Shown here piece by piece: positions 1-64,000 of a stretch of DNA of 64,000 nucleotides (its first letter is position 1; each line of letters begins with the position of its first letter). The notes under the pieces are model-generated. The model saw only the letters and a list, made by a program, of their open reading frames with translations, did not search any database and had not been told where the DNA came from. Source of the stretch: Niabella agricola. GTDB lineage: Bacteria; Bacteroidota; Bacteroidia; Chitinophagales; Chitinophagaceae. Position numbers and translations under genes: made by a program. The stretch is taken from assembly GCF_021538615.1 (NCBI RefSeq), contig NZ_JAJHIZ010000003.1, forward strand, positions 2,170,001 through 2,234,000, read 5' to 3'.

Positions 1-84
1 TTCTTTTTTTTGCCCTTCTATAATTTGGATAAGGAGCCGCCGGAAATAAGTCCGGAGAATTAAAAAACTTGTATATATTATGGC

Positions 85-100
85 GAATTAAGCATAATTC
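85..100. promoter_or_regulatory. Inverted repeat GAATTA-N4-TAATTC, candidate operator
   Basis: Perfect 6-bp arms with a 4-nt spacer lie about 90 bp ahead of the -7 element of the ROK regulator gene. ROK repressors of the NagC/Mlc group bind AATT-containing dyads, so an autoregulatory site is plausible. This is inference from position and symmetry only. Confidence 0.35.
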
Positions 101-187
101 ATATAGAATTTAAGTAAAAAAAACATTTAATAAAAGAATCTTCTTTATTTTTTGATCGATTTTCGTTTCTTGATTAAATTTTTAAAG

Positions 188-195
188 TAAGTTTG
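188..195 (+). promoter_or_regulatory. Bacteroidota -7 promoter element TAAGTTTG
   Basis: Exact match to the TAnnTTTG -7 consensus of the Bacteroidota primary sigma factor. Transcription would begin near position 200. That excludes the in-frame TTG at 193 as a start and leaves about a 30-nt leader before the ATG at 232. A convincing -33 element at the usual spacing was not found. Confidence 0.55.
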
Positions 196-231
196 GCTAT
201 TTTCGATAACCTTAACGAAACAGATCGGATC

Positions 232-1485
232 ATGAAATCAAAAACGATTGTAGAGAATGAACACCCGCTGCTGCTATCAGAAAGCAGGAAACAATACCTT
301 TTTAAAGTACGGCTGCTGAAATACCTGTATGAGGTAGATGCTGCTTCCGTGGGAGAAATTTGCAAGGCGCTGTCTATAAGTACACCTACCACATTGAAAC
401 TGCTGGGCGAACTGAGCAGGGAGCAGTGGATCGAAAAGCGTGGATTCGGAAAATCCATGGGGGGCCGGAAGCCCGACCTGTTCGGGTTGAAAGCGGGATC
501 CCTGTATACCCTTTGTATCGATATTGAACTGTTCAGTGTGAAAATGGTTGTCATGGACAATGTGCATAAGGAGAGCACTCCCATTGTAACCACCGTACAT
601 ACCCTATCAAAAGACCGGCATGGGATCGACCAGGTGCACCAGATGGCGGTTTCATTGCTGGATCAGTCGGGTATCGATAAAAGCCGGCTGATTGGCGTGA
701 GCATTGGTATGCCCGGACTGGTGGATTCCTTCCAGGGGGAAAACTACAGCTATCTCACCAACGATATTCCGGGGAAAACACTCCAGCACGCGTTTGAAGA
801 AAAGTTCAAGCTTCCGGTAGTACTGCAGAACGATGTAAAGGGTACCGCCCTGGCTGAGTTGCGGCACGGCCAGGCACTCGGCAAAAAGAATGCCCTGGTA
901 TTACTGATGGACTGGGGAGTTGGACTGGGCATTATTATGGATGGAAAAGTGCGGCAGGGTGCTTCCGGCTTTTCAGGGGAGATGGGGCATATCCCTTTTA
1001 TCGATAACGGCGATTTATGTTACTGCGGTAAACATGGCTGCCTGGAAACCGTAGCCTCCGGACTGGCACTGGCCAAGATGGCCAAGGAAGGAATCCTTTC
1101 CGGCAAAAACTCGATACTGGCAGAACTTTCTGAAAAAGAAATTGACAATATTGAAGCAGAAGTGGTCATTAAGGCCGCAAACCGCGGAGATCAATACGCC
1201 ATCAAATTATTATCCAATATCGGTACCAATATGGGAAAGGGTATTTCAACGCTCATTCAGCTGTTTAACCCGGAGCTGATCATCCTTGGTGGTAAAATTG
1301 CAGAAGCCCGGCAATACATTACCCTGCCGATGCAGCAGGCCATCAATACCTATTGCATGACGCAGATCCGGGAAAAGGCGTCCATTGTGTCCTCCGAACT
1401 TGGAAAGAACGGCCGCCTCCTGGGCTATGCCACTGCTTCCTTCGACCATTATTTTGATTCGCTGCTGCGGGAGCTGGAAGGATGA
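232..1485 (+). CDS. ROK-family transcriptional repressor (NagC/XylR type)
   Basis: A 417-residue DNA-binding ROK protein. An N-terminal winged helix-turn-helix (about residues 20-75, including SISTPTTLKLLGEL) precedes an actin-like ROK domain. The zinc motif CYCGKHGCLE is near residues 263-272. Where a ROK kinase has the phosphate loop DxGGT this protein has DIELFSVKM, and the usual NDANAAA sugar/base motif reads NDVKGTA. It is therefore expected to bind a sugar ligand without phosphorylating it. The start was moved from a TTG at 193 to the ATG at 232 because a -7 promoter element overlaps the TTG. It converges on metH with 4 bp between stops. Its targets are unknown; the sugar loci downstream and its own promoter are candidates. 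Confidence 0.88.
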   Translation: MKSKTIVENEHPLLLSESRKQYLFKVRLLKYLYEVDAASVGEICKALSISTPTTLKLLGELSREQWIEKRGFGKSMGGRKPDLFGLKAGSLYTLCIDIELFSVKMVVMDNVHKESTPIVTTVHTLSKDRHGIDQVHQMAVSLLDQSGIDKSRLIGVSIGMPGLVDSFQGENYSYLTNDIPGKTLQHAFEEKFKLPVVLQNDVKGTALAELRHGQALGKKNALVLLMDWGVGLGIIMDGKVRQGASGFSGEMGHIPFIDNGDLCYCGKHGCLETVASGLALAKMAKEGILSGKNSILAELSEKEIDNIEAEVVIKAANRGDQYAIKLLSNIGTNMGKGISTLIQLFNPELIILGGKIAEARQYITLPMQQAINTYCMTQIREKASIVSSELGKNGRLLGYATASFDHYFDSLLRELEG

Positions 1486-1489
1486 TCTT

Positions 1490-4180
1490 TTATTCCAGTA
1501 CCGGCCGGAGCCAGCGCCGCAGATCATCTTCCGGCATTACCTTCCGTTGCATATAATCCAGGAACTGGTCCTCCTGGATCTTTCCAACGCCGAAGTATTT
1601 GCTCTCCGGGTGACTGAAATACCAGCCACATACAGATGAAGCCGGGTACATGGCCAGGGATTCAGTCAGATGGATCCCAGTGGCTTCCTCGCCGCCCAGC
1701 AGGCTGAATAATTTATATTTTTCAGTATGATCCGGACAGGCCGGGTAACCCGGTGCGGGACGGATGCCCTGATATTTTTCCTGGATGAGTTCGTCGTTTG
1801 AAAGCTGCTCTTCTTTTATATATCCCCAAAGTTCCTTCCGTACTTTCTCATGCAATAATTCGGCAAAGGCCTCTGCAAAACGGTCAGACAAAGCCTGCAG
1901 GTTGATCTTGCTATAATCATCGTTCTGGGCGATAAACCGCTCCAGGTGCGGCTCTATACCTTGTATGGTTACGGAGAAAGCGCCGATAAAATCGCCCTCC
2001 GGGGAGGGACAAATAAAATCTGCCAGGCTCAGGTTGGGTTGGCCCGCCGCCTTTTTTATCTGCTGGCGCAGGAACTGAAGCGGTATCATTTCCCCTTCAC
2101 CCGGCTGCACCAGCACGGTATCATCCGCCGTTTTTGTTACCGGCCAAAAACCGGCAGCCCCCTGTGCCGTAAGCCATTTTTCCGCAATGATCTGATCCAG
2201 CATTTTATTGGCATCCCGGTACAGTTTGGTGGCTTCTTTTCCTACCACCGGATCTTCCAGTATCTGCGGAAACTTGCCATGCAGCTCCCAGGAAATAAAA
2301 AACGGCTGCCAGTCGATATACTTCCGTATCTCCGACAGGTCGTAGTTATTAAAGGTACGTACACCGGTAAAAGAAGGCTTCACCGGCTGAAAACCGGTCC
2401 AGTCAATGGCCGCTTTATTCTTTTGAGCTTCGCCAAACGGAAGAAACTCTTTTACTTTTTTCTTGCTGGCAAAATCTTCTGCCAGTTTGGTATATTCAGC
2501 CCGGATGTTTTCCAGGAACTGTGGCTTCTGCTCCGGGTTTAACAGGGAGCCCACCACGGTTACGCTCCGGGAGGCATCCAGCACGTGCACCACCCCCTTA
2601 TCAAATTGTGGGGCGATCTTCACCGCCGTGTGCATACGGGAGGTAGTGGCACCTCCAATCAGCAGGGGCTGCGGCATGTTGCGCCGCTGCATTTCATGTG
2701 CCACATTTACCATTTCATCCAGGGATGGGGTAATTAACCCGCTGAGCCCGATGATATCGGCTTTTTCCCTTTCAGCCGTATCCAGTATTTTATCCGTAGG
2801 TACCATCACGCCCATGTCGATGATCTTATACCCGTTACAGGCCAGTACCACCCCTACGATATTTTTACCGATATCATGCACATCACCTTTTACCGTAGCC
2901 ATCAGGATGGTAGGCGCTGCATCTTCATTCAGATTGGGATTAGCCAGTTTCTCCTCCTCGATAAAAGGCGTCAGCCAGGCCACGCTTTTCTTCATCACCC
3001 TGGCGCTTTTTACCACCTGCGGCAGGAACATCTTGCCCGAACCAAACAGGTCGCCGACCACATCCATCCCGGCCATCAGCGGTCCTTCAATTACATCCAG
3101 CGGGCGGGGATAGTTCAGCCGCGCTTCCTCGGTATCAGCATCAATATAATCGGTGATACCGTTTACCAATGCATGCTTCAGCCGCTCTTCCACCGGCGTA
3201 TTCCTCCAGGCAAGGTCTTTCTTCTCCGTTTTCCCGGACGCTTTTACGGTTTCGGCAAAGGCCAGCAACTTTTCGGTGGCCTCATTGTTTTCGTTGTTCC
3301 GGTTCAGGATCACATCTTCACATAACTGGCGCAACTGCGGCTCAATTTCATCATATACCGCCAGCTGTCCGGCATTTACAATACCCATATTCATACCGGC
3401 CTTTATAGCATAGTATAAAAACACGGCATGCATGGCCTCCCGCACCGGCTCGTTCCCGCGGAACGAAAACGAAAGATTGCTCACCCCGCCGCTGATGCTT
3501 ACGGCCGGCATCAGTTGTTTGATCTCTTTTACAGCTTCAATAAAATCGACCCCGTAGTTATTATGCTCTTCGAGCCCGGTGGCGATGGCGAAAATATTCG
3601 GATCAAAAATGATGTCCTGCGGAGCGATCCCTACTTTTTCGGTTAGTATCTTATAGGCCCGGTGGCAGATCTCCACCTTCCGTTCCCTGGTATCGGCCTG
3701 CCCTTTTTCATCAAAGGCCATTACCACCACTGCGGCTCCAAAGCTTTTACAGATGATCGCCTGTTCAATGAACTTCTCCTCTCCTTCCTTCATGGAAATG
3801 GAGTTAACAATGCATTTACCCTGTACACATTTAAGCCCGGCCTGGATGATCTCGAACTTGGACGAGTCGATCATCAACGGCACTTTGGCAATATCCGGTT
3901 CGCTCTGCACCAGGTTGATAAAAGTAGTCATGGCCTGCATCCCATCCAACAGGGCATCGTCCATATTGATATCAATCACCTGCGCTCCGTTCTCCACCTG
4001 CTGGCGCGCCACGCTCAGCGCTTCTTCATATTTATTTTCGCGAATCAGGCGGGCAAACTTTTTGGAACCGGTTACGTTGGTACGTTCCCCAACATTTATA
4101 AAATTCGTTTCGGGCCGTACCACCAATGGCTCCAGCCCCGATAAACTTAAATAAGAATGAATTTTTGTAATTGCTGACAT
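1490..4180 (-). CDS. metH: Cobalamin-dependent methionine synthase, pterin/B12/activation part
   Basis: The C-terminal three quarters of MetH (896 residues). It transfers the methyl group of 5-methyltetrahydrofolate to cobalamin and on to homocysteine in the cytoplasm. The pterin-binding domain begins with [16 protein letters not shown] (about 27-42). A B12 cap domain follows near 330-420, then the B12 domain with the cobalt-ligating signature GDVHDIGKN near residue 435. The C-terminal reactivation domain carries the SAM-binding motif [12 protein letters not shown]. The homocysteine-binding module is missing here and is encoded by the gene immediately upstream on the same strand, 88 bp away, so the two products must work together. 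Such a split arrangement is known in Bacteroidota. Confidence 0.95.
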
Positions 4181-4195
4181 GAATACTCATTTGAA

Positions 4196-4220
4196 CCACA
4201 GAGGCACGGAATACACAGAG
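4196..4220. repeat. Degenerate CACAGAG-type intergenic repeat
   Basis: The spacer between the two metH genes carries a CCACAGAG / ACACAGAG motif typical of decayed dispersed repeats scattered in Bacteroidota genomes. A relative with CACAGATG is at 45251-45306. No coding potential. Confidence 0.4.
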
Positions 4221-4268
4221 TGGCGCTAAGGTTTTATAATATCGTTTGTTTGCAGTTTACCACTATCT

Positions 4269-5309
4269 TTAGTTATACGCAGCCACCGGCAATATCCTCG
4301 GAGCCACTCCCTTTACTGCTTTGGCGATGGCCGCGATATGGGCTGGTGTGGTACCGCAGCACCCCCCTACAATATTTACATACCCTTCCTTTGCCCAATC
4401 TTCCAGGAACGCCGCGGTCTCTTCCGGAAGTTCGTCGTATTCACCCATAGCATTGGGCAGACCGGCATTGGGATAGGCCGAAACATAACAACCGGCCAGA
4501 TGGGCCAGTTCGCTCACATGCGGTCGCATCTCTTTGGCTCCCAGCGCACAATTCAGTCCCACACTCAGCGGGCTGGCATGAGCCACCGAAATATAAAAAG
4601 CTTCCAGCGTTTGTCCGCTCAACGTTCTTCCAGATGCGTCCGTAATGGTACCGCTGATCATCACCGGTGCCCCTTCGGCACCATTGTCAAAGCGGGCTGC
4701 CTTCTCCGGATGGTCTCTGAAAAATTGCTTAACCGCAAAGATGGCGGCTTTTGCGTTGAGCGTATCAAAAATGGTTTCGATCAGCAGCAGATCCGCACCA
4801 CCATCCACCAGTCCATGGATCTGCTCCGTATATGCCGCCACGACTTCGTCGAATGTAACCGCCCGGTATCCGGGATTGTTTACATCCGGGGAAAGGGAAA
4901 GCGTTTTATTCAGAGGTCCGATGGCACCGGCAATAAATTTCGGCCCGGTTCCGGGGTGTTCACTTACAAACGCATCAATCGCCTCGCGGGCGCATTTTAC
5001 CGAAGCCACATTCAGTTCATAGGCCAGGGACTGCATGTCGTAATCTGCCTGCGCAATCGAAGTGGAGCTGAAGGTATTGGTTTCAATAATATCCGATCCT
5101 GCTTCCAGGTATTCCTTATGGATGGCCTTGATCACATCTGGTCGCGTAATACTTAACAGGTCGTTATTTCCTTTTACATCCTTGTGCCAGGTTTGAAACC
5201 GCTCGCCCCGGTAATCTTCTTCTGTTAACCGATACCGCTGGATCATGGTACCCATCGCACCATCCAGCACCAGTATGCGTTGCTGTAACAGTTCCTTTAT
5301 TTTGCTCAT
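4269..5309 (-). CDS. Methionine synthase homocysteine-binding module (split MetH, N-terminal part)
   Basis: A 346-residue homocysteine S-methyltransferase domain. It binds and activates homocysteine through zinc and corresponds to the first domain of MetH. Visible motifs are [10 protein letters not shown] (about 14-23) and the zinc cysteines in GLNCALG (about C254) and GGCCGTTP (about C317-C318). The ATG at 5309 gives [10 protein letters not shown], the usual N-terminus; the longer open frame adds nine unlikely residues. A -7 element at 5455-5462 implies a leader of about 140 nt. That length would fit a structured regulator, but I recognise no SAM or cobalamin riboswitch, only a 6-bp hairpin at 5329-5343. 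It is cotranscribed with the remainder of MetH. Confidence 0.93.
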
Positions 5310-5454
5310 TGTACAAAATTTTAGTGATGGCAACAATGTTGCCGGAATCTGTGATCCAAAAAAATAAACGTGGAAAATCTTTAGCAGGAATTCTAACGTT
5401 TATTAGTTCAGATTTTTAAACAGGCTGAACAATAAACAAATCCGCCTGCGGCTG

Positions 5455-5462
5455 CAAAGGTA
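5455..5462 (-). promoter_or_regulatory. -7 promoter element TACCTTTG (reverse strand)
   Basis: Matches TAnnTTTG on the minus strand about 146 bp upstream of the split metH start and is the best visible promoter for that operon. It lies just downstream, in the direction of transcription, of the palindromic repeat at 5479-5540. Confidence 0.45.
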
Positions 5463-5478
5463 GGCTTTTTTTATCTTT

Positions 5479-5540
5479 CAGTGATCAGCAATTAGCTTTC
5501 AGCGCCAAAGCTCCGGCCTGTACCTAATGGCTGATCACTG
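5479..5540. repeat. Palindromic repeat, 17-bp arms (CAGTGATCAGC/ATTAG family)
   Basis: Arms 5479-5495 and 5524-5540 are reverse complements with a single mismatch and enclose 28 bp. The sequence is built from TAGC/ATTAG/CTGAT words. It resembles the perfect hairpin at 60917-60960 in length and in the GCCATTAG core, suggesting two members of one dispersed REP-like family. Confidence 0.6.
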
Positions 5541-5563
5541 ATAGCTGATGGCTAACAGCCTAT

Positions 5564-6181
5564 CTACCGGCTCATATATTTCTCCACGGGGAGGCGGTTT
5601 TGAAGGCTGCGGCCCAGGGTAAGTTCATCCGCATATTCCAGCTCACCGCCAAAGGCAATGCCCCGGGCAATGGTGGTGATGCGCACCGGCTGATCCTGCA
5701 GCTTTTTCTGGATATAATAAATAGTAGTATCTCCCTGGATGGTGGGATTTAAGGCAAAAATGAGCTCTTCGGTCTTTTCATGTTCTACCCGGTGCAGCAG
5801 GGACCCGATGTTCAGCTGGTCGGGACCCACCCCATCCAGCGGAGAGATCACCCCTCCCAGTACATGGTACGTGCCATTATACTGCTGGGTACTTTCGATA
5901 GCAATTACATCCCGGATGGTTTCTACCACACAAATGGTATGTTGCTGCCGGTGCGAATTGGAGCAAACGGAACAAAAATCGCCGTCTGCCACGTTGAAGC
6001 AACGCTTGCAGAAGCAAATATCCCTGCGCATCCGGTCGATGGTTTCGCTAAACCGGCTCACTTCACCGGGCTCCTGCCGCAGCAGGTGCAGCACCAGCCG
6101 CAACGCCGTTTTTTTACCAATACCCGGAAGTTTAGCAAACTCATTAACCGCTGATTCCAATAAACCGGAAGAAAACTGCAT
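5564..6181 (-). CDS. recR: Recombination mediator RecR
   Basis: A 205-residue RecR. With RecO (and RecF) it loads RecA onto gapped DNA. It shows the N-terminal helix-hairpin-helix (LPGIGKKTALRLVLHLL), the four-cysteine zinc finger CKRCFNVADGDFCSVC, and a Toprim domain beginning with ICVVET. The length is typical. The start at 6181 (MQFSSGLL) is preferred over the longer frame to 6196 because a TATCTTTG -7 element occupies 6186-6193. That places the predicted transcription start essentially on the ATG, so the mRNA may be leaderless. Confidence 0.95.
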   Translation of the reverse strand: MQFSSGLLESAVNEFAKLPGIGKKTALRLVLHLLRQEPGEVSRFSETIDRMRRDICFCKRCFNVADGDFCSVCSNSHRQQHTICVVETIRDVIAIESTQQYNGTYHVLGGVISPLDGVGPDQLNIGSLLHRVEHEKTEELIFALNPTIQGDTTIYYIQKKLQDQPVRITTIARGIAFGGELEYADELTLGRSLQNRLPVEKYMSR

Positions 6182-6185
6182 CCCG

Positions 6186-6193
6186 CAAAGATA
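6186..6193 (-). promoter_or_regulatory. -7 promoter element TATCTTTG for recR
   Basis: TAnnTTTG match on the minus strand, ending 5 bp before the recR ATG. It overlaps the extended recR reading frame and therefore decides the start codon. Confidence 0.6.
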
Positions 6194-6344
6194 CACCGGA
6201 AAATAGAAAATGCCCGGCTTCTCCCGTCAAATCAGGAAGCCGGAACCGTTATCAGCCCACTCCCGGAAGCAGGCACCTGGCGGAAATCCGCGGATATTAA
6301 CATTCAGTAAGCAACGGGGGGTGTTCCATTTCCCCAAAAGCGAT

Positions 6345-6352
6345 TATGTTTG
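6345..6352 (+). promoter_or_regulatory. -7 promoter element TATGTTTG
   Basis: Consensus match overlapping the first possible ATG (6346) of the downstream lipoprotein. The transcription start would fall near 6357, leaving only about 4 nt before the ATG at 6361. Confidence 0.55.
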
Positions 6353-6360
6353 CAATTCAT

Positions 6361-7782
6361 ATGCAAATAAAGCGTCTTACAGGTGTATTTTTCGCTGCTG
6401 CTGCTGTGATCATATTGATCTATTCAGGCGGCGGATGCGCTAATATTATTGCCCCAACGGGTGGTCCCAAAGATAGTCTGCCACCACAAATCGTTCGGGT
6501 AACTCCGGCGAATGAAACCAAACATTTTGACCAGCAGCGGATCACGTTCTACTTCGACGAATACGTGGAGTTGAATGACGTGTATCAGAACCTGGTGATA
6601 TCTCCCCTGCCGAAGATCATGCCCCAGGTAGACCGGAAACTGAAAACGGTGACGGTACGGCTTAAAGACAGCCTGAAAGCCAATACTACTTATGTGCTCA
6701 ATTTCACCAATGTAATTAAAGATATCACCGAGGGAAATAAGGCCAAGGATATGCTGTACGTAGTCACCACCGGGGATTATTTTGATTCACTGCAGTTGAG
6801 CGGCAATGTAAAAATGGCAAAAACCGTGAAGCCGGATTCCACCTTAACCGTTATGCTGCATTCCAACCTGGAAGACAGTGCTGTTTTTAAACAGAACCCC
6901 GATTATATTGCCAAGCTGGATAGCACCGGCGACTTCCTGTTCCGTTATTTAAAACCGGGCGCTTACCGGCTTTATGCGATCAAAAGCGAGGGCAGCTCCT
7001 ATATGTATACCAGTAAACAACAGGTATTTGCTTTTGCAGATACTCCGATCGTTGTGCGTGCCGTTCCACCACCGCCCGTCCGGCTCTACGCGTATGTAGA
7101 GGAAGAGGAACAGAAAGATAAAGGGGCGGCCGAAGAACCGGAACTTGATAAAAAAGAGAAACGCCTGAAATTTCAAACCAATTTGCAGGCACAGCAGCAG
7201 GATCTGTTGTCCCCGCTAAGGATCACCTTTACACATCCTTTAAAGAACTATTTTCCTGAAAAAATGATCCTTACCACCGACAGCAGTTTTGCCTCGGCCA
7301 CCGGGTATAAATTTACGCTGGACAGTACCCGGAAGATCATTACGATGAACATACAATGGGAGGAAGGAAAGAGATATAATTTGATCCTGCCCAAGGATTT
7401 TGCCTCCGACAGCCTGGACCGGGGCCTGCTAAAACCCGATACCCTTACATTCACTACCTTGGCGCGAAAGGATTACGGCCAGGCGCGGATCACCTTTAAC
7501 AATCTGGATACTTCGGTTCACCCGGTACTGCTGATTTCGCAGGGCGAGCAGCTAAAAAATGCATTCCCGCTCCGCTCCAATATTCTTGAAATTGACCTGT
7601 ATACCCCGGGGGATTATGACCTGCAGGTTCTTTTTGACCGGAACGGTAACGGGAAATGGGATGCTGGGAATTTTAGCAAACACATTCAGCCGGAGATCAT
7701 TGTGCCCCTGGACCGTAAGCTCAATTTTAAAGCAAACTGGACATTGGAACCGGAGATCAATTTAAAACCGCCGCCGAAATAG
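6361..7782 (+). CDS. Lipoprotein with N-terminal Ig-like (Big_5/SbsA-type) domain
   Basis: A 473-residue predicted lipoprotein. The signal sequence ends in a lipobox (IYSGGGC, Cys26), followed by the NIIAPTGGPKDSLPPQIV segment and a beta-rich Ig-like domain (FDEYVEL, about residues 40-135). This N-terminal layout is typical of a widespread but uncharacterised Bacteroidota family annotated as Ig-like domain protein. A lysine/glutamate-rich linker (about 245-265) separates it from a second beta-rich half. The gene stands alone, divergent from recR. The ATG at 6361 was chosen because the -7 element overlaps the upstream ATG at 6346. Its function is unknown; surface or periplasmic location is inferred from the lipobox. 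Confidence 0.75.
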   Translation: MQIKRLTGVFFAAAAVIILIYSGGGCANIIAPTGGPKDSLPPQIVRVTPANETKHFDQQRITFYFDEYVELNDVYQNLVISPLPKIMPQVDRKLKTVTVRLKDSLKANTTYVLNFTNVIKDITEGNKAKDMLYVVTTGDYFDSLQLSGNVKMAKTVKPDSTLTVMLHSNLEDSAVFKQNPDYIAKLDSTGDFLFRYLKPGAYRLYAIKSEGSSYMYTSKQQVFAFADTPIVVRAVPPPPVRLYAYVEEEEQKDKGAAEEPELDKKEKRLKFQTNLQAQQQDLLSPLRITFTHPLKNYFPEKMILTTDSSFASATGYKFTLDSTRKIITMNIQWEEGKRYNLILPKDFASDSLDRGLLKPDTLTFTTLARKDYGQARITFNNLDTSVHPVLLISQGEQLKNAFPLRSNILEIDLYTPGDYDLQVLFDRNGNGKWDAGNFSKHIQPEIIVPLDRKLNFKANWTLEPEINLKPPPK

Positions 7783-8289
7783 TTAGTTTGAAGTTCCAGG
7801 TTTGAGGTTTAAAGCTTCAGGCGTGCCCGCCGTGGCGGGTTGGTCTTCGTTTCTGCTTGGTGAGCGATGCTCAATTCCTGGATTTAATGATCTTTTACAG
7901 GAGTGTGATCACAGAGCTGTAACGCCGCCGTCATTTTTGCACTTAATATTTTTTATTGGATATTTGGCATTTCCGAAGGGATGTTTCCTGATTTGAGGGT
8001 TAAAGTTTAAGTTTGTTTTATGACCTGATGATCATACTTAAACCTGAGAACTTTTGTTAGATTACGCTTCCTACCAGAGGCCAAATGCCGAAAGCTAAAC
8101 GCTGAATGCTTTTGTTTCAGGTTGGGTTTGGTTTCTGCTTGGTGGACTTCGCTTTTTCCGGTTCACTACCCGCTATTCCCTGTGATCCGACCGGAATACG
8201 ATTATGAGCAGTAACGGCATTTTCATTTTCACATTTCCACACTCTCAAATTTTCAAATCGGGCTTCTCAATTCCCGATCCTGAAAACGG
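7783..8289. other. 507-bp intergenic region without a supported gene
   Basis: Short low-complexity words (GGTTTGAGGTTT, CCAGGTTTGAGG) and a CCCGCC-GT-GGCGGG palindrome near 7828-7841 suggest decayed dispersed repeats. A 64-codon open frame has no recognisable protein features. It separates two convergent genes. Confidence 0.55.
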
Positions 8290-8940
8290 CTATCCCGGCA
8301 TCCGGGAAATGTATTTTTCAATTTCTTTGATCTGGCTTACGATCTGCGGTGTGGTAGGTTTACAGGCCTTAGCCTTGCGGAAGAAATCCTTTGCCGCCCG
8401 GAACTCTCTTTTATTCATCATAATGCTGCACATCTGCAGGTAAGCCGCTGCTTCGTTCTCTTTATCGGGCAGTCCTTTTCGGATGGCCTGGCGGATATAA
8501 CTCTCGCCCTGCCGGGTATTACCTTTTTGCATGGCCAGCATCCCCATTTGCAGTAAACTGGCACCCTCTGCCTCTTTCATCGGCATGCCCAGGTCCAGTC
8601 CTTTCTTCATCATCGTTTCAGCGCTGTCAAAATCCTGCTTGCTCATGGCAATATTTCCCTTCAAGGTATAATACACTGAGCGGATCGGCTTGTAAAGCAG
8701 GTTGGGGAAGCGGATCGAATTCAGCACTTTTTCAGCGCCCTCCAGGTCTCCGGTTTCCATATACTCCTGGATCAGGCGTAGCGGTCCAAAGAAAAAATGG
8801 CTGAATAAAAGAATAACGCCGATCAGGTACAGGGGAAAGGCCGGCCAGAAACTGCCTGCATAGTTTACATATACACCTGCCAGGATTAAGATAATGCTGA
8901 TCGGTAACCGGTACTTTATCAGAAAATTATACGCTTTCAT
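8290..8940 (-). CDS. Membrane-anchored tetratricopeptide-repeat protein
   Basis: A 216-residue protein. Two adjacent N-terminal membrane helices (about 11-31 and 34-54) are followed by helical repeats of TPR type (about 60-205), for example in KGNIAMSKQDFDSAETMMKK and the AEGASLLQMGMLAMQKGNTR segment. The soluble repeat domain probably makes protein contacts on one face of the inner membrane. A TATCTTTG -7 element at 8994-9001 gives a leader of about 50 nt. It is divergent from the small gene at 9065. No specific function can be assigned. Confidence 0.75.
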   Translation of the reverse strand: MKAYNFLIKYRLPISIILILAGVYVNYAGSFWPAFPLYLIGVILLFSHFFFGPLRLIQEYMETGDLEGAEKVLNSIRFPNLLYKPIRSVYYTLKGNIAMSKQDFDSAETMMKKGLDLGMPMKEAEGASLLQMGMLAMQKGNTRQGESYIRQAIRKGLPDKENEAAAYLQMCSIMMNKREFRAAKDFFRKAKACKPTTPQIVSQIKEIEKYISRMPG

Positions 8941-8993
8941 TGCTGATTTTATTTTATTTTAAGAGGCGGCCGCAGCCATCCCTTTTGGGGCTG

Positions 8994-9001
8994 CAAAGAT
9001 A
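8994..9001 (-). promoter_or_regulatory. -7 promoter element TATCTTTG
   Basis: TAnnTTTG match on the minus strand about 50 bp upstream of the TPR protein start. It lies close to the opposite-facing element at 9053-9060, forming a compact divergent promoter. Confidence 0.5.
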
Positions 9002-9052
9002 AGGGTTGCCAGCCAGCGTAAAAAGGCTGTGTACAGGTATTTCAGAACCCTG

Positions 9053-9060
9053 TATTTTTG
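9053..9060 (+). promoter_or_regulatory. -7 promoter element TATTTTTG
   Basis: Consensus match four bases before an ATG at 9065. The predicted transcript would start at or next to the start codon, another near-leaderless arrangement. Confidence 0.5.
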
Positions 9061-9064
9061 CAGT

Positions 9065-9409
9065 ATGGTAATGAGTGATGATCTGCAGGTGCGCTGGTGG
9101 AACCTGGAAGCAAAATTGGTAGAGCGGTTTGGGAAAAAACCCGATATGGAGACGCTTTTATTTTTAATCGGCATCCAGGAATTCGGGCAGATAAAGCCCA
9201 AATTCTCAAAGGAGCAAAAGCAGGACCTGATGCATGTGGCTATCTGTAGTTTGCTGGCTCCCAGCGGCTATTATGCCTATGAAGGAAAGGACAAGGATGG
9301 CTGGCCCCATTTCAAACAGCTAAAACAAATGCCGGTGATGAGTCCCGTGGAGCAGGAAAATTTCTTAAAAGACCATGTGTTGCTCTATTTTGAAGAGCAT
9401 GGTATCTGA
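9065..9409 (+). CDS. Small conserved hypothetical protein
   Basis: A soluble protein of about 114 residues with no signal or membrane segment. The sequence is acidic/aromatic and looks well folded (RWWNLEAKLVERFGKKPDME; LFLIGIQEFGQI; HVAICSLLAPSGYYAYEGKD; ending LYFEEHGI). It resembles short uncharacterised proteins of Bacteroidota, and I cannot name a domain. The start is either 9065 or 9071 (MSDDLQ), since the promoter element ends at 9060. Earlier in-frame ATGs lie upstream of that element. Confidence 0.6.
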   Translation: MVMSDDLQVRWWNLEAKLVERFGKKPDMETLLFLIGIQEFGQIKPKFSKEQKQDLMHVAICSLLAPSGYYAYEGKDKDGWPHFKQLKQMPVMSPVEQENFLKDHVLLYFEEHGI

Positions 9410-9520
9410 TGCTTATTACAGGTCAGTGGGCACACTGAACACGGCGGAAAGTTATTTTCATTGCAGGGCGGTGAGGCACTGAGTACGAGCAGCAATGGTT
9501 TGTATCCTCACAAACCGAAG

Positions 9521-11050
9521 CTATTTATTTCCCATTCCGGCCAGCTCCTTACAAAAATAGACCCCTGCCTCCGCGATTGCGGGGTTTAACCGCGACGATT
9601 CTATTTCAATTTTTATTTCAGCGGCGGTTATGGGTTCAAAATGAAGCAAGCGTTTATACCCGATGGTGGTTTCGTTTGCGAAAGGCATCCACACACCGCC
9701 CTCTTTATACCAGGCACTGAATTTTTCCACACGCTGTCCCACCCGGATGTTTTCCTGGAGTGAAAGCACATTGAAGGTTGCCGGCTTTTTGAGTTTGAAA
9801 AGGATGGTTGTAGCGGTATCTGTACCAGTTGTAGTAAAATGTGTAGCGTTGTTACCATCAAGCAGGGTACTCATGCCAATGCCGTTTTTGCAGGAGATCG
9901 CTGCTCCCCGGAGGTAATTGGTACTGAATAGCCGGTTGCGTATTTGCGTCCACTCCTGCAGAGATCTTATATCGGCATCGGCAATTAGCCCGTGTTTATC
10001 GGGAGGAATATTCAGCAGCAATACGCTGTTCATGCCCACCGACGTAAAATAAATCTTCAACAGTTCCTCCGGTGTTTTTACTTTTTCATCCTGGTCCGCA
10101 TGATAAAACCATCCGGGTCTTATCGATACATCGGTTTCGGCGGGATACCACACCAGTCCCTTTGCCTTTACAATCTTTTCACGGCTTCCAAGATCATCCC
10201 CCACCAGGTCACTTACCGGTTTAAACAGCATGCCTTGTTGCGAGTTTGCAGCGATTTGATCCTGATCCAGATTATTGGTCGTAACCACGCTCCACTCCAT
10301 CCGCCGTCCGCGGCCACTTTCGGTACCCACCCACCGTACATCCGGACCCATAATCGCAATAGTTGCCTGTGGCTGCAATTTCCGTATCAGCCGGTACCAA
10401 CGGTTAAAATCATATACCTGTTTTTTACCATTGGGACCCTCGCCGTTTGCACCATCAAACCAAACCTCATCTACTTTACCATACCGCGTCAGCAGTTCAG
10501 TCAGTTGCTGTACGAAAAAATCATTATAGGCATCGGTACCATAAACCGGAGCGTTACGGTCCCAGGGAGACAGATAAACGCCAAAGCCCATGTTGAGTTT
10601 TTTACAGGCTTCCGCCACTTCCTTTACCACATCGCCCTGCCCGTTTTTCCAGGGGCTGTTTTTTACGGAATGCGAAGTAGTGCTGGTAGGCCATAAGCAA
10701 AACCCGTCGTGATGTTTGGCCGTAATGATCACCTGTTTGAAGCCCGCGTCCTTCATCGTCTTTACCCATTGCTGCGCATTCAACTTCTTGGGGTTAAAGA
10801 TTGCCGGATCTTCTTTACCGTCGCCCCATTCCCTGCCGGTGAAGGTGTTCACCCCAAAGTGAAAGAAGGCTGTAAGCTCCAGTTGCTGCCAGCGTAACTG
10901 CCGGGCTGTGGGCACAATGTTAGCAGCTTGCTGAATGATCTGTTTCTCTGACTCGCCGGGAGCGATGGAAACGAAATTTCGCTTTTGAGCTTGTATAGTC
11001 CCGCAAACGGATACAAATCCCACAGTAACCAGTAACAACTTTATCTTCAT
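9521..11050 (-). CDS. Alpha-L-fucosidase, GH29, secreted
   Basis: A 509-residue retaining alpha-L-fucosidase. A signal peptide (MKIKLLLVTVGFVSVCGTIQAQ) leads into the GH29 barrel. Active-site landmarks are FHFGVNTFTG (63-72), the His pair in AKHHDGFCLW (about 113-114) and the nucleophile Asp199 in EVWFDGANGEGPNG. A C-terminal beta-sandwich (about 400-500) resembles the accessory domains common in this family. The start at 11050 matches the signal peptide; the frame is open for 27 more codons. It lies 180 bp after a heparinase-type lyase on the same strand and is probably cotranscribed. Fucose is not part of mammalian heparan sulfate, so the target may be a fucosylated sulfated glycan. Confidence 0.9.
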   Translation of the reverse strand: MKIKLLLVTVGFVSVCGTIQAQKRNFVSIAPGESEKQIIQQAANIVPTARQLRWQQLELTAFFHFGVNTFTGREWGDGKEDPAIFNPKKLNAQQWVKTMKDAGFKQVIITAKHHDGFCLWPTSTTSHSVKNSPWKNGQGDVVKEVAEACKKLNMGFGVYLSPWDRNAPVYGTDAYNDFFVQQLTELLTRYGKVDEVWFDGANGEGPNGKKQVYDFNRWYRLIRKLQPQATIAIMGPDVRWVGTESGRGRRMEWSVVTTNNLDQDQIAANSQQGMLFKPVSDLVGDDLGSREKIVKAKGLVWYPAETDVSIRPGWFYHADQDEKVKTPEELLKIYFTSVGMNSVLLLNIPPDKHGLIADADIRSLQEWTQIRNRLFSTNYLRGAAISCKNGIGMSTLLDGNNATHFTTTGTDTATTILFKLKKPATFNVLSLQENIRVGQRVEKFSAWYKEGGVWMPFANETTIGYKRLLHFEPITAAEIKIEIESSRLNPAIAEAGVYFCKELAGMGNK

Positions 11051-11230
11051 TTTACGTTTTTTTGATTCAAAAAGGAGAGGCAGCATCGATGGAGTTCCCT
11101 GATACAGCCTCCTTCTTGTCCAGGGCTTCATGTTACGTTTTATTTTTTAATTTGCCGATCCGGAAATCAGCAGGTTCCCCGAAGCAGGGCCTGTCATTCC
11201 ACTTCAAAATCATTCTTGTATTCCTGCCTG

Positions 11231-13177
11231 TTACAAGCGCCGGATCCGGAATACATAAGTTCCCGACCGCTGCAGCTTGCGGGCTGTTAACACGATCCTG
11301 TAAATCTGTTTTCCCCAAACCGCCGATAAGCGGGCGTCTTCCTGCGGAACCGTCTCAATAACAGCTTCAAAATCCCGGCTATTATAAGTAAGCTGTGTGT
11401 TACCGTTTTCCTGTTGAATGAGGATTTTTCCGGGTGCATCTTTTTTTATGGTACCATAACAAAGAAAGTGAATCCGGTTTTCTTTTTCCGGCCGATCGAT
11501 CGAAAACGCATCGCTGATTTCTAACTGGCCATCGCTCAACCGGTAGCTCCGCAACCATCGCGTTACACGGGTTGCATCAGGATAAGCGTTGCTGATGTTC
11601 AGTGAGAAGGTTTTTGTACGGGCATCAAATTGCACGTCCCCTGCTTTATAGGTAGCGCCATTCTTTTCTTCGTACCCGTTTATGACCGGTATATTATGAT
11701 AACCGCTCTGCATCGTCCAGATCGAATAGCGCCCGGGCCCGAAGGTCTGACGCGTATAGGTTCCCACCCCGGCATCAATAAAGACGGGCATATCGTTTAT
11801 GTATAAATTAAATGAACCCACATCGTTGTGGTTATGGCTCTCATTGTTATGACCGCCTTTAGCTGCGAAGAACAATGCACCCTGTTTCATAAAGCATACT
11901 TCCGTTTGCGGATACCAGGTAAACGCCGGTGTGTTATGCGCCGCCGTACAGGCGGCCAGCTCTTTATCGAAGCGCAACGTTTGAAACAACCGGTAAGCAT
12001 CCCTTCCTGCTGCCGGCGGTCCATCTTGCCGGCTGCTCCGGATAAGAGCCGCCAGCTGCATTAATTCTGTACTGTTTACGGCCTTGCCATAACGGTAAAT
12101 CAACGGCGCATCCGGATAAAGCTTTGCAGATGCATCCGCAAAATTCACCACCCAGCCATTGCCCACATAGGCGCGGGAAATATAGGTACCCATGTTTTTA
12201 ATAATGGGTTCGCCGAAGAGGGAGATCTTTCCGCCCGTGATATCGTATAACAGTTGAAGATAATCATACAGTTTACCGGCCGCATGCCCCCAGTAAGAGG
12301 GGCCCTCTTCGCAGGCGCCGTCTTCGTTAGTATAGTTGATAAACTGGTCTACCGACATCATCGTACGGTAAACGGCGCGGGCCAGTTTTTCCGGATCGTC
12401 TTCAATCAGTGCAAATGTTTGTAGTACATTGGAGTTGCACCAGGGGTTCCAGTTATTCACCAGAGCCCCGGGTTTGTACCGCAGCGCCATCCACCAAAGG
12501 TGATCCGTGTTCATATAAGGAATAAGGATGCGGTCTTCCAGTTCCTTTTTTAACCGCAGCTCAAGCAGCGGGTTTATCTTTTTAAAGTCATCATGAAAAT
12601 AATAATAGATCCAGGCAAACAATGATCCCATATCTCCAGCCATCAGGTCGATGACCTGCTCACGGTGGTCCGGAAATCCTATTTTACTCGATTGCAGGCT
12701 CAGGTGCGCCGAAAGGGCCCAGGAAGTCATTTCACAAGCAGCAAAAACACCATTGGCCAGCTGATCGAGGTACCGGCCCTTTCCCTCAGCCAGCTCCGCG
12801 GTAAACAGGTTTACAATGGTTGTTACATTCTCATTCAATGGAGTCTCCATGATCACCCGGGAGCCGCTGCGGGTATATTCCAGGTAATCGGTGGCTTTTA
12901 TTACTTTCCATTGATACGTCAGTGCTGCATTGCCCTTTTCAATAAAGGCGTTTTTATAGCTGCCGGTCAACCGGTCCCAACCTGCACGGTCTTTATAGGC
13001 CGGATAAGGGATCCACTGCTCCCGGGGCAATAACATATTTTTCACCTGTTGAACATTGGCCTGTTTTTGCAGCAGGTCCCTTTTTACGTACGCAAAAGAA
13101 GTGCCCGGCACCAGCATCGTTAAAAGCAGCAGGGCATTTACCCTACCCTGCAACAAAAAATTGAACGTTCTTTTCAT
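11231..13177 (-). CDS. Heparinase II/III-family polysaccharide lyase
   Basis: A 648-residue secreted protein with an N-terminal signal peptide (about 1-29). An (alpha/alpha) toroid follows (about 50-400), then the beta-sheet heparinase II/III domain. The domain shows the family signature ESHNHNDVGSFNLYI near residue 445, with conserved histidines and asparagine. A tyrosine in EGPSYWGHAAGKLYDYL near residue 292 is a candidate catalytic base/acid. It is clearly distinct from the PL12 enzyme at 41085 and does not resemble Pedobacter heparinase II (PL21). It may belong near PL33 or a neighbouring group acting on hyaluronan, chondroitin or other uronate polymers; this is uncertain. It heads an apparent two-gene unit with the fucosidase. 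Confidence 0.82.
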   Translation of the reverse strand: MKRTFNFLLQGRVNALLLLTMLVPGTSFAYVKRDLLQKQANVQQVKNMLLPREQWIPYPAYKDRAGWDRLTGSYKNAFIEKGNAALTYQWKVIKATDYLEYTRSGSRVIMETPLNENVTTIVNLFTAELAEGKGRYLDQLANGVFAACEMTSWALSAHLSLQSSKIGFPDHREQVIDLMAGDMGSLFAWIYYYFHDDFKKINPLLELRLKKELEDRILIPYMNTDHLWWMALRYKPGALVNNWNPWCNSNVLQTFALIEDDPEKLARAVYRTMMSVDQFINYTNEDGACEEGPSYWGHAAGKLYDYLQLLYDITGGKISLFGEPIIKNMGTYISRAYVGNGWVVNFADASAKLYPDAPLIYRYGKAVNSTELMQLAALIRSSRQDGPPAAGRDAYRLFQTLRFDKELAACTAAHNTPAFTWYPQTEVCFMKQGALFFAAKGGHNNESHNHNDVGSFNLYINDMPVFIDAGVGTYTRQTFGPGRYSIWTMQSGYHNIPVINGYEEKNGATYKAGDVQFDARTKTFSLNISNAYPDATRVTRWLRSYRLSDGQLEISDAFSIDRPEKENRIHFLCYGTIKKDAPGKILIQQENGNTQLTYNSRDFEAVIETVPQEDARLSAVWGKQIYRIVLTARKLQRSGTYVFRIRRL

Positions 13178-13318
13178 TTCCCTGTTTTGATGAACCCGCG
13201 TCGTTGTTTACATGGCAATATCTTTTGTTACTTTGAAACTACAGTTCTTTGGACAAACAGCTGCGCTTCTACAACCACACGGGTGCGGAAAGATAATAAA
13301 ATCAGCCATTGATGCCAT

Positions 13319-13347
13319 AAAAAAAGCGGATCCTGCCGGGATCCGCT
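13319..13347 (-). terminator. Rho-independent terminator
   Basis: An 8-bp perfect stem (13327-13334 with 13340-13347, GCGGATCC/GGATCCGC) with a 5-nt loop is followed on the minus strand by eight U residues. It lies about 20 bp past the stop of the barrel protein at 13368. Confidence 0.85.
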
Positions 13348-13367
13348 CATCAAAAAATTTGAAAATC

Positions 13368-14117
13368 CTACAGGCCGCCAAAACTCAAGCCGATTGTATA
13401 GGGTTTTATTTCCGGACCTGCACCATCCTTCAGCAATTTGGTAAACTGATAGGTTCCAAATAAGGTAAAATGACCAACGCCCACCCGGGCAGTACCCACT
13501 ACCCTCGTGGTATTAAAATAACGTTTACTGGACTCTTTCAAGAGGTAGTCGCCGCCCGACTGTAACACTTTTGAACGGGTGGAGGCCTTGATCATGGTGC
13601 CTAGTTTCACACCCAGCGCCATTTTAAAACTCCGGTCGCTATGTTCCGGGTCAGATACAAAACGGAGTTCTATAGGCGCCTCCAGATAAGCCGTAGATAG
13701 TTTTGTTTTCTTAACGTCAAAGCGGGTTGTATCATTAAACGGAAGCCTTGTACCGGTGGCTTTTACGTTTACAAAGTTCAGATTTTTGTCCAGGGTCATA
13801 TGATCGGATCCTACACCCAGTCCGATGGCGGCACTCAGTTTCTGATTACTTTTGAAAGGGAAGTCGAGCATAAAATACGCATTGATGCTCCGGGGCAGGT
13901 TTCCTGTTTTGATGCTATCCGGCAAGCTGGCCCAATTGGTATACCCCAGCTGAAGCAAGAAATGATCATTAGCCCTCTTGGACAGATCATATTTCTTCTT
14001 TTTAGGTTTGGGAGGATTTGCAGCCACTACGGCGGCGGCCATGGATGTATCAACCTGAGCATGCAATGCTCCGCCCAATAAAAAGCTGGCAACCAGGAAT
14101 AGAACTATTTTCTTCAT
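13368..14117 (-). CDS. Outer-membrane beta-barrel protein (PorT-like)
   Basis: A 249-residue protein. A signal peptide (MKKIVLFLVASFLLGGALHAQ) and a lysine/proline-rich linker (KPKKKK) lead into alternating amphipathic strands. These end in a terminal strand YTIGLSFGGL, as expected for a small barrel of the outer-membrane-barrel family (PF13568-like). No catalytic motifs are visible. A TATATTTG -7 element at 14135-14142 and a strong terminator make it a monocistronic housekeeping-style unit embedded in the glycan locus; its link to glycan use is unproven. Confidence 0.72.
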   Translation of the reverse strand: MKKIVLFLVASFLLGGALHAQVDTSMAAAVVAANPPKPKKKKYDLSKRANDHFLLQLGYTNWASLPDSIKTGNLPRSINAYFMLDFPFKSNQKLSAAIGLGVGSDHMTLDKNLNFVNVKATGTRLPFNDTTRFDVKKTKLSTAYLEAPIELRFVSDPEHSDRSFKMALGVKLGTMIKASTRSKVLQSGGDYLLKESSKRYFNTTRVVGTARVGVGHFTLFGTYQFTKLLKDGAGPEIKPYTIGLSFGGL

Positions 14118-14134
14118 AAATATTTTAAGTTGCG

Positions 14135-14142
14135 CAAATATA
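14135..14142 (-). promoter_or_regulatory. -7 promoter element TATATTTG
   Basis: Consensus match on the minus strand 18 bp upstream of the barrel-protein ATG, giving a leader of roughly 13 nt. Confidence 0.6.
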
Positions 14143-14332
14143 GCTTGTCTTTGGGTTAAAATTAGGTTAATACCCCCTTGTTCTTTGAAAACTTTTCTCG
14201 TTGAAAACCAGATTTTCTGCTTGCGGAATGATTATTTTGTTTAATTTCGCCCTCCCCCGGAGGAAACCGGTTCTGCGGGGTCTGGCCATTGTCATTCGGT
14301 TCTTTAAAAATATTATTGCTGTAAACAGCATT

Positions 14333-14406
14333 GGTCCTATAGCTCAGCCGGTTAGAGCATCTGACTCATAATCAGAGGGTCCCTGGTTCGAGCCCAGGTG
14401 GGACCA
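14333..14406 (+). tRNA. tRNA with CAT anticodon (Met elongator or Ile2)
   Basis: A 74-nt cloverleaf. The acceptor stem pairs GGTCCTA with TGGGACC. The D arm is AGCTCAGCCGGTTAGAGC, the anticodon stem/loop is CTGACTCATAATCAG (anticodon CAT), and the T arm contains GGTTCGAGCC. The discriminator is A and the CCA end is not encoded. CAT is read as Met, or as Ile if the C is modified to lysidine by TilS; sequence alone does not settle this here. A U-tract hairpin follows. Confidence 0.93.
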
Positions 14407-14418
14407 CTTAAAAATCAA

Positions 14419-14449
14419 AGAGTTGTGCTTTAATCGCAGCTCTTTTTTT
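14419..14449 (+). terminator. Terminator after the tRNA, overlapping a second inverted repeat
   Basis: The stem AGAGTTGT/GCAGCTCT (two G-U pairs, 9-nt loop) is followed by a run of T. An alternative, mutually exclusive 12-bp perfect inverted repeat (14426-14437 with 14456-14467) shares bases with it. Confidence 0.65.
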
Positions 14450-14736
14450 GTTTGCGCGATTAAAGCATGCGACTGTAGCAAATCAACGGACCGGATAATG
14501 GCCCGGCTTATAGACGTCTACAGCCGAACAGTTTATTTTTCAAAAACTACATCACTTAAGGCACTTTGCATGCTTACTTGAACATGCAATATGCTCCCGT
14601 TGTGAAACCTTTCGTTCAAAGACTCTTTCAAAGCGAGCCAAATAATCAAACGCATATTCTGCTTCTCCGAACCTTTCGCATTTATTCGCGGTCTCCGGAC
14701 AAGGGCCGAAGCGCTATTTTGCTTAAATTGCCGCCA
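14450..14736. other. Leader/intergenic region before the hybrid regulator
   Basis: 287 bp without a supported gene. The open frame of the regulator runs back to a TTG at 14566, but that extension has no signal-peptide character. A TATTTTGC element near 14715 could serve as a -7 box for a start at 14737. Confidence 0.4.
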
Positions 14737-17700
14737 ATGAAAGGAAAGGGTTTTTGGATACTATTCTATTGCTTACAGATCTACCACTTCTCCCCAGGAC
14801 AACCCCTAAAATCAATCGCTGAAAACAGGTACTTCAGAACCATTTCTGTTGACCAGGGATTGTCGCAAAGCACGGTATTTGTTGTGCAACAGGATCAGCA
14901 GGGCTTTATCTGGGTGGGCACACAGGATGGACTGAACCGCTACGACGGGAAAGCCTTTACCGTGTTCCGGCCCAGTAAAAAAGATGGTAGCAGTCTTTTT
15001 TCCAGTTATATCAGGAGCCTGTATACCGACCATCGGGGTATGCTGTGGGTTGGAGGCAACAAGGGAGTGAGCTGCTACAACTATAAAAAAGAGCGGTTCG
15101 ACAATTATCCGCTGCCCGTAAAACCGGGCGAATGGTTTGTCTCCGGCATCACAGCTGATCAAAACAACCGCTTATGGATTGCTGCCAATACCGGAGAGCT
15201 CTATTATCTCGATGCTGCAGGCAACCGCTTTGTACCGTTTCCCTATAAAGTGAGCGGTACGCCCATCCATACCATCCAGCAATTGCTTTTTATCGGCAGC
15301 CATTTATTCCTGGCTACGGATAAGGGGGTCTATGACCTCGATCCTGGTACACAAACCGCAAGGCAACGGCAACCGGCACAGGTCAATGCGCGTATTAATG
15401 CGCTGCTGCCGCAAGGGCAATTACTGTGGATGGGCTCCGAGAACAGCGGCCTGTTTTGCCTGGATCTCAAAAATGATCAGGTTACCAACTACGTTCACCA
15501 GTCTCAAACAGCCAACAGCCTCATCGATGATGATATCCGGAGCCTTGCCTGGGATGAGATGGGACATCTCTGGATCGGTACATTCAGAGGCCTTTCGATT
15601 CTGGATACCCGAACGGCCAGTTTCAGCAATTTTGATCATCAATCCAACCGGCATCTGACCCTTAGCCAGAATTCCGTTCGCTGCATTTTCAAAGACCGGC
15701 AGAACGGTATGTGGCTGGGCACTTTTTTTGGTGGACTGAACTATTATCACAAAGATGATATCCGCTTTAATATTCTTAGTCAAACCACCGGAAGCGTATT
15801 GTTAAACGACCAGGTGGTGAATGTGATCAAGGAAGATCCGGCTCAGCACATCTGGATCGGCACCAATGATAAAGGGATCAATATCTGGAACCGGAAAACC
15901 AACCAGCTCTCCTACCTGTCGCATACAGAAGCCAATGCCAACAGCATCAGCTCCAATAATATCAAGGCCATCGCTTTTGATCCGGATGGCAACGCCCTGA
16001 TCGGCACTTTTAATGCAGGTTTGAATATCGTGAACAAAAAAACAGGCGCCGTAAAAAAATATATGCACGATCCGTCAGATCCTTTTTCTGTTAACAGTGA
16101 TATGGTGCATGCACTGCTCCGCGACCAGCAGAACCGGATCTGGGTGGGCACCCGCGTCGGGCTCAGCCGCTTTGACCAGGTACAACAGCGGTTTATTCGT
16201 TTTGATAAAGACCCGTCGGGAAAGCAACTCAGCTCCGAAGGTATCACTTCCCTGCTGCAGGACCGGAAAGGGCGGATCTGGATCGGTACTATTAATGGCA
16301 TGAACGCACTGAGCCCGGACCTTAGCCGCCTTAATGTATTTGCGGGCACCACCCTTTCCAATGAATTGGTGAACTGCATCGCAGAGGATCAGCAAGGCCG
16401 CATTTGGGTAGGCACCCGCGACGGCCTGAATTTTTTTGACGAACGGCAGCAGCGATTTATTGCCTATACCGGTGCCGACCATACGATCGAAGGTGCCATA
16501 TTCGGCGTTCAGTCCGATGACCAGGGCGGGGTTTGGGTCTCAACCAGCAAGGGACTGATCAAATTGTACGACGCCTTCAATAAACTCCAGGTCTTTAATA
16601 ACCAAACCGGCATGGGCAATATGCAACTCAGCCTTCCTGCATTTTGCAAAGCCAGCGACGGCCTGGTTCTCTTCGGTGGGCTGAACGGGCTTATTTATTT
16701 TTACCCGCAATCCATCCAGCTCAAGCCCTTTGATCTTCGTGTTACCTTTACAGGACTGGATATTTTTAATACCCATGTAACCCCCGGAAGCAGCTACAAG
16801 GTATTGAATCATTCCATCAGTGAAACCAATAGTCTGCGCCTGTCTCATGAGTACAAACAATTCACCGTTTATTTCAGCACCTTCAATTATATCGCTCCCG
16901 GAAGCATTCAATATCATTACCGGCTAAAGGGTTTTGACAATAACTGGCAGGTATGCGACAATATTCCCAAGGCTATGTACACCAATCTAAAGCCCGGTGA
17001 TTACACCCTTGAAGTGCAGGCAACCGGCCCTGTTGGCGAGAAAAGTCCCGTGCGAACCCTGCAGATCCGGGTGTTACCTCCCTGGTGGCGGAGCAATGGC
17101 TTCTATTTATTGCTTGCGGCAGTTCTGGGCGTCATCGCTTATATCGCCTACCGCGTCATTAATGAACGTATAAAAGCAAAAACGGCGTTGAAAAAAGAGC
17201 GTAATGACCGGGAGAAAGCCGAATACCTGAACCAGATGAAGATGGATTTCTTTACGAATATCTCGCATGAATTTAAAACGCCGCTTACGCTTATTATTGC
17301 ACCGCTGGAAGAAATGATGGCCAAACCTGTTCCTGAAAAGAAACTGCGGAAATACCATGAGCGCATGCTGGGCAACGCCAAACGGCTCTACCAGCTGGTA
17401 GATCAGCTGATGGACTTCCGGAAAACCGAAAACGGTTTGAAAAAGCTGGAATTAACACAGGGCGATATCGTTTCTTTTATGCGGGAAATCTACTCCTCCT
17501 TTCTTGAGCTTTCCCGGCAAAAAAATATTAAATACTATTTCAAAGCAAACCGGTCGGAATTTTCCTGCTACTTCGACAGGGATGCTGTGGAAAAGATCTG
17601 CAACAACCTTTTATCAAATGCGTTCAAGTACACGCACCCGGAAGACACGGTGGAACTGAGCTTTGAACACCGGAACGAACAGATGCTGATTACCGTAAGC

Positions 17701-18789
17701 GATACCGGCGTGGGCATTGCATCTGCAGACCATGAACGGGTCTTTCAGCGGTTTTACCAGGTGAACCATTCTGACGCCAACTGGGGCTCTGGTGTAGGGC
17801 TGGCTTTTGCCAAAAGTTTGGTCGAATTACACCAGGGTACCATTTCTATAGAAAGCGTACCGGATAAAGGCACGATTTTTACGGTTCAACTGCCCGCAAA
17901 CCGTGATGCCTACCAGGCTGAAGCATTCAACACAGAAAATCATTATACCTTGCTGCTGGATAATCTTACCACAGCGGTGCAAGACGATAAAGAAGCAGCA
18001 ATTCCCGTAGCAGCTGTTGCCCATGAGCAACAGCTGCTCATTGTAGACGATAATGAGCAGATCGTGGATTACCTGGCCGGTTATTTTGGAAATCATTTTA
18101 CGGTGGTAACGGCTTACAACGGACAGGAAGCCCTGCAACGGGTGGAAGCGCAGGCCCCGGATATGATTATCTGTGACGTGATGATGCCGGAAACAGACGG
18201 TATCCAGTTTTGTAAAAAGATTAAGCAAAACATCATCACCTGCCACATTCCTGTAATTTTGTTAACCGCTAAAAGCGAACCTACCAACCAGGTAAAAGGC
18301 CTGGAGGCAGGCGCTGACGATTATGTAACCAAGCCCTTTTCGCTTCCGGTGCTGGATGCAAAAGTGCAGAATATCCTCCGGTCCAGGCGGCGACTAAAGG
18401 AATACTATTCCTCGGCAACCGAAATTGTTCCGGAAAACATTGCGCTCAACACCCTTGATGAAGATTTTCTGCGCAAGGCCATCACCATCGTTGAGGAAAG
18501 CCTCAGCGATCCGGAATTTTCCGTGCTCAAGTTCAGCCGGAGCATCGGCATGAGCCGCTCCAGTCTTTATCTGAAGTTAAAAGCCATAACCGGTGAGTCC
18601 ACCACCGATTTTATCAAACGTATTAAGTTCAAAAAAGCGGCTGCCCTTTTAGAAAGTAAGGAATACTCCGTTACAGAGGTCGCTTATATGTCGGGCTTCA
18701 GTTCCCTGTCTTATTTCTCAACATCATTCAAGCAATATTACGGATGTTTGCCTACGGAATACATATCGAAAAAACAGACCGAGTCATAA
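14737..18789 (+). CDS. Hybrid two-component system sensor/regulator (HTCS)
   Basis: A 1350-residue one-protein signalling system of the type that controls Bacteroidota glycan loci. An N-terminal signal/anchor is followed by a periplasmic two-bladed-propeller-type sensor with many Reg_prop repeats (IWIGT, IWVGT), a Y_Y_Y domain (about 695-780) and a membrane helix near 787-810. The histidine kinase follows (His844 in ISHEFKTPL; N-box CNNLLSNAFKYT; DTGVGIA; GSGVGLAFAKS). A receiver domain (phosphoacceptor Asp1147 in CDVMMPETDG) and an AraC-type helix-turn-helix (VAYMSGFSSLSYFSTSFKQ) complete it. The start at 14737 gives a sensible signal sequence. The ROK kinase at 18921 follows on the same strand. 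It probably senses a glycosaminoglycan fragment and switches on the lyase, sulfatase and SusCD units. Confidence 0.95.
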   Translation: MKGKGFWILFYCLQIYHFSPGQPLKSIAENRYFRTISVDQGLSQSTVFVVQQDQQGFIWVGTQDGLNRYDGKAFTVFRPSKKDGSSLFSSYIRSLYTDHRGMLWVGGNKGVSCYNYKKERFDNYPLPVKPGEWFVSGITADQNNRLWIAANTGELYYLDAAGNRFVPFPYKVSGTPIHTIQQLLFIGSHLFLATDKGVYDLDPGTQTARQRQPAQVNARINALLPQGQLLWMGSENSGLFCLDLKNDQVTNYVHQSQTANSLIDDDIRSLAWDEMGHLWIGTFRGLSILDTRTASFSNFDHQSNRHLTLSQNSVRCIFKDRQNGMWLGTFFGGLNYYHKDDIRFNILSQTTGSVLLNDQVVNVIKEDPAQHIWIGTNDKGINIWNRKTNQLSYLSHTEANANSISSNNIKAIAFDPDGNALIGTFNAGLNIVNKKTGAVKKYMHDPSDPFSVNSDMVHALLRDQQNRIWVGTRVGLSRFDQVQQRFIRFDKDPSGKQLSSEGITSLLQDRKGRIWIGTINGMNALSPDLSRLNVFAGTTLSNELVNCIAEDQQGRIWVGTRDGLNFFDERQQRFIAYTGADHTIEGAIFGVQSDDQGGVWVSTSKGLIKLYDAFNKLQVFNNQTGMGNMQLSLPAFCKASDGLVLFGGLNGLIYFYPQSIQLKPFDLRVTFTGLDIFNTHVTPGSSYKVLNHSISETNSLRLSHEYKQFTVYFSTFNYIAPGSIQYHYRLKGFDNNWQVCDNIPKAMYTNLKPGDYTLEVQATGPVGEKSPVRTLQIRVLPPWWRSNGFYLLLAAVLGVIAYIAYRVINERIKAKTALKKERNDREKAEYLNQMKMDFFTNISHEFKTPLTLIIAPLEEMMAKPVPEKKLRKYHERMLGNAKRLYQLVDQLMDFRKTENGLKKLELTQGDIVSFMREIYSSFLELSRQKNIKYYFKANRSEFSCYFDRDAVEKICNNLLSNAFKYTHPEDTVELSFEHRNEQMLITVSDTGVGIASADHERVFQRFYQVNHSDANWGSGVGLAFAKSLVELHQGTISIESVPDKGTIFTVQLPANRDAYQAEAFNTENHYTLLLDNLTTAVQDDKEAAIPVAAVAHEQQLLIVDDNEQIVDYLAGYFGNHFTVVTAYNGQEALQRVEAQAPDMIICDVMMPETDGIQFCKKIKQNIITCHIPVILLTAKSEPTNQVKGLEAGADDYVTKPFSLPVLDAKVQNILRSRRRLKEYYSSATEIVPENIALNTLDEDFLRKAITIVEESLSDPEFSVLKFSRSIGMSRSSLYLKLKAITGESTTDFIKRIKFKKAAALLESKEYSVTEVAYMSGFSSLSYFSTSFKQYYGCLPTEYISKKQTES

Positions 18790-18920
18790 CCGGCCAAAAT
18801 CTCCCATTTCTAAAGAAATAAATCCATTTTTGAAACCGTCTTTTTATTGCATGCTGTTATTTTGAGAAAGAAACGAGGCCATGGGGTTCCGGAAATTCAT
18901 AAACAGAAAAGCTGGTAAAG

Positions 18921-19859
18921 ATGTATGCAATCGCCATTGATGTGGGCAGCACCTATGTGAGATGCGGCCTGGTCAACCTGAAAGGTGAGATCCTTTATTC
19001 GTTTAAAATGCCTTCCAGGGATATTTTGTCGGAAGGCGAAATCATTGCACTTATTAATGCTGCCGTGCGCAAATGTGCCGGCGCTGCGGGAGGCCAGATC
19101 CTGGGCGTGGGTGTAGGCTTCCCGGGGATTGTGGAAAACAATGTGATCCTGGGAGGTGCCGATAACCTGCCGGGGTTTCATCATGTAGACCTGGGGGCGT
19201 TGATTGCTGCATCAACCGGGTTGAATGTGGTGGTAGATAATGATGCCAATATGATGGCCTGGGGGGAGATCCAGTTCGGGGCAGGGAAAAACTGCTCCGA
19301 TGCGGTATTCCTCACTGTGGGAGCTGGTATCGGCGGCAGTGCCGTGATCAATAACAAGCTATATGGCGGTTACAGGAACAAAGGAATGGAATTTGGGCAT
19401 ATCATCATCAATTTCGACGGGCCGCTCTGTTCCTGTGGCAGCCGCGGCTGTTTTGAGGCCTATGCTTCTATAAAAGCTCTAATCCGGGATTATGCGAAGC
19501 TGACGGGTAAAGCGTCCTCCGGTTTAAACGGGCGGATGATTACCCATCATTATCTTTCGGGTGAAGCCGCAGCAGTGGAAGTAATGGAACAACACCTGCA
19601 TTATATGTCCATCGGTGTCACCAGCCTGATCAATATTTTCAGTCCCCAAAAACTGATCATCGGCGGAGGTGTTTCTGGTGCAGACAGCTTTTATGCACAG
19701 GAAATCAGCCGGCGGGTGGCCGGGCGCGCAATGCCGGATACCTTCAGTAATGCGATGATCGTTCATTCACAAATGGAAAACGAAGCATGCCTGCTGGGCT
19801 GTGCCAGCCGGGTTTTTTCCACACCAATGTTGCTGCAGTCGAATGCGCAAACCTGTTAG
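18921..19859 (+). CDS. ROK-family sugar kinase (glucokinase-like), copy 1
   Basis: A 312-residue cytoplasmic ROK kinase. It has the phosphate loop IDVGSTYVRCG (7-17), the sugar/base motif VDNDANMMAWGE, adenosine-binding LTVGAGIGGS and the zinc motif CSCGSRGCFE. It is an obvious paralogue of the gene at 29273, sharing for instance GVGVGFPGIVE and IFSPQK. Its loops deviate slightly: DVGST where copy 2 has DVGGT, and GAGIGG where copy 2 has GTGIGG. It likely phosphorylates a hexose or N-acetylhexosamine released from the glycan. It follows the HTCS by 131 bp and converges with a sulfatase, with 3 bp between stops. Confidence 0.88.
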   Translation: MYAIAIDVGSTYVRCGLVNLKGEILYSFKMPSRDILSEGEIIALINAAVRKCAGAAGGQILGVGVGFPGIVENNVILGGADNLPGFHHVDLGALIAASTGLNVVVDNDANMMAWGEIQFGAGKNCSDAVFLTVGAGIGGSAVINNKLYGGYRNKGMEFGHIIINFDGPLCSCGSRGCFEAYASIKALIRDYAKLTGKASSGLNGRMITHHYLSGEAAAVEVMEQHLHYMSIGVTSLINIFSPQKLIIGGGVSGADSFYAQEISRRVAGRAMPDTFSNAMIVHSQMENEACLLGCASRVFSTPMLLQSNAQTC

Positions 19860-19862
19860 GTT

Positions 19863-21239
19863 TTATAAGCCTAACAGCTCTTTTCCAAAAGGATCCCCGC
19901 TCATTTTACACCAGGTCCTCAGGTATCGGTTCATCTGCTGCAACTGCTTTTTGTATTGCGGCTTTATGGCCAGGTTATCCATTTCGCCCGGGTCCTTACT
20001 AAGATCAAACAATTGCTCCCGGATCTGCCCTTTGTTATATATAATGTATTTAAAATCCTTTGTGATCACCGCTCTTCCGCTGATGCCCAGCAATGTTTCA
20101 TTATCCGCAAAATCCGTTTCAATCACCAGCGTGTCTCTAGGCACGGTAGTTGGGTCATTCAGGCGTTTGCTAAGATCCGCTCCTTTCAGGTAAGCCGGAG
20201 CCGGCACACCGGTAAGCCCGCAGATCGTTGGAATGATATCCGTACCATTGCATACCAGTGCCGCATCGGTCCGGGGTTTCCAACTTCCCGGTTTTGAAAG
20301 GATAAAAGGGACCCGGGCCGATTCTTCATACAGGATCTGTTTCTGGTTCCAGGAATGCGCTGCATAGCCATCACCATGATCGGCGGTAAACAGGATGATG
20401 GTATTCTTATCTACACCGTATTTTTTCAGGGAAGCCACCACCATTGCAATATACTGGTCTACTTTCTCCACCAGCCGGTTATAGGCCCAGCGGTATTGCC
20501 GCCACTGATCTCCTGTCCAGTTCACAGAAGGATAGGTGCGTATATTGGACGACTGCTGTTCCCGTACGATCCGGGGCTCATTGGCAGGAATGGCCCAGTT
20601 AGCGGGCAGTTGCGGGCATTGGGATGGAGGTGGCGCCGCTGCAAGTACATCCATCTTTAAGGCATCGCCCCGGGCCCATTCGCAAATATCGTGCGGGTTC
20701 AAAAAAGAGGCTACCAGCAAAAAAGGCTGGTCTTTATTTTCCTTTATGAACCGTGCACAATAGGAAGGCGTAGCCGCATCATTATAATCCTGGAATGTTG
20801 TATTCTTAATAAAATCAAAGCCATGCTGACTGATTTTTTCTGCCGGCACCGGTAAATGCCATTTGCCTACATATCCTGTTTTGTATCCGCCACCTTTAAA
20901 GATCCGGCCCATCATCAGCAGGCTATCCGGCCATTGACCGTCTTTTTCCGGAGCATTCCCTATAAAGCCGGTTTCAAAAGGCATTTTTCCACTAAAGATA
21001 GCGCTACGGGAAGGCGTACATAAGGGCTGTGCACAATATGCTCTTGTAAACCGTACCCCATTGGCGGCCAACTGGTCCATCGCCGGTGTATACAGATCCC
21101 TGTTGCCCGCGTTGCTCATAGCCTCAGCGGTTTGCTGATCCGTCATAATGATGAGGATATTGGGACGCGGTGCCGGTTGCGCCAGAACGGCAAGGCCCGC
21201 GCAAAGGATCAACATTGTAAATAAGAATTGCTTATACAT
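19863..21239 (-). CDS. Secreted S1-family sulfatase, possibly uronate-2-O-sulfatase type
   Basis: A 458-residue formylglycine-dependent sulfatase. After a signal peptide (1-21) come the metal-binding start PRPNILIIMTDQQ and the sulfatase signature CTPSRSAIFSG with Cys74, which must be converted to formylglycine. GYVGKWHLP, NPHDIC and the metal-site segment FTADHGDGYAAH follow. The segment SFLNPHDICEW recalls the group containing the Bacteroides Delta4,5-uronate 2-O-sulfatase, but the exact specificity is a guess. The ATG at 21239 was chosen for its signal peptide; the frame is open 44 codons upstream. It lies 70 bp after the PL8 lyase on the same strand. No maturase gene is visible here. Confidence 0.87.
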   Translation of the reverse strand: MYKQFLFTMLILCAGLAVLAQPAPRPNILIIMTDQQTAEAMSNAGNRDLYTPAMDQLAANGVRFTRAYCAQPLCTPSRSAIFSGKMPFETGFIGNAPEKDGQWPDSLLMMGRIFKGGGYKTGYVGKWHLPVPAEKISQHGFDFIKNTTFQDYNDAATPSYCARFIKENKDQPFLLVASFLNPHDICEWARGDALKMDVLAAAPPPSQCPQLPANWAIPANEPRIVREQQSSNIRTYPSVNWTGDQWRQYRWAYNRLVEKVDQYIAMVVASLKKYGVDKNTIILFTADHGDGYAAHSWNQKQILYEESARVPFILSKPGSWKPRTDAALVCNGTDIIPTICGLTGVPAPAYLKGADLSKRLNDPTTVPRDTLVIETDFADNETLLGISGRAVITKDFKYIIYNKGQIREQLFDLSKDPGEMDNLAIKPQYKKQLQQMNRYLRTWCKMSGDPFGKELLGL

Positions 21240-21309
21240 GACGTTTACATTATTTATTCTTTGTTTTTTGCTATTTGGTATTTGTTTTTTTACGTCCATA
21301 CGCGATCCA

Positions 21310-24300
21310 TCATTCTTCCTCCGCTGTACCAGCTCCCCGGTGCTGCAACGGCAGATCGATGCTTTCGCCATCCTTGCAAAATACCGAAAGGATCGTATTG
21401 CCGTTCTTAACGGTCGAAGACACCAGCGCGCTTACAGGTTCTGTTCCATACCATGCTCCCTTCAGTGTCAGCGTAATCACCCGTCCCTTTGCCCAGGCGT
21501 TGGTAATACTGTCCGGCATATGCGACATATTATGATTCCATCGGCTCTGGCCAATATCCGGGCCTGCAACGGTAAGCAACAACCGGCTATTCGTTTCTTT
21601 GACCTGTACCAATAGCGGTGCATCCGTTTTTAACAGCAGGCCGCCCTTTAACAGCCCGTTGGGTTCAAACACTGCATAAGCTGTAATGCCCGAAGCCTTA
21701 TGCCGAATGCTGTGCGCCGCATGATCTTTTTGTAATACCGTGTAGGTCTTGGTTTGCAGGTAACGCTCCGGTTCTTGGCCATGCAGCAGTATTTCATATT
21801 CATAACCACCCGCGACCGGTTGTGCCCCGTGATCCAGCCAGGCCTTCAGGTAGGTACCTTCTATGGGCGTATAGCTGGCATTCTTCCATTGGTATGATTG
21901 CTGCGTGCCCTGTACCCAGCTGGCCCGTTGACCCTTGGGGATAATGTAGTGCAACCCATTCTGATCTGTAAAATAGCCGCCATCCGCCGTTTGTACCGGT
22001 TGGGAGGTGATGACCTTACCATTAAAATAATTGAGATGCTTGTCACCCGCACGATACTGGAACAGGGTGGTTACGGTTGCATACCGGTGGTCCTTGTTGC
22101 TTATATTGGAACCCAGGCAGATGATCTCATCGTCAATAAAAAAATACGTTTTCTTCGCGCGGAAACTATGATCGAATAAAGACCGGTCTGCATCCGGGAA
22201 CACATCATCCCTCAGGTCCAGTGCAAAAAGACCGTTGAGTCCTTGTTTGAGCCCGCTGGCTATCACGCTCTCTGAAAAATTCCGGTGCTTGCCTTCCACA
22301 TATTTCTGATCGGCCTGAGGATCGTACAACATTTTATCTGCCGGCAGCTTCTTGGTAGTAGCTCCTGGCAGCATCGACCAGTCGAACCCCTCGTTCAGCG
22401 CCATCCCCATGCTATCAAAACCTTCTTTCTCGTCACCCTGGGCAGTTATCAGCATTCCGTGACTCAGATAGCGGCCCATATTGTTTTCGCCTTTTCCGCC
22501 TTCATAGTCCCATATATATTTGTTATAGCCTTTTACGGTAGCAAAGGCATTACCGCGCCGGTAGGTCAGTAAACCGGAGTAAGGCATTACCGTTACGCCA
22601 TCTGCAGGTATCTGCCGGGCAGCTCCCATTTTACGATGCAACCGCACCATCAGGTTAAGCGTACCATAGGTGCCGGAATAGGTGAGCGCCGGCAGCAACA
22701 TTTTATTGATCTCGTCTGGTTTTGCAATTGCATAAATGTAATTATACAATGCCGCCAGTTCGGGATCGCGGATGCTGTCGCCGCTCATGCTCATATAGGC
22801 AAAGGCCGGCATACTATTTCCATCAATGGAACTGTTGTTCAGCGGAAAGCGGCCACTCACCCCATAATGGATCTGCACGCCATAGGCAATCGCTGCCTGT
22901 TGTTTTAAGGCAGCCGTAAGGTTACGGGTAGATGCCGCATCCATAGCATAAGATGTACCATCCAGCAGCCAGTGGATCAATGCCATTGTATTTACGGCAT
23001 TGGTACCGTATGCGTTCAGGTAGGTGCCACGGTGATGATAAATCGAATAATCCGGTTTAAAGGTATCGCTGTATCCCGGTGCAAAGCCTGCCACATAATT
23101 CATATACGCCTTAAACTGCTGCAATAGTTGTTGCTTCGGTGCATCATTCTCCATCAGCAGGATGGTGATCAGCTTTACCATAGCGCCACCCCGTACCTTG
23201 TCGGAATTTTCGCCCCGGGTGGCATCCAGTTCCAGCAAGCCTCCCATACGGGTATGCCAGATGAGCATGTTTACCTGCGGCATTAATTTATTTTGTGTTT
23301 TTAGTTCATCCCGCATCAGGAAAATGGCCGTGGCGATTGGTGTAAGCCGGATTACATGATCCACTGTACCGATGGCACTTCCCGCCGCCCAGCCCTGGTC
23401 CAGGAAATAATCCAGTGCATTCAGCAGCTGCTCTTTCGATTGCTCCGTTCCGTTTAACCGGTAATCGGCCGCCAGCGGGAACAACAGGTTCTGCGCCACG
23501 TTGTCAAATACCTGTCCTTCCGGTGCGGGATGCTCATCCCGTATGGCAAATAGCGGAACGCCGTTTACCGCACCGTTCACCCGTTTTATTTTGAGCTGAT
23601 CATAAAGATTCCGGGCGGCTTTTAATTTCCCCTGCAGCAGCGTTTCAATACCTGTATTCCGCTCCTTCCAGTCGGTGGTCTGGTCCCCAAGGATCAGGAA
23701 CTCCAGTCGGGCCGCAATTTTTTGGCTTGTCTCCGCCAGGGCGGCTTTATCTGCTTTCTGCCTGAAGAGCGCCTCCTGAAAAGCCCGGTAGGGTTTCAGG
23801 ATCTCATATCCGTCTGCAGAACGCAGGTTGCGTTTTTTATTTTCAAACTGAACATCGGAGCTGCGTTTATTGGACACAAAGCGGAGCAGGGTCAGGTGAT
23901 CTATAAACAGTTTACTTTCCTGTTGAGGTACATTTTTGGGAATAACGACCAGGGCCTGCAGGTCATCGCTGCCTTTATAATCCGGCACTTTGGCATCTTC
24001 ATCGAAACAAACCCATACCGTTCGCCAGCCGGTAAAATCCATATTTACTGTAAAACGATATTTGGGCGACTGACGTGCCGCTTCCTGGCTGCTCCCCGCC
24101 TGAAAAACGAGCTGTCCCTTTACCGGCTGCTCCTGGTACAGCCAGACCTTCATACCTCCGAAGCGGTCCTTCGGATAGAACGAAGGTTCATAAATTTCCG
24201 GGATCCCGCCGGAATAAAATGCTCCGGCTTCCTTCAATCCTTTAAGGCCGGTAATTTCCAGCGATGCATTTCTTCCCCAGGTCCAGCAAAGTGAACGCCC

Positions 24301-24498
24301 TCCTTCTTTGTAATGCGCCGTTGAAAAAGACAAACGGCTGTTTTGGGCCTTCCATCCCTCCTGTTCAATACCAGTTTCAAAACCATATTGCCCCGTGATG
24401 ACCTTTGTAGCTGCCGTTTCTTTGGGTTGTGCCTGCAACGGTCCGTAAGCGGATACCGCTATCAGTAAAGCAAAAACCGTTTTTATATTTTTATTCAT
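21310..24498 (-). CDS. Chondroitin sulfate ABC-type lyase, PL8
   Basis: A 1062-residue secreted lyase with the three-part architecture of chondroitin ABC lyases. After the signal peptide comes an N-terminal carbohydrate-binding jelly roll (about 30-220, GIPEIYEPSFYPKDRFGGMK). An (alpha/alpha) toroid follows (about 230-600) with candidate catalytic residues in YHHRGTYLNAYGT. The C-terminal beta-sandwich has YSGLLTYRRGNAFATVKGYN, KYIWDYE and ENNMGRYLSHG, closely echoing Proteus and Bacteroides ABC lyases. It eliminates beta-1,4 bonds of chondroitin/dermatan sulfate and hyaluronan to unsaturated disaccharides. The start at 24498 fits the signal peptide. It is transcribed together with the sulfatase downstream. 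Confidence 0.93.
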   Translation of the reverse strand: MNKNIKTVFALLIAVSAYGPLQAQPKETAATKVITGQYGFETGIEQEGWKAQNSRLSFSTAHYKEGGRSLCWTWGRNASLEITGLKGLKEAGAFYSGGIPEIYEPSFYPKDRFGGMKVWLYQEQPVKGQLVFQAGSSQEAARQSPKYRFTVNMDFTGWRTVWVCFDEDAKVPDYKGSDDLQALVVIPKNVPQQESKLFIDHLTLLRFVSNKRSSDVQFENKKRNLRSADGYEILKPYRAFQEALFRQKADKAALAETSQKIAARLEFLILGDQTTDWKERNTGIETLLQGKLKAARNLYDQLKIKRVNGAVNGVPLFAIRDEHPAPEGQVFDNVAQNLLFPLAADYRLNGTEQSKEQLLNALDYFLDQGWAAGSAIGTVDHVIRLTPIATAIFLMRDELKTQNKLMPQVNMLIWHTRMGGLLELDATRGENSDKVRGGAMVKLITILLMENDAPKQQLLQQFKAYMNYVAGFAPGYSDTFKPDYSIYHHRGTYLNAYGTNAVNTMALIHWLLDGTSYAMDAASTRNLTAALKQQAAIAYGVQIHYGVSGRFPLNNSSIDGNSMPAFAYMSMSGDSIRDPELAALYNYIYAIAKPDEINKMLLPALTYSGTYGTLNLMVRLHRKMGAARQIPADGVTVMPYSGLLTYRRGNAFATVKGYNKYIWDYEGGKGENNMGRYLSHGMLITAQGDEKEGFDSMGMALNEGFDWSMLPGATTKKLPADKMLYDPQADQKYVEGKHRNFSESVIASGLKQGLNGLFALDLRDDVFPDADRSLFDHSFRAKKTYFFIDDEIICLGSNISNKDHRYATVTTLFQYRAGDKHLNYFNGKVITSQPVQTADGGYFTDQNGLHYIIPKGQRASWVQGTQQSYQWKNASYTPIEGTYLKAWLDHGAQPVAGGYEYEILLHGQEPERYLQTKTYTVLQKDHAAHSIRHKASGITAYAVFEPNGLLKGGLLLKTDAPLLVQVKETNSRLLLTVAGPDIGQSRWNHNMSHMPDSITNAWAKGRVITLTLKGAWYGTEPVSALVSSTVKNGNTILSVFCKDGESIDLPLQHRGAGTAEEE

Positions 24499-24678
24499 AT
24501 AACCCGATTGAAAAATTCCGATTCCTGCCAAAGCCGGCAGGGATATTTATTACCTGTTTTTTTATGTGTACGTTCAACGCCAATGAGGCCATGTTACTTT
24601 TTTGCCGTATCACCCTGAGTTTTGATTTACATTGCAAAAACAATAGAGCTATGACAATACCGGCTTATAGTCCTCATG

Positions 24679-24728
24679 AACTTGTTTCAGCATCTGAGGG
24701 AATCATAACACAGATGCCGAAACAAGTT
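24679..24728. repeat. Palindromic intergenic repeat, 18-bp arms
   Basis: Arms AACTTGTTTCAGCATCTG (24679-24696) and its near-exact reverse complement (24711-24728, one mismatch) enclose 14 bp. The wording (CTTGTTTCAGCATCT, GAAACAAGTT) is typical of a dispersed Bacteroidota repeat. Confidence 0.75.
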
Positions 24729-24773
24729 GCCAATGACAGATTGTATTGTTTATTGAAAATCAATTATAGTTTC

Positions 24774-24936
24774 GTCATGCCGAGCGCATCCCACAATAGC
24801 GGGAGTAGTAGAGGCTTCTCTGTGATACCGGATTGCCTGACAATGAAGAGACCTTTCGGCTTCGCTCAAGGTGACGAATGGGTATTTTGTCATTGCCTCA
24901 TCGATTTATGCTCACAAATAAAGAACTCGGCATGAC
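24774..24936. repeat. MITE-like repeat with 11-bp terminal inverted repeats
   Basis: GTCATGCCGAG (24774-24784) and CTCGGCATGAC (24926-24936) flank 141 bp containing TTCGGCTTCGCTCAAGGTGACG-like words cut into shorter motifs. No coding sequence is visible inside. It belongs to the same kind of repeat as the palindrome at 24679. Together they fill most of the 593-bp gap 24499-25091, in which I see no gene. Confidence 0.65.
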
Positions 24937-25091
24937 AAAAGAAAGATCGATTATTCTCAAAACAATAGTATATCTGTCATTGGCAGCTATGTGATCCTGT
25001 TCCGGTGTATCGGAATACTTTGGGTTCTATTCCTGCATACCTGTCTTTTGAAACCCCTTCCTGCCGAACAACGCTGATCGAGCCCTATTGA

Positions 25092-26639
25092 TCACTTATT
25101 AAAAATAGCCTCCGCTTCCACATCGTTATAGTTGCGGATCTGTTCCAGCAATTCTTTTTTAAGCGAGGCCACCACAGGCGCCATCGCCGGATCATCATAC
25201 ACGTTCTTCAACTCGTGCGGATCCTGCTGCAGGTCGAATAACTCCCAGCTTTCTACCTTATCATAGAAACGGATCAGTTTATACCGCTTCGTTTTAATAC
25301 CAAAATGCGGCGATACGGCATGTTCCCCATTCTCATAATAGTGATAATAAAGCGCATTGCGGGAAGCATATTTTTTATTTTTCAGCAATGGTAAAAAGGA
25401 AATACCCTGCATGCGTTCCGGAACACGGGCACCGGCCATTTCAACAAACGTAGGTGCCAGGTCGATATTCATTACATAATCGTTGATCACCCGCCTTGGT
25501 TTGATCACGCCCGGATACCGCATTACCATGGGCGTGCGGAAGGATTCTTCGTACATAAACCGCTTATCAAACCATCCATGCTCGCCCATATAAAAGCCTT
25601 GGTCCGACATATAAATTACCAGGGTATTCTTCGACAAACCATTCTTGTCCAGGAAATCCAGGGTCTTGCTGATATTCCGGTCGAGCGATGCCGCTGTTGC
25701 AAGATAATCTTTCATGTAACGCTGGTATTTCCATTCAGTGAGCGCCTTTCCTTTCGGTGCCTTGGCATCCAGGTCGGCTTTCACCCTGGCATAATAGGCA
25801 AACCATTTTTGCTTTTGCTCTTTTGTCATCCGTTTTACACTGTTTTCTATCGCCAGTGAATCGCCGGGTTCATATATTTTCAGATCATGCATCATGCGCA
25901 TGGTTTTGGCAATGGTCATGTCCTGTACAGCAGCCGCTTTCCTAGTGCTATAGTCATCATAAAAATCTTCCGGCAAGGGAAAGTCAATATTGTCATAACA
26001 GCCCAGGTCTTCCAGCGCCGGCATCCAGGTACGATGTGTGGCTTTATGCCCGATCACCAGGCAAAAAGGTTTGGAAGCATCCCGGTGTTCCAGCCAGTCT
26101 TCTGCCACATCGGTGATCACATCGGTCACATAACCGTTGTACCGGCGGGTCTTATTGCCGGTTTGGATAAAATCCGGGTTATAATACTGTCCCTGTCCGG
26201 GCAGGATGCTGTAATAATCCAATCCCTGGGGAATACTGTCGCCCAGGTGCATTTTACCGATCCAGGCGGTTTGATATCCTGCACCCTGCAATATCTTGGC
26301 AAAACTGCCCTGGTTGAAATTAAAGTTAAAATTCACATTGTCTTTAAAACCGTTAACATGACTATAGGTGCCGGTAAGAATGCTGGCCCGGCTGGGTCCG
26401 CAAAGGGAATTGGTTACATAGGCGTTGCTGAACAGTGCACCTTCCTTTGCCAGCCGGTCAATACCCGGTGTTTGGATCTGTTTATTGCCATAGGCACTGA
26501 TGGCCTGGAACGCATGATCATCGGAAATGATCAATACGATATTCGGACGCTGGGCATGCATGGTACCGGCAACCAGTACCATCAACAAGGCTATCATTAT
26601 TTTTTCTTTCATACGGGTCAACATGCTTAGTCGTTTCAT
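25092..26639 (-). CDS. Secreted S1 sulfatase, probable N-acetylglucosamine-6-O-sulfatase type (S1_11-like)
   Basis: A 515-residue sulfatase with a signal peptide ending at AQ30, the metal-binding start PNIVLIISDDHAFQAISAYG and the signature LCGPSRASILTG with Cys80 as the formylglycine precursor. SHVNGFKDN, the MSDQGFYMGEHGWFDKR metal-site segment and a C-terminal FDLQQDPHELKN follow. The DDHAFQAISAYG plus CGPSRASILTGTYSHVNGF combination is characteristic of the bacterial GlcNAc-6-O-sulfatase group active on heparan fragments. A start at 26612 (MKEKIMIALL) is equally possible. It follows the PL13 lyase by 73 bp in the same direction. Confidence 0.88.
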   Translation of the reverse strand: MKRLSMLTRMKEKIMIALLMVLVAGTMHAQRPNIVLIISDDHAFQAISAYGNKQIQTPGIDRLAKEGALFSNAYVTNSLCGPSRASILTGTYSHVNGFKDNVNFNFNFNQGSFAKILQGAGYQTAWIGKMHLGDSIPQGLDYYSILPGQGQYYNPDFIQTGNKTRRYNGYVTDVITDVAEDWLEHRDASKPFCLVIGHKATHRTWMPALEDLGCYDNIDFPLPEDFYDDYSTRKAAAVQDMTIAKTMRMMHDLKIYEPGDSLAIENSVKRMTKEQKQKWFAYYARVKADLDAKAPKGKALTEWKYQRYMKDYLATAASLDRNISKTLDFLDKNGLSKNTLVIYMSDQGFYMGEHGWFDKRFMYEESFRTPMVMRYPGVIKPRRVINDYVMNIDLAPTFVEMAGARVPERMQGISFLPLLKNKKYASRNALYYHYYENGEHAVSPHFGIKTKRYKLIRFYDKVESWELFDLQQDPHELKNVYDDPAMAPVVASLKKELLEQIRNYNDVEAEAIFNK

Positions 26640-26712
26640 TCTTTTTTTTTAAATGACAAAGTTATAATAGTATTTGGTGCCGGTAAGCCCATTCACGGAA
26701 CGGCTTCTCGCC

Positions 26713-27858
26713 TTACCGTTGTTGCTGCCGATACCCTGCCAGGTTATACGCCACTGGTACGGTGCTGCTGCCGACACGGTAGATACCGAATTTAAAATAA
26801 TAACCGCTTTCATCATTTCTTCCGATGGCAATGGGTTGATTATTTACAATATGCTCGTTCACCTTCTTTTTATCTTTTTGATACTGCATTTTCACATCCA
26901 GCCTGCCGGGCTGTTCCATTTTATTATTGGGCCCGCCATATACCGACCAGTCGATCGCCACCGTAAACGTTACCCAGGTATCCCTGGGAAATGTATCAAA
27001 AGCGCTTTTGTACGCTATGGTCGACGTTTTGTATGCAGATCGTACCGGTACCATCGTGGCATCTTTAGCCGGGTTGGCCAGCGTCCGGTCAGTTTTATCC
27101 GTCATCCATTTACTATCGGAGTTGGCCTTTATATAAAACATATTATTGGAAAAGCCAAAAGCCAGTGGCGGATATCCGCCCTGTTCAATCTTCCAGCCAT
27201 TTTTTCTGCCGGCCTTAAAAACTTCCTTTCCATTTTTATCAACCGCTTTTATTTTATCATGTCCCTGGTCTTTATTAAACACCACGCTGTCGTTCAATTT
27301 TACGAATTGCTGCGGCGTCAGCTGCATGATTTTTCCTGAAGGATCCTGCACCAGGGTGCGGGAAGGCATGCCATGCCATTGCGCAAAGATGGTGTTCACA
27401 TCCGAGGGCAGGCCAGAAGGTACATATACCGAAAATGTGTAGGTCCATTTAGAACCTTGTTTGCACTGCCCCTTGCCCCTGTCGTATACCATTTTCAATA
27501 CCTGTTCTGTCGTATAGGCATCCGGCGGCAATCCTTTAAAATCATCCGCTGTGGCATAACAGTAAGAAAGCTCCGCGCGGCCCTTGGTACTGCCCTCCTC
27601 GTACCCCTCCAGCGAGTTATCTTCCCCTTTCAGCTCAAAGCGGAAGGAAGGCTTCCCGTTAAAACGGCGTGTGGCGTCTTTTTGAATGGAGTAGGGCCGG
27701 TTAATGCCTACCGCCACCCACTCGCCATCTACGATATCCGCCTTAGCTGCTGTGTCTGCCTGTATATTTACTCTCCCGGTAACCGGTTCCAGTGCCGGCT
27801 GCGCTGCTGCACTCAACGTAAACAATACCGGTAACAGGCCGATGCTTCTTTTTTTCAT
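26713..27858 (-). CDS. hepA: Heparin lyase I, PL13
   Basis: A 381-residue secreted beta-jelly-roll lyase that cleaves highly sulfated heparin at iduronate-2-sulfate (EC 4.2.2.7). It matches the recalled Pedobacter heparinus enzyme along its full length: NIQADTA, RFNGKPSFRFELKGEDNSLE, KGRAELSYCYAT, FAQWHGMPSRTLV, KIEQGGYPPLAFGFSNNMFY and the ending YYFKFGIYRVGSSTVPVAYN. The Pedobacter catalytic Cys135 and His203 correspond to Cys132 and His200 here, both with offset 3. Of the Pedobacter lysines K198/K199, the second is kept (K196) while the first is Asn195. It sits between the MFS carrier and the 6-O-sulfatase in one minus-strand run. Confidence 0.95.
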   Translation of the reverse strand: MKKRSIGLLPVLFTLSAAAQPALEPVTGRVNIQADTAAKADIVDGEWVAVGINRPYSIQKDATRRFNGKPSFRFELKGEDNSLEGYEEGSTKGRAELSYCYATADDFKGLPPDAYTTEQVLKMVYDRGKGQCKQGSKWTYTFSVYVPSGLPSDVNTIFAQWHGMPSRTLVQDPSGKIMQLTPQQFVKLNDSVVFNKDQGHDKIKAVDKNGKEVFKAGRKNGWKIEQGGYPPLAFGFSNNMFYIKANSDSKWMTDKTDRTLANPAKDATMVPVRSAYKTSTIAYKSAFDTFPRDTWVTFTVAIDWSVYGGPNNKMEQPGRLDVKMQYQKDKKKVNEHIVNNQPIAIGRNDESGYYFKFGIYRVGSSTVPVAYNLAGYRQQQR

Positions 27859-27956
27859 TCGTCTTTTTTATGTCTGCCGGATGGATTTATGATCGGATCC
27901 AACCTTTGACAGTGTAAATATCTATTTGTTTATTCTCCGTTTAAAAAAACAAACAC

Positions 27957-29246
27957 TCAATCCGGTTCGCCGGATGCCATTCCCATCTTTTTTCGCGAAA
28001 AGATCTCCTTTAAGGTCATCGTTTTATTATTGACCAGGGGTTTTGCATAAGCTGCAATAAAGAACAGGTATCCCAGGGTAATATAAAGAAATAGCAATGC
28101 ATAGCGCAGCCCCACCAGGTCGCCGAGGGCGCCCACAATAAAGGGCACCAGTGCTCCTCCAAAGATACCCGAGCATAAAATTCCCGAAAAAGAGCCATGA
28201 TGCCTGCTGATGGAATTCAGCGCCAGCGAGAATACCACGGAAAACATCACCGAAATGGTAAACCCTGCTGCCGGAAAGGCCCATAGCGAAAGCTCCCTGC
28301 TGCCCAGCAGTGCCGCGGTTAATACGATCGCCGACAGGACACAAGCCACCTTCAGTACCTTTTTTGAATCCCAGAGCTTCAGCACCACCATTCCCAATAA
28401 ACAACCGATGGTCATCAATCCCCAGAACCAGGCTACGGCGTTGGCGCCACCGGCGGCAGGGTCTACATGGTGATAACGTTTCAAAAATTCCGACATCCAG
28501 TTCGCAAGCGATTGCTCGGTACCTACATATGCTACGATACCCAGGAAGAACAGCCATACATCGCGCTTTCCCAGCAGCTCCAGGTATACTGAAGCCGCTC
28601 CGGCTTTTTCATCTTCCTTTAACTTCACTACCGGCATCTTTATCAGCGCCAGCAATATCAACATGATCAAAAATATAAAGCTGAACAGCCAGTAGAGCGC
28701 CGTCCAGTGCAGCCCGTTCCGTACCAGCCCTCCTAATATGCTTACCAACGGATTGCTTACCGGTTGTGCAGCCAGCTCTTGCATCAGGTACGTGAATACA
28801 AACGGACTGACAAAAGAGGCCAGGCCAAATACCAGCTGTCCCATCACTGAAAAAAAGGCAAAATTTTCTTCGCCGCCGGCGGTACGCATCAATGGATTAA
28901 TGATCACCTGCAGCATGGCCATGCCGATGCCAATGATAAAGAGCGAAGCCAGCGCCATACTGTATTGCGGATTAAACGCAAAGATCAGGGCACCAAAAAA
29001 ATTCAGCGCAAAAGCGATCAGCATCGACTTCTTTTCTCCCAGCCGCTCAATCATCATTCCGGCAGGAACCGACATAATTCCATAAGCAAGGAAAAAGGAG
29101 AAGGGCAGGAAGGCAGCCATCGTCAGACTGAGCCCATAGGTTTCAATAATAATGGGCATTAAGGGACCCAGTATATTGGTTACAAAGGAGATCACAAACC
29201 AGATCAGCAAGATCACCCCTACTAAAAAATTATTGCGTTGTTGCAT
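27957..29246 (-). CDS. MFS sugar transporter (FucP-like)
   Basis: A 429-residue inner-membrane carrier with about twelve membrane helices. N-terminal half motifs include FVTNILGPLMPIIIETYGLS and a long loop between helices 6 and 7 (KLKEDEKAG). The general layout and PLMPIIIETYGLSLTMAAFLPFS-type start resemble the fucose/glucose/galactose:proton symporter group found in Bacteroidota glycan loci. It lies 27 bp after a ROK kinase and 98 bp before heparin lyase I in the same direction. The likely role is bringing GH88 and sulfatase products (monosaccharides, amino sugars or unsaturated uronate) into the cytoplasm for the kinase; the substrate is not determined by sequence. Confidence 0.88.
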   Translation of the reverse strand: MQQRNNFLVGVILLIWFVISFVTNILGPLMPIIIETYGLSLTMAAFLPFSFFLAYGIMSVPAGMMIERLGEKKSMLIAFALNFFGALIFAFNPQYSMALASLFIIGIGMAMLQVIINPLMRTAGGEENFAFFSVMGQLVFGLASFVSPFVFTYLMQELAAQPVSNPLVSILGGLVRNGLHWTALYWLFSFIFLIMLILLALIKMPVVKLKEDEKAGAASVYLELLGKRDVWLFFLGIVAYVGTEQSLANWMSEFLKRYHHVDPAAGGANAVAWFWGLMTIGCLLGMVVLKLWDSKKVLKVACVLSAIVLTAALLGSRELSLWAFPAAGFTISVMFSVVFSLALNSISRHHGSFSGILCSGIFGGALVPFIVGALGDLVGLRYALLFLYITLGYLFFIAAYAKPLVNNKTMTLKEIFSRKKMGMASGEPD

Positions 29247-29272
29247 CCGTTAATGGGTTGAATGGTTCTACA

Positions 29273-30217
29273 TCATTGTGGTGTTGACCCTGTAAGCGAT
29301 TGAAAAACCTTTGCCGCACAGCCCTGCAGCCCGGCTTTGTTTCCCAATGTAGCCGCCGCCAGCGCTGTTTGCTGACTGGCAGCCGGCATGGCCAGTTGTG
29401 CTACCCGTGCCGCTATTTCGCGGATATAAAAATCACCGGCCTCGCTGATTCCTCCGCCGATCACTACCTTTTGCGGACTGAATATATTAATGTATCCGGC
29501 AATGCCCGTAGCCATATAATCAAAATGATACGCCATAGCCGCAACGGCTGCATCCTCCTGCAAAAAATAACCTTCAACGATATGCCTGCCGTCTACAGTG
29601 TCCGGCATATCCTGCTTTAGTAATTGGTAATGCCCGATCAAGGCCGCTACTGACGCATAGGCTTCAAAACATCCCCTGGACCCGCAGGAGCAGGCGATTC
29701 CCCCCTGCCGGATAATGATATGCCCCAGTTCCGTTCCCCGGTTCCGGTATCCGCCGTATAGCTGGTTATTGATGACGAGCGCGCCGCCGATGCCGGTACC
29801 AACGGTTAAAAAAACAATATCACTGCAACCCTTCGCCGCGCCATAGATCCACTCCCCCATGCCCATCATATTGGCATCATTATCGACCAGGGTCCGGTAG
29901 CCGGTTCGTTCCTGCAGCAGGCGTCCAAGGTGTAGCTGTTCAAATCCCGGCAGGTTGTCTGCACCTCCGATCACTACGTCCTCTTCAACGATGCCCGGAA
30001 AACCAACACCGGTACCGCATATAATCCCCCCCTTATCCTGTACCACAGCGGCGGCCTTTGTGATGCACTCCGCGATTTGTTCAACGATACCAGCTTCTCC
30101 GCTTTCTCTTTTTATCGCTTCCGTAAAGCAGTATACCAGACTTCCGTCTTCCGCCACCACGCCACATTTCAGCGCAGTGCCGCCTACGTCTATTCCTATT
30201 GCAAATTGTTTATTCAA
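29273..30217 (-). CDS. ROK-family sugar kinase (glucokinase-like), copy 2
   Basis: A 314-residue ROK kinase with canonical motifs: IDVGGTALKCG phosphate loop, DNDANMMGMGE, LTVGTGIGGA and the zinc motif CSCGSRGCFEAY. It is a close paralogue of the kinase at 18921. No ATG is available at the expected N-terminus. The best start is a TTG at 30217 (MNKQFAIGID), and a nearby ATG at 30237 is out of frame. It is coupled to the MFS carrier gene downstream (26 bp apart), consistent with import followed by phosphorylation of a hexose or N-acetylhexosamine. Confidence 0.87.
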   Translation of the reverse strand: MNKQFAIGIDVGGTALKCGVVAEDGSLVYCFTEAIKRESGEAGIVEQIAECITKAAAVVQDKGGIICGTGVGFPGIVEEDVVIGGADNLPGFEQLHLGRLLQERTGYRTLVDNDANMMGMGEWIYGAAKGCSDIVFLTVGTGIGGALVINNQLYGGYRNRGTELGHIIIRQGGIACSCGSRGCFEAYASVAALIGHYQLLKQDMPDTVDGRHIVEGYFLQEDAAVAAMAYHFDYMATGIAGYINIFSPQKVVIGGGISEAGDFYIREIAARVAQLAMPAASQQTALAAATLGNKAGLQGCAAKVFQSLTGSTPQ

Positions 30218-30373
30218 TGACGGTAATATTGTTGCATCGGCGCTGCGCTAATGCTTATTTAAAGTACTCTGCCGTTCTTCCATGTCGCCCGGTCACGGTT
30301 CATCGGGATTAATCCAGGCGCTGCGGTTCCAGCATAACAAGAAGAGACTTTTGGCAACAGCTCCAACACTTTT

Positions 30374-31885
30374 TTATTTTAAGTAATCATATACAGAATC
30401 CAGCTTAAACTGCTTTATCGCTTCGGGACTGGGATGTGCGCGTTTATCAATATCGCTGAAATAAGGCGCCTTATCCCAAACACTTACATCGCCTCCGGTG
30501 GCCCTTGGATCTTTTGTTTTTACCAGGTAGGCCTGCATTTGTGCCGCCAGTTTTTCTTTTACATTTTTGTAGGCAGGGTCTGCAGCCAGGTTGTGCAATT
30601 GGTAAGGGTCACGGGTGATGTCAAACAGCTCTTCTGCCGGCCGCTTGCCCATACCCAGTTCGAACAATGGTTTTACAGCAGGATTGTCTTTATTAGCGAT
30701 CATATAAAACTTTGCCGGACCAGGATAGTTGAGCATATACGGATCAATATCTCCATACAGCGGAGGATCACCTGCCGCCCAGCGGCCGGGCTCATAATTG
30801 CGAATGTACAAATATTGCCGGGTACGTATAGCTCTTCCGGGATAACCCATTCCGTGCTGCCGCACAAAAGCATGCCGCTCCCGGCCCAGTACTACAAATT
30901 CGCGGTCAGGGAAAGACTCCTTACTGTTATTGTCCAGCAACGGCAATAAACTTTTTGCCGTCATTTCCGCGGGCACCGGCACACCGGCCAGCTGCAGGAA
31001 AGTGGGCGCCAGGTCATTCAGGGTAACCAATCCGCCGGCAACCGTAGCTTTTTTAAATTTGCCCGGCCAGGAAATGATCAGGGGTACATGCGTACCAAAA
31101 TCATACAGGTTGGCCAGCCCGCGTGGCATCTGCCAGCCGTTATCACTACAAACCACCACGATGGTATTTTCCAGCTCGCCGCTTTGTTTTAATACCGCCA
31201 GTGCATCGCCCAGCTCTTTGTCAAAAACTTCTACAGAATGATAATAGTCGGCAATATCTGTGCGTACATCCGGTGCATCCGGAAGATAGCTGGGTACTTT
31301 TACCTTTTGCGGATCGATGCCCGACCTGGCACCAACACCTACCTCGTAAGGACGGTGCGGTTCATGGCTACTGATCCAGTAGGTCCAGGGAGTGCCCTGT
31401 TTTTTCTGCTTTAAAAACTGGTCAAAACTTTCATACGGATTCCCGCCCGGATTGCGCTTGCGGCCATTGGCCTCAAAGCTTCCCGGCCCCCAGCCCTTAC
31501 CCTGGAAGCCGATTTCATAACCCGAAGCCTCCAGCAGATCGGTATACAGCGGATATTTTGTTGGGAGTATGCTCCATAAGTCGGCTCCCTCTTCCAGCCG
31601 CCAGATATCCTGGCCGGTAAGAAAACCGGCCCGCGACGGCGTACAGGAGGGGGAACTGCAAAATGCATTTGTAAAACGCACCCCTTCACCCGCCACTTTA
31701 TCCATATTGGGGGTGCGCACAGTTGAATCGCCATAAACGCCTACATGGCCGGCCGATTGGTTATCCGACATCACAATCAGGATATTGGGCCGGGATGCCG
31801 GTTGTTCCTTCTGCTGCGATGTACAACCGCCGGCAAATGACAGCAGACAAGCGAAATAAAAGAGATAGCTCCATTGTTTTAACAT
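30374..31885 (-). CDS. Lipoprotein S1 sulfatase, heparan N-sulfatase-like (S1_8-like)
   Basis: A 503-residue sulfatase. Unlike the two others in the window it has a lipobox (LLSFAGGC, Cys21) and should be membrane-anchored. The metal-binding start RPNILIVMSDNQSAGHVGVYG and signature SCTPSRAGFLTG with Cys81 are present, as are SSHEPHRPYE, VVVCSDNGWQMPRG and FDITRDPYQLHN. The segment FLTGQDIWRLEEGADLWS is reminiscent of bacterial N-sulfoglucosamine sulfohydrolase relatives; this specificity is inferred. The first frame codon at 31891 is a TTG, so the ATG at 31885 is used. It directly follows the SusC/SusD pair (38 bp). Confidence 0.87.
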   Translation of the reverse strand: MLKQWSYLFYFACLLSFAGGCTSQQKEQPASRPNILIVMSDNQSAGHVGVYGDSTVRTPNMDKVAGEGVRFTNAFCSSPSCTPSRAGFLTGQDIWRLEEGADLWSILPTKYPLYTDLLEASGYEIGFQGKGWGPGSFEANGRKRNPGGNPYESFDQFLKQKKQGTPWTYWISSHEPHRPYEVGVGARSGIDPQKVKVPSYLPDAPDVRTDIADYYHSVEVFDKELGDALAVLKQSGELENTIVVVCSDNGWQMPRGLANLYDFGTHVPLIISWPGKFKKATVAGGLVTLNDLAPTFLQLAGVPVPAEMTAKSLLPLLDNNSKESFPDREFVVLGRERHAFVRQHGMGYPGRAIRTRQYLYIRNYEPGRWAAGDPPLYGDIDPYMLNYPGPAKFYMIANKDNPAVKPLFELGMGKRPAEELFDITRDPYQLHNLAADPAYKNVKEKLAAQMQAYLVKTKDPRATGGDVSVWDKAPYFSDIDKRAHPSPEAIKQFKLDSVYDYLK

Positions 31886-31923
31886 GATCAATCGATTTTA
31901 TGATTTCTGATTTTAAGCCCGGT

Positions 31924-33801
31924 TTACCATCCGGGGTTTTGACGGTTAATAGAACTGTTTACATCTTTTTCATTTTGCGGGTAAGGAAACAACTCATGCT
32001 TCCCGGGTTTGAAATTGGTTCCTGAAAGATAGGGATAAGACGTTCTTATCGCCTGTGTTTTGGCATAGGTATCGGCTATTTTGGCGCCCAGCAAATTCCA
32101 GCGGATCAGATCTGAGCGGCGCATGCCTTCAAAACACAATTCCTTGGCACGCTCTGAAACAAGGGTATCTAAAAACTGTTGCTTGGTTAATCCGCTGGGT
32201 ATATAAACCTGGTCTGTTGCAGGTTTAGGCACCAGCGATGCGGTAATCACCGCCCCGGTTCCGCCACCACCGGTTACAGTAACAGTAGGCGCAGATGTAT
32301 AACCATACCCCGGGTTATAGATGGTCAACGCAGAAATTTTATTACTGGTACGTGTTGCCACCACTGCAGCAGCATAATTTCCGCCGCCACCGGTTATCTG
32401 AAGTGTAGGATTGCTGGTATAGCCACTGCCACCATCGGTAACCGTCAGGCTGATCGCATTTCCGGGCATATCAAGCCCATATGCCCTTCTCCGTACCTGG
32501 TTAATAGCATCGAGGGCCAGATCATTGGGGCCTTCATTCAATTCATTTTCCACCTCTGCCCGCATCAGCAGCAGGTCTGAATAGCGCATCACAACACAAT
32601 TGATATCAGTACTGGTTTGCTCGGTTATGGAATTGGTCTGATACTCACGGCTCCATTTGCCGGGCGCCCAGTTCTGATCTCCGGTACCGGTTACAATATA
32701 GGTACGACTTCCATCGGCCGCAACCGTATACCGGGCCACCGCGAAATCTTTTCTGACATCACCCGCCTGGAAGCTTTCATAAAACGGCCGCACGGTTGCT
32801 TCTCTTAAATTGGTAGCGCCATACACACCCTTTGCAGTTGTAGGCGCATTCCAGAATCCAAAACGAGAAGAGTTTGGCTGGTCACCTGCCGGATCGGCTA
32901 CGGTGTATAGTGCGATCTGGAAAATACTTTCGGTAGGCTCCAAATTATGTTTGCACTGGTTAATAAATACCTGGGGATAGCTGGCATTGAGCTTATAAGG
33001 ATTGGCAGCCATGATATCATTGATCTGGCTTTGCGCTGTCTTATAATAATCCTTGTAATTAGCAGGACGTTTCATAGTACCATCGGTAGCCAGCGAATAG
33101 CCTCCTGCAAAAAGGCAAACCCTTGCCAGCATGGCCTTTGCACCCCACTTGTTGATCCGCTCGTCAGTAGGCGTTGCTGCGGGCAGCACATCGATCGCTT
33201 CCTGCATGTCTTTAATAACCTGTTTATAGATCTCATAACGGTCCGTTAACGCCCCTTTCAGGTTATCGCCTGCTTTAGATGAGGTAGTTTTAAAAGGCAC
33301 ATCTCCCCACAAACGCACCAGTTCCGAATAATAAAACCCGCGTAAAAACTTAGCTTCACCCAGCATCCGGTTCAACTGCGCCTTCTGGTCATCGGTTCCG
33401 GCATTGAACAACGGCATTTGCGGAATCTTTTCAATCACCACATTAGCCCGGTCGATACCCTGGTACAACACGCTCCAGGTACTGTAATAAATATCGGTTT
33501 CAGGAATGCCCAGGTAGTGCGGGATTACGCGCCAGCTATCGACACTGTTTCCGGATATCTGGCTGATGTCATTATCATTATCCAATACCATCGGTACATA
33601 CCAGCCATAACCGGAAAAGTTTGATACCGCTCCATATACACCCAGGGTAGCCATATAAGCTTCATCGGCATCACTAAAAAAATTATCGCTGGTAAAGTAC
33701 GAATAAGCTTTTACTTCTAATGCTTTTTTACAGGAGCCAAAAGCAAGCAACGAGCCGGCTGTAAGCGCCATCCATATAAAACGTTTTGATATCAGTTTCA
33801 T
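31924..33801 (-). CDS. SusD-family surface glycan-binding lipoprotein with a glycine-rich insert
   Basis: A 625-residue SusD/RagB protein, lipid-anchored (lipobox LLAFGSC, Cys24) on the outer surface, where it forms the lid of the SusC transporter. TPR-like helices and the typical C-terminal ERAKELCFEGMRRSDLIRW and NPGW ending are present. Unusually, about residues 449-525 carry two beta-type repeats of the form GSGYTSNPTLQITGGGG and GYGYTSAPTVTVTGGGG between the INQVRRRAYG helix and the ERAKELCFEG segment. Such an insertion is not part of the standard fold. The gene follows SusC by 117 bp and precedes the N-sulfatase-like gene. Confidence 0.93.
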   Translation of the reverse strand: MKLISKRFIWMALTAGSLLAFGSCKKALEVKAYSYFTSDNFFSDADEAYMATLGVYGAVSNFSGYGWYVPMVLDNDNDISQISGNSVDSWRVIPHYLGIPETDIYYSTWSVLYQGIDRANVVIEKIPQMPLFNAGTDDQKAQLNRMLGEAKFLRGFYYSELVRLWGDVPFKTTSSKAGDNLKGALTDRYEIYKQVIKDMQEAIDVLPAATPTDERINKWGAKAMLARVCLFAGGYSLATDGTMKRPANYKDYYKTAQSQINDIMAANPYKLNASYPQVFINQCKHNLEPTESIFQIALYTVADPAGDQPNSSRFGFWNAPTTAKGVYGATNLREATVRPFYESFQAGDVRKDFAVARYTVAADGSRTYIVTGTGDQNWAPGKWSREYQTNSITEQTSTDINCVVMRYSDLLLMRAEVENELNEGPNDLALDAINQVRRRAYGLDMPGNAISLTVTDGGSGYTSNPTLQITGGGGNYAAAVVATRTSNKISALTIYNPGYGYTSAPTVTVTGGGGTGAVITASLVPKPATDQVYIPSGLTKQQFLDTLVSERAKELCFEGMRRSDLIRWNLLGAKIADTYAKTQAIRTSYPYLSGTNFKPGKHELFPYPQNEKDVNSSINRQNPGW

Positions 33802-33918
33802 CTGTTTGTTTTTATTTTTTATTGCCAGATGGAATTCGCATAAAAATCATCATCGCTTTGCATATAAATTAGCTCGTCGATTTTATGCTCATTTCATTGT
33901 ATAAAATCTTTAAATAAA

Positions 33919-36900
33919 TTATAAGGACAAATTGATACCCGCCACAAAGGACCTTGCCCGCGGATATGCGCTAAAATCCACACCGGGTGTAAGGGCGTTG
34001 TTTACCACGCTTACTTCAGGATCATAACCCGAATAGCTGGTAAATACATGCAGATTGTATGCGGTGATATAGACACGCGCATTAGCAATTTTTGCTTTTT
34101 TCAAAAAAAGCTTCGGCAGGGTATAGCCCAGGCTGATATTGTTAATTCTCAAAAACGATCCGTCTTCCACCAGAGTACTGTAAGGCCGGTCGGATACCAT
34201 GCCGATATAAGAAGCTACGGTTTTTCCTTTGTTCAGTGCTTCCAAAGCAGCAGGGTCGGTTACCCGCTGGCCACTGGCATCAATGGTCATCCACCGGTCT
34301 GAGAAGCGGGCCAACGTGTTTTTATAATCCTGGCTCAAAGCGGAGTTGTTCAGCACATTGGCATTATAAATATCATTTCCTACAGTGAAGTTCACAAATG
34401 CGCTTAGATCAAATCCTTTATAGGTAACCGTGTTGTTAAAGCCGCCGGTATATTTAGGATTAGAATTGCCGATGACCGTCCGGTCCAGATCGGTAATCCT
34501 GCCATCGGGTACCCCGTCTGGTCCGCTGATGTCTTTAAATTTCTGATACCCCGGCTGCACAGTACGGTTATCCTGAACCACGCCTGGTTTTAAAGTGTAG
34601 GTATTGGTGGTAGTGTTAAAATCAAAATCGCTTACCTGGTATAACCCATCTGCTACGTAGCCATACATCATCCCTACCGGTTGTCCAACCTGCAGGATAT
34701 AGTCGTTGATACTGGGATTGCTGTTATAGCCGGTATAGCTGGGCAATACCATAGCATTTTCACCCTGGCTCAGTTCCAGCACTTTTGTTTTGGGGAACGA
34801 GATGTTGAGACTGGAACTCCAGCTAAAGTCTGTTTTTTTTATGTTCACTGTATTGAGCGTAAACTCCAACCCTTTGCTGGAGGTACTTCCAATATTTTGA
34901 AACTGGGTCACAAAGCCCGAACTCGAGGGGATGCGGGTATTAAACAGCAGGTTCCTCGAGCGATTGTCATAAACCTCTGCCGTTAACGTGATCCGCTGAT
35001 TTAAAAAGCCCATGTCCAGCCCGATGTTGCGACCTTCGGTGGCCTCCCATTTCAGGTTGGGATTGGGCAGATTGTTTTGAGCGGCTGATATCACAACGGT
35101 ATTATTAAGATTATAAGAGCCGGTACCATAAATACCCAGTGCCGCATAGTTGGCGATGCGGTTATTACCGGTAAGGCCATAACCCAGGCGCAGTTTCAGA
35201 TCGGAAAACAGGGTGCTGTTTTTCATAAAATGCTCGTTGATGATCCGCCAGGCAAATGCTGCTGAAGGAAAGTATCCCCAGCGGTTATTCGCACCAAATT
35301 TGGAAGAGCCATCCGCACGCATGGTGGCTGTAAACAGGTATTTATCTTTATATCCATAGTTGGCTCTTGCAAAATAGGAAAGCAATTTATCTTCTTCGGC
35401 ATATGATGAAGGCGTACCCAGCACCGTGCCTAACGACAGGTTATCCCAACCATTGTTTACCGAAGGAAAGGCATTGGAACTGGCACTGAAATCTTCGTGG
35501 TAGGTATACTGGTATTCCTGTCCGGCCATTACGTCCAGCCGGTGCGCTGCGGCAAAGGTCTTGCTGAAAGTAAGCGTGTTACTGTAAGTAAAACGGGGAT
35601 CTTTTGCCTGACCGATGCTTCCGAATGGTCCGCCGCTGCGGATGGCCGTAATCGACTCTTTGGTATTAAACTGTTTAAGTTTTGTGTCTTTGATTATATA
35701 ACCGATCACACCCCGATAGGTTATATTTTTGGTAAGTTTATACTGAGCGGTTACATTGGCGTTCATTATATTAATAACGGACTCTCTTAATCTTGAACGG
35801 GCGCCGATTACCGGGCTTTGAAAAGTGGGAGCCCCGCCCGGGTTGTCTACCGGATCCGTTTCATAATCGATCAGATCATCATCCGCAGTACCCCTGCCGG
35901 CTACCGGGCGATACTGCAAAATGGTTTGTAATACTGCCAAACGGGCGTTACCTCCTTCTGCCGGGGACAATCCTTCTATTTTTTGATTGGAGTAACTTAC
36001 AATGGCATTCACATTGAGCCGTTCGCCCACTTTCTGATTTACGGAAAGCTTCCCGATGTTTTTGGTAGATGCACTGTGAATCATAATGCCATTATCCTTG
36101 TTACGCGAGAAGAACATATTGATCTTCGTATCCTTACTTCCCCCGCTTACGCTCACTTTATGGTATTGATTGTATACCGTGCTGCCAAAGGTTTCTTTTT
36201 GCCAGTTGATACCCGGGCGATTGCCATACAAAAACTGCAGGGAATCATAGGAGCCGTATTGCTTCGTAAAGGCGGCCAGGCGGGTGGCATCCCCCAGCGA
36301 GCGCTCATAGCTCAATAGCAAATAATCATAGCCGTTCATTACCGGAATTTCTTTTGTAATGTGTTTGGCCCCCACATAACCATCGTAGTTCACGGTCACT
36401 TTGCCGGCCTTGGTTTGTTTGGTGGTAATCAATACTACACCATTGCCGCCGCGTGCTCCATAAATAGCAATCGCAGAAGCATCTTTCAGTACATCCACCG
36501 ATTCTATATCTGTGGGATCCAGAAAGCCAATGCCATCGGTTTGCGGCACCCCGTCAATTACGTATAAAGGCTGGTTGCTTTGCGAAATGGAGGTCCCTCC
36601 GCGTATTTTTATGGTAGGGTCGGCACCCGGGGAGCCATCATTCATGGTTACCTGAACGCCCGCCAGTCGCCCCTGGAGCGCCTGTCCTACATGCTGCACC
36701 GGCACTTTTGCCAGTTCAGCGCCGCTAACCGAGCTCACCGCTCCTGTAAGATCTTTTCTTTTCTGGGTTCCATAACCTACCACCACTACCTGCTCCAGGC
36801 TTTTATCCTGTTCCTGCAGGCTGATATCGATCTGCTCCCGGCCATTTATGTTGATCTCTTTAGCCTCATAGCCGATATAAGAAACCACCAATACCGCATT

Positions 36901-37095
36901 GGCCTGAGCCTGAATCGAATACTGGCCGTTTTTTTGAGTGAGCACAGTCCGGGCCGTTCCTTTTTCCTGAACGGTGGCACCCGACAGCGGTTCTCCCGAA
37001 GTGCTGCTGACCATTCCCGTTACCTTAATGGTTTGGGCAGACAGTGTTCCGGAGATACCTACTAAGAATAATAATAGAGCAAACGTTGATCTCAT
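33919..37095 (-). CDS. SusC-family TonB-dependent outer-membrane transporter (glycosaminoglycan locus)
   Basis: A 1058-residue receptor for uptake of large oligosaccharides, powered by TonB. A signal peptide (MRSTFALLLFLVGISGTLSAQ) precedes a carboxypeptidase-regulatory-like domain (GTARTVLTQKNGQYSIQ). A TonB-box-like VVVVGYGTQKR stretch, a plug domain (QGRLAGVQV, PLYVIDGVPQ, IESVDVLKDASAIAIYGARG) and the barrel ending AYPRARSFVAGINLSL follow. The start at 37095 fits the signal peptide; the frame is open 44 codons further. It heads the run SusC-SusD-sulfatase-ROK-MFS-PL13-sulfatase. The 604-bp region before it is shared with the divergent GH88 gene. Confidence 0.95.
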   Translation of the reverse strand: MRSTFALLLFLVGISGTLSAQTIKVTGMVSSTSGEPLSGATVQEKGTARTVLTQKNGQYSIQAQANAVLVVSYIGYEAKEININGREQIDISLQEQDKSLEQVVVVGYGTQKRKDLTGAVSSVSGAELAKVPVQHVGQALQGRLAGVQVTMNDGSPGADPTIKIRGGTSISQSNQPLYVIDGVPQTDGIGFLDPTDIESVDVLKDASAIAIYGARGGNGVVLITTKQTKAGKVTVNYDGYVGAKHITKEIPVMNGYDYLLLSYERSLGDATRLAAFTKQYGSYDSLQFLYGNRPGINWQKETFGSTVYNQYHKVSVSGGSKDTKINMFFSRNKDNGIMIHSASTKNIGKLSVNQKVGERLNVNAIVSYSNQKIEGLSPAEGGNARLAVLQTILQYRPVAGRGTADDDLIDYETDPVDNPGGAPTFQSPVIGARSRLRESVINIMNANVTAQYKLTKNITYRGVIGYIIKDTKLKQFNTKESITAIRSGGPFGSIGQAKDPRFTYSNTLTFSKTFAAAHRLDVMAGQEYQYTYHEDFSASSNAFPSVNNGWDNLSLGTVLGTPSSYAEEDKLLSYFARANYGYKDKYLFTATMRADGSSKFGANNRWGYFPSAAFAWRIINEHFMKNSTLFSDLKLRLGYGLTGNNRIANYAALGIYGTGSYNLNNTVVISAAQNNLPNPNLKWEATEGRNIGLDMGFLNQRITLTAEVYDNRSRNLLFNTRIPSSSGFVTQFQNIGSTSSKGLEFTLNTVNIKKTDFSWSSSLNISFPKTKVLELSQGENAMVLPSYTGYNSNPSINDYILQVGQPVGMMYGYVADGLYQVSDFDFNTTTNTYTLKPGVVQDNRTVQPGYQKFKDISGPDGVPDGRITDLDRTVIGNSNPKYTGGFNNTVTYKGFDLSAFVNFTVGNDIYNANVLNNSALSQDYKNTLARFSDRWMTIDASGQRVTDPAALEALNKGKTVASYIGMVSDRPYSTLVEDGSFLRINNISLGYTLPKLFLKKAKIANARVYITAYNLHVFTSYSGYDPEVSVVNNALTPGVDFSAYPRARSFVAGINLSL

Positions 37096-37367
37096 TTTAA
37101 GCTTGAATTTTAAACCAGGTGAAGTATTTTTTTGGCGTGATTCATGGAACATTCGGGTACCGGGTTGCTGCTCCTGTTTCCGAAAACCGCAGTTTGTTTG
37201 GCTGCTGCCTGTAATTACAAATGGCATAATCTGTACATTTTAGACGTTAAGATCAATGGCCAAAACAGCGGTAACTGAATTATATTCTATGGGCTTAACG
37301 GCAACAATCGAAGCAATTACTCATCTAAAACCCGACAATATGTCTTAAAGAACAAACTCCCTCTTAC

Positions 37368-37446
37368 CCTCCGGTCCACCTGCGGACCAGCATGGCAAAA
37401 GAGCTGTTTTTAACGCCCTAAATATAGAACGCCTCTGGTCCGGAGG
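37368..37446. promoter_or_regulatory. Inverted-repeat cluster in the divergent SusC/GH88 promoter region
   Basis: CCTCCGGTCCA (37368-37378) and TGGTCCGGAGG (37436-37446) are inverted copies with one mismatch. A smaller dyad GGTCC-N6-GGACC (37373-37388) overlaps the first. This is the only conspicuous symmetry in 37096-37699, which otherwise holds no gene, so it is a candidate binding site for the hybrid regulator or another activator. Confidence 0.35.
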
Positions 37447-37699
37447 TTTTAAAAATGGGTTTTTCTTTTTTCAATTTTGGTTATTTTTCTGTTTTTTTTG
37501 GTTAAAGCTGTATCCAATCTAAAAAAACAAATTGAATACCAATATATTAAAATAGTGCGGCACCGGTTTTACACCGCGGCCCTGTTTTCTCTTATTTTTT
37601 AAATTTCATCCAGTTTTAAAATATTAAAATCAATATTGAAACCCTTTGGCGGCACGTAATTTTATTTTTATCCAAAACTTTTAAGAAAAGATACAGCTC

Positions 37700-38911
37700 A
37701 TGAAAAGACGATTCCATGCCATTATTTCAGGCATCCTGTTTCTAGCTAGTGTGCAGGCTCAGGCTCAATCCGGAGATTCCCAGAACTGGTTCCGGCGTTC
37801 CGTTACCGTTGTTGGGGCTCAGCTAACCCGCGCTGCCGGAACCTATACTCCGGGACTGAATCCCCGCTCCGTAAATCCTAACGGCACTGTACGAACAGCC
37901 CCGTATACTGACTGGACCACCGGCTTTTTCCCCGGTTCGCTCTGGTATGGTTATGAACTAACCGGCAATAAAGAACTGGCCTTATCAGCAAGGAAATTTA
38001 CCCTGGCCCTGGACTCCATTCGTTATGTAACCAAAACGCACGACCTCGGATTCATGCTTTATTGCTCCTACGGAAATGCCTGGCGCATTACAAAGGACAA
38101 AGCCTATTTGCCGGTACTGGAAGAGGGAGCCCAACATCTTTATGATCGTTTTAGTCCCAAAACCGGCGTGATCCGTTCCTGGGATTTTGGCGAACACTGG
38201 AAGTTTCCGGTGATTATCGACAATATGATGAACCTGGAATATCTCTACTGGGCCGGCACACAATTTAAAAAATCCGCCTATAGCCAGGCGGCCAGCACCC
38301 ACGCGCTCACCACGATGAAGAACCATTTCCGCAAAGATTATAGTTCCTATCACGTAGTAGATTACGACCCGGTTACCGGTAAGGTGCGGAGCAAGGAAAC
38401 CCACCAGGGCCTTTCCGATGAATCCGCCTGGGCCCGGGGGCAGGCCTGGGGGCTGTACGGGTATATTATGTGTTATAATAACAGTGGCAATGCCCGGTTC
38501 CTGGAACAGGCGCAACATATTGCCCGGTTTATCATGACACACCCGCGGATGCCAAAAAACAAGATCCCGGTGTGGGATTTTGATGTGCACAATGCGCTGG
38601 ATCCGGATGGCCGCGCACCCCGCGATGCCTCCGCAGCTGCCGTTATTGCCTGCGGGTTGCTGGACCTGAGTACGAAGGTAAAGGACGGCAAAAAATATGC
38701 GGATTACGCAGAGGATATATTAAAGGCGCTATCTTCTCCCGATTTCCTGGCAAAGCCGGGCGACAATCATTTTTTTATCCTGAAGCACAGTGTAGGCGCC
38801 TTCCTGTTTAATTCGGAAATAGACACGCCTTTAAATTATGCCGATTATTACTACCTGGAGGCATTAAAAAAATATGCGGCACTGAAGAAGATCGCGCTGC
38901 CACTGCAGTAA
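37700..38911 (+). CDS. Unsaturated glucuronyl hydrolase, GH88
   Basis: A 403-residue secreted/periplasmic enzyme that hydrolyses the Delta4,5-unsaturated uronic acid left by polysaccharide lyases. A signal peptide ends near QAQ23. The (alpha/alpha)6 barrel has the family's two acidic active-site residues in KTHDLGFM (Asp115) and IIDNMMNLE (Asp174), and QGLSDESAWARGQAWGLYGY is a typical GH88 substrate-binding segment. It starts the plus-strand unit GH88, heparin-lyase-I-like, heparin lyase III, divergent from SusC. It should act after all lyases in the locus and yield 5-keto-4-deoxyuronate. Confidence 0.95.
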   Translation: MKRRFHAIISGILFLASVQAQAQSGDSQNWFRRSVTVVGAQLTRAAGTYTPGLNPRSVNPNGTVRTAPYTDWTTGFFPGSLWYGYELTGNKELALSARKFTLALDSIRYVTKTHDLGFMLYCSYGNAWRITKDKAYLPVLEEGAQHLYDRFSPKTGVIRSWDFGEHWKFPVIIDNMMNLEYLYWAGTQFKKSAYSQAASTHALTTMKNHFRKDYSSYHVVDYDPVTGKVRSKETHQGLSDESAWARGQAWGLYGYIMCYNNSGNARFLEQAQHIARFIMTHPRMPKNKIPVWDFDVHNALDPDGRAPRDASAAAVIACGLLDLSTKVKDGKKYADYAEDILKALSSPDFLAKPGDNHFFILKHSVGAFLFNSEIDTPLNYADYYYLEALKKYAALKKIALPLQ

Positions 38912-39014
38912 GTGCCCGGCAGGCAGTTCCGGCATTTCAATTTACTGAGGACGAATGCATGATTTAGTCACCGGCTTAACCGTTTACCTTTCTGTAGGCC
39001 CAAATACATTTATC

Positions 39015-40979
39015 ATGAACAAACGATTTGCAGCCCATATTACCCGTATCAGCATGATTACAGCTATGTTGTTTTTTGCAACAACGGGCTCCGTTTTTTC
39101 CCAGGTTGTGGGAAAAACGATTCTAAATATAGACTATGAAAACGGCACAGCCAATTCCGGAATCCCAGAGATTGAACCGACCAGCGCACCGGGCGCAGAC
39201 GCCGTATATATGGTAAGCCCGGGCGCTTCCGGTAATTATGCCACGGCGCATAAGGTGGTGTACGGCGACAGTGCCTATTATTCGGATGGAAACTGGAGAA
39301 GCGAAAGTGCCGCTCTTCAATATTTACCCGCCCGTTTTGCACCGGGAATGGAACGCCGTTATGAGTTCAGCGTATTATTAAAAGACTGGACACCCTGGAA
39401 TACCGGCGACCCGATCAACGAAACCAATTTTTTCCAGCTCAAAGTGTCCGGCGGCCAGGAAGTACCCCTGCAGGTACGTACACAGCGGAATGTGATCCGC
39501 CTCCGTTATAATGATGCGGCCAATGGCGTTTCCACAAAAGATATACTCAATGATCTTCGTCCTTATGTAAACCAGTGGATACGGTTTAGAATTGATGCGA
39601 AATGGGCACTGGATGCAACCGGTTACATCAGAACCTATATGAAATTGCCCGGCCAACCGGACTATATACTGGCAGATGAAAAAACAGGTTATATAACATT
39701 CCCGGGCGATGGCGGCAATATCGGGTATATTAAATGGGGTGTATACGTAGTTCCCCCGGATATCACCCGGATCATTTATCACGATGATATCCGCATTCTC
39801 GAACTCAGTCCCCCGCCGGCAGTGAGCCGCCGGGGTCTTCTCTGGGGAAACAGCATCCCGGATGCCAACCCGGGTTATCTGGACGGACCTTATACCAGGG
39901 CCGCCAATATTACAGACCCTGCGGCTTACAGCAATACCGGTAATACGATTTATATCGATCCCGGTATCCAATATACGCCATCGCAAAACATCGTCTATTT
40001 TAACAGCAGCTCGCCCGCTCCCGGAGCCGGTGACAATGTGGAAGGAAGCCCGTCTTCTGACTTTTCAAGAGCCACACTGACTGCCTCCGGAGCCACCGGC
40101 ACGCCTTTGACACCCGGGCCCGGTGGCCGGTACCTGGTCAACGGCTTTAATATAGGAACAACCGGCAGTCCCACTCCAATTGACCTTGGGGAATATTATG
40201 AGTTTAAACTCAGCCCCGTTGCAGGCTATACCATTCATTTTGATTCCATTGTTTTTTCCTGGCGGCGGGGCACCACAACAGCGCCCAACACGTTCGCGCT
40301 ACGATCCAGTGTGGACGGCTTCAGCTCCAATATTTCAGCGCCCGTTACCATCAACAATGCCGCCGGTGCAACCACTGTTACAAAATACGACCTTTCGGCG
40401 CTTACCGGTGTAACCCAGCCCATCATCTTAAGAATGTACTGGTATGGCTCCACCGCGGGCGGAAGCGGCAATAGTGTGGGACTCGAAGCCTTTCAGTTTT
40501 ACGGTGAAACCGTATCCAATATTGCGCTGCCAGCAGCTCTTGGTTCTATAGAAGCCGTCTTACAAGGCGAAGGGTTGGTGGTGAACTGGCAAAGCCTCCG
40601 TGAAACCCACAACAGCTATTTTGAAATACAGGCCTCAAAGGATGGACAGCATTTCACGACCATTAAAACCGTCCACTCAAAAAACGGCTACGCGTCCACT
40701 TCGCAAAGTTATAAAGCCTCTATTACAGCCAATGAAATGGCCGCTCTGACCGGGCTGCCGCTGTTTTTTGGATTTTTAGTTTTGGGAGCGCATAAACGTT
40801 CGCGCAGCAAGCAACTATTATTGTTGCTACTGGTTGCTGCCGCTATTGCATCCTGCAACAAGTATCATGATGCACTGTCTACCAGTCAGCAGGATCCATT
40901 GTTTGTGAGAATTAAACAGGTGGACCAGGATGGTAAAGCAACCTATTCAAAAGTAGTCACCGTAACAAAAACTAATTAA
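39015..40979 (+). CDS. Heparin-lyase-I-fold protein with internal membrane hairpin and lipobox
   Basis: A 654-residue protein. After a signal peptide (about 1-29) comes a jelly-roll domain of the polysaccharide lyase PF14099 type (about 35-270; GNWRSESAALQYLP, NETNFFQLK, YIKWGVYVV). A beta-sandwich follows (about 290-510), then a fibronectin/Por-tail-like module (LPAALGSIEAVLQGEGLVVN, FEIQASKDGQHF). That module is interrupted before its last strands by hydrophobic GLPLFFGFLVLGA, basic HKRSRSK, hydrophobic QLLLLLLVAAAIASC (Cys614) and a short linker. It then resumes as FVRIKQVDQDGKATYSKVV. The basic/hydrophobic/ASC stretch looks like an internal lipoprotein signal. The start at 39015 fits the signal peptide. 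It lies between GH88 and heparin lyase III, so a lyase role on heparin-like chains is likely but unproven. Confidence 0.75.
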   Translation: MNKRFAAHITRISMITAMLFFATTGSVFSQVVGKTILNIDYENGTANSGIPEIEPTSAPGADAVYMVSPGASGNYATAHKVVYGDSAYYSDGNWRSESAALQYLPARFAPGMERRYEFSVLLKDWTPWNTGDPINETNFFQLKVSGGQEVPLQVRTQRNVIRLRYNDAANGVSTKDILNDLRPYVNQWIRFRIDAKWALDATGYIRTYMKLPGQPDYILADEKTGYITFPGDGGNIGYIKWGVYVVPPDITRIIYHDDIRILELSPPPAVSRRGLLWGNSIPDANPGYLDGPYTRAANITDPAAYSNTGNTIYIDPGIQYTPSQNIVYFNSSSPAPGAGDNVEGSPSSDFSRATLTASGATGTPLTPGPGGRYLVNGFNIGTTGSPTPIDLGEYYEFKLSPVAGYTIHFDSIVFSWRRGTTTAPNTFALRSSVDGFSSNISAPVTINNAAGATTVTKYDLSALTGVTQPIILRMYWYGSTAGGSGNSVGLEAFQFYGETVSNIALPAALGSIEAVLQGEGLVVNWQSLRETHNSYFEIQASKDGQHFTTIKTVHSKNGYASTSQSYKASITANEMAALTGLPLFFGFLVLGAHKRSRSKQLLLLLLVAAAIASCNKYHDALSTSQQDPLFVRIKQVDQDGKATYSKVVTVTKTN

Positions 40980-41084
40980 ACGAATGCCTGCAAACGGGCA
41001 TATAAAAGTGTTGAACGATATCGGGCAAAAGTTGTTTTTATATGCACATGTCGGGTGCCTTTACAATCTACAAAATCGTCTAAA

Positions 41085-43046
41085 ATGATCATAAAGAAAT
41101 TAGTACCGGTCCTTTTATTAACCACCATTGTTTTAACAAGCAGCGCACAACAGCCCGTCGGAAAATCCGGGTTCGACTTACTGAACCTGGACTATCCCGG
41201 GCTTGAAAAAGTAAAAGCCCAGGTACAGGCTCAGAATTACCCGGCCGCAGCCAACGCCTTGCTCAACTATTATAAAAAGAAAAGCAAGGATCCGGACTTT
41301 AGTGCTACAGAAGAAGCGATTGAGTTGAACCAGCCCATCGATAAAGCTACACGCGCCGCAGCAGACAGTGCGCTGGAGCACAAATTCAAGCCGCACAAGG
41401 GTTATGGATTTTTTGACTACGGCAAAGATATCAACTGGCAGTACTGGCCTGTGAAGGATAACGAAGTGCGGTGGCAGTTGCACCGGGTAAAATGGTGGCA
41501 ATCCATGGCGCTCGTATACCGGGCTACGAAGGACGAACGCTATGCAAAAGAATGGATGTACCAGTTTACAGACTGGGCAAAGAAAAACCCGTTCGGCTTA
41601 TCGAAAGATAACGACAAATACGCCTGGCGACCGCTGGAAATTTCGGACAGGATCTTAAACCTGGCGCCTTCCTTTAACATCTTTGTACATTCTTCCAATT
41701 TTACACCGGCATTCCTGATGGCGTTCTTAACCAATTACCACCAGCAAGCCGACTACCTGTCGAACAATTATGCCGATCGCGGCAACCACCGTCTTTTTGA
41801 GGCACAGCGCGTATTGTTTGCAGGCGTATCCTTTCCCGAATTTAAAAAAGCGGCTGCCTGGAGAGACGGTGGCGTCAGCATTCTCAACGACGAGATCAAA
41901 AAACAGGTATACCCGGACGGGGTGCAATGGGAACTATCACCCAACTATCATGTAGCGATGATCAATACCTTCCTGAGTGCGCTGCGCTCTGCACAAAAAG
42001 CCGGTATGGACCAGGTCTTTCCAACCAGCTATAAAGAAACCGTTGAAAAAATGATCCTGGCTACGATTAACTTTTCCTTCCCGGATTATACCTACCCCGT
42101 ATTCAGCGATGCAAAGCTGGTCGATAAATCGTCGATGCTGAAGTCTTATGCCAGCTGGGCCAAAGCATTTCCGCACAATGAAGTAATCCGGTATTACGCC
42201 ACCGACGGTAAAAAGGGTAAACAGCCCCCATTCCTTTCCCACGGCCTCACCACTTCCGGCTTTTATACCTTCCGGAATGGCTGGCACCATGCATCCACGG
42301 TAATGGTGCTGAAAGCCAGCCCTCCCGGAGCTTTCCACGCCCAGCCCGATAACGGCACTTTCGAGCTATGGATCAAGGGCCGCAACTTTACACCGGATGC
42401 CGGCTGTTATGTATATGCCGGCGATTCCACGATCATGAAACTCCGCGATTGGTACCGGCAAACCCGTGTACACAGCACCCTGACCTTGAATAATGAGAAT
42501 ATGGTTATTACCAGGGCGGCCCTGCAGCAATGGAAAACAGGCAAGGGCCTGAATATCCTTACTTATACCAATCCCAGTTATGAAAACCTGGATCACCAGC
42601 GGACGGTATTATTCATCGATCAGCAATATTTTCTCGTTATCGACCGGGCTATCGGGAAGGCAACCGGCATCATCGGCACCCACTTTCAGCTCAAGGAAAA
42701 CAGCAATCCTGTTTTTGACCGGCAGCGCCACGCCGTATACACTACTTATGCCGATGGTAACAACCTGCTGATCCAGAACCTGAACCAGGACGCCATTGCA
42801 TTAAAAGAGGAAGACGGTAAGGTTTCCTATTCCTATCGCCAGGAACTGGAACGACCGGCATTTGTATTTGAAAAATCAAAAACAGCCAATGCAGCGCAAA
42901 CCTTTATTACCTTACTTTATCCCTTTAACGGCAAAAAAGCACCGGTGATCACATTAAAAGAAAAGCCCGGAAACAACTACGAAACAGGAACCATTCGCCT
43001 AACGTTAACGGTTGATGGAAAGACTAGAGATATTACCGTGCAGTAA
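41085..43046 (+). CDS. hepC: Heparin-sulfate lyase (heparinase III), PL12
   Basis: A 653-residue secreted lyase for low-sulfated heparan sulfate (EC 4.2.2.8). A signal peptide (about 1-21), an (alpha/alpha) toroid (HKGYGFFDYGKDINWQYWPV, VRWQLHRVKWWQ) and a C-terminal beta-sandwich (FHAQPDNGTFELWIKGRNFT) match the Pedobacter heparinus enzyme throughout. The Pedobacter catalytic residues Asn240, Tyr294 and His424 correspond to Asn234, Tyr288 and His418, all at offset 6, which strongly supports activity. The ATG at 41085 replaces a GTG ten codons upstream. Third gene of the plus-strand unit; a hairpin with 7-bp arms at 43265-43282 may end the transcript. Confidence 0.96.
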   Translation: MIIKKLVPVLLLTTIVLTSSAQQPVGKSGFDLLNLDYPGLEKVKAQVQAQNYPAAANALLNYYKKKSKDPDFSATEEAIELNQPIDKATRAAADSALEHKFKPHKGYGFFDYGKDINWQYWPVKDNEVRWQLHRVKWWQSMALVYRATKDERYAKEWMYQFTDWAKKNPFGLSKDNDKYAWRPLEISDRILNLAPSFNIFVHSSNFTPAFLMAFLTNYHQQADYLSNNYADRGNHRLFEAQRVLFAGVSFPEFKKAAAWRDGGVSILNDEIKKQVYPDGVQWELSPNYHVAMINTFLSALRSAQKAGMDQVFPTSYKETVEKMILATINFSFPDYTYPVFSDAKLVDKSSMLKSYASWAKAFPHNEVIRYYATDGKKGKQPPFLSHGLTTSGFYTFRNGWHHASTVMVLKASPPGAFHAQPDNGTFELWIKGRNFTPDAGCYVYAGDSTIMKLRDWYRQTRVHSTLTLNNENMVITRAALQQWKTGKGLNILTYTNPSYENLDHQRTVLFIDQQYFLVIDRAIGKATGIIGTHFQLKENSNPVFDRQRHAVYTTYADGNNLLIQNLNQDAIALKEEDGKVSYSYRQELERPAFVFEKSKTANAAQTFITLLYPFNGKKAPVITLKEKPGNNYETGTIRLTLTVDGKTRDITVQ

Positions 43047-43373
43047 AGATTGAGGATGAGATTCCAGATTTGAAAAAACAGATTCCAGCATTGAGAATCG
43101 AGTGCTGAATAATCTTTCCACGGACCCACCTGTTGTGCTCCCTCAGCCATTAGCGGGATCAGCTCTCCTGGTGAACCCAGGTTTGAGTAGTCAAACCCGG
43201 ATACCCTGGCCTGGAATCTGAAATCAATGCCGTTTACAATTGCCGCAGATACGCTGATTGCACCTGCAGCAGCTTTGCTGCACTATTTTAAGTAGTTATT
43301 AAGCCTGTATCAGATCTGCGCATTTTCGGCCTTAACGAAACAACATTGCATCTGGCATCTCGCTTCCCAAATC
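43047..43373. other. 327-bp intergenic region with two hairpins
   Basis: No gene seen. It holds degenerate ATTGAGGAT/ATTGAGAAT words, a GGTTTGA-N4-TCAAACC dyad (43180-43197) and a TGCAGCA-N4-TGCTGCA hairpin (43265-43282) followed by CTATTTTA. The latter is a weak bidirectional terminator candidate between the convergent PL12 and pirin genes. Confidence 0.45.
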
Positions 43374-44087
43374 TTACTTCTGATTTACCACCGTTTCAAT
43401 GACCAGGTATTCACTTTCTTCATTGCACCGGATGGTGGCGGTATCTGTATCCCATACGCCCAGTGCATCACGCTGGGGAACAGCTACACCATTTACGGTA
43501 ACGGATCCGGAGATCACAAATACAAACAGGCATTTGTTCTCGGGGTTAAAAGAATAAGTGGTGCTGTGGTCCCTTTCAAAATAGCCCAGGCTTAGTCTGG
43601 CATTCTGGTTGATCCAGCAATGCGCCTGTCCCTCTTCACCAGATACAATGGTTACCAGTTTGTTCCTCCGGGCGTCCTTTGGAAAACTGCGGTATTGATA
43701 CCGGGGTGTAATATTTTGCTGTTTCGGGTAGATCCAGATCTGCAAAAAATTCACTTCTTCTTCCCCAATATTATATTCCTCATGCCGCAGCCCGCTACCA
43801 GCACTCATGATCTGCACGCCTCCTTCCTCAAACTCGGTATTGTATCCCAGCGTATCTTTATGATTCATGCGGCCTTTCAGTAAAATGGAAATGATCTCCA
43901 TATTCACATGCGGATGGATACCAAATCCCTTTCCCGGCGCCAGGTAATCGTCGTTGAACGCCATCAACGTGCCAAAGGCACTTTTAACCGGATTGTAATA
44001 GTTGCTGAAACTGAAAACAAAATTGCTCCTCAGCCAGCCGGCATCTTTAATGCCTCTTTCAGAAGCTTTAAACGGTTGTACCTGCAT
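43374..44087 (-). CDS. Pirin-family bicupin protein
   Basis: A 237-residue cytoplasmic pirin. The N-terminal cupin carries the metal-binding motif GFGIHPHVNMEIISILLKG and a second conserved segment GSGLRHEEYN. Bacterial pirins of this group have quercetin 2,3-dioxygenase activity or regulate partner enzymes. It is divergent from a ring-cleaving dioxygenase at 44310, and an esterase follows that gene. This combination recalls electrophile/quinone protection sets such as Bacillus mhq genes. The intergenic palindrome at 44237-44260 may control both directions. Confidence 0.9.
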   Translation of the reverse strand: MQVQPFKASERGIKDAGWLRSNFVFSFSNYYNPVKSAFGTLMAFNDDYLAPGKGFGIHPHVNMEIISILLKGRMNHKDTLGYNTEFEEGGVQIMSAGSGLRHEEYNIGEEEVNFLQIWIYPKQQNITPRYQYRSFPKDARRNKLVTIVSGEEGQAHCWINQNARLSLGYFERDHSTTYSFNPENKCLFVFVISGSVTVNGVAVPQRDALGVWDTDTATIRCNEESEYLVIETVVNQK

Positions 44088-44236
44088 ATGTTTTACTTTT
44101 AAATGATTATACGATGTGTTGATTCAATGCCAAAATCATATTGAATACAGGCCGCAAATGCGCTGCTTCCAACTATCTGCGAATCAGCAGCTACCAGATC
44201 CCTCAATACCACAAAGTAACAAAACGGGCTTTTATT

Positions 44237-44260
44237 ACCACTTAATCTACTTCAAGTGGT
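44237..44260. promoter_or_regulatory. Operator-like dyad ACCACTT-N10-AAGTGGT
   Basis: Perfect 7-bp arms (44237-44243 and 44254-44260) end about 17 bp before the -7 element of the dioxygenase promoter, where a repressor would cover the -33 region. A second imperfect inverted pair, CACAAAGTAAC / GTAACTTTGTG, brackets it. Confidence 0.5.
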
Positions 44261-44277
44261 TCCGTATTCCCACGTAG

Positions 44278-44285
44278 TAACTTTG
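44278..44285 (+). promoter_or_regulatory. -7 promoter element TAACTTTG
   Basis: TAnnTTTG match giving a leader of about 20 nt before the dioxygenase ATG at 44310. Confidence 0.55.
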
Positions 44286-44309
44286 TGTCTCAATAAAAAA
44301 ATCACGATT

Positions 44310-45239
44310 ATGGAAAATAAAGTTTTAGGATTGCATCATATCACCGCGATAGCGGACAATGCCAAACGTAACCATGCATTTTATACTAGTGTTTTGGGGT
44401 TGCGGCTGGTAAAGAAAACCGTAAACTTCGACGACCCCGGTACCTACCATTTCTATTATGGAAATGAAAGCGGCGCACCGGGCACCATTCTTACCTTCTT
44501 TCCCTGGGAAGGCATCGGGAAGGGCACTGCCGGCGCCGGGATGGCCACAGAGATTGGCTATACGGTTCCGGAGGGAAGTTTCGGTTTCTGGAAAAAACGT
44601 TTTGAAGCAAACAAGATCGGGTATAAAGAAGTAGAAATATTCGGGGAGCCACAGCTGGTCTTCAACGACCCCGATGGCCTGCAACTTTCGCTGATCGCTC
44701 CTGCAGCCGCAGACAACCGCGTACCGTGGACAACCGATGCCGTTTCCGCAGATGTTGCCACCAGGGGCTTTCACAACACAACACTTACCCTGAAGCAGGC
44801 TGCTCCTACCGCAAAAGTACTGACCGACCTCCTGGGTTACCGGCAAACAGTGCAGGAGGGCAACCGCTACCGTTTTGTAAATGAAAATATAGATACCGCT
44901 AATTATATCGATATTATAGAAGATTCCAAAGCAGGTTACGGACGCAATGCAGCCGGCACCAATCACCACATCGCCTTCCGGGTAAAGGATGACACGGTTC
45001 AGATGGAGCTGCGGGAAAAAATAGCAGCGGCCGGACTGAATATTACGCAAAAGATCGACCGGGATTATTTTTATTCGCTTTATTTCCGGGAACCGGGTGG
45101 TGTGCTATTTGAAATCGCTACCGATAACCCGGGCTTCACAAGGGACGAACCGTTGGAGGCATTGGGCACTGCATTAAAACTGCCCAAACAATATGAACCG
45201 GCGCGGACAAAGATTGAAGCCGTTCTTCCCCAATTGTAA
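44310..45239 (+). CDS. Ring-cleaving dioxygenase, VOC superfamily (MhqO-like)
   Basis: A 309-residue two-module vicinal-oxygen-chelate protein. The first module begins LGLHHITAIADNAKRNHAFY and contains DPDGLQLSLIAP. The second contains FHNTTLTLK, TNHHIAFRV and the acidic metal ligand in GVLFEIATD. Histidines in LHHIT and NHHIAF plus Glu in FEIATD are candidate metal ligands. Relatives include Bacillus MhqO/MhqA-type hydroquinone dioxygenases. The ATG at 44310 is used rather than the upstream GTG because of the promoter position. It is followed after 198 bp by a carboxylesterase in the same direction. Confidence 0.88.
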   Translation: MENKVLGLHHITAIADNAKRNHAFYTSVLGLRLVKKTVNFDDPGTYHFYYGNESGAPGTILTFFPWEGIGKGTAGAGMATEIGYTVPEGSFGFWKKRFEANKIGYKEVEIFGEPQLVFNDPDGLQLSLIAPAAADNRVPWTTDAVSADVATRGFHNTTLTLKQAAPTAKVLTDLLGYRQTVQEGNRYRFVNENIDTANYIDIIEDSKAGYGRNAAGTNHHIAFRVKDDTVQMELREKIAAAGLNITQKIDRDYFYSLYFREPGGVLFEIATDNPGFTRDEPLEALGTALKLPKQYEPARTKIEAVLPQL

Positions 45240-45250
45240 CCGCATCAGGC

Positions 45251-45306
45251 GCCGCAGATGACACAGATGCCGCTTACATTTTACGCTCAGTTTGTGCATC
45301 TGCGGC
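45251..45306. repeat. Inverted repeat GCCGCAGATG / CATCTGCGGC with CACAGATG words
   Basis: Perfect 10-bp arms (45251-45260 and 45297-45306) frame a decayed CACAGATGCCGC repeat between the dioxygenase and the esterase genes. It could act as a weak transcript-stability or attenuation hairpin, but is more likely a dispersed repeat remnant. Confidence 0.5.
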
Positions 45307-45437
45307 TGGTTATGCAGCACCACGAATATTGTGCTTTATGCCGCTGATCCCCCCGGCGTGACCAGTGTCACAGATTTTTTCTAAACATCAGTATGGAGAA
45401 ATTTAATCTTATTCATTCATAACAACACAACAAACAC

Positions 45438-46064
45438 ATGCATTCATTAAATATAACAACCGGCGGAAAGGAGTTGAGCAAGGCTTCCCGTGCCGTGATC
45501 ATGCTGCACGGACGCGGTGCAACGGCCGGCGATATCTTATCGCTTTCCGGCCACCTTAACATAGCAGACGCCGCATTGCTGGCTCCGCAAGCCACCAATT
45601 ACACCTGGTATCCCTATTCTTTTATGGCCCCGGTTCAGGAAAATGAACCCTGGCTTTCTTCCGCCATTACAATGGTACAACAAACGGTGAAAACCGTGTC
45701 CGACGCCGGCATTACTGCCGAAAACATTTATTTCCTTGGCTTTTCACAGGGCGCCTGCTTAACCCTGGAATACATTGCAAGACATGCGCAGCGTTATGGC
45801 GGTGCCGTGGCCTTTACCGGCGGACTGATCGGCGATCAGCTTTATACGCAACACTATAAGGGTGATTTCCGGCAGACGCCTGTATTCATTGGCACCAGTG
45901 ACCCGGACGTTCATGTTCCGGCGGAACGGGTACATGCCACCGCGAAATTGTTAACGCAAATGAATGCGGATGTTACAGAGAAAGTGTATCCCAATATGGG
46001 ACACACCATCAATGCAGATGAAATTGCCCTGGCAAACCGGCTTGTTTTTGACCCGCAACAGTAA
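45438..46064 (+). CDS. Carboxylesterase/phospholipase-family alpha/beta hydrolase (MhqD-like)
   Basis: A 208-residue cytoplasmic serine hydrolase of the lysophospholipase/carboxylesterase type. It shows the oxyanion segment MLHGRGATAGDIL, nucleophile Ser103 in GFSQGA, probable Asp157 in SDPDVHVP and His189 in MGHT. Length and catalytic spacing are typical. Its position downstream of a VOC dioxygenase and near a pirin resembles the mhqNOP/mhqED hydrolase partner in Bacillus, so hydrolysis of ring-cleavage or quinone adduct products is a reasonable guess. Confidence 0.87.
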   Translation: MHSLNITTGGKELSKASRAVIMLHGRGATAGDILSLSGHLNIADAALLAPQATNYTWYPYSFMAPVQENEPWLSSAITMVQQTVKTVSDAGITAENIYFLGFSQGACLTLEYIARHAQRYGGAVAFTGGLIGDQLYTQHYKGDFRQTPVFIGTSDPDVHVPAERVHATAKLLTQMNADVTEKVYPNMGHTINADEIALANRLVFDPQQ

Positions 46065-46280
46065 CGCACCGGCGGCCTTTAAAGAATGCCGGTCATCATT
46101 TGAAACCGTTTAGAAAGAGAACTTTTATAGCATCGTTTTGCAGGAACGGTTGCGTTTACCGCGGGCCCGCTGGCAACCCAAAAGCGGATCGGCAAAAATT
46201 TGCACATACTTCATCTTAGCAGGTCAGCGGACGCGCACGTCACCCTGAACAAATAAATAACCACCCTATCAGTGCAGCAT

Positions 46281-48092
46281 CTATGGCGCTGTAAAATGAA
46301 AATTAAATCTTCCCAGGGGTGCTACATCTCCGTTCACGATAAAATCGGTAATCACCCCCTCCTGTTGCATATTATCGCTCCATTTAAAACCGAAGTCCGC
46401 CTTCCCGGGTATTCCCAGTAATGCTCTCGGTATTTTAAGTTCCATTTTATTACCGGCAACGGCGTATTCCAGTTCCCCCGCTTTTTCCCAGTACCAGCCG
46501 CCTGTTGATTTTTCAAGGATCGCTTTCTGTGCCGGGTTCAGCCGGTTCACCATAAAATCATAGCCCTCCCAGCCGGTATTTTTGTCATTGTCGCTGTCAA
46601 TAAAAAGGCGCATCCAACCCGGATCTGTTCTGGGGGTAAGCGCCGCAGCCGTCTCTACATAAAAATAAAAGTGTTCGTTATCCCTTGCAACCCGGGCCAG
46701 CACAATATCATTGCGACCTGTATTGTTCCGGTAATACAGGCTGCCCCAGCCCGGGCTGTTCCGGTGCTGTGTATTGCCCTTATACGTGTGGAACACCGGG
46801 GTTACATTCTTCCACTCATCAAACATTCCGTCCATCCGGATGGAAATAGGCGTTGAAGCGGGTTGCGGCGCCGGCAGCCCTTTAAACCGGCGGATATTGG
46901 ACACCATCTGGTAATAATAGTTATCGCCATGTCCGCCCTTCATCGGCTCTACATCACGGCTCCCCTCCTGGTCACATTCATCAGGAAATGCATTGGTCTG
47001 TTGCTGCCATACCTTGTAACGCCCGGCAATCCATTCGTTCCAGCCGGTAATGAAAATAAGCTCCGGATCCAGCTCCAGGGCCCGTTCCCATTGCTCCTGG
47101 AAATTGTATCCATAATTTACCGCACCCGGTGTAGTGATCTGTCCTTTTGCATGGGTATAACTCCGGCCAAAAGCGCCGGGAGCATTCATAGCGGTCAGCC
47201 CCCGTTCCTGGCTCCAGTTTTGTGCCACGCCTACGGTTACCTGTTCAAAGCCTCCCTGTTGATTTTTTACGAAGCCATGCTGGGGAAATATTTCCAGCCA
47301 ACCCCAGTGATCCGGGCGCTCGGGCCCTTTATTATACACCGGCTGCCCGGGACGGAAGGTGAAAAAACGCTTCATGGCCGCACGCTGTGCCGGATCATTT
47401 TCCTTCCCTGCAATGTCATCCGCGAACTCCGGCAGTCCCATGATCAGTGGTTTTCCTTTCCACATAAACCAGAGATCTTTATAAAGCCCCGGCCGATAGA
47501 GGTCATTGTACAGCTCCCTCAGGATCTCCTTACCTCCGTCGCTGGGCCAGAACGGGAGCATAAAAGCGATCTGCGGTGTCGGAACGCCATCCTTCCTGGC
47601 CCTGGTAAATACCTCGCAGAGTTTCATGTAGGATTCCTTCCAGGTTATATTTCCATTGGTACAGTCAAAAATAATCACATCCACACCTGCGTCTGCAAGC
47701 ATTTCTGCATGTTTACGCAATACCCACGCATCCGTATCCAGGTAATAGCCCAGCAAGGGCTCGCCCCAGAACCAGGGGCTGTTACGTTTGGGCCAGATGG
47801 GATGGTCGTAATTGTCGATGGCCTTCGGATCGCGGGTCAGGTATTCCGTTACATTGAAGGGTGGATTATCCTTACCCTGCCGGGTATGCCAGGTCCAGTA
47901 AAACAGTCCCACAAACTTATCCTTTCGCGGAGCACCGGTGGTTTCATAGCCCGGCACCTGCCTTCCCAGCTCATCTGTGGCCGTTTGCAGGGAATGGTAC
48001 GCTGTTAATGTTTGAGCAGGGCCATAGAGCGGCCACAGTAAAAAGCAGCCGGCCAAAAGCAGAAAACGATGTGTTGGCAAAATGAATTTCAT
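46281..48092 (-). CDS. GH71/99-like glycoside hydrolase with C-terminal CBM9-type domain
   Basis: A 603-residue secreted protein. A signal peptide ends near AQ27. A TIM-barrel-like part follows (about 55-390) with FVGLFYWTWH, AGVDVIIFDCTNGNITW, GKPLIMGLPEF and FITGWNEWIAGRY. The GWNEW motif resembles the catalytic acid region of GH99 (endo-alpha-mannosidase/mannanase). The C-terminal beta-sandwich (about 415-600; IRMDGMFDEWKNV, LFIDSDNDKNTGWEGYDFMV) is of the carbohydrate-binding CBM9/DOMON type. Last gene of a minus-strand unit with two SusC/SusD pairs. The glycan target is unknown; an alpha-mannose-containing glycan is one possibility. Confidence 0.8.
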   Translation of the reverse strand: MKFILPTHRFLLLAGCFLLWPLYGPAQTLTAYHSLQTATDELGRQVPGYETTGAPRKDKFVGLFYWTWHTRQGKDNPPFNVTEYLTRDPKAIDNYDHPIWPKRNSPWFWGEPLLGYYLDTDAWVLRKHAEMLADAGVDVIIFDCTNGNITWKESYMKLCEVFTRARKDGVPTPQIAFMLPFWPSDGGKEILRELYNDLYRPGLYKDLWFMWKGKPLIMGLPEFADDIAGKENDPAQRAAMKRFFTFRPGQPVYNKGPERPDHWGWLEIFPQHGFVKNQQGGFEQVTVGVAQNWSQERGLTAMNAPGAFGRSYTHAKGQITTPGAVNYGYNFQEQWERALELDPELIFITGWNEWIAGRYKVWQQQTNAFPDECDQEGSRDVEPMKGGHGDNYYYQMVSNIRRFKGLPAPQPASTPISIRMDGMFDEWKNVTPVFHTYKGNTQHRNSPGWGSLYYRNNTGRNDIVLARVARDNEHFYFYVETAAALTPRTDPGWMRLFIDSDNDKNTGWEGYDFMVNRLNPAQKAILEKSTGGWYWEKAGELEYAVAGNKMELKIPRALLGIPGKADFGFKWSDNMQQEGVITDFIVNGDVAPLGRFNFHFTAP

Positions 48093-48194
48093 TGATAAAC
48101 GTTATGGTTGGTTATCTTTTCTTTAATATTTCACGGAGGTGCAGCGTACGCAGAAAATGCGCTTCAATGCTTCCAGGCAGCCTGCCTGAACCAG

Positions 48195-50030
48195 CTACCA
48201 CCCGGGATTCTGCCAGTTCACCCCCGAAAGCCCGATGATCTTATCTACCTCATTTTTGTCAATCGGGTACATCAGGAAACGGTCTGTTACACTGCCTCTG
48301 TCGTTAAACCGGAATCGCGTATAAGTAAGGCCCGATCCGTTGGTCCGGATCCGCATGCCCGTTACAAACTTATCCGTTTGATCCAGGATCTTCCAACGGC
48401 GTACATCAAAAAACCGGTGCTCTTCAAAAGCCAGCTCAATCCGCCGTTCGTTGCGGTATTTCTTTTCAAATGCCTCCTTGCTCATTCCTGCCGGAAAATC
48501 AGGCATTCCTGCTCTTTTTCGCACTGCATTCACCGCCTGCCTGGCACTCATAGACGTTTCATTAACCGTAACCGGTACATCCGGCCCTGCTGCCTGGTAG
48601 GCCATTTCCGCAAAGTTCAGATACAGTTCAGCAAGGCGTAACAGCCGGATGGCGCCATCTGCATTGGAGCTTTGGCTGGATACGGAATTATTAAATTTCC
48701 GTTGATAATAACTGGTGCGCGTGTATCGCCGGTCAGCTTCAGAAAGGCTATCAGCACCGCCGATATAAGAAGCGACCTTTCTCCCATTGGGCTGATTCAG
48801 GAACCGCACCGCTCCGTTGTAGTAGATAGAGGCGTAAAAACGCGGATCCCTTCCTACATAAGGATTATTGGGATCATATCCGGATGCAGGGTTCACGATT
48901 GGTACCAGGTGGTCCGCATCGCTATACCCAAGGATCGGCGGTTCTCCATTGGCCATTTCATAAGCATCCACCAGGTCCTGGGTTGGGCAGGGCCCTGCTT
49001 TGCTCATACCGGCAGTAGTAGGCATTCCTGCATCCCTCCAGACAGCCAGCTGATTGCCTTGCTGAAAAATCGTTTCTTTATCTACGGTTCTTTTATCATT
49101 GGAACTGGTAATGAAATAATAGGCATAGGCGTTTTGCGCAATAGTTGCCGCCGGCGTTACGTCAAACAACTTATAGTCATTGGCGGTGCATTGAAACAGC
49201 GCTTCGGCGGTTATTTTTGCAGCTTCCTCAAGGGTAAATGTCCCATCGTTCCACAGCGGGCTCATGGCATAAGTAATTGCCTGCGATTTTATAGCATAAG
49301 GAATGGACCGGGTCATGATTCCAAATTGGTTATCATAGATATTCCAGGGAAAACCAAACTGCGAATCAGGAGCCGTAAGCGCCGAATCACAATCTGCCAG
49401 GATAAATTGCACCACCTCGCCAAATTTCGCCCGGCGATCCTGTGAAAAATCGTGTTTAATACCCAGCGGTTCTTTAAAGATCGGCACCCCGCCATATCGC
49501 TTTATCAGCTGTAAATAATAAAGCGCACGTAAGGTATGTGCCTGTGCGATCCAGCCTTCCTGTTCCCCCTCCCTTGCATAAATGGTAGCCGTTTTGATAT
49601 ATTTTAAAAAGGTATTACACTGGTGTATCCCTTGAAACAGGGTGGTCCATGGACTTCCGTCTGCCGAATTGCCGGCATACGTTGAGGCCGTAAGTGCCCC
49701 CCGGTACCAGTTTATAAAATCCGATCCGCTGGTAATGTCATCCGCATCCTGCGCCTCATCTGTAAATGAGGCCCGGTTCATGGAGGGCGACGGGCAATAC
49801 CCATAACAGGAGTTAAGGTAACCCCGCACGCGGTTATAATCCGTAAAGGCATCTGCAACATCCGGCAACCGGCCGTCAGCAGTAAAGTCCAATTGTTTGT
49901 TGCAGGCATTCAGCAGTATCAGGCAGCCAAGCAGCCAGCCAAGTTGCAGCAGACCTTCACCAGGAATATGTTTTCCTTTTTTACAGCCATTTGTTGTCAT
50001 CCGCTTTATATTTAATTGCAATGGTTTCAT
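48195..50030 (-). CDS. SusD-family lipoprotein (second locus, pair 1)
   Basis: A 611-residue SusD/RagB protein. The lipobox LILLNAC places the lipidated Cys at about residue 43. It shows the typical helical start GRLPDVADAFTDYNRVRGYL, a central QAHTLRALYYLQLIKRYGGVP and the C-terminal ERRIELAFEEHRFFDVRRWK and WQNPGW ending. The open frame begins at a TTG (50072), so the ATG at 50030 is used; 50000 is also possible. It partners the SusC at 50076 and precedes the GH71/99-like gene by 102 bp. Confidence 0.92.
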   Translation of the reverse strand: MKPLQLNIKRMTTNGCKKGKHIPGEGLLQLGWLLGCLILLNACNKQLDFTADGRLPDVADAFTDYNRVRGYLNSCYGYCPSPSMNRASFTDEAQDADDITSGSDFINWYRGALTASTYAGNSADGSPWTTLFQGIHQCNTFLKYIKTATIYAREGEQEGWIAQAHTLRALYYLQLIKRYGGVPIFKEPLGIKHDFSQDRRAKFGEVVQFILADCDSALTAPDSQFGFPWNIYDNQFGIMTRSIPYAIKSQAITYAMSPLWNDGTFTLEEAAKITAEALFQCTANDYKLFDVTPAATIAQNAYAYYFITSSNDKRTVDKETIFQQGNQLAVWRDAGMPTTAGMSKAGPCPTQDLVDAYEMANGEPPILGYSDADHLVPIVNPASGYDPNNPYVGRDPRFYASIYYNGAVRFLNQPNGRKVASYIGGADSLSEADRRYTRTSYYQRKFNNSVSSQSSNADGAIRLLRLAELYLNFAEMAYQAAGPDVPVTVNETSMSARQAVNAVRKRAGMPDFPAGMSKEAFEKKYRNERRIELAFEEHRFFDVRRWKILDQTDKFVTGMRIRTNGSGLTYTRFRFNDRGSVTDRFLMYPIDKNEVDKIIGLSGVNWQNPGW

Positions 50031-50075
50031 ATCAAAAAATTTCAGATCAATAATTCGAACCCGAACTGTCAATAA

Positions 50076-53000
50076 TTAAAAAGTTACTTTAACGCCTATA
50101 TTATATACGCGGTAAACCGGGAAGCCGCTAAAACCGCCTCCTTCTGGCCCGTAGTCATCCGATCGCATTTGATCCCAGGTTACTAAATTCTGACCGCTCA
50201 ATAACAAACGAATCTGTTGTGCCCCGATAAGCCGTACCGCTCCCGGAGGCAATGTATAAGACAATTCCATATTTTTCAGGCGGAGATAGGCCCTGTTTGA
50301 GGCATAGTAGTCGCTTCCCTGATGACTGCTGCTGGCGGTTAATGAAAGTGCCGGAGCCGTGATCAATGCCCCACTCTGGTAACGTTCTGCCGTCCAGGCG
50401 TTCCGGTGTAGCGATCCGAAAACACCATCGTTTGAAGTTTCATATACGCCCATGCCACTTTCAATGGTGGTATAAGTGCCCGTTCCCTGGAAGAGGAAAT
50501 TCAGTTCAAAAGACCTGAAGTGCACCGCTCCATTAAAAGCGTATACTGCACGGGGAATGGCGCCCGTGCCAATCGGTGCCTGGTCTTTCTCATCGATGAT
50601 ACCATCATTATTCAGATCGATATATTTCAGATCGCCCAGGCGGGGCTTGCCCACACGGTCGTAGGCCAGTTTGTTTGCAGCCAGTTCCTCCGGTGTATTG
50701 AAAAACCCGTTGCCGTTACTGCGGTCCACCAGGTATCCCCATAGCTGGCCTACCGAAAACCCTTCTGTCCTTTTCCGGTATACATAATCTTCGGTTTGTG
50801 CTGCTTCGTTAATATTGATCACCTTATTACGGGCATAGCTATACATACCACCAATGGAGAAGCCCAGGTCCGGGTTCAGCTGTTTGCGGAAGTTAACAGC
50901 AATCTCATATCCCTTATTTTCAAAAACACCTTCATTTAGCTGGGGATACTCATTCAGCGGAAAGCCCTGATAGGCCGGAATCGTACCGGTAGCTCCAACA
51001 ACCATGTTTTCCATCCGCTCATTAAAGATATCGGCGTTGACCGTAATCATATGCAGCAATCCCAGGTCGATACCAACATTCTTTTTGGTAGAGATTTCTG
51101 CCATAATATCCGGGTTGGCCATTTTATTCTCGGAGACCAGCCACTGCAAATAACCAATAGGACCGCCCCTGGCCAACCGGATATCATTCAGGTAGGCAAA
51201 CCGGCTTAAACCACTTTGATCATTACCGGCTTTTCCATAGGAAGCCCTTAGCTTCAATAAGCTAAGCCATGACTGATCTTTCAGGAATGATTCATTCGAT
51301 ACCACCCAACCGGCGGAGGCCGCAGGGAAACCGGTAAACCGTTTGTTTCTTGCATATTGCTCAGACCCTCCGTAACCCCAGTCAAATTTTACAAGGTACC
51401 GGTCGTTATACGCATAATCCAGTTCAATACCGGCACTGACCCGGTCATAAGGCAGGGCCCCGGTGTTGCTGTTGTCATTTTTGATCAGGTTCTGATAAAA
51501 CATATAGCCAAAGCTGCGCAGGCTATGCTTTCCAAAAACACGCTCATATTTCAGGTTCGCCTTATAAGATAAATGATAATAAAAAGAATGGGTTTTCCCG
51601 TAAACAAGCGGGCTGTTGGCATTGGTGCCCAGTTTGGAAAACGCCATGGTATCCAGGTTGGCAGATCGGGTATACCGTTCATAATCCTGGATGGTGCTCA
51701 TACTTCCCACGGCATTGGTCTGGTAGGCAAACAAACCATCCATGCTCAATCCCCTGGTTAGGAAGCCCAGGTCCACATCCAGGCCAAACTGCGAAGTAAC
51801 ATTTGTTACCGTATGGCGGTAATAACCGGAACGGTTCAACATCCCGTAGGTAGGGCTGCCGATATTCGTGGAAGCCACCACCTGTCCGCCCGGCGTGGTC
51901 ACCGTTCCTGCAGCATTTTTCAACTCCGGGGTCAATGGTCCGTAAAAGTTGGGAGGAAGCTGAAAGATGCTGCTGTAGATGGTGGAATTGCCCGATCCGG
52001 CGGTGCGCTCCCGTTTTACATTACCGGCTAACCGTACAAATGTTTTTATGTACTTATTGATAACCATGTCCACATTGGTGCGGTAGTTCACCCAAACATT
52101 GTTGGCGTTTGGATCATACTTTGGCTGGTCGGTGTTAAAATATCCGCCCTGGTGCATTACATTGATATTTGAATAAAACTGAACCCGGTCATTGCCACCA
52201 GTGAGATTCACACTACCCCGCTGCATTTTGGCAAAATCCTTTACAAAGTAGCTGTACCAATCGGTATTTGGATAATATACCGGATCGGCGCCTGTACGAT
52301 ACTTATCGATTTGGGCATCTGTGAACGGCAACTTTTTGCCATCATTTTGCGCAGCCTGATTCCTGAGGGTTGCATATTCCGCTGCACTGATAAACGCCGG
52401 TTTGGTGGTTACCTGTTGCATCGATTGATCAAACGTGGTATGTATCTGCAGGATGCCTTTGACCCCTCGTTTTGTTTTGATCACCAATACCCCGTTGGCT
52501 CCCTGGATACCATAAATAGCCTGGGTGGAGGCATCTTTCAGCAAGCTCACCGATTCTATTTCATTGGGTGAAATATACTCCAGGCTCTGGCTGGCATTGT
52601 AAGAGACCGGGATCCCGTCAATGACCACCAGCGGGCCGTTTTTCCGGATCGAGTTAAAACCTCTTGCATAAATATTGGTGGTGGCACGTGACAATTCGGA
52701 ATAGGTTTCCATAGTGGTCAATCCCGATAACCGCCCGGCGAGTGTCTGTGTAAAATTGGCAACAGGTGCCCGTTCCAGTACTTCACCGCTAACGGATGAA
52801 ACCGCACCGGAAACATCTTTGCGTAACTGTTGGGAATAACCGAGCTGCACGGTTTCATACTCGTTGTGCACATCGGGCTGCAGCTGAATGTTTAGTTCCT
52901 TAGATCCATCTATTTCGAACTGCTGCGATTTGTACCCTTCCTTGCTTACAATAAAAGTGCCGCTGTTATCATTAACGGCCAACAGGTACGCTCCCGCATT

Positions 53001-53186
53001 ATTGGTAAAAGCTCCGTTTTTACCATTTGAAGAACGAACCGATGCATTCGATACCGGTCTGTTCCATTCGTCCGTGACCGTGCCCTTTACCACGATCCCG
53101 GATTGTTGTGCAGTTCCCTTCATCAACGGCCCACTCAAAAGGAGCATCAGCACAACAATGACTCTGTTAAACATTTTATAGTTCAT
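50076..53186 (-). CDS. SusC-family TonB-dependent transporter (second locus, pair 1)
   Basis: A 1036-residue receptor with signal peptide (ending near TAQQ28), carboxypeptidase-regulatory-like domain (GTVTDEWNRPVSNASVRSS), plug (LAGRLSGLTT, GPLVVIDGIPVSY, IESVSLLKDASTQAIYGIQG) and a barrel ending FPVYRVYNIGVKVTF. The plug segment is somewhat divergent: the usual VVVxGYGTQ reads TVQLGYSQQLRKDVSG. A start at 53174 is also possible. It follows the other SusD at 53223 by 36 bp in the same operon. It is clearly different from both other SusC proteins in the window, so it is not a recent duplicate. Confidence 0.94.
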   Translation of the reverse strand: MNYKMFNRVIVVLMLLLSGPLMKGTAQQSGIVVKGTVTDEWNRPVSNASVRSSNGKNGAFTNNAGAYLLAVNDNSGTFIVSKEGYKSQQFEIDGSKELNIQLQPDVHNEYETVQLGYSQQLRKDVSGAVSSVSGEVLERAPVANFTQTLAGRLSGLTTMETYSELSRATTNIYARGFNSIRKNGPLVVIDGIPVSYNASQSLEYISPNEIESVSLLKDASTQAIYGIQGANGVLVIKTKRGVKGILQIHTTFDQSMQQVTTKPAFISAAEYATLRNQAAQNDGKKLPFTDAQIDKYRTGADPVYYPNTDWYSYFVKDFAKMQRGSVNLTGGNDRVQFYSNINVMHQGGYFNTDQPKYDPNANNVWVNYRTNVDMVINKYIKTFVRLAGNVKRERTAGSGNSTIYSSIFQLPPNFYGPLTPELKNAAGTVTTPGGQVVASTNIGSPTYGMLNRSGYYRHTVTNVTSQFGLDVDLGFLTRGLSMDGLFAYQTNAVGSMSTIQDYERYTRSANLDTMAFSKLGTNANSPLVYGKTHSFYYHLSYKANLKYERVFGKHSLRSFGYMFYQNLIKNDNSNTGALPYDRVSAGIELDYAYNDRYLVKFDWGYGGSEQYARNKRFTGFPAASAGWVVSNESFLKDQSWLSLLKLRASYGKAGNDQSGLSRFAYLNDIRLARGGPIGYLQWLVSENKMANPDIMAEISTKKNVGIDLGLLHMITVNADIFNERMENMVVGATGTIPAYQGFPLNEYPQLNEGVFENKGYEIAVNFRKQLNPDLGFSIGGMYSYARNKVININEAAQTEDYVYRKRTEGFSVGQLWGYLVDRSNGNGFFNTPEELAANKLAYDRVGKPRLGDLKYIDLNNDGIIDEKDQAPIGTGAIPRAVYAFNGAVHFRSFELNFLFQGTGTYTTIESGMGVYETSNDGVFGSLHRNAWTAERYQSGALITAPALSLTASSSHQGSDYYASNRAYLRLKNMELSYTLPPGAVRLIGAQQIRLLLSGQNLVTWDQMRSDDYGPEGGGFSGFPVYRVYNIGVKVTF

Positions 53187-53222
53187 GTAGCTTTTTATTA
53201 TTTCTATTAAACATTTTTACGT

Positions 53223-55142
53223 TTACCAACCACGATTCTGCCATACCTGCCCGGTGTTACTCAGGAGTATGTTTGCTTCGTTCAATGGAATGGGGAGCCA
53301 AAGGAATTTATTCTCATAGCAGGCCCGGGGAGTGGGCCGTATCAAACGACGGGCATAGGTATACGTACCATCTGCATTGCGCTTTATTTCCGCTGCTGTC
53401 AGCCATTTATCGGTTTTGGATAAGTCTCCTTCCGGATTGGCCCATCTGCGGACATCGAAATACCGGTTTTCCTCCATTGCCAGCTCTATCCTGCGCTCCT
53501 GGCGTACCCGTAAAATCAGTTGCTCCTTCGACAATCCCGGCGGTAGGTCGGGCATGCCTACCCTTCTCCGGATCTCATTCACGGCAGCATATGCCTCATC
53601 CAGATGTCCCGACTCGGCAGCGGCCTCAGCAAAATTGAGGATCACTTCTCCCAGGCGGAACAGCTTCCAGTTGGCACCTCCAACCGGGTTATTATTACTG
53701 CTGGTCGGGTGCAAAAATTTCCGTTCAAAATAACCGGTTCGTGTAGCTCTTCTTACAGCCGGGTCCAGGCCGGTTTGCGGTTCGCCTACATAGGTCGTTA
53801 TAATACGGGTACGCTGCACCTTACCGCCCGGGTAGTTCTCCGGCGACTCTTTTACTTCATCAAAATTCCAAAGGCAATATCTTTTGGATCCGTTGTAATA
53901 GATCGATGCATAAAAACGGGGATCCCGGTTGGCATAAGGGTTCTGCGGATTATACATTTTATTATCCGGGTTATAATTGGGTTGCAGATGTTGTTCGTCC
54001 AGATAAGGATTTGCCAGATCCAGGATCGGTTGTCCGTCCTTTGTTTCGTAAGCGTCCACCAGTTCCTGTGTTGGGCAGGTACCTGATTTATAACCATCCT
54101 GCGCACCGATCCCGTCTATATTCCATATATTACCCTGCCCGTCCCGGCTTTGGTAAATGGTTTCCTTATCCACGGGCGTAGCCGAATAGGCCATCGTTTG
54201 GGTAAAATACTCGTTATACAATGCCGCTTTTTCATTTTTATCGGGACCGATAAATGCGATATCCGAAAGATAGGTTTGCGGCTGGTTCACTTTGTTATAC
54301 AGTTCATAGCCCTGGTCCCGCAGGTTTTGTAACGATGTTTTATTAACCTGGTAGGCCTCTTCCCAATAATTCTTTCCCCCATTATTTAAAGGGCTGGCGG
54401 CAAAAAGAATCATCTTCGATTTGATGGCTTCTGCCATCGCCTTCTGCACGCGTCCCCCCTCTCCAGAGATCGTAATGCGCCAGGGCAGATCCGGGATGGC
54501 GAGCGCCGAGTCACAGTCGGCTATAATAAATTTTACCACTTCATAATAAGAAGCCTTTTTCAGCTTTGAAAAATCATCTTTAAAATGATAAGGCGCACTT
54601 TGTATGGGCAGCACCGCACCAAACCACTTTAATAATTCCGAATAATAGTAGGCCCGCAAAACATGGGCTTCGGCCTTCCAGCGGTTCCGGACGGATTCCT
54701 GTATGCCATCTACGGACTGAATACGGCTCAGGAAATAACTACAGTTGTAAATCATGTTCCAGTAGCGGGCATAATAATCACCGTTACCGGCATCTGCACT
54801 GATATTGGTAGCCGGATGATTGGAAGCCGAAGCATTTCCGCTATACATGCGCCCGGAAGACAAGGTAGGCTCCGCTTCGGCATCGGTATCCCATGCCTCG
54901 TCGCTCCAAACCACCGGCCCCCTGCACCAGAAATAGTAACGGGTACCCTTTGCCGGCATATTGTTGTAGCAGGTATTCAGGTAAGCCGAGGTCTTTGCAC
55001 TATCAGCAAAAACTTCGTTCAATGTAATGCGCCCATCCGGGGCTTTGTTCAAGGTTTTGGTACAGGAAAAAAATAAACCTACGGCTACCAACAGGAAAAA
55101 CAAACATTGTTTCCCGCTAAAAAATATATTGCGCTGTTTCAT
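53223..55142 (-). CDS. SusD-family lipoprotein (second locus, pair 2)
   Basis: A 639-residue SusD/RagB lipoprotein (lipobox VGLFFSC, Cys27). Features are GRITLNEVFADSAKTSAYLN, the helical AEAHVLRAYYYSELLKWFG and the C-terminal ERRIELAMEENRYFDVRRWA and WQNRGW ending. It is paralogous to the SusD at 48195 (both have a CPTQELVDAYE/ CPTQDLVDAYE and RDPRFYASIYYNG segment) but differs along most of its length. It is paired with the SusC at 55196, 53 bp upstream. Confidence 0.93.
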   Translation of the reverse strand: MKQRNIFFSGKQCLFFLLVAVGLFFSCTKTLNKAPDGRITLNEVFADSAKTSAYLNTCYNNMPAKGTRYYFWCRGPVVWSDEAWDTDAEAEPTLSSGRMYSGNASASNHPATNISADAGNGDYYARYWNMIYNCSYFLSRIQSVDGIQESVRNRWKAEAHVLRAYYYSELLKWFGAVLPIQSAPYHFKDDFSKLKKASYYEVVKFIIADCDSALAIPDLPWRITISGEGGRVQKAMAEAIKSKMILFAASPLNNGGKNYWEEAYQVNKTSLQNLRDQGYELYNKVNQPQTYLSDIAFIGPDKNEKAALYNEYFTQTMAYSATPVDKETIYQSRDGQGNIWNIDGIGAQDGYKSGTCPTQELVDAYETKDGQPILDLANPYLDEQHLQPNYNPDNKMYNPQNPYANRDPRFYASIYYNGSKRYCLWNFDEVKESPENYPGGKVQRTRIITTYVGEPQTGLDPAVRRATRTGYFERKFLHPTSSNNNPVGGANWKLFRLGEVILNFAEAAAESGHLDEAYAAVNEIRRRVGMPDLPPGLSKEQLILRVRQERRIELAMEENRYFDVRRWANPEGDLSKTDKWLTAAEIKRNADGTYTYARRLIRPTPRACYENKFLWLPIPLNEANILLSNTGQVWQNRGW

Positions 55143-55195
55143 TTTTGATCATTTGTTTTATTAAACAACAAATTCTTTAAACTATTTACCAGAGA

Positions 55196-58100
55196 TCAGA
55201 ATGTAAGGTTTGCACCAAAATTCAGTGTCCGGGTTACCGGGTATAACAAGGCATCCGGCACCTCCGGGTCCTGGTGATACATCCGTAGTTTATCCCAGGT
55301 AAAATAGTTGTATGCACTTATATAAACCCGCAGGCTTTTTACCGTCAGTCGTTTGAGCAGGTCCGACGGCAAGGTATATGCAAGCTCAATATTCTTCAAC
55401 CGGATGAAGGAGCGGTCCATAATAAAAAAGTCGTTGGCCACATGGTTGGTCGTGCTCTGTGTACTGAGCGCGGGATACGTGATCTTATCCCCGTTGCTGT
55501 AACGTTCGGCCGTCCAGGCAGTTCGTTGATACCCAAAATAGGTGCCCAGCTTAATGTTCTCGTATACCCCCTGTTCGCTGTAGAATGCTGAAAACTTAGA
55601 TACTCCCTGGAAGAACGGTGTGAATTCAATGCCCTTATACCGGAGTGAGAACATAAGACCATATGTAACACGCGGTGCTGCGCGTGAATACCCGATGGGA
55701 GCTTGATCCTTCGCGTCAATTACGCCGTCATTATTCAGATCTACATATTTAAGATAACCCACCCGTGGCGTGCCGAATCCGTATTTAATGCGCGACAGGT
55801 ATTCATCCAGCTCTTCCTGGGAATTAAAATAACCATTCCCGTTGCTGTAGTCCACTTTGTACCCCCATTGTTGCCCCAGTGAATACCCCGTAATTTGGTA
55901 GGGGAACGGGTAAGAAGCATCCCGGATGGGCTCGTCCATAAACTTTACTTCGTTATGATTGAACCCATAGTTCCCTTTTATAAGAAACGAAAAGTCTTTT
56001 GTGTAGCTCTTGTTATAGGTGATTTCCAGTTCATAGCCGCTGTTATCCACCACACCCATATTTACTTTGGGCAGGTTGCCGATCGGCATGCCCTGCAGTA
56101 CCGGCACCGACGCCCGGGTAATCAGGATATCAGTCCGGTGGTCTGTAAAGTAATCAAACGTAACAGATAAGTTCCGAAACAATCCCAACTCGATACCATA
56201 GTTTTGCTTTGTAGCCGTCTCCCAGGTGATATCCGGGTTGCCCAGCAGCCCGATATTCACCCGTTGCCCACGCCCCAAACTTCCCAGCACACCACCGCCC
56301 AGGCCAATATTATCCAGGTAAAGAAACCGTGCCGCCGAAATACCATCATTGCCTACTTTACCATAGGACGCTCTAAGCTTTAGGTTGCTTACAACAGGGA
56401 TCAGCGGTTTAAAGAATTTTTCATTACTGATCACCCAACCGGCAGATGCCGCGGGGAAAAAGCCAAACCGCTTCGCAGGCGAGAACTGTTCAGAACCGTT
56501 ATAACCCATATTAAATTCTGCCAGGTACCGGTTATCATACGCATAGGTAAGACGGCCTGAAAATCCCACCACGTTAAACGGAATGTCTCCGCCAGTCGAT
56601 TCCCAGTTATCCCGCTGTGCCAGCGCCATACCCGTTACGGCATGTTTATTAAATGAACGGCTGTAGTTGATGGATCCCTGCAGGTTGATATTATAGCGGG
56701 AATCCGCGCCTCTGGTAATGCTCATCAGCTCTTCATCCGGCCGTTTTAATCCATAAGACAGTTGATCATTTTCGGTATTTACATCTGCCAGGTAAAGGCG
56801 TTGCGACTGTTTGCCCTGCATGGCTGTTGTTGCTTTTGAATCGTAGGAGATCATGCCTTTTATGCTCAACCCTTTTGTAACAATCCCGCTCAGATCCCAA
56901 TCCACTCCCAGGGATGAGTTTAGATTAGACCGTACCTCCTTTCTAAAGCCGGCACGGTTGATCACTTCATATGCGGAACGGTCCAGGTATACGGGATCCA
57001 CCAGCTGGCCAGGAGCCACACCAAATCCTTCTATCGTCGTAGGTCCGGGTGTAATGGGTAAAACGGTCTGCGCCTGGTACATAATGTCCCGCATCATCCA
57101 GCGGGTATCATTACCAGGGTAGATCCAGGCAGCGGGCATGTTTACTTTTTCGATATAGCTGCCGATATTCAGAAATGCTTTCAGCGACTTCGTCACTTTA
57201 TAATCCAGGTTGGCCCGGAAACTATACCGGTCCATAAATGAAGAAGGATCATATCCCAGTTGCGATTTCGGTTCTGTTTTTAGATTACCACCCTGGTGTA
57301 GAAATGTACCGTTCACAAAATAGCCGATCTTATTGGTTCCGCCGCTGGCACTTAGGTTCACCCGCGACTGTGGTGTATAACGGGAGATCATCATCCGGTA
57401 ATAATCGTTATCGGGATACATATATTTAAGTACCCTCGCCTTCCGTTCATAATCCGGATCAGCAGGATCAAGACCCGCAAGCGGATTCATATATTTGTCG
57501 ATATCCTTCTGGCTATACGGCAGCGCGATGCCATCGTTGGCGGAAGCCTCATTTCTTAGTTTCAGGTATTCCACAGAATGTAACCGCTCCGGCTCCCGGG
57601 TAAAGGATGTATAGCTCTGGTCGATGCTCGCATTATATTGCGTCCGGCCTTCCACTCCTCTCCGGGTTGTAATCAATATTACACCATTGGCACCGCGCAC
57701 CCCAAATACCGCTGTAGAAGAAGCGTCTTTCAGCACAGAAACAGAAGCCACTTCATTCGGATCCAGTGTACGGATATTATCACGGGGCACTCCATCGATT
57801 AATATTAAAGGAGCATTGGAATTGGTTGTGGCCATGCCCCGTAAATACATGGTGCCATCATCCCGCCCGGGCTGACCTCCATCCTGTTGTACAACCGATA
57901 GGCCGGCAAGACGGCCCGCCAGAGCATTTATCAGACTGGCTGAAGAATTCTGCTTTAACTGCTCGGTGGTAACCGTAGATACCGCACCTGTTACCGTCAC
58001 CTTTTTTTGCGAGCCATAGGCCACTACGACTACATCATCCATTCCGGTTACATTAGAAACCAGTTGCACCACGCCATTGCCGAGCGCTGATGCGACAATC

Positions 58101-58345
58101 GTCTGATCCTGGTACCCGACACTGGAAAAAACAAGGCGTGCCGTTTCTTTGGCCGTGAGTGAAAACGCTCCACTTTCATCGGTGACCGTTCCCTGGGAAC
58201 TACCTGCAATACTTACGGATGCGCCGGCAAGAGGAAGTGAGGTTTCTGAATCCAGAACGACTCCCTTGAAGGTCCGTTCATTCTGCGCAAACGCCAGGTT
58301 CAGGCAAAACGAAAACATGATCACCAAATAACTCTTAAATCTCAT
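55196..58345 (-). CDS. SusC-family TonB-dependent transporter (second locus, pair 2)
   Basis: A 1049-residue receptor heading the second glycan operon. A signal peptide (MRFKSYLVIMFSFCLNLAFAQ), regulatory-like domain (GVVLDSETSLPLAGASVSIAG), TonB-box-like VVVVAYGSQKK, plug (LAGRLAGLSVVQQDGGQPGR, PLILIDGVPRD, VASVSVLKDASSTAVFGVRG) and a barrel ending YPVTRTLNFGANLTF are all visible. The start at 58345 fits the signal peptide although the frame is open to 58423. A long, palindrome-rich region lies upstream. Confidence 0.94.
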   Translation of the reverse strand: MRFKSYLVIMFSFCLNLAFAQNERTFKGVVLDSETSLPLAGASVSIAGSSQGTVTDESGAFSLTAKETARLVFSSVGYQDQTIVASALGNGVVQLVSNVTGMDDVVVVAYGSQKKVTVTGAVSTVTTEQLKQNSSASLINALAGRLAGLSVVQQDGGQPGRDDGTMYLRGMATTNSNAPLILIDGVPRDNIRTLDPNEVASVSVLKDASSTAVFGVRGANGVILITTRRGVEGRTQYNASIDQSYTSFTREPERLHSVEYLKLRNEASANDGIALPYSQKDIDKYMNPLAGLDPADPDYERKARVLKYMYPDNDYYRMMISRYTPQSRVNLSASGGTNKIGYFVNGTFLHQGGNLKTEPKSQLGYDPSSFMDRYSFRANLDYKVTKSLKAFLNIGSYIEKVNMPAAWIYPGNDTRWMMRDIMYQAQTVLPITPGPTTIEGFGVAPGQLVDPVYLDRSAYEVINRAGFRKEVRSNLNSSLGVDWDLSGIVTKGLSIKGMISYDSKATTAMQGKQSQRLYLADVNTENDQLSYGLKRPDEELMSITRGADSRYNINLQGSINYSRSFNKHAVTGMALAQRDNWESTGGDIPFNVVGFSGRLTYAYDNRYLAEFNMGYNGSEQFSPAKRFGFFPAASAGWVISNEKFFKPLIPVVSNLKLRASYGKVGNDGISAARFLYLDNIGLGGGVLGSLGRGQRVNIGLLGNPDITWETATKQNYGIELGLFRNLSVTFDYFTDHRTDILITRASVPVLQGMPIGNLPKVNMGVVDNSGYELEITYNKSYTKDFSFLIKGNYGFNHNEVKFMDEPIRDASYPFPYQITGYSLGQQWGYKVDYSNGNGYFNSQEELDEYLSRIKYGFGTPRVGYLKYVDLNNDGVIDAKDQAPIGYSRAAPRVTYGLMFSLRYKGIEFTPFFQGVSKFSAFYSEQGVYENIKLGTYFGYQRTAWTAERYSNGDKITYPALSTQSTTNHVANDFFIMDRSFIRLKNIELAYTLPSDLLKRLTVKSLRVYISAYNYFTWDKLRMYHQDPEVPDALLYPVTRTLNFGANLTF

Positions 58346-58629
58346 AGTTAAGTTATCCTTGTTTAAAAATTTAAATAAAAGATCCCCTTCCCCTTTCAAC
58401 AAGGAGTTTTTTTCAGGAGTCAAAAAAAGAAGCCCACCCCGGTAATCAGTGATTGATTTCGGACGGTCCGTTCTACATCGGATAGACGGTGTTGTTAACT
58501 GCTACCTACCACAGGTAGCATACAAGTCAGGTAACGGTGGAAAAGGTTTTAACCGCAGACAGCTTCATCTGATTGGTTTTAATGGTTAAAAATGAAGTTT
58601 CATTTTGTTGAAATACATTTCGCTTGCAA

Positions 58630-58643
58630 TGCAATCGTTTACG
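58630..58643. promoter_or_regulatory. LacI-family-like operator TGCAATCGTTTACG
   Basis: It fits the LacI/GalR consensus TGnAAnCGnTTnCA at all but the last position. It lies 285 bp upstream of the SusC ATG at 58345 and overlaps a further CGTTTACGTTAACG symmetry. No LacI-family gene is in the window. Confidence 0.35.
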
Positions 58644-59085
58644 TTAACGAAAATCTGGAAACTTTTCGAAACAACCGTCCTGCACTCTCCTGATACGGAT
58701 CCTGCATGTTTAAAATTTCAAAAAATTATCACCCTCTTTTTTAAAAGCATGTTTTTTGCTGTCGGGATTGTGCTTTAATGAACTGTCTTGCGCAGATGAA
58801 ATTACCGCCGTGCTGCGGCTTAGTACATTTACTTAATGTGGATACAATCCGGCGGCGGGCGCCGATCTTATAAGCAAAACCAATACGGGTTTCCACATTT
58901 TAATTTTCAAAAGATATCGTCAAGTCAATCGCCTTTTGAAAGCGGCAGCCCGGCGCCGATTTATAAGTAACAATCGAACAGGTAGTGCAGTTGCAGCGCA
59001 CCGGTAATAAAAGATTTGCATAGCACGCCACGCTTTTATCTATTTGTTTTTTTATGCTGCATTACAAGCCGCCGGTTGCCCGCGT

Positions 59086-59100
59086 ATTTTATGCTAAAAT
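59086..59100. promoter_or_regulatory. Palindrome ATTTTA-TGC-TAAAAT, distal copy
   Basis: Exact 15-bp reverse complement of the site at 59474-59488; 400 bp upstream of the tolC-like start. Both arms are perfect. Confidence 0.5.
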
Positions 59101-59473
59101 GGATTTTCTTATCTCACAAGCGATAGCTACCGGTACGCAGCGAAAAACAATCCGCAGACATCCGCTAAAAAATTGTGAACATCAACAGGAAGACCACCGT
59201 CCAAAAGCCGGGTGCTCCATGTTGAAAGTTATCAAAACTGTTTTTTCCAAGCACTTCTTTACCAGGGCATCGTTCCTTTATATGCGTTATGCAGTCCGCG
59301 ATCGGTATAGATGAACCAATATTATAGAAACAGGGCCTTTTCAAAAGACGCCAACAATCCCCCTCCACAGACGCATCCTCAGCCGCATGATTTAAAAAAA
59401 TTGCCCGGCATCATTTTTCAGTATCCAGGATGGGGTAAAACACGGATTTAATATTATATTTAATGTAAATTTT

Positions 59474-59488
59474 ATTTTAGCATAAAAT
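59474..59488. promoter_or_regulatory. Palindrome ATTTTA-GCA-TAAAAT, proximal copy
   Basis: Extends to a 17-bp TATTTTA...TAAAATA symmetry and lies 12 bp before the ATG of the export operon, a position suited to repression. It is shared with 59086-59100, which suggests two operators for one dimeric regulator (TetR- or ROK-like). The central AGCATAA also occurs in the palindrome at 85-100. Confidence 0.5.
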
Positions 59489-59500
59489 ATTTTTTTCATA

Positions 59501-60907
59501 ATGAAAAATATGCTGCCTCTTTTCCTGCTTTTGCTGCTATTCCATAGCACCGGCCAGGCGCAATCAGCACCGGACTTCAAGGAACTTTTAGACAGTGCGC
59601 TGGTACGGGATGCAGACCTGAAAATGCAGCTGACAAAAAACAAAGTCACCAGCCTGGATCAGCAGAAGCTCAAAGATATCTTCCTGCCAACCCTCGAAGC
59701 CAGCGGTATGGCCGGCTATATGAATGCCACAGCTCACCTGATCTCACCGGAGATCAACCTCCAGCCCTTTTTAGATATTCCCCAGGGAAAGTATAATAAC
59801 AACCTGAATATCTCCGGTTTTTCGGCGCTTGCAAAAGCCGATGCAAAAATGCTTTTATATTCCGGAGGAAAAGTAAGGCAGCTCGGAAAAGCACTGGAGG
59901 AAAAGAAGCAATCAGAGGCCGCCCTGCTCGAAAAATCTCAGGATGAAGTTGTTGCCGTTCTTTCCAGGGCATACGATCAGCTGGCGTTGGTGCACCAGTC
60001 AAAACGGGTACTGGATGAAGGCAAGAAAAGACTGGATGCCAATAAAAAAACGGCCGACAAGGCATTAGGATACGGACTGATCACGCCCTATGATCACAAA
60101 AAGATTGAACTGGCCCAGGCCACGCTGGATGCAAAGCTAGCCGAATACGAAGGCAAAAAAGAGCTCCTGCTCACCCAGCTTGAGGTGTTAACAGGGGTGT
60201 CCAGAGAGCGGCTGCGGATGATTGAACCTGTTTTGAACCCTATCATACCCCCCGCACCTCAAAAAACAATTGAAGACCGCGCCGAGCTGCGGGCTTTGGA
60301 ACATGGCATACGGGCAAGCGATTTTAAAGTTAAAGCAGAAAAAACCTGGTGGATCCCTAAGGTACAGCTGATGGCCTCTGCTTACTACCTCGGACTTTAC
60401 GGCAGCCGGTGGAAAACTTCCGATAATATCATTCCGCCAATTCCCAGCATCGGCTATCCCGGCCGCAAACTCGATTGGCGTCCGGCCAGTCTGAATGTAT
60501 TTCCAATCCTGAGGGCCGGTGTAGGATTTCAATGGGCCATCTTTGACGGAAGGGAAGGGCAACGTGCCATACAACTGGCCTTGGTAGACCGGGAAGTATT
60601 GCTGAACCAGAAAGAGGACGCCCTGCGGAAGCTTACATTAAACCGGGCCAATAACCAATCGGGGTATGATATCGCCAATGCACAGATCCCTTTAAAAGGC
60701 AAGGAAAAAGAACTAGCCCAAAATGCATTGATTCAGGCGGAAAAGGAATTCCGGTATGGCATGGCAAAATCCATGCAGCTGGTAGAAGCGGAAAGCGACC
60801 TGGAAGCGGCAGAACTGGAATACCAGAATGCCCTGTTTAACCAGCGCAGGGCAGCGATCGAACTGATGCGCTCGACCCAGGAGCTGGATATAAAAAAACT
60901 ATATTAA
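59501..60907 (+). CDS. TolC-family outer-membrane efflux protein
   Basis: A 468-residue outer-membrane channel. A signal peptide (ending near QAQS22) precedes a long coiled-coil/helical tunnel with two OEP repeats (about 25-230 and 255-465; QQKLKDIFLPTLEASGMAG and ALIQAEKEFRYGMAKSMQLV). It would connect to a periplasmic adaptor to expel substrates across the cell envelope. First gene of a three-gene operon with the HlyD-type adaptor and an ABC-2 permease. Expression may be controlled by the palindrome directly ahead of the ATG. Confidence 0.92.
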   Translation: MKNMLPLFLLLLLFHSTGQAQSAPDFKELLDSALVRDADLKMQLTKNKVTSLDQQKLKDIFLPTLEASGMAGYMNATAHLISPEINLQPFLDIPQGKYNNNLNISGFSALAKADAKMLLYSGGKVRQLGKALEEKKQSEAALLEKSQDEVVAVLSRAYDQLALVHQSKRVLDEGKKRLDANKKTADKALGYGLITPYDHKKIELAQATLDAKLAEYEGKKELLLTQLEVLTGVSRERLRMIEPVLNPIIPPAPQKTIEDRAELRALEHGIRASDFKVKAEKTWWIPKVQLMASAYYLGLYGSRWKTSDNIIPPIPSIGYPGRKLDWRPASLNVFPILRAGVGFQWAIFDGREGQRAIQLALVDREVLLNQKEDALRKLTLNRANNQSGYDIANAQIPLKGKEKELAQNALIQAEKEFRYGMAKSMQLVEAESDLEAAELEYQNALFNQRRAAIELMRSTQELDIKKLY

Positions 60908-60916
60908 AGGCGCTTA

Positions 60917-60960
60917 GCCATTAGCAGCCAGCGCTTAGCTAATCGCTGGCTGCTAATGGC
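60917..60960. repeat. Perfect 17-bp inverted repeat inside the export operon
   Basis: Arms GCCATTAGCAGCCAGCG (60917-60933) and its exact reverse complement (60944-60960) enclose a 10-nt loop. The RNA hairpin would sit between the tolC-like and adaptor genes. No U-tract follows, so it is more likely a REP-like repeat or stability element than a terminator. Related to 5479-5540. Confidence 0.8.
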
Positions 60961-60992
60961 GGACAACTGACGACAAAAACTTCTTATAAAAA

Positions 60993-61949
60993 ATGAGCAT
61001 CAAGCATTACCTCGTATGGATCGGTCTGCTGATACTGACCGCATGTGGCCATAAAAAAAACAAACCCATTGCCGTTGAAGGAAAGGTAAAAAAGGACGTC
61101 ATCTCCTTTGCGCCAAAAGTTACAGGCAGGATTCTGAAGATCTTTGTAACAGAGGGGCAAACCGTAAAAAAGGGGGATACCCTGGCATTGCTGGATGTGC
61201 CGGAAGTATCTGCAAAAATCGCCCAGGCCCAGGGGGCGGTCAATGCCGCTGCAGCGCAGGAGCAAATGGCGCGGCATGGTGCTACGGCCGACCAGATGAA
61301 ACAATTGCAGGCCAAGTACCGGGGCTTAAAAGAACAGTATGCTTTTGCTCAGAAATCGTTTGCCCGGGCCACCAACATGTATAACGACAGTTTAATGTCG
61401 CCCCAGGCCTATGATGAAGTTTATGCTAAATTACAGGGTGCCAAGGCTCAGTATGATGCAGTGGTTGCGGAACTGGATGATGTAAAGAAGGGAACCCGCA
61501 TTGAGAAAGTGGAAATGGCTTCCGGACAGGCATCGCAGGCGAAGGGTGCTTTACAGGAAGCCAACGTAGCTTATTCTGAGCGCTATATAATTGCTACCAA
61601 CGACATGGAAATCGAAACCATTAGTCTGAATACCGGGGAACTGGCCACCGCAGGTTTTGCCTTATTCAACGGGTATATACCCGGCAGTACCTGGTTCCGC
61701 TTCACGATTCCGGAAAGCAGTATCGCCGCTTATAAAAAAGACCAGCAGGTGCAGGTTCAGGTGGTGTATAACAAGGAAGTGCTCAGCGGATCCATTTTAT
61801 ACATTAAGCAGCTGACCCGCTATGCCGATATTACAACGGCCTACCCGGATTACCAGCTGCAGGATGCCGTTTATGAGATCAAGGTAAAACCCACAGATAC
61901 GACGAAGGCCCAGAATGTATTGGTAAATGCAAATGTGTTGCTGAAATAA
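60993..61949 (+). CDS. HlyD/AcrA-type periplasmic adaptor lipoprotein
   Basis: A 318-residue membrane-fusion protein. It has a lipobox LILTAC (Cys18), a barrel-sandwich/biotinyl-like half VTGRILKIFVTEGQTVKKGD, a helical hairpin (about 70-185) and the returning YIIATNDMEIETISLNTGEL half. A C-terminal beta-barrel domain follows. It bridges the TolC-type channel and an inner-membrane pump. The gene ends 6 bp before the permease start, indicating translational coupling. Confidence 0.92.
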   Translation: MSIKHYLVWIGLLILTACGHKKNKPIAVEGKVKKDVISFAPKVTGRILKIFVTEGQTVKKGDTLALLDVPEVSAKIAQAQGAVNAAAAQEQMARHGATADQMKQLQAKYRGLKEQYAFAQKSFARATNMYNDSLMSPQAYDEVYAKLQGAKAQYDAVVAELDDVKKGTRIEKVEMASGQASQAKGALQEANVAYSERYIIATNDMEIETISLNTGELATAGFALFNGYIPGSTWFRFTIPESSIAAYKKDQQVQVQVVYNKEVLSGSILYIKQLTRYADITTAYPDYQLQDAVYEIKVKPTDTTKAQNVLVNANVLLK

Positions 61950-61955
61950 TTTTTT

Positions 61956-63146
61956 ATGAAAGAGTTCCTGCGCCTGCTAAAACGAGAGTTCAAACTGTTT
62001 ATCGGCAACTCCACCCTGCGGAGCGTATTTTTCCTGGCCCCGGTTTTCTATGCTACCCTGCTGGGCTTTGTATACAAAAGCGGAAAGGTGGAAAATACCC
62101 CTGTCATTGTAATTGACCGGGATAATACCCCGCTATCGGCACAGCTTACAGAAATGCTGGGCGATAATAAAAGCATTAAAGTGCTCCGTTTCTTGCAGGA
62201 ACCCGGCAATATAAAGGATGAAGTCATTAAACACGATGCCGCTGCGGTAGTGATGATCCCGCCAAAATTTGAGGCGGCCATGCTTCAGAAAAAATATCCC
62301 GAAATCAACGTTTATATCAATACGGGCAACATGATGACCGCCAACTTCGCAACCAAGGCCCTGCAGCTGACCATCGGTACCTTTTCCGCCGGCGCCGCGA
62401 TGAAAGGGCTGCAAAAAATGGGTATGAACCCGGGCCGGGCGGCAACACAATATGAGCCCTTTAAAACCAACTACATCACGCTGTTTAACACCACCAGTAA
62501 CTATCTTATTTTTATGTGGCCGGCTATGCTGGCGGTTGTATTGCAACAGGTAATTTTACTGGCCATGGCTGTAAGCTTTGCCGCCGAATTTCAACGGGGT
62601 TCTTTTATAAAAGAATATGCAGCTATGCGGCGCCGGGCCTTCCCCACCATGCTCATCAAGGTCATTCCTGTATGGATCTTCTCCATCCTGATCGTTTGCG
62701 TGTATTATGTGATGCATATGATCTTCCGGGTTCCTCTTCCGGAAGGTATTTTCAACTTCATGCTGCTCTCGGCGGTCTTTGTAAGCTCGGCTTCCTTCCT
62801 CGGGGTATTCATCAGCATCCTTATTCCCGATGCTTTAAAAGCCACCCAAATATTGATGGTATTGGCCTCACCCGCCTTTATCATCAGCGGCTTTACCTGG
62901 CCCATGAGCGCTATGCCGGGCTTTGTACAGTTTATCGCAAATATCATCCCCTTAACACCGTTTTTGCAGGCATTTAAAATATTGCTGATCCAGAAAGGAT
63001 CGGCTCCGCTTATTGCGCCGTATATGAACCACCTGTTACTTTTACTGCTCATATATGCCCTTCTCGGCTGGATAGCGTTAAAGATCAAATTGTGGCAATT
63101 ATTTAAAACACCCCGGAAAGAGACTACCGCAACGGATGCTGCCTGA
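61956..63146 (+). CDS. ABC-2 type exporter permease (YbhS/YhhJ-like)
   Basis: A 396-residue inner-membrane permease. An N-terminal helix (about 22-42) is followed by a large periplasmic domain (about 45-170; VENTPVIVIDRDNTPLSAQL, DAAAVVMIPPKFEA). A C-terminal bundle of five or so helices (about 185-385) has the ABC-2 signature region FIISGFTWPMSAMPGFVQFI. Relatives work as dimers or with a second permease and an ATP-binding subunit to export drugs or cell-envelope compounds. Neither partner is present here: the next gene is convergent. The ATPase must therefore come from elsewhere, or the family works without a dedicated one in this lineage. Confidence 0.9.
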   Translation: MKEFLRLLKREFKLFIGNSTLRSVFFLAPVFYATLLGFVYKSGKVENTPVIVIDRDNTPLSAQLTEMLGDNKSIKVLRFLQEPGNIKDEVIKHDAAAVVMIPPKFEAAMLQKKYPEINVYINTGNMMTANFATKALQLTIGTFSAGAAMKGLQKMGMNPGRAATQYEPFKTNYITLFNTTSNYLIFMWPAMLAVVLQQVILLAMAVSFAAEFQRGSFIKEYAAMRRRAFPTMLIKVIPVWIFSILIVCVYYVMHMIFRVPLPEGIFNFMLLSAVFVSSASFLGVFISILIPDALKATQILMVLASPAFIISGFTWPMSAMPGFVQFIANIIPLTPFLQAFKILLIQKGSAPLIAPYMNHLLLLLLIYALLGWIALKIKLWQLFKTPRKETTATDAA

Positions 63147-63592
63147 CAACAATGCTACCTGCACCCGCCAAAAAAACCAGCCGCTGATCACCCGTTTTCT
63201 ATACGGGTACCATTTTCATCAGTGCGATTAGCCATCAGGAAGATAAGCGATCACCTAAGTTTTGGACGAAAGAACGGGCATTCTCATTCGCTGTATACAC
63301 AGCAGGTTGCAGAACCGGCCGGGGCTGTATTTTAACTGCCAGAAACTGCACATCATGAACAAGCGGGGAGAGAAACCGCATCACCACAACGGGCCGGGGA
63401 GCAAAGCCGTTTAAAACACCCGGCGTGTAGCCATTGTTTCCGTTGTAATATTTTTTTGTGATATTTAAAAATATTACTGATGCTTTATTACAATTTTGTA
63501 ATACTTTTTTTGTGATATTTTTTTTTATTACAAATTTCTTTATCACAAAATACCAGCCCAGTGAATCGATGTAACGAACGCACCCAGACCGT
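63147..63592. other. 446-bp intergenic region between convergent genes
   Basis: It begins with a small ACCCGT-N7-ACGGGT hairpin (about 63190-63208), a weak terminator candidate for the export operon. The middle is featureless to my eye. The last part (63443-63548) is an AT-rich motif cluster listed separately. A 103-codon minus-strand frame crosses it, but its first third is just translated repeat sequence and it resembles no protein I know. Confidence 0.5.
63443..63548. promoter_or_regulatory. Cluster of seven TTGTRATA / TATYACAA motifs
   Basis: TTGTAATA at 63443 and 63496, TTGTGATA near 63457 and 63511, and the inverted forms TATTACAA at 63486 and 63526 and TATCACAA at 63541 occur within 106 bp. 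The blocks TTGTAATA-(C)-T7-GTGATATTT at 63443-63466 and 63496-63520 are near-identical direct repeats. The density suggests a multi-site binding region or a repeat, not a gene. Confidence 0.5.
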
Positions 63593-64000
63593 TTACCGTA
63601 CCTGTATCGATTGAAGGATATCCTTCGACATGGAGAGGCCCATCGAAGGCATTACCAGTGCGCTCATGACCATACCGATGACTACGTAAACGGCAATCAT
63701 TACCAGCAGGGAAACAATAAAATATGAGAGATGCTTGTCTTCCGGCGTTTTTTTCATTTTGGGTAAGCCCAGGTACAGCAGGTACAGGCCATAAAGACCA
63801 AAAAGCGCACCAATAAAAGCAAGTGCCGGTAACACATTGAGCAAGCCGCCTACCCATGCAGGCGTATAGGCATAGGCCACCAGCTGCACAGACCGGCCCA
63901 TATTCTTTTCGGAGCTAAAACTAGGCGCCAGGGCATCAATTACAAAGGCACTGATAAATACGCCCACGATGCCCATGATTAATACATTTGCAGCCTGGTA
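63593..64000 (-). CDS. Yip1-family membrane protein, truncated by the window edge
   Basis: 135 C-terminal residues are visible; the frame stays open through position 64000 (upstream residues read YQAANVLI), so the N-terminus lies outside. Three to four membrane helices are seen (IMGIVGVFISAFVIDALA; VGGLLNVLPALAFIGALFGL; YGLYLLYLGLPK; YFIVSLLVMIAVYVVIGMVM). The pattern LYLLYLGLPKMKKTPEDK between helices is characteristic of the Yip1/DUF1282 family. Function is unknown; these are small integral membrane proteins found widely in bacteria. Confidence 0.8.
   Translation of the reverse strand, partial: YQAANVLIMGIVGVFISAFVIDALAPSFSSEKNMGRSVQLVAYAYTPAWVGGLLNVLPALAFIGALFGLYGLYLLYLGLPKMKKTPEDKHLSYFIVSLLVMIAVYVVIGMVMSALVMPSMGLSMSKDILQSIQVR

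Follow-up and report, generated by a model that had tools for sequence, protein, structure and literature searches.

A C-terminal FN3-like module interrupted by an apparent lipoprotein signal in secreted proteins of Niabella: a candidate anchor formed by fold completion

A secreted polysaccharide lyase of Niabella agricola, encoded in the window (the whole stretch of 64,000 nucleotides that was analysed), ends in an FN3-like module that is split in two by an insert resembling a Bacteroidota lipoprotein signal. From the conservation of the insert, the covariation across it and the existence of genes in which the two halves are encoded separately, it seems likely that signal peptidase II cuts the chain at an invariant Cys, and that the lipidated peptide carrying the last two strands, F and G, completes the domain and anchors it. 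It is also, on balance, probable that a new anchoring principle is at work here, in which the cut falls within the last domain, the lipidated fragment is kept by fold completion and the anchor is non-covalent.

The lyase gene starts with an ATG at 39015, with another in-frame ATG upstream at 38955, and is flanked by a GH88-like gene and a heparinase II/III-like gene. The C-terminal 150 or so residues of the lyase consist, in this order, of strands A-E, a first hydrophobic segment (TM1), a basic loop, a hydrophobic stretch ending in ASC, a linker and strands F-G; in letters, the FN3-like half is followed by GLPLFFGFLVLGA, HKRSRSK, QLLLLLLVAAAIASC, the linker and FVRIKQVDQDGKATYSKVV. The original prediction had described a module split by a hydrophobic/basic/hydrophobic insert, and the sequence and coordinates that it gave were correct on the translation. 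Both the term FN3-like and the lettering of the strands are used by analogy: the tail gave no match to Pfam fn3, and the Pfam models that such tails weakly matched were of the F5/8-type C kind (8 of the 20 tails of this genome at E ≤ 0.1). The features are the following.

37700..38911, + strand: glycoside hydrolase family 88-like protein, context (PF07470)
39015..40979, + strand: coding sequence, 654 amino acids, secreted polysaccharide lyase with the interrupted FN3-like C-terminal tail (translation of the open reading frame)
39015..39101, + strand: N-terminal Sec-type signal peptide MNKRF...TTGSVFS, without Cys (by eye from the translation)
39210..39794, + strand: polysaccharide lyase domain PF14099, residues 66-260 (Pfam, 63 bits)
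40521..40730, + strand: FN3-like half module, strands A-E, LPAALGSIEAVL...QSYKASITA (homology to uninterrupted modules)
40740..40790, + strand: TM1, AALTGLPLFFGFLVLGA; the Gly at tail position 74 is the frequent TM1 glycine of the family (Y+14)
40791..40811, + strand: basic loop HKRSRSK, predicted to be cytoplasmic (K/R content)
40812..40853, + strand: TM2, putative lipoprotein h- and c-region, QLLLLLLVAAAIAS (spacing to Cys, residue at -1)
40854..40856, + strand: invariant Cys, predicted point of lipidation and of signal peptidase II cleavage (158 of 158 tails)
40857..40898, + strand: linker NKYHDALSTSQQDP, K/R at +2 (conservation in 158 tails)
40899..40925, + strand: strand F, LFVRIKQVD (antiparallel covariation with strand C, tail positions 30-34 x 129-125)
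40938..40970, + strand: strand G, ATYSKVVTVTK (F-G antiparallel register i+j=264; homology to uninterrupted F-G)
41085..43046, + strand: heparinase II/III-like lyase, context (PF16889 and PF07940)

The genome that carries the lyase contains 20 copies of the tail, that of the lyase included, with E-values from 8.9e-94 to 1.9e-10, so that the tail cannot be put down to chance. A 21st match in this genome (E = 0.149) was rejected, being an ordinary lipoprotein and not a tail. Across the genus, apparently Niabella, 357 tail matches at E ≤ 0.001 were obtained in 15 of 17 genomes (0 to 62 each); the best 150 or so of these are nearly all full length, while some of the remainder may be partial. The other two genomes, G356 and G359, have no tails. 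An absence of homologues with the same insert, which the original prediction had named as the outcome to look for against itself, is contradicted by these numbers.

The cargo is diverse. Among the proteins with the other 19 tails, the 17 that were scanned in full or nearly in full carry RCC1-like propellers, an NHL propeller, LamG, an M43 peptidase with a GEVED domain, a glycine-rich domain, DUF285 and a weak beta-helix, and several have no Pfam match at all. By eye, most N-termini of the tailed proteins resemble ordinary Sec signals (all were covered except those of L010 and L016); one protein (L019) has a Cys within its N-terminal signal. Three relatives, P0015-P0017, have 70, 70 and 67% identity over the tail region. 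The tail is a general C-terminal device on many different secreted proteins and not a feature of a glycan lyase, which corrects the original prediction on this point.

The conservation of the insert was read from a sample of 158 tails (157 distinct) made up of the 20 tails of the lyase's own genome and of top-ranking matches listed in the scans of the genus and the phylum, a selection that favours high scorers. The Cys is invariant (158 of 158). The residue before it, at position -1, is S in 84, G in 42, A in 27, T in 3 and N in 2 tails, which is G, A or S in 153 of the 158, and position +2 is occupied by K (150) or R (8) throughout. Position -3 is varied, with A in 34, F in 26, I in 22, L in 19 and V in 16 tails, and other residues in the rest. 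In a version of the alignment that holds one duplicated row, the best six-residue basic window contains two to five K/R residues, with a median of four, and lies 12-19 residues before the Cys. A basic n-region, a hydrophobic h-region and [G/A/S]-C, the layout of a Bacteroidota lipoprotein signal, are all present in the tails, the anatomy of which is, as far as sequence can tell, that of such a signal located within a protein. The earlier suggestion of an internal lipoprotein signal is thereby supported, the lipobox features being conserved in the sampled tails. The sole exception noticed was a metagenome relative (P0005) in which Ser replaces the Cys. TM1 has a preference of its own: position Y+14 is Gly in 94 of the 158 tails, and Gly occurs at any one of the positions -18 to -4 before the Cys in at most 34.

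A comparison with the presumed orthologue L251 gave dN/dS values of 0.15 for the FN3 half, 0.26 for TM1-loop-TM2 and 0.26 for the part after the Cys, indicating that the insert is under purifying selection; this is a single comparison, and a second, with L217, was left out, L217 being apparently no orthologue. An internal translation start that would yield a separate lipoprotein in Niabella was considered and rejected: an ATG is found 7-26 codons upstream of the Cys in 94 of the 158 tails, at no fixed place, and SD-like 4-mers precede 16 of these ATGs. The gene for LspA is present in 16 of the 17 genomes of the genus. A long form of LspA was examined as a dedicated enzyme for the tails and was rejected because its insertion of about 50 residues also occurs in the tail-less genome G356.

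At 28 loci read outside the genus, the module occurs in one piece. When 296 genomes of the phylum were scanned, with at most 13 candidates scored per genome, the matches listed outside the genus covered only positions 1-71 of the 145 of the tail, i.e., the A-E half. The best match of each of 28 of these genomes was read further, and in all 28 the A-E half continues straight into F-G (...YYRLKQVDxDG..YS..V), after which the chain runs on to the C-terminus. Of these uninterrupted relatives, 27 match TIGR04183 and 27 match PF18962, the models of the T9SS type A sorting domain. Like the tail, this domain is a C-terminal element of proteins that Bacteroidota secrete, and it serves for sorting; the uninterrupted relatives that were read have it immediately behind the same FN3-like module, whereas neither the Niabella lyase nor its tail gave a match to TIGR04183 or PF18962. 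The interrupted module thus occupies the place of the T9SS domain in this genus. The same 28 loci bore out the claim that ordinary Por-secretion proteins have the two halves in one uninterrupted stretch.

Within the genus, and counted in this genus only, TIGR04183 gave 15 matches in 12 of the 17 genomes, at 22-32 bits and with 0-2 matches each. The single match in the genome of the lyase is the end of a PorU2-like sortase, the gene of which adjoins that of a PorV2-like protein. Loss of the T9SS was tried as an explanation by way of SprA_N, which was found in none of the 17 genomes; it was set aside, since the control genomes also gave none and a PorU2-PorV2 pair exists. A query with the other half of the tail, run on 244 genomes of the family with at most 22 candidates scored per genome, matched mostly the F-G end alone among the extra-genus matches listed. 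Outside the genus, complete fused tails turned up at two loci, L280 in genus g35 and L281 in genus g28.

Among 16 weak-match loci obtained with the other-half query, five are adjacent gene pairs in which a secreted protein is followed by a short lipoprotein. The reading frame of the upstream protein ends directly after strand E, as in ...YQQKVNLGF-stop, and the downstream gene, 3 to 100 bases on, encodes a lipoprotein of 51-64 residues (MK...LLSSCAK...) with F-G as its sole content. The other 11 loci comprise a permuted pair (L119), a fused tail (L117), members of the genus (L120-L124) and uninterrupted or unrelated sequences (L116, L118, L125 and L126). A genome scan with the F-G lipoprotein returned four loci, two of them on contigs already known, so that the pair is present in seven of seven distinct loci from seven related genomes: L111 (= L292), L112 (= L293), L113, L114, L115, L291 and L294. 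As all seven were found by way of the lipoprotein, this count tests the neighbour alone. The named genomes among the seven are Flavihumibacter, and one is a metagenome-assembled genome labelled Flavipsychrobacter. A transmembrane segment after strand E is absent from all seven upstream proteins.

The protein database held 14 small F-G proteins of this kind, some of them the query's own, and the F-G residues are nearly invariant across ten Flavihumibacter-type small lipoproteins. The two-gene form is rare: among 394 genomes of the family, with at most 16 candidates scored per genome, full matches occurred only in the five genomes that had supplied the query. Its arrangement, as read from the genes, is what one would build if F-G is to act in trans as a lipid-bound complement. 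In the permuted pair, the upstream protein goes no further than strand A, and the gene that follows, overlapping the upstream stop codon, encodes a lipoprotein with F-G-B-C-C'-E. A full match to this pair was found only in its own genome among 18 of its genus, and it was therefore taken as a single case and not as a family.

Strands C and F of the FN3 fold are expected to pair antiparallel, and they lie on opposite sides of the insert. Mean-field couplings were calculated from a small set of 156 tails with an effective number of 134, shared ancestry not being part of the model. The pair A34-V125, with one residue on either side of the insert, ranked 3rd of 8794 pairs. Of the 3240 five-residue ladders that link one half to the other, the highest-scoring was antiparallel, 30-34 x 129-125 (register i+j=159), with a z of 2.45; the best ladders in control blocks reached 1.57 (N-half x TM, 2280 ladders) and 1.41 (TM x C-part, 1025 ladders), and two parallel ladders between the halves, of no evident structural meaning, scored 2.18, near the winner. 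When the C-parts were shuffled 100 times, a procedure that does not preserve relatedness and was applied to the alignment with one duplicated row, no shuffle attained the score of the best ladder and one surpassed that of the highest single pair. Positions 33 and 126 are E-R in 125 of 157 tails, and the pair 34-125 trades bulk, being A-I in 53 and V-V in 30 of the 157. Of the 28 uninterrupted relatives, 19 could be parsed at the latter pair, and 17 of these have R-Y there. The strongest coupling overall, 45-62, lies within the N-half and is not expected of FN3; it may point to an Ig-like variant. The couplings indicate that the presumed strands C and F covary in one antiparallel register. The earlier proposal that the last strands complete the upstream domain agrees with this covariation across the insert and with the free-standing F-G lipoprotein genes beside A-E proteins.

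The cutting, lipidation, TM1 removal and location that we infer would run as follows. The N-terminal Sec signal would bring the protein into the periplasm, and TM1 would reverse the direction of the chain, placing the basic loop in the cytoplasm. TM2 would then serve as an internal lipoprotein signal, on which Lgt and LspA would act by placing a lipid onto the invariant Cys and cutting just before it. On the freed lipopeptide of about 40 residues, F and G would fold onto A-E and complete the FN3-like sandwich, leaving the secreted protein held at the membrane by the lipid on a separate, non-covalently bound peptide derived from its own end. Unless TM1 is removed by a second cut, it would keep the main chain fixed in the inner membrane. 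As the two-gene version has no TM1, such a removal is probable; the protease responsible may be an intramembrane enzyme that cuts close to the glycine frequent in TM1. The resulting two-chain lipoprotein would then pass to the outer membrane via Lol and a surface-export route. The two positions after the K/R are D/E in 8% and 45% of the sampled tails (in the alignment with one duplicated row), and the surface location of the tailed proteins is a guess, given that the acidic pair of the export signal is mostly incomplete. The chance that TM1 is removed and the proteins are displayed on the surface is put slightly below even.

The original prediction of an anchor made by cutting the chain fits the conservation, the covariation and the split genes, but it had not considered that TM1 would hold the main chain. 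In another reading, signal peptidase II does cut and TM1-loop-TM2 stays, the module being held in the inner membrane by the hairpin together with the lipid. No protease for TM1 was found, exosortase PF09721 being over its cut-off in none of the 17 genomes of the genus (one weak match in G353), which speaks for a hairpin that stays. Such a reading is nevertheless unlikely in view of the two-gene version without TM1, of post-Cys residues that partly resemble those of exported Bacteroidota lipoproteins and of the frequent Gly at one place in TM1, which has no such counterpart in TM2.

Cleavage could also be dispensed with altogether. TM1-loop-TM2 would then be an inner-membrane anchor, F-G would fold onto A-E and the Cys would not be lipidated; the 158 tails do have two hydrophobic segments around a basic loop, and the folding of F-G onto A-E requires no cut. 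An uncut hairpin leaves unexplained why the Cys is invariant, why G/A/S precedes it and K/R stands at +2, and why the split form has a free-standing lipoprotein, and we regard it as quite improbable. It is very improbable that the cut lipopeptide separates and acts alone, or that it is a by-product of a maturation that releases the cargo: small F-G lipoproteins do exist as genes of their own, but in all seven loci that were read such a gene adjoins one for a protein with the matching A-E half, and the covariation across the insert fits a lasting contact. Practically no weight is given to an artefact (frameshift, misassembly or a decaying gene), since, although broken copies occur, e.g., G360:C8:20783 with an in-frame TAA, it is contradicted by the 357 matches in 15 genomes, the dN/dS of 0.26 for the insert in one comparison and the invariant Cys.

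A C-terminal tail of seemingly similar layout is represented in NCBIfam by NF058595 invert_tail ("lipo-invert putative C-terminal anchoring domain"), a model of 113 positions. It seems to have the same order of hydrophobic segment, basic segment, hydrophobic segment and lipobox with about 40 more residues, because its alignments with four tails stop at position 73 of the profile, one residue beyond the Cys. Of 110 tails, 24 gave a match to NF058595 at E ≤ 0.01, and of 20 tails 9 did so at E ≤ 0.1; no other family was matched by more than two, and the best E-value was 7.3e-5, at an estimated score of about 23 bits. Membership of this family was rejected for the lyase tail, which scored 17 bits, the cut-off being 37; observed bit scores ranged from 13.2 to 17.5. 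No match over the cut-off was present in 60 genomes of the family or in 296 of the phylum, and seven C-parts (Cys to end) used alone matched neither NF058595 nor another model. Weak matches elsewhere include ordinary N-terminal lipoprotein signals. The recurrence of the weak matches suggests that the curators saw an analogous or distantly related tail elsewhere. The name "lipo-invert" was not found in the open-access papers that were searched.

To our knowledge, the known C-terminal sorting tags fix a lipid, a sugar or the wall covalently to the protein. The comparisons that follow draw on excerpts of the papers cited. In the MYXO-CTERM/myxosortase system, the C-terminal tag is cut and the protein is surface-anchored, the invariant Cys being predicted to be lipidated (PMC11980579), and in the GlyGly-CTERM/rhombosortase system a C-terminal membrane tag is cut and the protein is left anchored at the surface (PMC13393428). 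According to these excerpts, it is the main chain that bears the anchor, and a transmembrane segment with Arg forms the tag at the very end, whereas the Niabella tail has its lipobox in the middle of a fold, between the halves, and would have its lipid on the other chain. The surface lipoproteins of Bacteroidota carry a lipoprotein export signal (LES), C-X-K-(D/E)2, and share with the tail the basic-hydrophobic-[GAS]C layout and the K at the LES position (PMC5080379, in the excerpt). The tail differs from them in that the signal is internal and comes after a transmembrane segment, that the mature part would have about 40 residues and that the acidic pair is mostly incomplete. For the fimbriae of P. 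gingivalis, it has been proposed that a strand beside a proteolytic cut in a beta-sandwich protein completes another fold (PMC4789730, in the excerpt). The polymer subunits of the fimbriae would exchange strands, as far as the excerpt goes, while in Niabella the chain would supply its own donor hairpin, with the lipid anchor attached to it.

No description of a cut at an internal lipobox combined with a fold-pairing anchor was found in open-access titles and the beginnings of abstracts. The mechanism would be new if true; C-terminal anchoring tails as such are already known, including NF058595 with its apparently similar layout.

In conclusion, if the proposed mechanism is true, fold complementation by a lipopeptide derived from the protein itself is a mode of anchoring, and lipoprotein signals can work inside proteins, after a transmembrane turn. 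The module would be a natural split module for protein display by co-expression of a lipoprotein of about 60 residues. For the genus itself, the tail would help explain how bacteria with at most two T9SS type A domain matches per genome hold dozens of large secreted proteins.

Further observations concern the C-terminal tail module, in which strands A-E are separated from strands F-G by a transmembrane segment, a basic loop and the lipobox cysteine. A possible circularly permuted split was encountered in genome G004:

L119:2016-2336, candidate permuted split pair

The upstream ORF of this pair, which is unclassified, ends right after strand A (LPVKFKSFKATNIK) and is overlapped by the downstream gene, which encodes a lipoprotein with strands F-G-B-C-C'-E. 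A full match to this form was obtained in 1 of the 18 genomes of its genus. In the metagenome tail P0005 (18 member sequences), the invariant Cys is replaced by Ser while strands F-G are otherwise intact, which makes it a natural candidate for an unanchored variant.

Within the genus, apparently Niabella, short ORFs were seen that contain the tail end only:

G360:C1:621542-625661 (L122), short ORF
G360:C11 (L123), short ORF, with a complete tail copy upstream
G362:C1 (L120 and L121), short ORFs

These may be broken tail copies or genes for free lipopeptides.

The signal peptidase II (LspA) of the genus carries an insertion of approximately 50 residues (L267, L269), the unbroken ORFs being 232-303 residues long, and a second, short LspA (173-176 residues) is present in G353, G356, and G359. 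The organism's own genome, G000, contains the following locus:

G000:C2:734600-741400 (L279), adjacent PorV2-like and PorU2-like genes (NF052325 and NF052324 above cut-off)

The sole match of this genome to TIGR04183, the T9SS type A C-terminal sorting domain, is located on the PorU2-like protein.

The number of tail matches per genome in the one genus ranges from 0 to 62, and a gene-content comparison of G354, with 62 matches, versus G356 and G359, with 0 each, could help to find a putative partner protease.
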